DNA of 34,845 bases, taken from Bacteroidaceae bacterium. GTDB taxonomy: Bacteria > Bacteroidota > Bacteroidia > Bacteroidales > Bacteroidaceae. Position numbers and translations under genes: made by a program. The notes under the pieces were generated by a model. That model did not search any database. It was not told the DNA's origin and saw only the letters and a program-made list of their open reading frames with translations. How positions within the stretch are numbered: the first letter of the stretch is position 1; every line of letters starts with the position of its first letter. The stretch lies in assembly GCA_017483665.1 (NCBI GenBank), contig JAFUVM010000013.1:1-34845 (forward strand), read 5' to 3'. This document shows positions 1 to 34,845 of this stretch, one piece after another.

Positions 1-46
1 ACAGGTTCTCGCCCATTGGCCTGCGGTATATCTTTGTCTTCTCCAT
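1..46 (-). CDS. 5' end of an unidentified leftward gene (partial)
   Basis: Reading leftward from an ATG at 46, the frame is open to the window edge and gives MEKTKIYRRPMGENL. It lies just downstream of a well-formed promoter (67-97), which supports it as a real start. Fifteen residues are too few to name a family. It points the same way as the cobJ-cbiC fusion next door but has its own promoter, so co-function with corrin synthesis is only a possibility. Confidence 0.5.
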   Translation of the reverse strand, partial: MEKTKIYRRPMGENL

Positions 47-66
47 TGATTTCTCTATTTATACCA

Positions 67-97
67 CAAAGGTACAACTTTTTCTTGAATTATGCAA
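67..97 (-). promoter_or_regulatory. Bacteroidales-type promoter for the partial leftward gene
   Basis: On the minus strand the -7 box TACCTTTG (67-74) is preceded by TTGC (94-97) with exactly 19 nt between. This matches the TTTG/TAnnTTTG pattern of the Bacteroidetes primary sigma factor. The ATG at 46 would leave a leader of about 15-20 nt. Confidence 0.7.
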
Positions 98-206
98 GTA
101 ACTTATCGATTATTAACACTTTAATTTATAGAACGCCCCTAAAAGGACTTTTGCCTATTGGCTGTCAGCATCCAAAGCTATCGTCCTGCACGCAGTGCTT
201 ACTTCC

Positions 207-223
207 AGCCTGCAAAACAGGCT
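207..223 (-). terminator. Possible weak hairpin downstream of cobJ-cbiC
   Basis: AGCCTG and CAGGCT form a 6-bp stem with a 5-nt loop, 62 nt past the stop codon of the corrin gene. No T tract follows on the minus strand, so it may be only an end-protecting hairpin or chance. The rest of 47-284 apart from the promoter shows nothing clear. Confidence 0.2.
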
Positions 224-284
224 TAACTTCCCATTTAACTCCATTTTATAACTCCCGAAACATAAAATCCTTCATTCTTCATTC

Positions 285-1685
285 TCACAGGTCTCTTCCC
301 GGCCTCAGCTTTTCTGCATCGTCGAAGGTCAGGATCGCGTTGCACAGAGTGGCAGCCAGGTTGCTTCCGCCCTTGCGGCCCTCCACGATAATCTTTGGAA
401 TCTCCCGGAAGGGCTTCACCATGTGCTTCGACTCCTTGACATGCACAAAGCCGACAGGAGCCGCTATGATGCCTGCAGGACGGGCTTTCCCCTTGCGAAT
501 CAGGTCGCAAAGCTCCATCAAGGCCGTTGGAGCGTTGCCGAAGACAAAGAGGGCATCGGGATGTTCCTCAGCGGCCAGCCGGATTCCCGCTTGCGTTCTT
601 GTCGTTCCATGCGAAGCAGCCATCTCTGCCACCCGAGGGTCGCCCAGGTAGCACTTCGCCTCGACGCCCAGACGCCCGAGAGCACCTTTGCGGATGCCGC
701 TCACGACCATCGTCACATCCGTCACAATGGTTCTCAGCCTGCCGGCCCTCACCATCTCGTAGAGCGTCTCCACAGCCAGCGGGTCTGTGCGGAGAATGCG
801 TTCCATGTCGAAATCGGCAGTAGTATGGATGGCATGCAGCAGCGCCCATTTGTGGCCCAGCGGCCAGTCTTTTCTGCGCAGCTCGCCCTCGATGGTGCGG
901 AACGACCGTATCATGATGTCCTGCCCCACCTTCGCGGCTTCCGTCGGCTCTTCGCCGTAGTAGCCTCTGGGCGTAATCATCTTGCCATCCGACACATACG
1001 TCTGCGAATTGCCGATGATGACGACTGTGAACATGTCCACATCCTCCGGGTCGAATTCGGAGAGCGTCACCGTCTTCACCTCCTGCTCCTCGCGTCCAGC
1101 CTGGCGCACATAGCCCACGGGCGTTTCCGGCGAACGGTACTTCAGCAGCAGCTCCTGCAGGCGGTACAGCTGCCAGTAGCGTCCGTTCGACTTCGGGTTG
1201 TAGACAGCCGTCACGAAGTCGCCCGCGGCCGCCGCCCTGATTCGTCGCTCTATCACCTCCCAGGGCGTCATCAGGTCGGAGAGTGAGATGAGGCATAGGT
1301 CGTGACCAAGGGGAGCTCCCAGCAGCGCCGCCGCCTTCTGGAAGGCCGAGATGCCGGGCAGCACCTCCACCTCGACCTGTCCGCCTTGCTTCTCGCGCAT
1401 CTCGTAAATGAGCGGAGCCATGCCGTAGATGCCCGCGTCGCCGCTCGAGATGACCACGACGGTCTTTCCCTCTCCAGCCAGGCGGAAAGCCTCTTCCGCC
1501 CGCTCGCGTTCCCTCTTCATGCCCGTATCGACGCACGTGCAGCCGTCCTTCAGGCAATGCTTCACAAACTGGAAGTAGTATTTGTATCCGACGATAGCGT
1601 CCGCCTCTTGCATAGCCTCCATCACTGCAGGCGTGATGTCCGCCGCGTCGCCCGGTCCGATGCCGGCCACGATAATCTTTCCCAT
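285..1685 (-). CDS. cobJ-cbiC: Fused precorrin-3B C17-methyltransferase / precorrin-8X methylmutase
   Basis: A 466-residue bifunctional enzyme of the corrin ring (vitamin B12) pathway. Residues 1-243 are a SAM-dependent tetrapyrrole methylase of the CobJ/CbiH type: GIGPGDAADIT at 8-18, SSGDAGIYGMA at 80-90 and a VYNPKS stretch at 161-166. This half contracts and methylates the ring. Residues from about 245 on are a CbiC/CobH methylmutase, which moves the C11 methyl to C12. The HTTADFD motif carries the expected active-site histidine (H287), and a GNAPTAL motif sits near residue 390. Such fusions are known in Bacteroidetes. The start at 1685 is favoured by the promoter 34 nt upstream. No cobalamin-riboswitch-like leader fits in that gap, so control by B12 would have to act elsewhere. 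No other cobalamin gene is visible here. Confidence 0.93.
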   Translation of the reverse strand: MGKIIVAGIGPGDAADITPAVMEAMQEADAIVGYKYYFQFVKHCLKDGCTCVDTGMKRERERAEEAFRLAGEGKTVVVISSGDAGIYGMAPLIYEMREKQGGQVEVEVLPGISAFQKAAALLGAPLGHDLCLISLSDLMTPWEVIERRIRAAAAGDFVTAVYNPKSNGRYWQLYRLQELLLKYRSPETPVGYVRQAGREEQEVKTVTLSEFDPEDVDMFTVVIIGNSQTYVSDGKMITPRGYYGEEPTEAAKVGQDIMIRSFRTIEGELRRKDWPLGHKWALLHAIHTTADFDMERILRTDPLAVETLYEMVRAGRLRTIVTDVTMVVSGIRKGALGRLGVEAKCYLGDPRVAEMAASHGTTRTQAGIRLAAEEHPDALFVFGNAPTALMELCDLIRKGKARPAGIIAAPVGFVHVKESKHMVKPFREIPKIIVEGRKGGSNLAATLCNAILTFDDAEKLRPGRDL

Positions 1686-1718
1686 TCCCGATACTCCTTT
1701 CTTTCGTTAACTTGCATG

Positions 1719-1749
1719 CAAAGTTACGGCTTTTAATTCAAAATTCAAA
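1719..1749 (-). promoter_or_regulatory. Promoter of cobJ-cbiC, -33 box inside a heptamer repeat
   Basis: On the minus strand TTTG (1746-1749) is followed after exactly 19 nt by TAACTTTG (1719-1726). The -33 box is supplied by one of the TTCAAAA heptamers on the plus strand, so repeat length could affect promoter geometry. Confidence 0.75.
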
Positions 1750-1765
1750 ATATATAAATTCAAAA
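1737..1765. repeat. TTCAAAA heptamer repeat upstream of cobJ-cbiC
   Basis: TTCAAAA occurs in direct tandem at 1737-1743 and 1744-1750, and again at 1759-1765 after an AT-rich spacer. The second copy contains the promoter -33 box of the leftward corrin gene. Confidence 0.7.
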
Positions 1766-1849
1766 TCTTTATCAAGGCTGCCAGGACGGAATCAGCAAGT
1801 CTGTCCGCAACCAACCTGTTCAAAAAGCAAAATCAGTTTTACATAAGGC

Positions 1850-1884
1850 AAAGGCCAGATCCCTCAACGTGGAACCCGGCCTTT
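1850..1884 (-). terminator. Likely terminator of the leftward exported-protein operon
   Basis: AAAGGCC (1850-1856) and GGCCTTT (1878-1884) form a 7-bp stem with a 21-nt loop, 32 nt beyond the TAG that would end the full-length version of the neighbouring gene (1916-1918). The T content after the stem on the minus strand is modest. That the hairpin sits past 1916, not 2013, fits the longer reading of that gene. Confidence 0.45.
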
Positions 1885-1915
1885 CTCGTTTATAACAATA
1901 TGGTGCCGTACAATC

Positions 1916-2010
1916 CTACTTGAGAACAACCTTTCTGCCGTTCACAAAGTATAGCCCGTGCATCGCAGGCTTAGCACCAAGCTTACGTCCGCTCAGGTCG
2001 TACCAGGAAT
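1916..2010 (-). other. Detached C-terminal sorting-tail coding segment
   Basis: In a frame different from the annotated gene, the minus strand encodes SWYDLSGRKLGAKPAMHG, then LYFVNGRKVVLK and TAG at 1916-1918. The pattern Y-D-L-x-G-R-K, then G, then V-N-G-R-K-x-x-x-K matches the ends of four other exported proteins in this window. It has no start of its own and is best read as the lost or switched-off end of the 2013-4283 gene. Confidence 0.75.
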
Positions 2011-2038
2011 GGTCAATGGTCAATGGTCAATGGTGAAT
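2011..2038. repeat. GGTCAAT heptamer repeat at the gene 3' end
   Basis: Plus strand: GGTCAAT at 2011-2017, 2018-2024 and 2025-2031, then the variant GGTGAAT at 2032-2038. The stop codon of the leftward gene lies within the first copy. Because 7 is not a multiple of 3, each gain or loss of a copy changes the reading frame into the downstream tail sequence. Confidence 0.85.
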
Positions 2039-4283
2039 GATTAATGTCCTTGATGCCGTCGGGGTCAATCTCTCCTGTTCTGAAAGTCTGCTGTTCGCCA
2101 TAGAATGTTTCGTTTCCAGATGTGGTGACGAATGCTACATAGTGGTACTCCGTCTCATAGTCGAGGCCTTCCAGCGAAGCCACCATCATATTGCCATTGG
2201 CTATCACTATCTTTGCATTTGCTGGTATGCTCTTAGCTCCATTTTTGACAGAGGTCGGCTCGTCCTTCCAATACATGAAGCCCTGTTGTTCCACATCATC
2301 AGAGCCTTGCATGACGAAGCCCTTCACCTCTGCAGTGTTGCCGGAGACGTTGATGCTGTTGTAGGTGTGTACCGAAGGCTCGAAGAACGAAGCATCCGAC
2401 GGGTCAATTGTTACCCATTCGCCCCAATATCTGTTTCCAGCCTGCGACCGGAAGTAAGGGCGTATCTTCCAGAACTTCTCGGCATTCAGGTTCTTTATGG
2501 AACCTTCGATGGTGCTGGCATAGATGTATGCTCCGCCTGCTCTGTTCTCTATCTCATCAGGCCAGTCATAGCGCCTCCATTCGAAGCCAACGTTCACGTT
2601 TTCTTCCTCTGTTATGTTCGGGGTGGCGACAACCACCACATCGCCTCTTGCCACAACTTTCGTCTGTGAAATCTTTAGCGTCAGAGCGTCCGTCGTGAAC
2701 TGAGCCGGATATGTAGCTACTCCACCTTCTTCAGTCGTTATGTAGTAGGTGTATTCATAGGTCTGCCCCGGTTCGAGCCCGGAGAGACTGAGCGAGTTCA
2801 CCTCCTCTTCCGCGCTGAAGCTTGCACTGGTTACTGTGGCATCGCCTGCATCATAGCTGACGTTGATGTCGAGTGTCGTCGGAGAGGTCTTATAGTCGAA
2901 GTTGACGGCAATGTCCGCCGTTGTCACATCCGTCTCTTCCGTCCAGTTGTACTTCCCAATATCCGCAGTCACCTTCACATGGTATGTCTTGCCGGGAGTA
3001 AGTCCTGTCAGCTTTTCTCCGTCGCCCAGGTCATACTCTTCGCCGTCTATCGTTGCCTTGATGTTCTTAGCTGCAGCCGTTCCGCTTTGGGTCTGGACGT
3101 GGAAGGTCGTTTGTGTGACAGTTACCTCAAACTGACTCGGCACTTTCACTGTCACCATGCAGGATGCCTCCAGTTCTGTACCGTCTGTCGTAGTGGCAGT
3201 GATGGCAGCCTTACCATTCCTCAGGGGAGTTATTGTCCCTTCATCGTTGACGGTCACAATACTGGTATCGCTGCTGCTCCAGGTCACCTCCTGGCTTGCC
3301 TTGTCGGGAGTGATGGTTGCTGCGAGCTTCGTGGTCTTCAATTTCGTTATTGTCATCTTCTCTTTGCTGAGGCTGAGAGTGGCAGCTCGGAAGTCGACCG
3401 TCACCTTGCAGCTGTCCTTCAGTTCCGTGCCGTCGGTTGTGCAAACAACGATGTACGCTTCTCCGTTGTCCATTGGCCTTACCACACCTTTCTCATCCAC
3501 GGTTGCAACATCCGTGTTGGTGCTGTTCCACATAACGGTCTTATTGATAAGGTTGTTTGGGGAAAGTGTCACATTCAACTTCACAGAATCCGTATTGTTG
3601 AATACGAGGCTTTCCTTGTCAAGCTCGATTCCTGTTGCAAGGTTAAGGGTGAAGGTTCCGGTTACAATGACATCCTTGGCTGGCATTGTCTCGGGAATCT
3701 CGCTCCATCCGCTAAAGGTATAGCCTTCCTTGCTCGGCTCTTCCTCTGGGGTGATGGCAGTTCCGTAAACAATCGTCATGGTCCTGTAAACCTCTCCATC
3801 CACCTTGTAGGTCAAGGTATATGAAACATCTACCCTAAACGTGATATCCTTTGCTGTATGTGTCTGCGATGCATTCGTAGCCAGAATGACGTTTTTCAAC
3901 GATGCCGTACCACCCTTTGCATCTTTGGCTGCAGTAAGCGACAGCTTGATGATTTCGCCGCTATAGCCACTGATGGGTTTGAGGGCAAACGAAGTGCTCG
4001 TCAAACGATAGTCACCATTGGGTTGCTTGCCGATAGTCAGCTCCTGATTCTCGTCGGTGAAACGTTCAGTCAGTTCACAGCCAGCCTTGTTCAACGTAAT
4101 TCCGTCAGGCAGCGTCAGGTCCATCTGGAAAGATACGATGTCGTTCTCGTAATTGTCGAGATTGATTCCGACCTCCTTTGTCTCGCCTGCAGTCAGTGTC
4201 ACATTCTCAACACTGATTGTCTGCGCATTAGCATCCAGTAAGCTGAGTGCCATTGCTATTATGGAAAGAATATACTTTTTCAT
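2013..4283 (-). CDS. Exported multidomain protein with InlB-type repeat and two Big_2 domains; C-terminal tail out of frame
   Basis: 756 residues, family unnamed. A signal peptide (1-20, ending in DANA) is followed by a cohesin-like beta-sandwich (about 22-155, core NLDNYENDIVSFQMDLTLP). An InlB/Listeria-Bacteroides repeat covers about 155-212 (GYTFSGWSEIP). Two bacterial Ig-like Big_2 domains cover about 215-296 and 300-380 (VMWNSTNTDVATV, VTWSSSDTSIVTV), and fibronectin-like strands follow to the end. It is probably a surface protein binding glycans or proteins. It starts 15 nt after the BspA-like pseudogene and shares its promoter. The frame ends at TGA 2013-2015 inside a heptamer repeat. 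With one fewer repeat copy it would read on to 1916 and gain a tail with WYDLSGRKLG and FVNGRKVVLK, typical of sorting tails in this window. The gene is therefore either phase-variable or newly truncated. Confidence 0.85.
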   Translation of the reverse strand: MKKYILSIIAMALSLLDANAQTISVENVTLTAGETKEVGINLDNYENDIVSFQMDLTLPDGITLNKAGCELTERFTDENQELTIGKQPNGDYRLTSTSFALKPISGYSGEIIKLSLTAAKDAKGGTASLKNVILATNASQTHTAKDITFRVDVSYTLTYKVDGEVYRTMTIVYGTAITPEEEPSKEGYTFSGWSEIPETMPAKDVIVTGTFTLNLATGIELDKESLVFNNTDSVKLNVTLSPNNLINKTVMWNSTNTDVATVDEKGVVRPMDNGEAYIVVCTTDGTELKDSCKVTVDFRAATLSLSKEKMTITKLKTTKLAATITPDKASQEVTWSSSDTSIVTVNDEGTITPLRNGKAAITATTTDGTELEASCMVTVKVPSQFEVTVTQTTFHVQTQSGTAAAKNIKATIDGEEYDLGDGEKLTGLTPGKTYHVKVTADIGKYNWTEETDVTTADIAVNFDYKTSPTTLDINVSYDAGDATVTSASFSAEEEVNSLSLSGLEPGQTYEYTYYITTEEGGVATYPAQFTTDALTLKISQTKVVARGDVVVVATPNITEEENVNVGFEWRRYDWPDEIENRAGGAYIYASTIEGSIKNLNAEKFWKIRPYFRSQAGNRYWGEWVTIDPSDASFFEPSVHTYNSINVSGNTAEVKGFVMQGSDDVEQQGFMYWKDEPTSVKNGAKSIPANAKIVIANGNMMVASLEGLDYETEYHYVAFVTTSGNETFYGEQQTFRTGEIDPDGIKDINHSPLTIDH

Positions 4284-4298
4284 GTCTCTACACTTTTA

Positions 4299-5690
4299 TC
4301 ATTTAACCATTATCTTCCTTCCGCTTATGATATTCTCACCCTTTTGCATCTTCTCAAGCTTCCGCCCTTGCAGGTCAAATATCTCTCCTTCATAGGGGGC
4401 GGCGGTGGGGCTGTTGATGCCAGTTGCAATCGCACTCCCTATGTCCTCGAAGAGATAGTCCTTGCCTTGGGCATCGAAGAAATGGATGTTGCGGATGTTC
4501 ACCTCGCTGTTGTCGCTTCCTGTCAATGCAATGTTCAGCAGCGTCCCATCATTTCCGTTGAACGCATTGTTACTGGTTGACAGGGCGGCCACACGATAGT
4601 GTCCGTCTGCCACCTTATTATATAGTAGCTGGTGTCCCTGTTTGCGTGCAGCTCCAGCATCATCTGGTTCACGTCTGCATCTTCAGGCACACAGAGGTCG
4701 AACTGGAAGGCCGTGTAGTTGCGTTCGTTGTCGAGGTTCAACGATAGACAAGCACCATGTTCCGTCAGGCTCAGCATGTCGTCGGCTGTATAGCTGCCAG
4801 GAGCATTCCATGCTTTCACGAAGTTCTGGGTCGCCCGCAATATCATTCACCAGAGTCACAGCATCGCCGATGCTCACAGAGCCGTCTTTGTTAATGTCTG
4901 CAAGTACCTCCACAAAAGTGTCTGCAGGATTTCCTACAACAAAACGGGCTATATCCACAACATCCACCACATTTACTTGTTCATCAATGTTAACGTCTCC
5001 GTTGTCGATGTAGTCTACAATCTTTTTGAAATCTTTCCAATAGTAAGCAGTTTCGTAAGATGTTTTACATCCTTTTGGAACTTGTAGAACTGCATTTGCA
5101 CGATTGCTGAAAGTACTATTATGAATTTCAACAGGACTTTCTTTTCCCAATTTTATAAAACAAAGTTTTCCACAACCATAGAAAGCATAGTCATCGATGA
5201 TCGTCACGCTCTCGGGGATAACAATAGTGATTAGGCCGTTGCAACCATAGAATGCAGCTTGGCCGATGTTTTTCACCCCATTCCCAATGGTGACAGAGGT
5301 CAGACCTGTGCAGTAACTGAAGGCAAATCTGCCGATGCTGGTCACCCCATTCCCAATGGTAACGGATGTCAGACCTTTGCAGTCATAGAAGGCTCTGGCG
5401 CCAATTTGGGTCAAACTATTAGGGATGGAGACGGAGGTCAGACTGTAGCAACCATTAAATGCATTGCTGTTGATGCTGGTCACATGATATGTTTTGTCTT
5501 TGTAGTTTACAGATTCAGGAATAACGACATCACCAGAGTAACTGTTGGTAGTAGTTCTACTTGTTACTGATGCTTCGTTGTACGATATCCCTTCGATGAA
5601 GTAATAATAGATGCCGTCAATCTTAGCATCGTAGGCATTTGCTACCACTGGCAGCAAGGCTACAAGTAGGAGTAATAGTTTTTGTTTCAT
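4299..5690 (-). pseudogene. BspA-like leucine-rich-repeat dockerin protein, broken by two frameshifts
   Basis: The first frame (5690 to about 4826) encodes a signal peptide (MKQKLLLLLVALLPVVANA) and BspA-type leucine-rich repeats of about 23 residues (e.g. GLTSVTIGNGVTSIG). A dockerin-like pair follows (VNVVDVVDIARFVVG and DINKDGSVSIGDAVTLVNDI). Near 4826 an apparent extra base shifts the frame: deleting one G would give DPNFVKAWNAPGSY and rejoin a cohesin-like domain (LDNERNYTAFQFDLCVP). A second shift near 4636-4648 moves to the last frame (VADGHYRVAALSTSNN), which ends in a sorting tail (GEIFDLQGRKLEK, SGRKIMVK). All three pieces stay collinear and well conserved, so the decay is recent or there are assembly errors. 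BspA-like proteins usually bind host or bacterial surfaces. Confidence 0.8.
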
Positions 5691-5701
5691 ATCTCTTTAT
5701 C

Positions 5702-5930
5702 TTTAAGGTTAATACCTCTTCCTTTTAATAGCCAGCGCTCGCTTACGGACATAAGAAAAGCGCAGACCCGCCATATCTCTGCCAGGCCTAGCACAGCCTA
5801 AATACCTTATGGAGAAGTCTACGCTAATGCGTATACTCCAACAGGTATTTGATTTGCTCATTATATCTCGTGTGAGGTGCTAGTTCGGCAGAGAATTTGA
5901 GCAAATAAGTTTGCATTCTTTATAGAATGC
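5702..5930 (-). promoter_or_regulatory. Highly structured leader RNA of the BspA-like operon (unidentified)
   Basis: Between the promoter and the ATG at 5690 lie about 235 nt with nested complementary segments. GCATTC (5913-5918) pairs with GAATGC (5925-5930). ATTTGCTCA (5852-5860) pairs with TGAGCAAAT (5898-5906), enclosing TCTC/GAGA (5866-5869 with 5890-5893). AATACCT (5801-5807) pairs with AGGTATT (5843-5849), enclosing GGAG/CTCC and TACGC/GCGTA. GCGCT (5735-5739) pairs with AGCGC (5759-5763), enclosing CTTA/TAAG. AGGT/ACCT (5706-5717) lies near the start codon. It matches no riboswitch I recognise. It could be a cis-regulator or a separate small RNA. Confidence 0.55.
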
Positions 5931-5934
5931 GGTG

Positions 5935-5965
5935 CAAAGTTAGCGATTTCTTTAATACGCGCAAA
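5935..5965 (-). promoter_or_regulatory. Promoter of the BspA-like operon
   Basis: On the minus strand TTTG (5962-5965), a spacer of exactly 19 nt, then TAACTTTG (5935-5942): a perfect match to the Bacteroidetes consensus. Transcription would begin about 5925-5930, giving the long structured leader described separately. Confidence 0.85.
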
Positions 5966-6031
5966 GAAAAAAGGAAATTATTTGGGTAACAAATACAAGA
6001 AAAAGTGGACACAAGTTCTTAGGCGCAGGAG

Positions 6032-6115
6032 AAGAAACTATTTCAGTGCCTCGGAAATTTATTTCAAAGGCTTGGAAATATATTTTAGTGGTTTGGAAAT
6101 ATATTTCAAAGCCTT
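6032..6115. repeat. 21-nt tandem repeat with long imperfect hairpin
   Basis: Four consecutive 21-nt units begin at 6032, 6053, 6074 and 6095, sharing a core like GGAAATATATTTCAAAGCCTT, with a partial fifth from 6116. AAGGCTTGGAAATATATTT (6067-6085) is nearly the reverse complement of the third unit, so the block can fold into a stem of about 20 bp. A 111-codon open frame through it (5982-6317) shows a 7-residue repeat, but that is what any 21-nt array would give. Confidence 0.75.
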
Positions 6116-6226
6116 GGAAAAAGTTTTGTTACGTGCTGCGAAGAAAAATATGTCGGGGCGGAACGGGTTTTATGGTTCTTCGGTCGGAATTTATATCTGC
6201 GTCGGAGCGGATTTCTTCGGGTATCG

Positions 6227-6258
6227 TGTGTGTATTCGCGGAATTTTTCGTACCTTTG
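6227..6258 (+). promoter_or_regulatory. Promoter of the PIF1-like helicase gene
   Basis: TACCTTTG at 6251-6258, with a TGTG at 6227-6230 in the -33 position (20-nt spacer, one mismatch from TTTG). It leaves a leader of about 80 nt before the ATG at 6345. Confidence 0.6.
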
Positions 6259-6344
6259 CAGCAAACTTTTCGGCTGACCGAAAGCAGAGGCGTTTTATAA
6301 CACCTTGCAGAGGTTAGTTATATAGAAGGCAAAAGACTTATGCT

Positions 6345-8570
6345 ATGGAACGAAACAAGGAACTGCGCTTGGCGTGGGACTTCGTGGAGAACACGGGGCG
6401 GAGCATCTTCCTCACAGGCAAGGCGGGGACGGGCAAGACGACCTTCCTGAAGACTGTGGTGGAACGTTCGCGCAAGCGGCCTATCGTGGTGGCCCCGACG
6501 GGTGTGGCTGCCATCAACGCCGGTGGCGTGACGATTCACTCGTTCTTCCAACTGCCGCTCTCGCCCTACGTGCCGGGGGCAAAGGTGGAAAGCAAGTTCG
6601 ACTTCGGGCGGGAGAAACGCAAGATTATTGCCTCTATCGACTTGCTCATCATCGACGAGATCTCGATGGTCCGGGCCGACCTCCTCGACGCTATCGACAG
6701 TGTGCTGCGACGTTTCCGCGACCACTACCAGCCCTTCGGCGGCGTACAGCTGCTGATGATTGGCGACCTGGGGCAGCTCACGCCCGTTGTTACGCCGGAG
6801 GACGAGCAGGTGCTGAAGCCTTTCTACTCTACGCCTTACTTCTTCGGCTCCAAGGCGTTGCAGCAGATTGACTACGTCACCATTCAGCTCGAACAAGTCT
6901 ACCGCCAGCAGGATGCCTCCTTCATCGAGGTCCTGAACCAGGTACGCAGCGGGAATCCTTCGCAAGAGGCCTTGGACAAGCTGAACGCACGAAGTGTGCA
7001 ATCGCAGATGCAGGGCGCTTCGGACGGCAATTCCGGCGTCCGTCCGGCTTCATCCGGTAAGGCGAAACAGGACGGAGCCATACGTCTGACCACTCACAAC
7101 AACTTGGCAAACAACTACAACGAGACGGAGCTGCAGAAGCTTCCGGGCGAGGCTTACCGCTTCCACGCCGAGGTGAGCGGCACGTTTCCCGACTATGCCT
7201 ATCCCACAGCCGAAGTGCTCGTCCTGAAGAAAGGCGCGCAGGTGATGTTCGTCAAGAACGACCCGACGAGCGAGCACCGCTACTACAACGGACGCATCGG
7301 GCACGTGCAGGACATCAGCCAGAACATGCTGACGGTCTACTGCGAAGGCGACGACGAAGCCATCGACGTGGAGCCGCTGGAGTGGGAGAACACGCGCTAT
7401 GCGCTCAACGAGAAGACGCACGAGATAGAATCCGAGGTGCAGGGCACGTTCCGGCAGCTGCCGCTCCGTCTAGCCTGGGCCATCACCATCCACAAGAGCC
7501 AGGGCCTCACCTTCGACCGCGCCATCATCGACGCCAACCAGTCGTTCGCTCCCGGGCAAGTGTACGTGGCCCTGAGCCGTTGCCGAACCTTGGAGGGACT
7601 GACCCTCGCTGCACCCTTGCAGTCCCGCGCCATCATCAACGACGCCCGAGTGGACTCCTACATCGCCCGTCAGGAGTCGGATGCACGGCGAAGCATCGAG
7701 CAGCTGCCCATGCTGAAGCAGGAGTACGAGCGCCACCTCCTGCTGCAACTCTTCGACTTCCGCCCGTTGCTCTATGCCCAAGAGTCGATGGTGCGCCTCT
7801 TCGCAGAGTTCTTCTACCACAGCCATTCCGCCTTGAACCGCATGCATGCCCAGGCACTTACGGACCTCCGGCAGAAGGTCATCGACGTGTCGCAAAAGTG
7901 GCAGCAGATGATTCAGGCCATGAGCATCGCAGAGCTACGCAGCGAGGACTTCCTGGAGCGCGTGAAGCGTGGTGCCGAATACTTTGCCGACACGCTGGAC
8001 AGCCTCCTGTCCGAACCGCTCGAACTCACCGCCAAAGTGGAGACTGGCAACAAGCAGGCTTCCCGCAGGCTCAGCAACCTTCTGCCCGACGAACGGCAGA
8101 CGCTCCTGTCCAAGCGCTACCTTCTCGTACGCATCGCCGAGCTGGGATTCACCGTAAACAACTATCTGAAGGAGAAACAAATGTCGATGCTCGACGCCAT
8201 CGACGAGCGTTCCCTGAAGCCTCGACGCCAGAGGCAGCCGAAACCCAAAGTGAAGAAGGAGCCGAAGCCCAAGACGTGGGAAGTCAGTCTCGCGCTCTAC
8301 AAGCAGGGCAAGAAGCCGGAAGACATTGCCAAGGAGCGCGGTCTGACCATCGGCACCATTCTCGGGCACTTGATTCGCTACGTCGACTCCGGGGAAGTTT
8401 CGTTCGACGACCTCGTTTCGCCCGAGCACCAGCAAGGCATCCTGAAAGTGTTTCGGCTCATCGGACCAACCGCCGACACGACTGCCGTCAAGAACCTCTG
8501 TCCGCCCGATGTCACTTACGACGAGATTCGCTTCATGATGTCGCATCTTGATTCTTTGCACAAAGGCTGA
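6345..8570 (+). CDS. PIF1/RecD-like superfamily 1 DNA helicase with C-terminal helix-turn-helix
   Basis: 741 residues. Walker A GKAGTGKT is at 25-32, Walker B LLIIDEIS at 100-107, and a Q-rich GDLGQLTPV motif at about 145-153. A VYRQQD motif and the late motifs AITIHKSQGLTFDRA and VYVALSRCRTLEGL follow at about 385-425, all diagnostic of PIF1-type 5'-3' helicases. Residues from about 620 carry a basic linker, then a helix-turn-helix helicase-tail domain (ALYKQGKKPEDIAKERGLT) to the end. The role is DNA unwinding in replication or repair; the substrate is unknown. It is a single-gene unit whose 3' end overlaps the convergent AlbA_2 gene by 38 bp. The ATG at 6345 is the first in frame after the promoter. 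Confidence 0.92.
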   Translation: MERNKELRLAWDFVENTGRSIFLTGKAGTGKTTFLKTVVERSRKRPIVVAPTGVAAINAGGVTIHSFFQLPLSPYVPGAKVESKFDFGREKRKIIASIDLLIIDEISMVRADLLDAIDSVLRRFRDHYQPFGGVQLLMIGDLGQLTPVVTPEDEQVLKPFYSTPYFFGSKALQQIDYVTIQLEQVYRQQDASFIEVLNQVRSGNPSQEALDKLNARSVQSQMQGASDGNSGVRPASSGKAKQDGAIRLTTHNNLANNYNETELQKLPGEAYRFHAEVSGTFPDYAYPTAEVLVLKKGAQVMFVKNDPTSEHRYYNGRIGHVQDISQNMLTVYCEGDDEAIDVEPLEWENTRYALNEKTHEIESEVQGTFRQLPLRLAWAITIHKSQGLTFDRAIIDANQSFAPGQVYVALSRCRTLEGLTLAAPLQSRAIINDARVDSYIARQESDARRSIEQLPMLKQEYERHLLLQLFDFRPLLYAQESMVRLFAEFFYHSHSALNRMHAQALTDLRQKVIDVSQKWQQMIQAMSIAELRSEDFLERVKRGAEYFADTLDSLLSEPLELTAKVETGNKQASRRLSNLLPDERQTLLSKRYLLVRIAELGFTVNNYLKEKQMSMLDAIDERSLKPRRQRQPKPKVKKEPKPKTWEVSLALYKQGKKPEDIAKERGLTIGTILGHLIRYVDSGEVSFDDLVSPEHQQGILKVFRLIGPTADTTAVKNLCPPDVTYDEIRFMMSHLDSLHKG

Positions 8571-9186
8571 AGAGGAACTGCCTGTCGCGGTATTCCCACG
8601 CAGCGACATGGAAGCGCACAAGGCGGGCGAGGAGGCCGATGACCTTGTAGCGGGGAATGCGCGAACGGTGCACAATCTGATTGAGACTCAGTCTGTCACT
8701 GCCGATAGTTTCAAGTAAACTGCGAACCGTATCGGTGAATGCCATCACGGTTCCCGTGGGGCGTTGCTGTTCGCGCCAGATGCTCAGATGGACAGGCGAA
8801 GCCACAATGTTCTCGTCGGCAATGCGGATGTAGGCACAAGCCTTCCCGTCGCCATCCAAAGCCATGACCGGACGCTTGTCGGAAGGCGGGATGGTAGCCA
8901 CCACGATGGTGCGTCCGTCCACATGGAATGTGTCGAACTTGATGCTCGGTGCCGGGCGACAGTAGCGGTAGGCAGCCTGGTGCATCATGTAGATCTCCTC
9001 TTCGCTGCGCACACCGGACATGTGTCCGTCGTCGCGCACACCAATCAGGAGCCGCCCGCCGTCGGTGTTGGCAAAGGCCGACACCGACTTGGCGAGCTTC
9101 ATAGCGTCCTGCACCTTGTACTTGAAGTCCTGCTGCCGGTGCTCGCCCTCGCTGATGAGACTCTGCAGATAGCGCTTTTCATCCAT
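8533..9186 (-). CDS. AlbA_2 (Schlafen-type) putative DNA-binding protein
   Basis: About 217 residues from the ATG at 9186 (MDEKRYLQSLISEGEH). A longer frame to 9306 runs into the aminotransferase gene and lacks a credible start. The AlbA_2 domain is at the N-terminus: a QDFKYKV strand, an ALAKSVSAFANT-like helix (KLAKSVSAFANTDGGRLLIG) and a GVRDDGHMSGV turn. A winged-helix-like region follows at the C-terminus (LSLNQIVHRSRIPRYKVIGLL). AlbA_2 proteins are often predicted transcription regulators or ATP-binding proteins, but none of that is proved here. It starts 32 nt after the aminotransferase stop, so it is probably the last gene of that operon. It overlaps the helicase tail-to-tail. Confidence 0.82.
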   Translation of the reverse strand: MDEKRYLQSLISEGEHRQQDFKYKVQDAMKLAKSVSAFANTDGGRLLIGVRDDGHMSGVRSEEEIYMMHQAAYRYCRPAPSIKFDTFHVDGRTIVVATIPPSDKRPVMALDGDGKACAYIRIADENIVASPVHLSIWREQQRPTGTVMAFTDTVRSLLETIGSDRLSLNQIVHRSRIPRYKVIGLLARLVRFHVAAWEYRDRQFLFSLCAKNQDATS

Positions 9187-9218
9187 ACGGGTGCAAACAC
9201 GTGGGAGGGGACTTCGCC

Positions 9219-10412
9219 TTATTTCAGTCTTGCCAACGTCTCTTTGATGCGACGCAGAGCCTCGGTGATGTTCTCGTCGCTCGTAGCGTAGCTCATGCGG
9301 AAGCACTCGGGAGAACCGAAGGCATCACCGCCCACTGTTGCCACATGTCCCACTTCGAGCAGGTACATAGCCAGGTCGGTGCTGTTGTTGATGACGCGGT
9401 CTCCGTCCCGTTTGCCAAAGAAGCTGCTGCACTTGGGGAAGAGGTAGAAGGCGCCCTCAGGGTCGTTGACCTCCAGTCCGGGTATCTCCTTTGCCAGTCG
9501 GACAATGAGGTTCTTCCTGCGCTCGAACGCCTGACGCATCTCCTCGACGCACTCTTGCGGACCGGAGAACGCTGCCTCGGCTGCCTTCTGGCTCACGGAG
9601 CACGGGCCGCTGGTGTACTGTCCCTGCAGCTTGTTGCAACCCTTCACAATCCATTCGGGTGCTGCGATGAAACCGATGCGCCAGCCCGTCATGGCGTAAG
9701 CCTTGCTGACACCGTTGATGATGACAACGCGGTCCTTGATGTCGGGGAACTGTGCCATGCTTGCATGCTCGCCGATGTAGTTGATGTGCTCATATATCTC
9801 GTCGGCAATCACGATGACGCGCTCGTGGCGGAGCAGCACGTCCTTCAGCGCCTCAAGCTCCTTCTTGCTGTAGACCGAGCCCGTAGGATTGCTGGGTGAG
9901 CACAGGATGAGGGCACGCGTGCGGGGCGTGATGGCAGCCTCAAGCTGCTCGGGCGTAATCTTGAAGTCCTTTTCGATGGTTGCCTCCACGAAGACAGGTG
10001 TGCCTTCTGCCAGCAGGACCATCTGCGGATAGCTCACCCAGTAGGGAGCCGGGATGATGACTTCGTCGCCGGCATTTACGAGGGCCATGATGGTGTTGCA
10101 GACGCTCTGCTTGGCACCGTTGCTGCAAAGAATCTGCGACGGAGCGTAGTCCAGTCCGTTCTCGTTCTTGAGCTTTGCCACGATAGCCTTCTTCAGTTCG
10201 GGATAGCCGGGCACGGGGCTGTAGCGGCTGTAGTTGTCCTCTACGGCCTTGATGGCGGCTGCCTTGATGTGGTCGGGCGTGTTGAAGTCGGGTTCGCCCA
10301 CGCTCATGTTGATGACGTCTACGCCTTCGGCTTTAAGCTCGCTGCTGCGCTGGCTCATGGCAAGCGTTGCGCTGGGGGAAAGTCTCTGCAATCTTTCTGA
10401 TAATGTTTCCAT
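9219..10412 (-). CDS. aspC: Pyridoxal-phosphate aminotransferase, aspartate aminotransferase class I
   Basis: 397 residues, the usual size for a fold-type I aminotransferase of the bacterial aspartate aminotransferase subgroup. Visible landmarks are SVGEPDFNTP at 37-46, the cofactor-contacting SNGAKQ at 97-102, SNPTG at 174-178 (N175) and DEIYEH at 204-209. The Schiff-base lysine is K237 in GVSKAYAMTGWRIG. It transfers the amino group between aspartate/glutamate and 2-oxo acids in the cytoplasm. It follows ribBA by 103 nt in the same direction. Exact substrate range (aspartate, aromatic or other) cannot be read from the sequence. Confidence 0.9.
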   Translation of the reverse strand: METLSERLQRLSPSATLAMSQRSSELKAEGVDVINMSVGEPDFNTPDHIKAAAIKAVEDNYSRYSPVPGYPELKKAIVAKLKNENGLDYAPSQILCSNGAKQSVCNTIMALVNAGDEVIIPAPYWVSYPQMVLLAEGTPVFVEATIEKDFKITPEQLEAAITPRTRALILCSPSNPTGSVYSKKELEALKDVLLRHERVIVIADEIYEHINYIGEHASMAQFPDIKDRVVIINGVSKAYAMTGWRIGFIAAPEWIVKGCNKLQGQYTSGPCSVSQKAAEAAFSGPQECVEEMRQAFERRKNLIVRLAKEIPGLEVNDPEGAFYLFPKCSSFFGKRDGDRVINNSTDLAMYLLEVGHVATVGGDAFGSPECFRMSYATSDENITEALRRIKETLARLK

Positions 10413-10424
10413 GTTGTTTTAGTT

Positions 10425-10508
10425 ATTTCGTTGTTTTGGTGTATTGTCGTCATGACGTTATAACGTTATTTCGTTATTACGAAATTAACTCCCCCTAAAG
10501 GGGGTAGG
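10425..10508 (-). other. Gap with ACGTTATT-like repeats and a CCCCCTTTAGGGGG hairpin
   Basis: Between ribBA and the aminotransferase gene, CGTTATT-like words recur (10455-10485). On the minus strand CCCCCTTTAGGGGG (about 10491-10504) follows the ribBA stop closely. The stem is strong but the T tract is poor, so it may be an attenuating or processing hairpin rather than a full terminator. No promoter box is evident for the downstream gene. Confidence 0.4.
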
Positions 10509-10515
10509 GGTGTCT

Positions 10516-11721
10516 TTACAGTTTGTGTCCCATACGCGTCCGCTTCGTCTCGAGGTAACGGCGGTTGTATTCATTGGGCTCGACTACGATGGGGACGTTC
10601 TCCACGATGGTGAGGCCGTAGCTTTCCAGCCCGACGCGTTTGACGGGATTGTTCGTGATGAGTCGCAGCTTGCCTACGCCCATCGCCCTCAGTATCTGTG
10701 CGCCTACACCGTATTCGCGTTCGTCGGGACGGAAACCGAGGTGGATGTTGGCATCGACGGTGTCGTCGCCCTGCTCCTGGAGGCGGTAGGCAGCTATCTT
10801 GTTCATCAGTCCGATGCCGCGTCCCTCCTGGCTGAGATAGACGATGAGACCTTTGCCTTCCTTCTCTATCATGCGCATCGACTTGTGGAGCTGCTCGCCG
10901 CAGTCGCAACGCTGGCTGCCGAAGATGTCGCCCGTCATGCAGCTGGAGTGCATGCGCACCAGCACGGGCTCGTCCTCGCGCCACTCGCCTTTGTAGAGGA
11001 CGACGTGCTCCAGTCCGTTGCTCTTCTGGCGGAAGGGGATGATGTGGAAGTGCCCGTCGGCTGTGGGCATGTCTGCTTCCACGCCCCGCTCCACGAGCGA
11101 TTCCTGCTGGAGGCGGTAGGCGATGAGGTCGCGGATGCTGATAATCTTCAGTCCGTGCTGGCGTGCCACCTCCTTGAGCTGTGGCATGCGTGCCATGGTG
11201 CCGTCCTCGTTGAGAATCTCGATGAGGGCTGCAGCGGGTTGGAGACCGGAGAGACGGGCCAGGTCGACGGCTGCTTCCGTATGACCTGCACGGCGGAGTA
11301 CGCCTTTGTCCTGTGCGTAGAGAGGATTGATGTGGCCCGGACGACCGAAGTCCGACGGCTTGCGTGTGGGGTCGGCCAAGGCGCGGATGGTTGCTGCGCG
11401 GTCGTGTGTGCTGACGCCTGTCGTGCAGCCTTCCAGCAGGTCGACCGTCACGGTGAAGGGTGTGCCGAGCATGCTGGTGTTGTCTTGCACCTGATGATCG
11501 AGCTCAAGCTCGGCGGCGCGTTGCATGGTGATGGGTGCGCAGAGCACGCCGCGCCCGTTGCGGAGCATGAAGTTGACCTTTTCGGGGGTTATCATCTCGG
11601 CTGCTGTGATGAAGTCGCCTTCGTTCTCGCGGTCCTCGTCGTCGACCACGATGACGAACTTGCCCTGTCGGAAATCGTCCAAGGCTTCTTCTATTGAGCT
11701 TAGTTGGAGTTCGTTGTTCAT
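10516..11721 (-). CDS. ribBA: Bifunctional 3,4-dihydroxy-2-butanone-4-phosphate synthase / GTP cyclohydrolase II
   Basis: 401 residues covering both entry reactions of riboflavin synthesis. The RibB half (about 1-200) has the acidic [10 protein letters not shown] loop at 27-36, STHDRAATI at 104-112, RPGHINPL at 127-134 and AGHTEA at 145-150. The RibA half (about 210-401) has the zinc site C261, C272 and C274 in [20 protein letters not shown], a QEGRGIGL loop and NNPVKR near the end. Both halves keep their key residues. The start is 37 nt past the end of lptF with no promoter visible between, so the two are probably cotranscribed. No FMN-riboswitch-like structure is seen upstream. Confidence 0.96.
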
Positions 11722-11758
11722 TGTCTTTTTGTTATGACGTTATTTTGTTATTTCGTTG

Positions 11759-13663
11759 TTATGAATGGATTTTTCTGATTCGCTCGGTGATGAGGTTGTT
11801 GATGCGCTCGATGTTGTGCAGGTCTATCCGCAGACGGAGCCTGAAGCGCCAGATGCGCAGGAAGAAGAAGAGGCCCAGCGGCAGGAAGAGTCCGACGGCC
11901 ATGTTCAGGCGCTTGCTCTTGAAGGGGCGTGTGTGTGCGCTCGGGTCGATGACGGGATAGTCGTTGATGTACATGAGTATCACGTTGTCGCGGCTGTTGT
12001 GGAGCTCTTCGATGAAAGCCTCCAGACGGTCGCTGAGCTGCGCTGCCCGCATGTCCTGACCGGGCCGGAAGAAGATGTCGACGTAGTTGGGGATGCGGCG
12101 CAGGTGCATCGTCCGGCGGCATTCCGCGCAGTATTCCGACAGTTCGCCCAGGCGTTGGGGCAGGGTAGCATAGTCGGGGTCGTCGATGATGACCTCCTTG
12201 CGGTTTAGCTTTCTGCTGGCACGCAGGCCGAGCAGACGCATGAAGAAGTTGCGGTAGCCCTCGATGTTGAACACTACGCTGTCCGAGTTGGCCTTGTGCG
12301 TCAGGAAGATACCTGTCGAGAGCAACACGATGGTGCTGAGCCAAGTGCCGCTTTCTACGGTCCAGACATCGGTCTTTGCGTTGTTCTCGCCTGCCTGGTT
12401 GATGATGTAATAGAAGATGAAGATGATGACGCTTACTACGACCGGGACGCCCAGACCGCCTTTGCGGATGATGGCGCCGAGCGGTGCTCCGATGAAGAAG
12501 AAGAGCAGGCAGGCCAGGCTCAGCGTGAACTTCTTGTACCACTCGATGCGGTGCTTGCGCAGGTTCAGGTTCCTGTCGGTAGTCTCCAAGGCGCGGAACT
12601 GGCTCTCGGACTCCATCGTTTCGGCTCGCGTCAACGCTGTCCGCCACGACTTGAAGCGCTGGTCGTCCGGCATCGCCATGTAGATGGAGTCGAAGGCTTG
12701 TATCTGTTCCGCCTCCTTGACGATGCTGAGCGAATCCGGCCGCCCTGCCGGTATGGACTTGCGCATGTGCCATTGCTGGATATTGTCGTAGATGGCATGG
12801 CGCGCGCTGTCTATCATGTGGCTCATGGAGTCAATGCTGTGCTGTATCTCGTGCATGTCCTTTGTCTGTGCATTATGCGAGAAAAGGTCGGCATCCATCA
12901 GGTTGAAGTTGGCGTCGAAGGGAATCATGTCGATCTCCTTGACGAACGACTCGCGCATGTAGGGCACGTTGGCACGCAGCATGGAGCCCTGCTGGGCGTC
13001 CATGTTGCGGAAGCGTTCGCCGCCCCAGAGCGTGAGCTTCAGGTACATCTTGTCGGCTGTGCTCTGCATGCGTCCGCTGTCGGCCAGCACTATCTGAATG
13101 TCGTTGTAGCCGCCCGAGTTCGTGTAAATCATCACGCCGTAGAGCATTCCCGTCTCGGGGTCCTTGTGCTCCACGAAGAGATTGTAGCCCGGAATCTCGC
13201 TGTAGAAGATGCCTTCCGGTATTTCCAGCTCGGGGCTCTTTTGCCTCATGCTCCAGCCCAGACGCGACAGTTCGCGCGTGGCATAGGGGCTCACCTCGTT
13301 CTGGAAGTAGAAACTGCTGCCGCTGATGATGCCAGCCACCAGGATGAGCGGCATGAGGATGCGGATGAGCGGTATGCCGGCAGCCTTCATGCTGAGCAGC
13401 TCGAAGCGCTCGCCCAGGTTGCCGAACGAGATAAGGCTGGCCAGCAGGACTGCCAAGGGCATCGACATGGGAATGAGCGTCAGGCTGCTGTACCAGAAGA
13501 ACTTGCCCAGCAGGTCAATCGTCAAGCCCTTGCCGATGAGGTTGTTCATCCACATCCACAGGAACTGCAAGACGAAGATGAACAGGCAAATGAAGAACGT
13601 GCCCGCAAAAAGCTGCAGGAAACCCTTGATGATGTATATGTCGAGCTTCTTGATTATCTTCAT
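11759..13663 (-). CDS. lptF: LptF/LptG-family (YjgP/YjgQ) permease, long Bacteroidales form
   Basis: 634 residues from the ATG at 13663 (MKIIKKLDIYIIKGFL). The 15-codon upstream extension overlaps the promoter and is rejected. The family moves lipopolysaccharide from the inner membrane with the LptB ATPase. Membrane segments lie near the N-terminus (FLQLFAGTFFICLFIFVLQF and following), then a periplasmic jellyroll-like region (LWGGERFRNMDAQ), then a second membrane block (LACLLFFFIGAPLGAIIRKG, VPVVVSVIIFIFYYIIN). Typical homologues are about 360 residues. Here about 270 extra residues include a long helical insert before the second membrane block and a C-terminal region with one more membrane segment (VGLFLPLGLFFFLRIW). 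Larger forms are seen in Bacteroidetes. It heads the lptF-ribBA-aminotransferase-AlbA_2 row. Confidence 0.9.
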   Translation of the reverse strand: MKIIKKLDIYIIKGFLQLFAGTFFICLFIFVLQFLWMWMNNLIGKGLTIDLLGKFFWYSSLTLIPMSMPLAVLLASLISFGNLGERFELLSMKAAGIPLIRILMPLILVAGIISGSSFYFQNEVSPYATRELSRLGWSMRQKSPELEIPEGIFYSEIPGYNLFVEHKDPETGMLYGVMIYTNSGGYNDIQIVLADSGRMQSTADKMYLKLTLWGGERFRNMDAQQGSMLRANVPYMRESFVKEIDMIPFDANFNLMDADLFSHNAQTKDMHEIQHSIDSMSHMIDSARHAIYDNIQQWHMRKSIPAGRPDSLSIVKEAEQIQAFDSIYMAMPDDQRFKSWRTALTRAETMESESQFRALETTDRNLNLRKHRIEWYKKFTLSLACLLFFFIGAPLGAIIRKGGLGVPVVVSVIIFIFYYIINQAGENNAKTDVWTVESGTWLSTIVLLSTGIFLTHKANSDSVVFNIEGYRNFFMRLLGLRASRKLNRKEVIIDDPDYATLPQRLGELSEYCAECRRTMHLRRIPNYVDIFFRPGQDMRAAQLSDRLEAFIEELHNSRDNVILMYINDYPVIDPSAHTRPFKSKRLNMAVGLFLPLGLFFFLRIWRFRLRLRIDLHNIERINNLITERIRKIHS

Positions 13664-13701
13664 TTGCTTACGTCGTAGGCACAGCTCCAGCCGTAGCCGT
13701 C

Positions 13702-13749
13702 TGCGCACTATCAGTGCGCAAAGATACGACTTTTTTTCCTATCCGCAAT
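13702..13749 (-). promoter_or_regulatory. Promoter of lptF with hairpin at the transcript 5' end
   Basis: On the minus strand ATTG (13746-13749), 19 nt, then TATCTTTG (13719-13726). Directly overlapping and following the -7 box is the perfect inverted repeat GCGCACT-ATC-AGTGCGC (13704-13720 on the plus strand). It could act as an operator, or as a 5'-terminal hairpin that stabilises the message. Confidence 0.7.
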
Positions 13750-13919
13750 GCAAGTCCGCGTTAATAAATATTGAAAGATGTGGAAAGCACACCCACGCAT
13801 CGCAGAAAAGCGGGATGAATGAAGAGCAGTCCTTTCTGAGACCCCACAGTTTGCCCCCTGTTTCTCCCCGCCGAAGATGTCGTGTCAAAACGTGCAAATC
13901 TCAAACAAGCAACGGAGTC

Positions 13920-13990
13920 TTCATTGAACTGTCATGATGATTCAATTGAACTGTCATGAACATTCAATTGAACATTCATGACAATTCAAT
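13920..13990. repeat. 22-nt tandem repeat, first array
   Basis: Units at 13920-13940 (21 nt), 13941-13962 and 13963-13984, then a partial unit. The shared core is TTCAATTGAACTGTCATGA, itself rich in inverted symmetry (TTCAATTGAA and TCATGA). No spacers separate the units, so this is a plain tandem array. Confidence 0.8.
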
Positions 13991-13998
13991 CAACACAC

Positions 13999-14064
13999 CG
14001 CGGAGTGCTTCGTCTTGCCTCGCGGAGTGTTTTGTCTTGCCCCGCGGAGTGTTTCCTTTTTCCT
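13999..14064. repeat. 22-nt tandem repeat, second array of unrelated sequence
   Basis: Three units of exactly 22 nt at 13999-14020, 14021-14042 and 14043-14064, each opening with CGCGGAGTG. It follows the first 22-nt array after only 8-14 nt and has the same period but a different sequence. The stretch 13750-13919 before the arrays shows nothing I can support. Confidence 0.8.
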
Positions 14065-14092
14065 TACGCAAAGATTGACCGCACGGCTAAAC

Positions 14093-14126
14093 AAAAAGCC
14101 GTTCGCCTCACAGAGAGACGAACGGC
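14093..14126 (-). terminator. Intrinsic terminator of the aldolase gene
   Basis: GCCGTTCG (14098-14105) and CGAACGGC (14119-14126) form a perfect 8-bp stem. On the minus strand it is followed by TTTTTGTTT. This is the clearest rho-independent terminator in the window. Confidence 0.85.
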
Positions 14127-14155
14127 GTTTAACGTTTCGGGGTAGATATCCCTAG

Positions 14156-14262
14156 GTCGAGATTTACAGCTCAATGCTGAGCTGTGTCAATCTTGACTTC
14201 GTCGAGATTTACAGCTCATTGCTGAGCTGTATTAATCTTGACTTCGTCGAGATTTACAGCTT
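14156..14262. repeat. 45-nt hairpin repeat that includes the aldolase stop codon
   Basis: Units of exactly 45 nt occur at 14156-14200 and 14201-14245, with a partial third from 14246 to about 14262 that covers the last codons and stop of the aldolase gene. Each full unit contains ACAGCTCA and TGAGCTGT around a 4-nt loop (14166-14185, 14211-14230), flanked by GTCGAGATT and AATCTTGAC that extend the stem with G-U pairs. The gene's own 3' end appears to have been copied downstream. Confidence 0.8.
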
Positions 14263-15252
14263 GTCGTTGCTTCCGAGCACTTCCACAATCTTGTGGATGT
14301 ACATCTTCTTCATGTTCTCGCGAGCAGGCTTCAGGTACTGACGGGGATCGAAGTCGCCGGGCTTCTCGTCGAAGTGCTTGCGGATGGCAGCTGTCATAGC
14401 CAGACGGCTGTCGCTGTCGATGTTGATCTTGCAGACAGCGCTCTTGCTGGCCTCGCGGAGCTGCTCTTCGGGGATGCCGACTGCATCGGGCAGCTTGCCG
14501 CCGTGAGCGTTGATGGTGTCAACCTCGTCCTGAGGAACGGAGCTTGAGCCGTGGAGAACAATGGGGAAGCCGGGGAGCTTCTTCTCAATCTCGTGCAGGA
14601 TGTCGAATGCCAATGGGGGAGGAACGAGCTTGCCCGTCTTCGGGTCGCGTGTGCACTGCTCGGGAGTGAACTTGTATGCGCCGTGGCTTGTGCCGATGGA
14701 GATAGCGAGGCTGTCGCAACCGCTGCGGGTAGCGAAGTCGATAACCTCCTCGGGCTTCGTGTAGTGGCTCTCTTCGGCCTGTACCTCATCCTCAACGCCT
14801 GCCAGCACACCCAGCTCAGCCTCTACGGTAACGTCGTGAGCGTGAGCATACTCTACCACCTGCTTCGTGATGCGGATGTTCTCTTCGTAGGGAAGAGCGC
14901 TGCCGTCGAACATGACGCTGGAGAAACCGTTGTCGATGCAGTCCTTGCAGAGTTCGAAGCTGTCGCCGTGGTCGAGGTGGAGGACAATCTGCGGGTTCTC
15001 GCAGCCGAGCTCCTTGGCATACTCCACAGCACCCTGTGCCATGTAGCGCAGGATGGTGCCGTTAGCATAGTTGCGTGCACCCTTGCTGACCTGCATGATG
15101 ACGGGAGACTTTGTTTCTACTGCAGCCTGCACGATAGCCTGCATCTGCTCGAGTGTGTTGAAGTTGAATGCGGGGATGGCATAGCCGCCAGCCACTGCCT
15201 TTTTGAACATCTCGCGGGTGTTCACCAGGCCGAGTTCTTTGTAACTTGTCAT
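14254..15252 (-). CDS. fba: Class II fructose-1,6-bisphosphate aldolase
   Basis: 332 residues, a zinc-dependent aldolase that splits fructose-1,6-bisphosphate into dihydroxyacetone phosphate and glyceraldehyde-3-phosphate in glycolysis, or runs in reverse. It has the LHLDHGDS motif at 91-98 with the catalytic aspartate (D94) and metal histidine (H95). Further landmarks are the AELG glutamate (E146), the SIGTSHGAYK loop at 185-194 with H190, and LHGSSS at 233-238 with H234. All key residues are present. It is a single-gene unit with its own promoter and terminator. The last codons overlap a 45-nt repeat unit, so the final few residues may have been shaped by that repeat. Confidence 0.95.
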   Translation of the reverse strand: MTSYKELGLVNTREMFKKAVAGGYAIPAFNFNTLEQMQAIVQAAVETKSPVIMQVSKGARNYANGTILRYMAQGAVEYAKELGCENPQIVLHLDHGDSFELCKDCIDNGFSSVMFDGSALPYEENIRITKQVVEYAHAHDVTVEAELGVLAGVEDEVQAEESHYTKPEEVIDFATRSGCDSLAISIGTSHGAYKFTPEQCTRDPKTGKLVPPPLAFDILHEIEKKLPGFPIVLHGSSSVPQDEVDTINAHGGKLPDAVGIPEEQLREASKSAVCKINIDSDSRLAMTAAIRKHFDEKPGDFDPRQYLKPARENMKKMYIHKIVEVLGSNDKL

Positions 15253-15320
15253 GGAATTTAATGTTTTAAAGAATTTAGTATTTTATGATTCTTCTGTATG
15301 TTCCTTTCTAATTGCGGGCG

Positions 15321-15351
15321 CAAAGGTACGAATAATACGCGAAAAATGAAA
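15321..15351 (-). promoter_or_regulatory. Promoter of the aldolase gene
   Basis: On the minus strand TACCTTTG (15321-15328), with TTTC (15348-15351) 19 nt upstream, one mismatch from TTTG. The leader before the ATG at 15252 is about 60 nt. Confidence 0.7.
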
Positions 15352-15428
15352 GTGAAAAGAGAAAAATGTTCTTTCTCTTTAGACTTTGCCATGTCTGCTT
15401 TACAAGCAAGGCGTTCCCCCTAAAAGGG

Positions 15429-16472
15429 TTAGTGGGTCTCCTTCACCAGATACGTCACCGTAGGCAGGTGGTCGCTGAAGCCGTTGAGCCAGATGCCGCC
15501 TGAATGGGTGCGCTTGGGCGTGCCTTTGTACTTGCCTTCCTGCTGGAGCAGGTAGTCGCGCTTGAAGATGTGGTAGCCGTAGAGCGTGAGTTCCTTGTAT
15601 TCCTTCTTGCCTTTCAGGTCGAGCATGTTGTGCGAAAGGACAATCTGGTCGAAGAGGTTCCACCCGCCCTGATAGGAAAGCGTACCCTGTCCCTTACCTC
15701 TGAGGATTTCCCACCAGGGGTTGAAGAAGTCGCCTTCGCCCACGTCCTTCATCTTGCGGCGTGCCCCCAGGTACTTTGCCATCGAGGTGTTGTCGGGGTC
15801 GTCGTTCATGTCGCCCATCACCATGATGTGCTGCGAGGGGTCGGCCTGCCGGATGCTGTCGGTGAGGGCACGGACCTGACGTCCGCCTGCATCGCGGAAT
15901 GTGCCCTCTACGCCACGGCTCGGCCAGTGACACACGATGACGGTCAGGTTGTCGCCTGCCAGCTTGCCCTGCACGCAGAGGAAGGGACGTGTGGCGTGCG
16001 TCGTGTCGCCGTTCTCGTAGACATACAGCTTGTGGAACGTCTTCGTCACGTGGAATGCCTTGGGATTGTAGATGAGTGCACAGTCCACGCCGCGCTTGTC
16101 GGGACCTTCAATGTGGACGTACTTGTACCCGCGCTCCTTCATGCACGGAACGGCCATGAGGTCGTCCAGCGCATGGTCGTTCTCCACTTCGCTTACGCCG
16201 ATGATGCTTGCCCCGTACGGCAGCTTGTCGGTTCCCAGGTCGCAGAGCACGCGAGCCATGTTGTTCAGTTTGTTGGTGTACTTGTTCTCGTCCCAATGGT
16301 ATGAACCGTCGGGCAGGAAGTCGTAGTCGTTCTTGTGCTCGTCGTGATTCGTGTCGAACAAGTTTTCCAGATTATAGAAGCAGACGGCATGAACGCTGAG
16401 CTTGCGGTTCTGCGCATCAATACATGCCGCGCTTAGCAGAAGGACTGCAAGTGCAATGATTGTATGTCTCAT
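15429..16472 (-). CDS. Exported endonuclease/exonuclease/phosphatase-family protein
   Basis: About 347 residues from the ATG at 16472 (MRHTIIALAVLLLSAACIDA). The upstream ATG at 16520 sits almost on the transcription start and adds a charged, non-signal stretch. The signal peptide ends at ACIDAQ and may be cleaved there or lipidated at the cysteine; the lipobox is poor. Family landmarks are FYNLENLFD at the start, VSEVEN (metal glutamate), RGVDCALIYNP, VIVCHWPSRG, GDMNDDPDN (D and N of the active site) and FSDHLPT (SDH triad). The fold cleaves phosphodiesters or phosphomonoesters in DNA, RNA or small molecules. It is divergent from the TonB-receptor operon with -7 boxes about 75 bp apart, so it likely releases substrate outside the inner membrane for that system. 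Confidence 0.87.
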   Translation of the reverse strand: MRHTIIALAVLLLSAACIDAQNRKLSVHAVCFYNLENLFDTNHDEHKNDYDFLPDGSYHWDENKYTNKLNNMARVLCDLGTDKLPYGASIIGVSEVENDHALDDLMAVPCMKERGYKYVHIEGPDKRGVDCALIYNPKAFHVTKTFHKLYVYENGDTTHATRPFLCVQGKLAGDNLTVIVCHWPSRGVEGTFRDAGGRQVRALTDSIRQADPSQHIMVMGDMNDDPDNTSMAKYLGARRKMKDVGEGDFFNPWWEILRGKGQGTLSYQGGWNLFDQIVLSHNMLDLKGKKEYKELTLYGYHIFKRDYLLQQEGKYKGTPKRTHSGGIWLNGFSDHLPTVTYLVKETH

Positions 16473-16528
16473 TATTATAAAATATGTATTGTCCCTTTGT
16501 TTTGTTTTAGTTTTGTTCATTCGCTATG

Positions 16529-16536
16529 CAAAGTTA
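16529..16536 (-). promoter_or_regulatory. -7 box of the exported nuclease/phosphatase gene
   Basis: TAACTTTG on the minus strand. No good TTTG lies 19 nt upstream, so the promoter may need an activator. It faces away from the receptor promoter in the same 180-bp gap. Confidence 0.5.
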
Positions 16537-16610
16537 ATACAATTTTAGAAAGAAAGTGCTATTAACCAAAAAAAAGTCCTGTTAGTTGCCTCAGATAGCA
16601 TGTTTTTTTA

Positions 16611-16618
16611 TAAATTTG
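16611..16618 (+). promoter_or_regulatory. -7 box of the TonB-receptor operon
   Basis: TAAATTTG at 16611-16618, preceded by a T run and by TTGC at 21 nt spacing. It favours the ATG at 16651 (leader about 25 nt) over the ATG at 16600, which would precede the promoter. Confidence 0.5.
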
Positions 16619-16650
16619 TGCACAAAATAACAAAAAAACTGTTAAAGTAC

Positions 16651-19215
16651 ATGAAAATTAAACTTCAGCTACTGGTGCTGGCACTTACTGCAGCACCATT
16701 GACCCACGCCCGCACCCTCGATACGGTGGACGCGGACACGCTGAGCACCTCGGAGAATGAAATGCTGCTTGAGGAAAGCAGTTTCACACTCACCGAGTCG
16801 CAGCTTGGCGAAAACGACGACATGACGTCGGATGTCATTCATATCAATTCAAGCAACAACGTCTACACCAGCCAGATCGGTTGGGCGTGGAGCGGGGTGT
16901 GGTTCAAGTATCGTGCCTTGGACAACCGCTTCAACGACATCTACATGAACGGCGTGCAGGTCAACAATCCCGAGAACGGACGCTTCACCTACTCGACGAT
17001 TGGCGGCATGAACGATGCCGTACGAAACAAGGACGACGTCGGCACCTTCGAGGGAAACAACTTCTCCTTCAGCGGACTGGGCGGCAGCACCAACTACAAC
17101 CTGCGAGCCAGCCAGATGCCTGCGGGACACAAGGTGACCCTCACGGGCGCCAACCGCAACTGGACCCTGCGCGGCATGTACACCTATGGCACTGGCCTTA
17201 GCAAGGACGGATGGGCTTTCTTCGGCACCGTCGGCTACCGCTGGGCAAACATGAAGACGGCAGCTATCAAGGGAACCTTCTACAACAGCTTCTCCTACTT
17301 CATGGCTGTGCAGAAGGTGTTCAATGAAAAGCATTCGCTGAACATCGCTACCTGGGGCAACCCGACCGAGCGTGCGACAGCCGGTGCCAGCACCGACGAA
17401 GCCAACTGGCTTGCCAACGACTACACCTACAACCCCTATTGGGGCTATCAGGGCGGCAAGAAGCGTGCCAGCCGAGTGGTCAATACCTTCGAGCCGAGCG
17501 TACTTGCCACATGGGACTTCAACATCAACGAAGACATGAAGCTCACCACAAGTGCATTCGTCAAGGTGGCTAACTATAAGACCACAAAGCTCAACTACAA
17601 CGGCACGAACCCGCATCCCGACTACTGGAAGCGATTCCCTTCATATAATTATAATGTATGGGGCGGCGACGAGGGGCATGAACTCAGTTACGATGCCGAT
17701 GCCTTCCAGACAAGCTTCGAGAATTGGCAGGACGAGAGCTACCGTCAGATTAACTTCGACGAACTCTACTTTGCCAACACACAGCTCAACAAGATTGGTG
17801 CCGACGCTATCTACTGGATTGAAGCACGCCACAACAACCACCTGATGACGAATCTCTCCAGCACCTACGACTGGAAGTTCAGGGACGGAATGAAGTGGAG
17901 CGTCGGCCTTCAGCTGCTCAGCAACAGAGGTTCGCACTACTTGACCGTAGAGGATCTGCTGGGCGCAAAGAACTTCCACAACACAAACACCTACCTCGTG
18001 GGCGACTACCTGCAGACATCGCCCGAAGCCATGTACGACGTGAACCACGGCTACCAGCGCATCATCGAGGGCGACCGCTACAACTACGACTACGACCTTT
18101 GGAACCAGGACATCAAGCTGTGGACAAGCCTCTCGGTTGAACGAGGCATTGCACATCACTTCATCGCAGCCAAGATGGGAGGTCGCCGCATGTGGCGCGA
18201 AGGCTTCATGCGCAACGGTCTCTTCCAGGACAACAGCTACGGCAAGAGCGAAAAGGCACACTTCCTGGACGGTGGTGTCAAGCTGGGCTCTACGCTCAAC
18301 CTCGGCAAGGGACACGCCATTACATACGGCGTGGGCTATGAACTGAAGGCTCCCGGAGCTGCCGTTTCCTTCATCTGCCCCGAGAAGAACAACGACTTCG
18401 TCCAGAATCTCCATAACGAAAAGGTCGTCAGCGGCGAACTCGGCTATGCCATCAACAACAAATGGCTGCGCCTCAACCTGAGCGGCTACTACTACCGTAC
18501 CTACGACGGCAACGAATGGCAGCAGTACTACAACGACGACATCAACAGCTTCTCCTACAACAGCCTGAGCGGAGTGGACAAGGAGTACTACGGCGTGGAA
18601 CTTGGTGCGAGGATTAAGCTCACCAGCAGCCTCGACCTGACGGCCCTCGGCACATACGGCGAAGCAAGGTATGCCAGCAACACCGATGTTTACTGGATGA
18701 GCAGCAGCACCGGCGAAGTGATGCAGGAACTCTGCCACAACAAAGGCATGCGCGAGAGCGGAACACCTCTGGCTGCCGCAAGCCTCGGCCTCAACTACCG
18801 CATCAAACGCTGGTATCTCGGCCTGACCGGTAATTACTATGACCGCATCTACCTCTCCTACAGCACCAACATGCGCTACGAGAAGAACCTGCAGAATGCC
18901 GGACGCTACCATGCCGGAGAGTACGACGTGCCTGAACAGGCAAAGGGCAACGGCGGCTTCATGCTCGACGCAAGCATCGGACGTCAGTTCAACGTTTGTC
19001 ACCATCCGCTCAGCGTCAACCTGCAGCTTTGCAACCTTACCAACCGCCGCAACATCACGACTGGCGGCTACGAGCAGAGCCGAAGCAACTACAGCGTAAC
19101 GGAAACGGACAATACGGCCACGACGACCAAACGCACCTACAACTTCGAAAAGAACCCCAAGAAGTTCTATACACAGGGATTCAACTTTATGCTCAACGTG
19201 AACTACAGATTCTAA
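16651..19215 (+). CDS. TonB-dependent outer-membrane receptor
   Basis: About 854 residues from MKIKLQLLVLALTAAPLTHA, a signal peptide. There is no carboxypeptidase-like N-terminal domain and no SusD partner, so this is not a classic SusC. A plug-like region (about 60-160 with NDIYMNGVQVNNPENGRF and SFSGLGGSTNYNLRAS) precedes a long run of aromatic-rich alternating strands. These end in FNFMLNVNYRF, the terminal phenylalanine expected of an outer-membrane barrel. It should import a substrate across the outer membrane using TonB energy. It heads the operon with a DUF5689 lipoprotein (43-nt gap) and an OB-fold lipoprotein, opposite the exported nuclease/phosphatase. The substrate is inferred only from those neighbours. 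Confidence 0.87.
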   Translation: MKIKLQLLVLALTAAPLTHARTLDTVDADTLSTSENEMLLEESSFTLTESQLGENDDMTSDVIHINSSNNVYTSQIGWAWSGVWFKYRALDNRFNDIYMNGVQVNNPENGRFTYSTIGGMNDAVRNKDDVGTFEGNNFSFSGLGGSTNYNLRASQMPAGHKVTLTGANRNWTLRGMYTYGTGLSKDGWAFFGTVGYRWANMKTAAIKGTFYNSFSYFMAVQKVFNEKHSLNIATWGNPTERATAGASTDEANWLANDYTYNPYWGYQGGKKRASRVVNTFEPSVLATWDFNINEDMKLTTSAFVKVANYKTTKLNYNGTNPHPDYWKRFPSYNYNVWGGDEGHELSYDADAFQTSFENWQDESYRQINFDELYFANTQLNKIGADAIYWIEARHNNHLMTNLSSTYDWKFRDGMKWSVGLQLLSNRGSHYLTVEDLLGAKNFHNTNTYLVGDYLQTSPEAMYDVNHGYQRIIEGDRYNYDYDLWNQDIKLWTSLSVERGIAHHFIAAKMGGRRMWREGFMRNGLFQDNSYGKSEKAHFLDGGVKLGSTLNLGKGHAITYGVGYELKAPGAAVSFICPEKNNDFVQNLHNEKVVSGELGYAINNKWLRLNLSGYYYRTYDGNEWQQYYNDDINSFSYNSLSGVDKEYYGVELGARIKLTSSLDLTALGTYGEARYASNTDVYWMSSSTGEVMQELCHNKGMRESGTPLAAASLGLNYRIKRWYLGLTGNYYDRIYLSYSTNMRYEKNLQNAGRYHAGEYDVPEQAKGNGGFMLDASIGRQFNVCHHPLSVNLQLCNLTNRRNITTGGYEQSRSNYSVTETDNTATTTKRTYNFEKNPKKFYTQGFNFMLNVNYRF

Positions 19216-19258
19216 TTTTTCCCCCCTCCAATACATTATTATAATTATATATACGACG

Positions 19259-20113
19259 ATGAAAAGACATACGATTATCATAGCACTGCTGGCAGGTGCT
19301 CTTGCCGTGACTTCTTGTCAGGACAGAGACTGGGAAACTCCGGAAGGCCTTGCCACAGAGCCTCCCTACGGCAACAATACACTTGTGGCCGGCACAACGA
19401 CAACCATCGCTCAGTTGCAGAGCAAGTATGCTTCGGTCATTTCCAACAGCAGCTATTCGCTGATTACGGACGACCTGTGGCTGCGCTGCGTAGTGACAGG
19501 CAACGACTTCGGCGGTAACATCTACAAACAGATTACCGTGCAGGACGAGACGGGCGGCATCGTCATCGGCATCAACGGCTCCGACCAGGGTGCCCTCATG
19601 CCCATAGGACAAAAGCTTCTCGTCAGCCTCAAGGACCTTTACATCGGCGGCTACGGGGCGCAAGCACAGATAGGCGGTCTCTACAACGGAAGCATGGGCC
19701 GCATGGACCTCAGTGTCTGGAAACAGCATGTCCGCCTCATCATGGACGGTACGGAAGAGGCTTCTGCCTATGAGACGATAAAGGTGGACACAATCGACTT
19801 CGACCCCAACAAGACGATGGCCCAGCAGAGCGGCAGGGTCGTCAGGCTCAAGGGCGTAATCATCAAAGGCGGAGGCACACAGATACTGGCTCCCGACGAC
19901 GGGACAGTCAACCTCACCAGCAATTGCGCCAATCGCGATGTGACTGGCGGCAATGCTGGCAGCAAGTGCGTACTTCGCACCAGCACCTATGCCGACTTCA
20001 AGGGTGTTGCCATTCCCAGCGGTCCCGTGGACTTCTACGGCATTGCCACCATCTACCGCGACACATGGCAGATACTGGCACGCACACAAACCGACCTCAC
20101 CTGGGTGAAGTAA
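19259..20113 (+). CDS. DUF5689-domain lipoprotein
   Basis: 284 residues. A lipoprotein signal peptide with lipobox VTSC puts the mature N-terminus at the cysteine in SCQDRDWETPEG. The body matches the DUF5689 pattern: a short TTIAQLQSKY helix, a WLRCVVTGNDFGGNIYKQIT strand pair, VQDETGGIVIGINGS, and GQKLLVSLKDLYIGGYG. The fold is probably OB-like and surface-anchored. DUF5689 genes are often found beside TonB receptors and exported nuclease/phosphatase proteins in Bacteroidetes, as here. The likely role is a substrate-binding partner on the cell surface. The gene is well inside the receptor operon, 50 nt before the next gene. Confidence 0.82.
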   Translation: MKRHTIIIALLAGALAVTSCQDRDWETPEGLATEPPYGNNTLVAGTTTTIAQLQSKYASVISNSSYSLITDDLWLRCVVTGNDFGGNIYKQITVQDETGGIVIGINGSDQGALMPIGQKLLVSLKDLYIGGYGAQAQIGGLYNGSMGRMDLSVWKQHVRLIMDGTEEASAYETIKVDTIDFDPNKTMAQQSGRVVRLKGVIIKGGGTQILAPDDGTVNLTSNCANRDVTGGNAGSKCVLRTSTYADFKGVAIPSGPVDFYGIATIYRDTWQILARTQTDLTWVK

Positions 20114-20163
20114 TCTTTATTTAGTTAACTGCAAATAAAAACAAATAGAACACATACATCATT

Positions 20164-22254
20164 ATGAAAAAGACTTTTAAGACACTTGCACTCATGTTGC
20201 TGACAGCATTGTTCGTCAGCAGCTGTGCTGACGTTCCCGCACCTTACACCTTGCCCAACTCGAAGAGCGAGACAGAAGGTAACTCCGGTACAACCATCGA
20301 GCCTGCGGGCGAAGGCACTCTGGCTTCTCCCTACAACGTGGCTGCCATCGTCGCTAAAATAAAGGACATGGAGGCTGGTGTGGAATCGACCGAAGAGTAC
20401 TACATCAAGGGTAAGGTCATCAATGTGAAGACCGACGAAGCTACCATCAAGCAGTACGGCAACCATACCTTCGAGATGGTAGACGAGGGCAACAACTCCA
20501 CCGTCTTCACTGCCTTCCAGGTCTATGGCCCGGGCAAGAAGAAGTTTACGGCTGTCGACGACATCAAGGTGGGCGACGAGGTTGTTGTCTGCGGTAAGGT
20601 GGTCAACTACAAAGGCAATACGCCCGAGACCGTAGGCAAGGGAGCTGCATACGTTGTCTCCATCAACTCTGCCGATAGCGGCGACTCTCAAGAGGAGGGT
20701 AAGGTCATCACTTGCGCACAGGCTGTTGAGCTGACAAACGCCTTGGCCGATGGCGGCGTTTCTACAGAGTCCTACACTATCACTGGTTACATCACGGAGG
20801 TTATCGGTTCGGTCAGCAGGGACCAGCAGACTTTCTGGATGGCCGACACGAAGGATGGCGGCCGTGTCTTCGAAGCTTACTGGGCAAACCTTCCCGAAGG
20901 CGTGTCGGAGTTCAAGGCCGGCATGAAGGTGAAGATTACCGGTCAGCTGATGAAGTATGTCAATAACAGTGGTGTCGTTACCCCCGAGGTAAAGAATGCC
21001 GACGTTGTAATCCTTGAGGATGGCGCTGGCGAGCCTGTCATCACTCCCGAAGGTACAGACGTTACTTGCGCACAGGCTGTCGAGCTGACAAACGCCTTGG
21101 CCGATGGCGGTATCTCAACAGAGACCTATACCGTCACAGGTTACATCACAGAGGTTATCGGTTCGGTCAGCAGGGACCAGCAGACTTTCTGGATGGCCGA
21201 CACGAAGGATGGCGGCCGTGTCTTCGAAGCCTACTGGGCAAACCTTCCCGAAGGCGTGTCGGAGTTCAAGGCAGGCATGAAGGTGAAGATTACCGGTCAG
21301 CTGATGAAGTATGTCAAGAATGGTGCCGTTACGCCTGAGATTAAGAATGCCGACGTTGTAATCCTTGAGGATGGCGACAACGAGCCTGTCATCACTCCCG
21401 AAGGTACAGAAGTAACATGCGCACAGGCTGTCGAGCTGACAAACGCCTTGGCCGATGGCGGCGTTTCCACCGATACCTACAGCGTCACAGGTTACATCAC
21501 TGAGGTTCTCGGTTCAGTCAGCAGGGATCAGCAGTCCTTCTGGATGGCCGACACGAAGGATGGCGGTCGTGTCTTCGAAGCTTACTGGGCAAACCTTCCC
21601 GCTGGCGTATCGGAGTTCAAAGTTGGCTCGAAGGTAAAGATTACCGGTCAGCTGATGAAGTATGTCAAGAATGGTGCCGTTACGCCTGAGATTAAGAACG
21701 CCGACGTGGTGATTCTCGAAGAAGGCGACGGCGGTCAGGGTGAAGATCCCACTCCCGGTCCTGGCGGCGACACCGTCAGCGACCTTGTCAACGGCGGCTT
21801 CGAGACTTGGGTCAGCGACTCCGAACCTACAGGCTGGAAGTCTGCCAGCAGCGCAAGCAGTGCCACTCTGAGCAAGAGCAGCGATGCACACAGCGGCAGC
21901 TTCGCCTGCAAGGTCTTGGCACCCGGCACACAGAACAAGCGCCTTGCCACTCAGGAGATAACGCTCGCAGCAGGCAGCTACACCTTCTCCTTCTATGCAA
22001 AGTGCACGACAGCCGACAAGTGCCAGACGAAAGGCGGCTACGTACATGTGAACGACGACGGCTCGATAACAGATTCCTATCAGTATGCAAAGACATACGT
22101 CGACATCAACAACAACGGTTGGACACTTGTTTCCTATGACTTTGAGCTGACGACAGCCACAAAGCTCTGCCTTCTTGTCATGAATCCTAAGAACAGCAGC
22201 TATTCCGTTTCTCAGGACATACTCATCGACGACGCCACTTTGGTGAAGAAATGA
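20164..22254 (+). CDS. Lipoprotein with one divergent and three near-identical OB-fold-type repeats plus a C-terminal beta-sandwich
   Basis: 696 residues. The lipoprotein signal ends at the lipobox VSSC (C21). Residues about 55-170 form a divergent OB-like unit (YYIKGKVINVKTDEATI, VGDEVVVCGKVVNYKG). Three nearly identical units start at residues 183, 301 and 418, spaced 118 and 117 residues. Each has TCAQAVELTNALADGG, TGYITEV, SVSRDQQ and VKITGQLMKYV. From about 540 a carbohydrate-binding-like beta-sandwich follows (NGGFETWVSDSEPTGW to ILIDDATLVKK). OB folds bind nucleic acid or oligosaccharide. With the DUF5689 protein and the receptor it could form a multivalent surface binder. The family name is not certain. 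Confidence 0.85.
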   Translation: MKKTFKTLALMLLTALFVSSCADVPAPYTLPNSKSETEGNSGTTIEPAGEGTLASPYNVAAIVAKIKDMEAGVESTEEYYIKGKVINVKTDEATIKQYGNHTFEMVDEGNNSTVFTAFQVYGPGKKKFTAVDDIKVGDEVVVCGKVVNYKGNTPETVGKGAAYVVSINSADSGDSQEEGKVITCAQAVELTNALADGGVSTESYTITGYITEVIGSVSRDQQTFWMADTKDGGRVFEAYWANLPEGVSEFKAGMKVKITGQLMKYVNNSGVVTPEVKNADVVILEDGAGEPVITPEGTDVTCAQAVELTNALADGGISTETYTVTGYITEVIGSVSRDQQTFWMADTKDGGRVFEAYWANLPEGVSEFKAGMKVKITGQLMKYVKNGAVTPEIKNADVVILEDGDNEPVITPEGTEVTCAQAVELTNALADGGVSTDTYSVTGYITEVLGSVSRDQQSFWMADTKDGGRVFEAYWANLPAGVSEFKVGSKVKITGQLMKYVKNGAVTPEIKNADVVILEEGDGGQGEDPTPGPGGDTVSDLVNGGFETWVSDSEPTGWKSASSASSATLSKSSDAHSGSFACKVLAPGTQNKRLATQEITLAAGSYTFSFYAKCTTADKCQTKGGYVHVNDDGSITDSYQYAKTYVDINNNGWTLVSYDFELTTATKLCLLVMNPKNSSYSVSQDILIDDATLVKK
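20710..21723 (+). repeat. Three-copy 351-354 bp coding repeat in the OB-fold lipoprotein
   Basis: Copies begin at about 20710, 21064 and 21415. Long stretches are identical at the DNA level, including silent positions, which points to recent duplication or ongoing gene conversion. One extra codon in copy 1 gives the 354 versus 351 bp spacing. Copy number could vary by recombination without breaking the frame. Confidence 0.88.
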
Positions 22255-22282
22255 AAGAATGAAAAAATGAGAAAATGAAAAG
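22250..22282 (+). repeat. 8-nt ATGAAAAA-like repeat between operon genes
   Basis: Four units of 8 nt (ATGAAAGA, ATGAAAAA, ATGAGAAA, ATGAAAAG) run from the stop of the OB-fold gene into the start of the SGNH pseudogene. They offer several ATGs close to the preceding stop codon. Confidence 0.6.
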
Positions 22283-22789
22283 TCGCTCACTAACATTATT
22301 AGCTTTCATTCTGCTGTGTCCCGCTTTGAGGGCACAGCAGTACAGCTGAGTTCGGAGTTTTCACCGACGGGCCTAAGGTGGGCAAGTATACCCTTCTATG
22401 CCGGACTGCACCGACTCTTCAAAGGTCTGCACGACCGCTTCCCGAAGATTCCTGTTGTCATCATGCTTCCCATCCATCACGGTACAGAGATTGACACGCC
22501 GGAGTACGTCTTCAACTCCGACAAGTCGTTCACCGAAGGCGTCAATGCCACGACCGGCAAGACCTTCCGCGAATATGTGGAAGCCATTCGCGAAGTGGCA
22601 GCCTACTATTCCTTCATCGTGCTCGATGCCTACAGCTATTCCGGCCTGAGCCCCATGACGGAGATAGGTGCCGAGAACCGTGTCTTCTTCAAGGACGGCC
22701 TGCACCTGAATGCCGCCGGCGGCGAGCGCCTCGCCCGCTGGATGTACCCACAGCTTGAAGCTGTCTATGAGATGTTCTACGACTTCTGA
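22275..22789 (+). pseudogene. SGNH/GDSL-type hydrolase remnant
   Basis: The ATG at 22275 opens a signal peptide (MKSRSLTLLAFILLCPALRA) that stops at TGA after QQYS. A second frame from about 22316 carries only the C-terminal part of an SGNH hydrolase: IPVVIMLPIHHG, a long helical region, then FFKDGLHLNAAGGERLARWM with the catalytic D and H. The N-terminal GDS block is missing, so the middle has been deleted. It was probably the last gene of the receptor operon, an extracellular esterase. The 22316 frame has no convincing start and is unlikely to make an active enzyme. Confidence 0.75.
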
Positions 22790-22902
22790 TGCAACATAGA
22801 GTTTTTGCAAAATAATCTGCAAATCTGTCATAGGATATGTAGTCGGCTGCATACAAACATGTTACGACATGGCAGATGGTATGACAGATGGAACAGATAA
22901 AG

Positions 22903-23046
22903 TTGACAAGTTAACGAGTTGACAAGTTAACAAGTTGACGAGTAGACAAGTTAACAAGTTGACGAGTTAACAAGTTGACGAGTAGACAAGTTAACGAGTA
23001 GACAAGTTAACAAGTTGACAAGTTAACGAGTTGACAAGTTGACGAG
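22903..23046. repeat. 8-nt degenerate tandem array, 18 units
   Basis: Eighteen consecutive units of exactly 8 nt, consensus T(T/A)(G/A)AC(A/G)AG, run with no insertions or deletions. Only positions 2, 3 and 6 vary, each between two bases. Examples are TTGACAAG, TTAACGAG and TAGACAAG. Between 22790 and 22902 I see no gene. Confidence 0.9.
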
Positions 23047-23070
23047 TTGAGAGAGGTATCGTTCCCGGCA

Positions 23071-23242
23071 CGTGAGAACATTGGGTTCTGTACGTGGGAA
23101 CGTTGGGTTCAGTACGTGGGAAGCTTTAGCTCGACGAAGTCAACCGTTAGGTCAACGAAGTCAACGGTGGGTTCAGTACGTGGGAAGCTTTAGCTCGACG
23201 AAGTCAACTGTTAGGTCGACGAAGTCAACGATTGGGAAAGGT
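23071..23242. repeat. 21/22-nt composite array with a 64-nt higher-order duplication
   Basis: Units start at 23071, 23093, 23115, 23137, 23158, 23179, 23201 and 23222, each 21-22 nt. They fall into three related types opening with CGTG, CGTGGGAAGC or AAGTCAAC. The block 23115-23178 is repeated at 23179-23242 with few changes. The word CTCGACGAAGTCAA occurs at 23131-23144 and 23195-23208, and inverted in the aldolase 45-nt repeats (14193-14206, 14238-14251). Confidence 0.8.
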
Positions 23243-23273
23243 ATGTCAGAAGCAGTACTTTAGCAAATCTGAT

Positions 23274-24056
23274 TTATTTGTTGTAAATTAGTTTCTTTCC
23301 CCTTTTTACGACGATGCCATTGTGATGCTTTGTGGCGGGACGGCCGCTGAGGTCGTAGGTGGCTGTTTCGCCTTCGTCGACGGGCGTAGAGGCAAGTCCT
23401 GTGGCTTCGTTGACGATGATGGTCCGGGTAAGGGATGCGTTGCGGTTTGAGACGTAGCTGCCTGCGGCTGTGCCTACGTGGAAGAGGCGCGAATCCTTGG
23501 CTGCCGTGTAGTTGGCGTACTTGTCGATGCCTGCATCGTCCTCTTCGTCGCCGCCCATGAAGTCAATCTGGTAACGCCCGGGCTTGGCATCCTCGGGTAC
23601 TGTGACGAGGAAGGTGATGCGAATGCTGTCGCAGCCGTTGCGCCAACATGCCGATATGTTCTTGGGAATCTTACAGACGCTCTTGAAGCCCGCCCAGGTG
23701 TAGCCCGTGCGTGGGCATGCAGAGTTGTAGAACTGCGCGAGCTTGTCGCAAGGCTCCATGTCGTGAGCGCTGTTCACTGGCGAGCCGTCGCTGTAGTACA
23801 CCCAGTCCTCGGCATACTGCCGGTGGGCGCCTTGCGGCACGGTGGCGGTCCAGCCCTTGGGCAGACGTATGCCGGCATAGCTCCAGTCGGTCACGAAGTT
23901 CTGTGTGGCAGAGCCGTCGTCCACTACGGTGAAGCTGACTTCGAAGGTCTGTCCCGGCTCCACTTCTCTTGGCGCAAAGGTGGAGATGAGCTTGTAGCAT
24001 GAAGCCGTCAGAAATGCAGACAGTAATATAACGAGACAATAAGAGGCTTTCTTCAT
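23274..24056 (-). CDS. Exported probable lipoprotein with sorting-type C-terminal tail
   Basis: 260 residues, no named family recognised. The signal peptide MKKASYCLVILLSAFLTASC has a cysteine at a probable lipobox (LTASC, weak at -3). The body looks like a beta-sandwich (VEPGQTFEVSFTVVDDGSA, GRYQIDFMGGDEEDD) with five or six further cysteines that could form disulphides. The end, TATYDLSGRPATKHHNG then VKRGKKLIYNK, resembles the C-terminal tails of the other exported proteins here. A lipid anchor plus such a tail is an unusual combination. It starts 25 nt after the propeller gene and shares that gene's promoter, so the pair probably acts together outside the cell. Confidence 0.75.
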   Translation of the reverse strand: MKKASYCLVILLSAFLTASCYKLISTFAPREVEPGQTFEVSFTVVDDGSATQNFVTDWSYAGIRLPKGWTATVPQGAHRQYAEDWVYYSDGSPVNSAHDMEPCDKLAQFYNSACPRTGYTWAGFKSVCKIPKNISACWRNGCDSIRITFLVTVPEDAKPGRYQIDFMGGDEEDDAGIDKYANYTAAKDSRLFHVGTAAGSYVSNRNASLTRTIIVNEATGLASTPVDEGETATYDLSGRPATKHHNGIVVKRGKKLIYNK

Positions 24057-24081
24057 TTTCTAACCGATTAGATGTTTTCTG

Positions 24082-25458
24082 TTATTCGAACACAGCCTTC
24101 CAGTTGTAGACGCGGAAGAAGTAGGGACGGTAGAAGTCGGCCGAGCCCTTCGCGTTGAAGTTGTCGGCCCAATCCTTGCAGTCGGTGTTGGTGGAGAAGA
24201 CCAGTTCGCCCTCACGGGAGAGCGTCTGGTGCAGATGTGGCATGTAGAAGTGCTGATAGGTGCGCGTGCCGACTTTGTCGAGCACATACGGCATTGTCCA
24301 GAGCTGGTGGCACTCTTCGAAAGGCCCCCACGGATTGCGGCTTCGCATGATGTAGAGCTGCTTTCCAAAGGGGAAGCCCTGAGCCGTCATGTAGTACCAG
24401 TCGCCGTCCTTGAAGACCCATGCGGTAGAGACGCTTCGCGAACTGATGGCCGAGCGGTTCACTTCCTCGGGGGTAGGGTAGGTGCTTTGCCAATTGAATG
24501 TGCCGCTGGCATCGGCCACGTAGTATTCCCAGGGTGAGCGGAGGTCGTGTGTCTGCGAACGGGCCACGACGGGCGATGACGTGTTGAGAACATCACCCTC
24601 GTTCTTCTTGAACTGATGGCAGGCGTAGAGATAGGTGTGTCCGTCCTCGTCCTCCCAGAGCGTGCCGCCGTAGCCGATAGGGTCTTTTTCGAAGAAGTTG
24701 TGGTCCACGCTGATGAGCTTGAGGTAGGTGGCATCGCCGGGTTCCCCATCGAGCGAATAGATGGCAAGGGCGCGGTTGTCGCTCTGCATCAGGTTCTCCG
24801 TACCGTTGTAGACGCCAGCCCAAAGGACTTGCAGCTGCCCGTCGACCACTGTGCCGTCGCCAGCCCAATAGAGATATGTCTGGTCAATCTCGCCTTTCTT
24901 AATCTGTGCGTCCGTCTTTTCTCCCTTGGGGTGACGGATGTGTGTACGGCAATGATAGTAGCCGCTTCCCGACGAGTTGCTGCGTTGCACCCAGTCGGCA
25001 AGCCACTTGAAGTTGCTGGTCTTCGTGCCGGGCAGTCCGTCGTCGCCGGGTGTCTGCACCATGATGCTGTTCCGCGGGAAGTTGCACGACTGCCGGATGC
25101 GCGTAGTGCCTCCTGTAGCTTTTCCGTAGAAGCTGTCGTTGAAGCTCCAGAAGACATAGCCGCCGGGCAGGGCTGTGGTCTGCACGCCGTCGCCCCCGTT
25201 CCAGCCGAGGGTGCGGGTGAAGAGTCCGTCGTAGAGCTTGTCTTTGTAGACATAGACGTTGTGGTTGGCATTGTTATGCGGCAGGTACTCCAGCTTCCAC
25301 TCTGCTTCGGGCTGCGGCTTGGGCCATCGGAGCGTATCGGCAGCCACTTCGCGGGTCAGGTCGCCCTGGGCTTGTGCGGGCAAGAACAATCCCCAGCGGG
25401 AACCGCCAATTGGGAGGAAACAAAGGAGGACTGCAAACAGGCGTTTCGTGATGTTCAT
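24082..25458 (-). CDS. Exported glycosidase-like beta-propeller protein (DUF5005-like)
   Basis: 458 residues with a signal peptide (MNITKRLFAVLLCFLPIGGS, probably cleaved near AQAQ). The body has repeated Trp/Tyr-rich blades resembling five-bladed glycosidase propellers: GGYVFWSFNDSFYGKA, YLYWAGDGTVVDGQLQVLW, GGTLWEDEDGHTYLYACHQF, STAWVFKDGDWYYMTAQGF and QHFYMPHLHQTL. It looks closest to the DUF5005/DUF4185-type secreted proteins near glycan-use genes, but I cannot assign a substrate or catalytic residues. The gene is transcribed from its own promoter ahead of the lipoprotein gene and divergently from the CotH-type gene. Confidence 0.7.
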   Translation of the reverse strand: MNITKRLFAVLLCFLPIGGSRWGLFLPAQAQGDLTREVAADTLRWPKPQPEAEWKLEYLPHNNANHNVYVYKDKLYDGLFTRTLGWNGGDGVQTTALPGGYVFWSFNDSFYGKATGGTTRIRQSCNFPRNSIMVQTPGDDGLPGTKTSNFKWLADWVQRSNSSGSGYYHCRTHIRHPKGEKTDAQIKKGEIDQTYLYWAGDGTVVDGQLQVLWAGVYNGTENLMQSDNRALAIYSLDGEPGDATYLKLISVDHNFFEKDPIGYGGTLWEDEDGHTYLYACHQFKKNEGDVLNTSSPVVARSQTHDLRSPWEYYVADASGTFNWQSTYPTPEEVNRSAISSRSVSTAWVFKDGDWYYMTAQGFPFGKQLYIMRSRNPWGPFEECHQLWTMPYVLDKVGTRTYQHFYMPHLHQTLSREGELVFSTNTDCKDWADNFNAKGSADFYRPYFFRVYNWKAVFE

Positions 25459-25494
25459 TCTTCAGAAATAACTAATATCGGGGAAATCCCTCTG

Positions 25495-25524
25495 CAAAGT
25501 TAATCATTTCTGGTTTTATACAAA
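25495..25524 (-). promoter_or_regulatory. Promoter of the propeller-lipoprotein operon
   Basis: On the minus strand TTTG (25521-25524), then TAACTTTG (25495-25502) after about 18-19 nt, a near-perfect consensus. It is divergent from the CotH-gene promoter in the same 180-bp gap. Confidence 0.8.
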
Positions 25525-25585
25525 TACTTTACGACAAACAAATAACGTCTTTTGTTACAATTTAGTTAAATAAGTTGCTTAAATC

Positions 25586-25616
25586 TTGCCAAAGTGAAAG
25601 ATTATGCCTAACTTTG
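25586..25616 (+). promoter_or_regulatory. Promoter of the CotH-family gene
   Basis: TTGC (25586-25589), 19 nt, TAACTTTG (25609-25616). Transcription would begin about 25622, leaving a leader of under 20 nt if the ATG at 25639 is used. Confidence 0.75.
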
Positions 25617-25638
25617 TAGGCTGAATTAAGAAAAACAC

Positions 25639-28600
25639 ATGCACTACATAAACAAATATCCAATGCGTTGGACATTGCAACTTTCTGTTCTTTTCCTGTC
25701 CTTGCTGACAACTCTTAACAGCCAAGCCCAGAATACTCCTGACCCTCAGAAGCTCACAGGCACGCCCATCGGCTCGCCCAACATTGACTATAGTACAAAC
25801 CGATCGAGCACGACCGTCAACACACCCGCCCATGCTTTCGACGGCGATTACGACACCTTCTATGCCTCTATGGACCGCTCCCGCACCTGGGTGGGCCTCG
25901 ATTTGGGTACGGCCCATGTCATAACGAAGGTCGGCTGGAGTCCACGCGTGTCTCAGCCTACCCGTGTCCAGCTGGGACTCTTCGAAGGCAGCAACAGCCC
26001 CGACTTCCTCGATGCCGTACCTCTGTATCTCATTCCCAAGGGAGGAACAGCCCGAGTGATGGACTATGCCGATGTCCCCGTCACCCGCGGCTTCCGCTAC
26101 GTCCGCTATGTAGGTCCGAGCGACGTACGTTGCAACATTGCCGAGCTTGAGTTCTACGGCTACGAAGGCGAGGGCAAGGATTCCGTTTGGTATCAGGTGA
26201 CGAACCTGCCTACTGTCAGCATCCACACCTATGCGGGCTACGACCCGAGGGACAAAGTGAACGAGATGCCCTCGAACATCACCATCACCTACGACGGAGG
26301 CACACGCATACAGGAATATCCCATCACGACACGTGGCCGCGGCAATGCCTCGTGGGGCTTCCCCAAGAAGCCGTGGCGCATCAAGTTTGCCGACGGCAAG
26401 AGCCATCACATGCTGAAGGACTCACCCCAAGAAAGTCCCGCCAAGGCTAAGAAATGGACACTCATCAACAACTACGGCGACAAGACCCTGATGCGCAACT
26501 GCCTGGCCTTCGAGGTCAGCAAACGTCTCGGAGCTTTGTACACGCCTTGGTGCCAGCCCGTGGACGTCATCATGAACGGCGAATACAAAGGCTGTTACCA
26601 GCTCTGCGACCAGATATCCGTCGACCCGCATCGCGTCCCCATCACCGAAATGGGAACGTTGGACAATGAAGAGCCTTGGGTCACAGGCGGCTATCTTGTT
26701 GAGGTAGATGCTTACGCCAACCAAGAGTCAAGCTGGTTTAACAGTACCCGAGGCAACCCTGTCACCATCAAACATCCGGGCGACGACGAGATTACGACCC
26801 AGCAGCATAACTACATCCGAAGCTATTTCAACCTGATGGAGTCGTCGGTCTTTGCCAGCAACTACACAGACCCCGAGAACGGTTACCGCAAGTACCTCGA
26901 CATCGAGTCGTTCCTCAAGCACTTCATCATCGGCGAGTTCTCGGGCAACATGGACACATACTGGAGCACCTACATGTACAAGGACCGCGAGGAATCGCAG
27001 TTCCATGTGTCGCCTTGCTGGGACTTCGACCTGGCCTTTGACAACGACACACGCATCTATCCCGTCAACGGACGTACCGACTGGGCGTTTCGCGGCGGAA
27101 GCTGTGCCGGCAACATGAGAGCATTCGTCAACCGCCTTCTCAGCGACGACTCTGCCGACAAGCTTCTGGGGGAGATATGGAAGGAAAGCCGCAAAGAGGG
27201 TGTGCTCGACGAGAAGTCGCTCACCAACTACGTCGACAGCATGGCACGCGAGATTGATGCCTCGCAGCAGCTCAACTTCATCCGTTGGCCCATACTCAAC
27301 AGCGTCGTGCACCAGAACGTCACAGCCCTTGGCTCCTTCGATGCGGAAGTCGACGTCCTGCGCAACTACATCCCGTCGCGTCTGCAATGGATTGACGATT
27401 ATCTCGGCATCCATAGCGACATCATCTATTCCGACTCCACCTATTACATCTCCACGCCCGAACAACTCATTGAGTTCAGCAATGCCGTTCGCGGAGGCGC
27501 ACAATACAGCCAGGGCTATCTCGAGGCAGACCTCGACATGCAGGACTACAACGACAGCTTCCTTCCCATCGGCTATAGCTCGAAGACCTTCCGCGGTATC
27601 TTCGACGGCCAGGGACATCACATCAAGAACCTGCACGTCACGGGCAGCGACTTCACCGGCCTCTTCGGTGCTGTAGGCGGAGGTGCAATCATTTCGGACC
27701 TCGTCCTGGAAAGCTCCTGCACCATCAGCGGACGCAACTACGTGGGCCTGATAGGAGGCTCGAGTGGCGTAGGACACATCACCGTCTCGCGCGTCGGGAA
27801 CGAAGCCGCCGTCACCGCATCGGGATTGAACGCCGCCGGCATCATCGGTTGCAACAAGGGCTCTACCTCTACCTTCCACATCATTGATTGCTACAACACG
27901 GGCAACATCACCGGAAGCAGCGAAAGTGCGGCCATCTGCGGATGGAGCGGCACGAATGCTGTCATCCAGAACTGCTACAACATCGGCAACGTCCAGGGTT
28001 ACAACTATCGCAACGATTTCTATCGCGGCGGAGGCAACGTGCAGAATTGCTACAGTAACTTCGGTGCACAAGTCACCCGCATTAGCTCCGACGATGTCAC
28101 CAGCGGCAAGCTGTGCTATCAGCTCAACCAGGGCAAAGTGATGGATCCTGTTTGGTATCAGACTATCGGAGAGGATGCCTATCCAGTGCTCGACAATACG
28201 CATCGCATCGTGCTGAAGGGCGACGACGGCACATACTACAACGTCACTTTCATTGCCGGTGACGTCGACGGCAATGGTGTCGTTGAGGAGAATGATGCCC
28301 TGTGGCTTGCAGCCTATCTGACGGGCAACGAGCCAGAAGGCTTCAAGTTGGTCAATGCCGATGCCAACCTGGACGGCAGCATCGACGTAGCAGACATTGT
28401 CACTATCCGTCGCCTCGCTGGCGGTACGCCGCAAAGCGAAACTCCGCTGACCGCCACGCTTTTCGCCAGCAATGCCACAGTGAAAGCCGGCGGAACGCGC
28501 AAGGTGACGGTATGGGCCAACATGAGTCGCGCCGTCACAGCCCTCGAAGCCGACATCGTGCTGTCGGAAGGCCTGTCGGTGCAGCAGGAAAGCATCGTCT

Positions 28601-29244
28601 TCGGAACAAAGCTCATCCCGGAATCCCACGTGGCACAAGTTCTTCCGAAAGATAATGGTGTACACATTATTATATATTCAGCAGGCAACGAGAACCTCCT
28701 TGCCAATACCGGAACGGCGTTGACCTTCACGCTTGTCGGCGATACAGACTTCACTGGAGGCACAATCAGCATACAAGACCAATGCCTCGTCACGGCCGAT
28801 GGCGTAACGGCTCGTCCCGATGACGCGCATTACGATGTAGCTCTTGCCAAGACGAACGTCTCGTCCATCCAGCTCAGTCCCACAGATATTGATATGGTAG
28901 CAGGAACCGACACTACGCTGAGCGTCATCATCCTGCCTGAGACGGCAACGGTAAAGCAACTCAACTGGCTGACCTCCGATGCCAACGTTGCAACGGTTCG
29001 CGACGGTGTGATTTCCGCCATTGCTGCGGGCACAGCCACCGTCACAGCCAAGGCAACGGACAGCTCGAACAAACAAGCCTCCGTTCTCGTGACCGTCTAT
29101 CGCGATGCAGATGGCATAGACACGCCCTTCGGGGAAACGAACGACGAAGCAATCTACACCCTCGACGGCACTCGCATCGACCGCATCACGCGGACGGGCA
29201 TCTACATCATCGGCGGTAAGAAACGAATGATAAACGTCAGGTAA
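25639..29244 (+). CDS. Exported CotH-kinase-family multidomain protein
   Basis: 1201 residues; the ATG at 25663 is an alternative start. A signal peptide ends near SQAQ (about 28-31). A discoidin/F5-8-type domain spans about 45-175 (AHAFDGDYDTFY, WVGLDLGTAHVITKVGW). A CotH kinase domain spans about 185-590, with TRGRGNASWGFPKKPWRIKF, GGYLVEVD and the metal-binding WDFDLAFDND at 461-470. GLUG-like turns follow (DFTGLFGAVGGG, YVGLIGGSSG), then a dockerin-like pair (GDVDGNGVVEENDALWL 874-890, DANLDGSIDVADIVTIR 908-924), a cohesin-like region, a Big_2 domain (about 1075-1153) and a sorting-type tail (IYTLDGTRI, IGGKKRMINVR). CotH kinases phosphorylate proteins; an extracellular bacterial target is unproven. 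It is divergent from the propeller operon. Confidence 0.87.
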   Translation: MHYINKYPMRWTLQLSVLFLSLLTTLNSQAQNTPDPQKLTGTPIGSPNIDYSTNRSSTTVNTPAHAFDGDYDTFYASMDRSRTWVGLDLGTAHVITKVGWSPRVSQPTRVQLGLFEGSNSPDFLDAVPLYLIPKGGTARVMDYADVPVTRGFRYVRYVGPSDVRCNIAELEFYGYEGEGKDSVWYQVTNLPTVSIHTYAGYDPRDKVNEMPSNITITYDGGTRIQEYPITTRGRGNASWGFPKKPWRIKFADGKSHHMLKDSPQESPAKAKKWTLINNYGDKTLMRNCLAFEVSKRLGALYTPWCQPVDVIMNGEYKGCYQLCDQISVDPHRVPITEMGTLDNEEPWVTGGYLVEVDAYANQESSWFNSTRGNPVTIKHPGDDEITTQQHNYIRSYFNLMESSVFASNYTDPENGYRKYLDIESFLKHFIIGEFSGNMDTYWSTYMYKDREESQFHVSPCWDFDLAFDNDTRIYPVNGRTDWAFRGGSCAGNMRAFVNRLLSDDSADKLLGEIWKESRKEGVLDEKSLTNYVDSMAREIDASQQLNFIRWPILNSVVHQNVTALGSFDAEVDVLRNYIPSRLQWIDDYLGIHSDIIYSDSTYYISTPEQLIEFSNAVRGGAQYSQGYLEADLDMQDYNDSFLPIGYSSKTFRGIFDGQGHHIKNLHVTGSDFTGLFGAVGGGAIISDLVLESSCTISGRNYVGLIGGSSGVGHITVSRVGNEAAVTASGLNAAGIIGCNKGSTSTFHIIDCYNTGNITGSSESAAICGWSGTNAVIQNCYNIGNVQGYNYRNDFYRGGGNVQNCYSNFGAQVTRISSDDVTSGKLCYQLNQGKVMDPVWYQTIGEDAYPVLDNTHRIVLKGDDGTYYNVTFIAGDVDGNGVVEENDALWLAAYLTGNEPEGFKLVNADANLDGSIDVADIVTIRRLAGGTPQSETPLTATLFASNATVKAGGTRKVTVWANMSRAVTALEADIVLSEGLSVQQESIVFGTKLIPESHVAQVLPKDNGVHIIIYSAGNENLLANTGTALTFTLVGDTDFTGGTISIQDQCLVTADGVTARPDDAHYDVALAKTNVSSIQLSPTDIDMVAGTDTTLSVIILPETATVKQLNWLTSDANVATVRDGVISAIAAGTATVTAKATDSSNKQASVLVTVYRDADGIDTPFGETNDEAIYTLDGTRIDRITRTGIYIIGGKKRMINVR

Positions 29245-29337
29245 AAGTACGACAGCCTTTCTTCACAGACCGCATAAACTATGAGATTGCAAGCCCTGTG
29301 CCAGATTGACATAAATATATAAGAATTGCAAATCATT

Positions 29338-29345
29338 TAATTTTG
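29338..29345 (+). promoter_or_regulatory. -7 box upstream of the adhesin-like gene
   Basis: TAATTTTG lies 33 nt before the ATG at 29379. The -33 region is AT-rich without a clear TTTG. Only the -7 box supports it, so partial read-through from the CotH gene is also possible. Confidence 0.45.
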
Positions 29346-29378
29346 CATTGTATTATTCACATTAAAATAAACAACAGT

Positions 29379-32300
29379 ATGAGAAAAAGAATTACTTTCA
29401 TCTTGGTGTGTGCCGCCATGTTGATGGCAGTGTCTACCCAAGCCACAGATGTCAAGCAGGCTTTTAGGAAACCTCTTGTGTCTGCTGTTAAGGCTCTTGG
29501 AAAGACAGGGCAACTAAAAGGCATTCAGAAAAAGCAGACATCGCAGGAGCTGAAAGCGCTCAGTAAAAATCAGAAGCAGACAGCAGTAATGGGTGTCAAC
29601 AGCAACAAGAAGGTGCTCAATTCGAAGAAAGTCGACAGACGAACTCCGATGAGGCACAGGAGTTTCGTGCCCCGCAGGGTAGAAGCATCCGAAGCCACTC
29701 CCGTCACGGTTCCCTACGAGGCTGATTTCTCCGTGTCGGGCGATGCAATGGACGAGGACTTCATCATCATCAACAACAACGAGGACGAAAGCGACTCCGA
29801 ACCTTGCACATGGAAGTGGAGCGCCGGGAACGGTGCCTACTATCTTTATAACGAGGATGGCGTGACGCCTGCCGACGACTATCTTGTACTTCCTGTCATT
29901 CTGAAGGGCGGCACGACATACGACGTCGTCGTCAATGCCGCATCATGGAACTACCCCGAGGAGTTCGAAGTAGTTGCCGGAACAGAGTGTTCTGCTGCAG
30001 GGTTGACGACTACGGTTATCGACAAGACTGTTCCTGAGAACGAAGCGGCTGACTATAGCGGAACCTTCACTCCTGCATCCGACGGCGTATACTACATCGC
30101 CATCCATGCCACGTCGGCAGCCGACCTCTACGTGCTGAGCATCTATCGCTTCAGCATCGACGTCGCTCCGGATGCAGCCGCTCCTGCAGCCGTCAGCGAT
30201 TTGACCGTCAGCCAAGTGCCACACGAACTAAAGAATGTCATCACATTTACCGCTCCGACAGTTACCATTGGCGGAGATGAGATGACGGAGAACCTTACCA
30301 TCGACATCCTGCGGGACGGCGAGACGGTGAAGACTTTCTCCGATGTTGCACCGGGTTCCGAGCAGACCTATACGGACGAAGTGACGGCTCAAGCAACGTA
30401 TCGCTATCAGGTCATTCCGTCCAACGCTGCCGGCCAGGGCCGTAAGAGCGATATTGTCACGGTGAAGGTTTCCATGCCGCAGGATGTTCCGTACTTTGTT
30501 GACTTTGCCGATGAGAATGTTTTCGACTTCTTCCAGGTCATCGACAACAACGAAGACGGAACGACATGGGACTACAGCTCATACGACGAAGCAGCCCAGT
30601 ACCGTGCCGACTGGGACAACGACGCCGATGACTACCTTGTCTCGCAGGCTCTGCGTCTGCAGGCTGGCAAGAAGTATGATGTTACTGTCCGCATAGCCGG
30701 CAACGACTACAACACAGAGCGCTTTGAAGTGCTGGCAGGCACGTCGGCCACAGCTGAAGGCCTGAGCATCCCCGTTATCGAAGCTACTGAGGTGACGACG
30801 GGTACATCCGACGAATACACTGGTTCCTTCACAGCCGATGCCGACGGTTTCTACTATGTGGCTGTTCATGCCATCTCCGATGCATCTTCATACTATCTTT
30901 ATGTCAAGGGGCTGAACGTCGAGCCTGGAGCTGAAGCAACGGCTCCCGCTGCTCCCACGCTGACGGCAACAGCCGCTGCCGAGGGCGCGTTCTCGGCAAC
31001 CGTCCAAGTGACTGCTCCCGACAAGACCGTGGACGGCAACGCATTGTCTGCCATTACGAAGCTGGAGCTGTATCGCGACGGCACGCTTCTGGGGGAACGG
31101 ACCGATGTTACGCCAGGTACAGTCGTCACATTCACGGACGAAGAGATCGAGGCATCAGCCCTCTATACTTATCAGGCTTTGGCCTACAACGAAAGCGGCA
31201 GGGGCGAGAAGAGCGAGAAGACAAGCGTCTACGTCGGCCTTGACCAGCCCAAAGCTCCCGAGAATGTCAACGCGGTGGACCATCCCACAAGCATCGACCT
31301 CAGCTGGGATGTTGTAGGCAACGTCGGCATGAACGGCGGCTACGTCAATCCGGCCAATGTGAACTACGACATCTGGAGGCTCGAGGTGTCGCCTTACTTT
31401 GTGTTCTTCGAGGACAAGCTTGCATCTTTGACAAACCAGACTTCTACCACCATTGAATATAATGTGGACGAAGGCGAAACACAGGACTACACCTACTTTG
31501 CCGTCCGTCCCACCAACGAGTCGACCGTGAACGAGGACGATGCCGACTGGAATGCTGTCGGCGTCTTCACGGGTAAGCCCTACGACGCTGTTGTGGAAGG
31601 TTTTGCCGACGAAAGCCTCCACTACTTCTGGAACACCGATGCTCAGCTTGCCATTGCGAATTATTCATACGACGAAGACGGTACGGCACTGGCGCTGCTT
31701 GCCGACACACCCGGAGAGAAAGCCTTCGTCTCAGGCAAGCTCAACCTCAAGGATGCCGCTCATCCGACGTTGGTCTTCCATGCCTTGAATGCAGCAGGTA
31801 TCTCCCAGCTCTATGTGATGGGCAGCATGGACCAGGGAACTTGGAATATCCTTCAGGTCGTGACGCTTAGCGACGAGGACTATCAGACCTATCAGATTCC
31901 GCTCAACAGCCTGCAGAACCACCAGCGTTATGCACAGATTGCCTTTGTGGCCGAGTACAAGAATGCAATCACGGAGGAAGACTACGGCGACTATTTCTTC
32001 CTGGACGACATCCGCATTGGCGACTTCCTGGACAACGACTTGTCGGTTGTTGCAGCAGCACCGGCAACGGTGACGGCTGGCAAGACTGCCGCTATTGATG
32101 TCATCGTGGAGAATGCCGGCTTGCAGCCTGCCTCCAACTTCAGCGTCAAGGTGCTGGCCGGAGAGAAGGAATTGCTCAACGAAACGATAGCCGACGAGCT
32201 GGCTCCCTTTGCCAAGAAGCAGTTCACGGCCCAGCTTGCCACCACCGTGTTCGATGAAGCCGGCGATGTGAATGTCACCGTTTCTGTCGACTATGCTGCT

Positions 32301-33227
32301 GACCAGAACAATGCGAACAACAGCATTTCCGGTGCCATTACGATAGAAGAGCCTGCCTACATCGCTCCCGAGGACTTGGTTGCCAAGAACCATGACGGTG
32401 GTGGTGTTGAACTCAAATGGTCGGCTCCAGAGTCTAAGACAGAAGAGTATACCGAAGACTTTGAGAACGGAACAGGCGAGTTCACGCAGATTGACGGCAA
32501 CGACGACAGCTATGGCTGGGTGTACATCTTTGATGCCGACAACGATGAGCTGAAGTCGCACAGCGGCTATGGCGGCATGCAGTCGTACAGCTATATTAAT
32601 GATGTAGGTGCAGTGCAGGCCGACAACTGGCTCGTGACACCTTTGGCTGTACTCGACGGCACGTTCAGCTTCTGGGCTGCTGCACAGGATGGCGAGTGGA
32701 CCGACGAACACTTCGCCGTCTATGTCTCAACCGCAGGCAACCAATCGGTCGACGACTTCGTGCAGGTATCAGAGGAGTTCGTGGCCAACGGCTATCCCAC
32801 AGAGTATACCGTTGACCTCAGCAGCTATGCCGGTCAAGAGGGATACATCGCCATTCGCCACTATAATTCCTACGACCAGTTTGCCCTGGTTGTCGACGAT
32901 ATCTCCTTCATCAAAGCTCCTTCTGTTCCTGTTGCTTACAACATCTATGTTGAACAAAAGCTTATTGCAACCGTCGATGGCGAGACGACAACCTACTTCG
33001 TTGCACCGGAGAGCATCGAACCCGGCGAACACACCTTTGCCGTGACTGCCGTCTTTGCGGGAGAACAAGAGTCGAAGCCTGCCATTGCAGCCATTGCGAC
33101 CGGCATCAAGACCCTTTCCGACACGTTCTTAAAGGGCGGAGACATTTACAATCTTGCTGGCCAGCGCGTCGGCAGACAGCTGCGTGGCATCAACATCGTA
33201 GGCGACAAGAAAGTCTTGGTAAAATAA
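29379..33227 (+). CDS. Exported adhesin-like protein with FnIII, CARDB-like and choice-of-anchor J domains
   Basis: 1282 residues from MRKRITFILVCAAMLMAVSTQA. The 12-codon upstream extension overlaps the -7 box and is rejected. Two homologous modules of about 260 residues begin near 107 and 368. Each has an anchor-type sandwich (YYIAIHATSAADLYVLSIY, YYVAVHAISDASSYYLYVK) plus a fibronectin-III domain (APAAVSDLTV, APAAPTLTAT). A third FnIII (APENVNAVDH) and a further sandwich follow, then a CARDB-like domain (DLSVVAAAPATVTAGK), then a choice-of-anchor J / cleaved-adhesin domain (about 1025-1185: EDFENGTGEF, DNWLVTPLAV, LVVDDISFI). The end is a sorting-type tail (IYNLAGQRVGRQLRGINIV, DKKVLVK). 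The domain set resembles haemagglutinin/adhesin regions of type IX-secreted proteins. It is probably a surface or released adhesin; the ligand is unknown. Confidence 0.85.
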   Translation: MRKRITFILVCAAMLMAVSTQATDVKQAFRKPLVSAVKALGKTGQLKGIQKKQTSQELKALSKNQKQTAVMGVNSNKKVLNSKKVDRRTPMRHRSFVPRRVEASEATPVTVPYEADFSVSGDAMDEDFIIINNNEDESDSEPCTWKWSAGNGAYYLYNEDGVTPADDYLVLPVILKGGTTYDVVVNAASWNYPEEFEVVAGTECSAAGLTTTVIDKTVPENEAADYSGTFTPASDGVYYIAIHATSAADLYVLSIYRFSIDVAPDAAAPAAVSDLTVSQVPHELKNVITFTAPTVTIGGDEMTENLTIDILRDGETVKTFSDVAPGSEQTYTDEVTAQATYRYQVIPSNAAGQGRKSDIVTVKVSMPQDVPYFVDFADENVFDFFQVIDNNEDGTTWDYSSYDEAAQYRADWDNDADDYLVSQALRLQAGKKYDVTVRIAGNDYNTERFEVLAGTSATAEGLSIPVIEATEVTTGTSDEYTGSFTADADGFYYVAVHAISDASSYYLYVKGLNVEPGAEATAPAAPTLTATAAAEGAFSATVQVTAPDKTVDGNALSAITKLELYRDGTLLGERTDVTPGTVVTFTDEEIEASALYTYQALAYNESGRGEKSEKTSVYVGLDQPKAPENVNAVDHPTSIDLSWDVVGNVGMNGGYVNPANVNYDIWRLEVSPYFVFFEDKLASLTNQTSTTIEYNVDEGETQDYTYFAVRPTNESTVNEDDADWNAVGVFTGKPYDAVVEGFADESLHYFWNTDAQLAIANYSYDEDGTALALLADTPGEKAFVSGKLNLKDAAHPTLVFHALNAAGISQLYVMGSMDQGTWNILQVVTLSDEDYQTYQIPLNSLQNHQRYAQIAFVAEYKNAITEEDYGDYFFLDDIRIGDFLDNDLSVVAAAPATVTAGKTAAIDVIVENAGLQPASNFSVKVLAGEKELLNETIADELAPFAKKQFTAQLATTVFDEAGDVNVTVSVDYAADQNNANNSISGAITIEEPAYIAPEDLVAKNHDGGGVELKWSAPESKTEEYTEDFENGTGEFTQIDGNDDSYGWVYIFDADNDELKSHSGYGGMQSYSYINDVGAVQADNWLVTPLAVLDGTFSFWAAAQDGEWTDEHFAVYVSTAGNQSVDDFVQVSEEFVANGYPTEYTVDLSSYAGQEGYIAIRHYNSYDQFALVVDDISFIKAPSVPVAYNIYVEQKLIATVDGETTTYFVAPESIEPGEHTFAVTAVFAGEQESKPAIAAIATGIKTLSDTFLKGGDIYNLAGQRVGRQLRGINIVGDKKVLVK

Positions 33228-33280
33228 GAATCGTTGAGATGTAGAGAATAAGACGAGCTGCATTGCAGTTCATAAAAAGG

Positions 33281-33317
33281 GACGAGGCGTGTCAGACAAA
33301 ACTGGCACGCCTTCGTC
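33281..33317. terminator. Bidirectional hairpin terminator between convergent genes
   Basis: GACGAGGCGTG (33281-33291) pairs with CACGCCTTCGTC (33306-33317) with one bulged base. On the minus strand the stem is followed by CCCTTTTTATG, so it best serves the leftward gene. It can also end the rightward adhesin-like gene, which stops 54 nt before it. Confidence 0.65.
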
Positions 33318-33350
33318 ATCTCTGTAGGCTTCCGAAATTATTGGTGTTCG

Positions 33351-34091
33351 CTATTTCGGTGACATGAAGGGTTGGTCGGTGATGCCGCCGTAACTCTTGG
33401 CGGCACGCTGCAAGGCCTCGTCGGTCGTGTACTGCTGGTAGAGGGTGCAACGGGTCTGGATGGTCTGTGGCGAGCAGCGGTCACCTACGATGCGCACCAG
33501 TGCCCAGCCCTTCATCAGGTCGGCAAACTCGTCGCAGACTATGGCGAGACGGCCATCCACAATGGTCATCTCCTGTCTTGTTACTACACGGTGGCTGAAC
33601 CACACACGGGGGAAGGCTTCGATCTGACGTTGCTCAGCCGTGTAGAGCCACAACTGTTCGCCCCACTGATGACTGCCTATGGTGAGGTTGGTCAGCAGGG
33701 CGGGCTTGCCATCCACCTCGCCCAGGTGCTGATCTATGGTAGGCAGTTTGCCGTTGCTCACCGGTATGCCCGGCATCAGGAACGAGGCATCCGTCATCTG
33801 CGTCTTCTCGACATACACAGGCGGCAGACCGTTGGCCAGCGATGCAAAGTCCTGGTAGGCATTGGCCCGCTCGGTGAACATCGGCTCTGCGTAGCGCAGC
33901 ATCTTCCACAGCGCCGTCGTGTGCCGCATCTTCTGCCGCTGGATGAACTGCGCCAGCGTGTTGCTGCGCTTCTCCCGCGACTCCGACACGCGTCCAATCA
34001 CCTGTCCGCCACGTTGATAGAGTGTCATGCCCCCGATGCGGAGCGTCTTAGGTATCACCAGTCCTAAGCCTGATTTCTTCATTTTCACCAT
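33351..34091 (-). CDS. Uncharacterised cytoplasmic-looking protein
   Basis: About 246 residues from the ATG at 34091 (MVKMKKSGLGLVIPKTLRIG); the ATG at 34082 is an alternative. The open frame extends 84 codons further to 34343, but that part is a low-complexity array with an 11-residue periodicity and is more likely leader. No signal peptide or membrane segment is seen. The N-terminus is basic with MTLYQRGGQVIGRVSESREKR, and a charged helical stretch (NTLAQFIQRQKMRHTTALWK) follows. The second half has strands around LLTNLTIGSHQWGEQLWLYT and AWAL-like ALVRIVGDRCSPQTIQTRCT. I do not recognise the family. It ends convergently with the adhesin-like gene at a shared terminator. Confidence 0.7.
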   Translation of the reverse strand: MVKMKKSGLGLVIPKTLRIGGMTLYQRGGQVIGRVSESREKRSNTLAQFIQRQKMRHTTALWKMLRYAEPMFTERANAYQDFASLANGLPPVYVEKTQMTDASFLMPGIPVSNGKLPTIDQHLGEVDGKPALLTNLTIGSHQWGEQLWLYTAEQRQIEAFPRVWFSHRVVTRQEMTIVDGRLAIVCDEFADLMKGWALVRIVGDRCSPQTIQTRCTLYQQYTTDEALQRAAKSYGGITDQPFMSPK

Positions 34092-34099
34092 CTTCTTAT

Positions 34100-34375
34100 C
34101 CTTTATGTTTCGTTGTTCCTTCGTTGTTCCTTCGTTGTCGTTTCGTTGTTGCCACGTCGTTCCTTCGTTGTCGTTTCGTTGTCGCCACGTCGTTTCGTTG
34201 TTGACTTGGTACAGCCTCGTTACACCTTCGGTGCAGGTTCGATGCACCTTCGGTCGTTGTTCGGTGTTTGCTCGGTACGTGGTCGCTATTTGTCCGCTAC
34301 TTGTCCGGTCAATAACCGGACATATACCGGACAAGTGCCGCACGATTACCGAACCACAATGCCGATAAATTGCCG
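34100..34375. repeat. 11-nt period degenerate array filling the leader of the uncharacterised gene
   Basis: From 34100 the plus strand divides into about 25 consecutive units, nearly all exactly 11 nt (one of 10 nt at 34276-34285, one of 13 nt at 34352-34364). The sequence drifts along the array: CGTTGTTCCTT and CGTTGTCGTTT near the gene, TACACCTTCGG and TGCACCTTCGG in the middle, CTACTTGTCCG and GACATATACCG at the far end. A CG dinucleotide recurs near one edge of most units. It lies wholly within the predicted 5' leader. Confidence 0.85.
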
Positions 34376-34420
34376 ACTGCTAGCTGAGTGCATGGAGACA
34401 TCTTCGTGCTTGTCGCGCTG

Positions 34421-34428
34421 CAAATATA
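34421..34428 (-). promoter_or_regulatory. -7 box of the uncharacterised leftward gene
   Basis: TATATTTG on the minus strand, followed by GCAGC. No exact TTTG lies 19 nt upstream. If real, the leader to the ATG at 34091 is about 320 nt and consists mostly of the 11-nt array. The bases 34430-34570 upstream hold no gene or repeat I can support. Confidence 0.5.
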
Positions 34429-34575
34429 CGAAAAAAGTATGTAACGAAAGATGAATTTTGGAGAATTAACGCAGAAAGCGCTTAAATAAAGGGCAAATCG
34501 GGGATTTAGAGTCCCTTGATAAGGGGCGGCTATAATGCGGGGATATGCAAATCTTATGCTTTTCCGTCAAAACTC

Positions 34576-34606
34576 TTGCAGAAAATCTCAAAAAGGTGTA
34601 TATTTG
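34576..34606 (+). promoter_or_regulatory. Promoter of the AAA ATPase gene, overlapping an iteron
   Basis: TTGC (34576-34579), 19 nt, TATATTTG (34599-34606). The first CTCAAAAAGGTG repeat fills most of the spacer, and GGTG/CACC flank the -7 box symmetrically. A protein bound to that repeat would block polymerase. Confidence 0.7.
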
Positions 34607-34665
34607 CACCGTATAAAATCTCAAAAAGGTGTAAAATATGGAAGTTCAGAAATCGCAAAAAGGTG
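34587..34665 (+). repeat. Three CTCAAAAAGGTG iterons at 33-34 nt spacing
   Basis: CTCAAAAAGGTG at 34587-34598 and 34620-34631, and CGCAAAAAGGTG at 34654-34665. Start-to-start distances are 33 and 34 nt, about three helical turns, so all three face the same side of the DNA. The third lies just before the preferred start codon. Confidence 0.8.
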
Positions 34666-34679
34666 CGGATGGCATCATT

Positions 34680-34845
34680 ATGAAGCGTAAAATATATCAG
34701 CAACTCCTTGATTGGAAGGAGAAAAGAAACGGTGAGGTGGCACTACTCGTAGAGGGAGCACGACGTATCGGAAAGAGTTATATCGTAGAGGAATTTGCCA
34801 AGAATGAGTATGAGTCATACATCCTCATTGACTTCAATAAGGCTC
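34680..34845 (+). CDS. AAA-family ATPase, N-terminal part (runs off the window)
   Basis: The frame from MKRKIYQQLLDWKEK contains a Walker A motif GARRIGKS preceded by the strand VALLVEG, then YIVEEFAKNEYESYILIDFN. This is the start of the single-gene AAA ATPases with a nuclease-like C-terminal domain (DUF4143/DUF234 type) common in Bacteroidales, whose function is unclear. An in-frame ATG at 34638 would add 14 residues encoded by the third iteron. The start at 34680 is preferred because homologues typically begin MKRKIY. The gene is truncated by the window end, so the C-terminal domain cannot be checked. Confidence 0.8.
   Translation, partial: MKRKIYQQLLDWKEKRNGEVALLVEGARRIGKSYIVEEFAKNEYESYILIDFNKA

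Follow-up and report, generated by a model that had tools for sequence, protein, structure and literature searches.

The heptamer array that ends a surface-type protein gene in the window (the whole 34,845-nucleotide stretch of DNA analysed here) is probably a coding-adapted dispersed repeat that works in the manner of the Rickettsia palindromic elements (RPE) and carries a sporadic extra unit at this locus, and not a maintained switch. We propose that the array is a single member of a heptamer repeat family which is dispersed and has become adapted to a place within the protein genes of the genus. Its arms are placed singly or as inverted pairs around a spacer (hairpins) in enzyme loops and linkers and before short C-terminal tails. 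The working linker in front of a tail has two units after a changed unit, and the window has three. The extra unit shifts the register by one base and brings in an unsuppressed TGA, so that the protein ends without its tail. The likely cause would be a single slippage, or an unequal exchange between dispersed arrays, perhaps during an exchange of tails. The event would be recent because the tail is undamaged, and the third unit would be a sporadic mutation or else a minor allele. The coordinates are collected in Table 1.

Table 1. Coordinates of the features at the window locus and of the EtfB loci used for comparison.
Feature	Position	Strand	Remarks
Surface-type protein gene	2013..4283	(-)	ATG at 4283; 756 aa; TGA at 2015-2013, within the array
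Three exact heptamer units	2011..2031	(-)	GGTCAAT on the + strand, ATTGACC in gene sense
Variant unit GGTGAAT	2032..2038	(-)	ATTCACC in gene sense; in-frame TGA changed to TCA
C-terminal tail WYDLSGRKLG...NGRKVVLK, then TAG	1916..2005	(-)	Off the gene's register by one base
Linker between body and tail	2006..2050	(-)	In homologues and other tail proteins, various dispersed repeats
EtfB locus of the own genome (L278)	G000:C131:7339-8133		Other EtfB loci are L279-L307

The product of the gene contains two Big_2 stretches and a Flg_new repeat by family matches, together with an fn3-like match below the cut-off. Its N-terminus looks by eye like a secretion signal. The unsuppressed TGA that ends the gene comes from the third unit in gene sense. 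The full tail beyond it reads WYDLSGRKLGAKPAMHGLYFVNGRKVVLK followed by TAG (2005..1916), with about 29 residues, and belongs to a short type. Counted from the start codon, 4283-2005 = 2278 = 3x759+1, which puts the tail one base off. Without one unit the distance becomes 2271 = 3x757 and the tail is in register; without two units it is 2264 and the tail is off again. Since three consecutive exact units in the ATTGACC sense carry a TGA in every frame, arrays of 4, 5, 6 or more units stop at the same TGA. By this frame arithmetic the tail of the window gene is reached with two units only, and a switch with many on states is ruled out, as everything above two units in this sense stops at the same TGA. 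The initial annotation had described a gene stopping inside three GGTCAAT copies and one variant, with an intact tail out of frame. Coordinates and translations agree with that description, and its frame statements for one, two and three copies are arithmetically correct. In 100 dinucleotide-preserving shuffles of the window, no three-unit match arose with up to three mismatches. An inverted-repeat search of the window linker found no inverted repeat within it. The next gene downstream of the tail (window 285-1685) encodes a fusion of a CobJ/CbiH methyltransferase with a CbiC precorrin-8X methylmutase.

That a tail belongs on this gene, as the initial annotation implied, is borne out by its homologues. 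Of 139 genus genomes, 30 have matches to the C-terminal part of the gene. With the window counted these matches are at 37 places, and all 36 others were read. At 29 of them the frame continues into a tail. Three end in a dockerin-like repeat (G151 twice and G073 once), another one in G073 (contig C35) is cut short within a dockerin-like repeat, and three distant ones (G011, G195, G112) show no such tail in the stretch read. A search of the own genome with the 29-residue window tail gave 51 matches, the last of which (C64, 16 residues, 11.9 bits) was dropped as a chance match. Among the remaining 50 tails, 49 join open frames of 120 to 3657 aa, and the window tail alone lies in a frame of 36 aa. 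With this resemblance to 49 other tails of its genome and with homologues tailed at the same point, the tail as a chance frame is ruled out. To be noted, all 29 tailed homologues carry a longer tail type (GINIIRYSDG...KV) and the window has the short type, so the window tail has probably been exchanged at some time. That same tail would once have stood in frame in the window gene. An original out-of-frame junction is possible, since all tailed homologues differ in tail type. The linker between body and tail is itself variable. In homologues it holds CTCACCCC...CTCTCC-type or other fillers, and recognisable repeats are found at no fewer than 7 of the 49 own tails. In particular, the linker of the homologue G097:C8 is a heptamer array in decayed form (GIKDIEHSPLNIEEAW; ATTCACC and then two units), through which the gene reads into its tail.

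The two-unit arrangement is also found at array–tail junctions elsewhere. The genome_contigs collection (84,980 species) was scanned for W-Y/F tails with a pair of ATTGACC units no more than 30 bases away. This gave 10 stretches, nine of which are tails (L137 is not a tail). At eight of the nine junctions the tail continues an open frame of 349 to 1525 aa in register; the linker there has two units after a changed unit and reads IDHSPLTIDHS or a close variant. These eight and the decayed linker of G097:C8 agree with two as the read-through number given by the initial annotation. The ninth junction (L131, identical to G094) has its tail in a 49-aa frame. At L131 1230-1262 a signal-peptide-like stretch is found near the heptamer linker and its tail, in another frame and with no intervening body, and L131 is possibly a deletion relic. 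Such a junction is present in five of 139 genus genomes, the window's included. The linkers of two of the stretches, L133 and L138, are identical and their tails 90% identical, although the bodies are only 61% identical, no better than other unrelated pairs in the comparison. Comparison of these two sequences suggests that linker and tail were exchanged together between bodies.

The heptamer belongs to a dispersed family. The own genome (3.06 Mb, an assembly of 150 contigs and 78% complete) matches three tandem units 17 times and two units 60 times, with no match in the reversed control. Three tandem units occur in 29 of the 150 genomes searched, the own genome counted, and all of these belong to the genus (29 of 91 genus genomes). 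We call the group rumen-type from the sources of the array–tail stretches, which are goat omasum, sheep abomasum, rumen and red deer. Of 26 proteins scanned, nine have the array embedded in a single Pfam domain match that extends to either side of it; these are phosphoglycerate mutase, MutY, a GH3 enzyme, CbiD, an OPT transporter, LeuA, EtfB, AlaS and PurD. Arrays lie between or beside domains in ValS, a PurL-like protein, a sigma factor and a second GH3 protein, and others directly follow a signal-peptide-like stretch. Intergenic arrays are found as well (C3 and C23, by eye). The GGTCAAT sense is open in all three frames and always gives the cyclic peptide GQWSMVN. The ATTGACC sense, if unchanged, contains a TGA every 21 bases, and changed in-gene arms give IDHSPLTIDHS. 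Inverted pairs of arms around a spacer are found in EtfB, ValS, AlaS, the PurL-like protein, an AIR-synthase-related protein, an FAD-dependent protein and the sigma factor; many other copies, the window's included, are single arms. At L006, L009, L012, L019, L028, L046 and L105, in-gene pairs of the form ATTGACCn, spacer, GGTCAATn encode peptides of the IDHSPLTIDH...NGQWSMVNGQ type. A spacer of the ATPE(D/N) type is common to the ValS copy, the AIR-synthase-related copy (L009) and one in L001 at 236.

Frame keeping was assessed from the codon usage flanking each array of at least three units, scored with a model trained on 11 window genes. All 34 informative arrays, which have coding sequence of the same gene on both sides, keep the frame, and all 34 are in the GGTCAAT sense. 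Nine of the 13 arrays of this size in the own genome lie within a gene and keep its frame; the other four have one side below the coding threshold and are uninformative on frame. The window array falls below this threshold because only the 90-base tail lies beyond it. Among the matches listed, other genomes provide 68 arrays (from 17 of 28 other array-bearing genomes), of which 25 keep frame, 41 have a side below threshold and are likewise uninformative, and one shows a change of strand. One call of a frame change (L260) was discarded, as the array there is intergenic, with a different gene on either side. The edge of this gene-end array (L260 1252-1294) appears to provide the TGA stop of the preceding gene, and by eye the same appears at L034 (G000:C23:3213-3226).

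In the stop-bearing sense we counted 16 in-gene ATTGACC arms unit by unit. The would-be TGA is changed at all 20 in-frame positions (14 TCA, 3 TGT, 2 TTA and 1 TCG), a figure that is partly circular as only stop-free arms were counted as in-gene. Off-frame units keep their TGA in 48 of 51 cases, so the stop changes are not general decay. The arms include the doubtful L103, whose open frame runs opposite the likelier gene, and L279, an orthologue of L012; without these two the counts are 17 of 17 in-frame positions changed and 42 of 44 off-frame units kept. The changed units are mostly ATTCACC or ATTCATC, one per 21 bases in genes. The variant unit of the window carries the same TCA change as 14 of the 20 in-frame positions in these comparable arms.

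Several known systems can be compared with this family. The RPE of Ogata et al. (2000, 2002), as described in a review of MITEs (PMC10969869), are short palindromes of several families that lie in frame in unrelated metabolic genes and are translated. Like the RPE, the heptamer copies sit in frame in unrelated conserved genes and have empty sites in relatives. Unlike the RPE, which are about 150 bases long, the arms here are heptamer arrays, many of them single, in a different phylum; they carry single stop-removing changes and also precede C-terminal tails. The likeness drawn here is one of behaviour, and we do not claim RPE membership. TAACTGA heptamer direct repeats are described in PMC4679880 from Beggiatoaceae, some Cyanobacteria and five Bacteroidetes. 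One sense of TAACTGA gives a short peptide and then a stop, which limits the placement of arrays in genes, and the majority in the Maribeggiatoa genome lie just upstream of start codons (PMC4679880). GGTCAAT is likewise a dispersed heptamer direct repeat with a sense-dependent constraint, again with no claim of membership. In contrast to TAACTGA, GGTCAAT arrays lie here mostly in genes (9 of 13 in the own genome), and the stop-bearing sense is used with stop-removing changes; this placement relative to start codons is to be read with the 41 of 68 other-genome arrays that fall below the coding threshold among the matches listed, where a different habit is possible. The short tandemly repeated repetitive sequences (STRR) of cyanobacteria are dispersed heptamer arrays too. 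They are mostly intergenic, unlike the arrays of the window genome, which are mostly in genes. In the open-licence literature searched we found no report of in-frame heptamer or palindrome insertions in Bacteroidales, and none of type IX tails under slippage control.

In slipped-strand contingency loci, a tandem repeat whose unit length cannot be divided by three lies within an open frame. We consider it unlikely that the window array is a C-terminal contingency locus of this kind, where slippage between two and three units toggles the product between a tailed, surface-sorted form and an untailed one, as the initial annotation had supposed. Several features speak for it. Exact tandem repeats lie at the junction of body and tail, the tail is reached through two units but not through three and bears no damage, the protein is of a surface type and tandem heptamers can slip by nature. 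As in a contingency locus, the repeat is placed so that its copy number alters the reading frame of the product. Slipped-strand contingency in Moraxella is mentioned in PMC4679880. However, only three exact units are present and every number but two loses the tail, more units never restoring it. In addition, frame is kept by 34 of 34 in-gene arrays, and eight of nine comparable junctions share the two-unit arrangement with an open frame. Four arrays could be paired between G000 and G077 (flanks of 90-94% DNA identity). By eye, three pairs are equal in length and the fourth shows a difference of 21 bases; one of these arrays, close to a gene start, may be non-coding, and the window array is not among them. 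The window array itself is comparable only with the decayed linker of G097:C8, which is not a close orthologue. Judged from these sequences, the G077 pairs argue against rapid slippage at few loci only. The locus differs from contingency loci in its few units, in the apparent length conservation of the few comparable arrays in a relative and in having one state only that gives the tail. Other observations count against a sporadic break. An intact tail without other damage is also expected of a switch in the off state, and tail detachment is not unique (G094/L131, and G073:C35, which is cut short). The comparison covered one genome of the window species. Read as a switch, the locus is unproven, and it is probably ordinary.

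It is quite unlikely that the third unit is a consensus or assembly error and that the true sequence has two units, even with two units as the rule at other junctions and a genome in 150 contigs that is 78% complete. The array of about 35 bases is below ordinary read length, and assemblers tend to collapse repeat units, not to add them. An adaptive loss, with the untailed form as the selected product in the window species, is very unlikely: the dockerin-like module that stands instead of a tail at three of 36 homologous places indicates an exchangeable C-terminus, but here the tail is intact directly downstream and a replacement module is absent. A +1 shift of ribosomes at CAT TGA C in the array, making some tailed protein, fits a tail exactly one base downstream of the body register and the TGA C stop context of the RF2 frameshift site, but is hardly credible given the poor re-pairing of the His codon CAT to ATT and homologues that need no shift.

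The preferred reading, that of a coding-adapted dispersed repeat, is accompanied by filled and empty sites in conserved enzymes. PurD was matched in 131 of 139 genomes, and the loop before PKVIEYN was examined in the 30 that were read. It contains the heptamer peptide MVNGQWSM in G000 and G077 and a point-mutated copy with the frame kept in G027 (L153). Four loops have a repeat-like filler (L156, L160, L166, L167), seven have a different longer loop (RTNTPTGEPEPY) and 16 of the 30 have the short form. EtfB was matched in 112 of 139 genomes, and 30 loci were read. The GGTCAAT palindrome is found in G000 and G178, with folding z scores of -7.6 and -9.0 against shuffles. Four other inserts form hairpins (z -2.6 to -7.3), those of G077, G185 and G089 being one family and that of G110 another. 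Further inserts are present in G013, a shorter relative of the G077/G185/G089 family, and in G193, a different one; neither is accepted as a hairpin, as they fold no better than shuffles (z -0.9 and -0.5). No insert is present in 18 of the 30 loci, which have a 15-residue site of the type EEILSLKDGKITVK, and four loci are intermediate (G181, G026, G098, G168). Folding alone is weak evidence, because several of the short 45-base EtfB sites have a slight folding advantage over shuffles as well (z down to -4.7). The PurD and EtfB sites and the linker between body and tail are hot spots filled by differing repeats.

A wider picture may be put forward tentatively. The rumen-type Bacteroidales genus may have several families of short coding repeats, some of them palindromic, that spread in frame into enzyme loops and linkers, with the EtfB loop filled by the GGTCAAT palindrome in two species or by unrelated hairpin inserts in four. 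The stop-bearing sense would be kept translatable by changing the in-frame TGA only, and the repeats would also form the joints to exchangeable tails, where one unit gained or lost detaches or attaches the tail. A repeat family with in-frame, stop-suppressed insertions in conserved genes is more unusual than the question of a switch. In this genus of gut bacteria, repeat insertions are translated as parts of conserved enzymes, and a given loop is filled from different repeat families in different species. How repeats become parts of proteins is hence testable in a lineage besides Rickettsia. The pattern also suggests a route for the exchange of tails of exported proteins between bodies.

Regarding the sorting of the tail, the T9SS translocon protein SprA (TIGR04189) is found in the own genome with 2659 bits on C44 and in none of 14 control genomes. 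The T9SS type A model TIGR04183 has been applied to C-terminal domains (CTDs) of rumen Bacteroidetes (PMC5831590). Like that domain, the window tail is C-terminal, has Y-D-L-x-G-R and then G-x-Y with a basic end, and belongs to a genome with SprA. Unlike it, the tail has only about 29 residues, and none of the 49 own tails matches the model at E 0.01. The window tail matched no family in the family scan and, judged by the model, is not taken for a T9SS type A domain. When the 49 tail regions were scanned with Pfam, no family was common to more than two members. The type IX label of the initial annotation thus holds for the presence of the translocon and fails for the tail model. From the sequences at hand, type IX export of the short tails is plausible. 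The tail of the neighbouring gene gave a sub-threshold T9SS type A match (E 0.061, 13.3 bits). In the own genome TIGR04183 matches nine other places, three of them over the cut-off; 13 of the 14 control genomes have matches too, one over the cut-off.

Other repeats are present in the window. A 351-base unit is repeated 2.9 times at 20713-21729, inside ORF 20164-22254; four stretches of the encoded protein match an OB-fold family. Further arrays, with units of 16, 22 and 64 bases (AGTTGACAAGTTAACG among them), lie at 22901-23230. Near the contig end, at 34107-34307, arrays of an 11-base unit of the TTCGTTGTTGC type are found.
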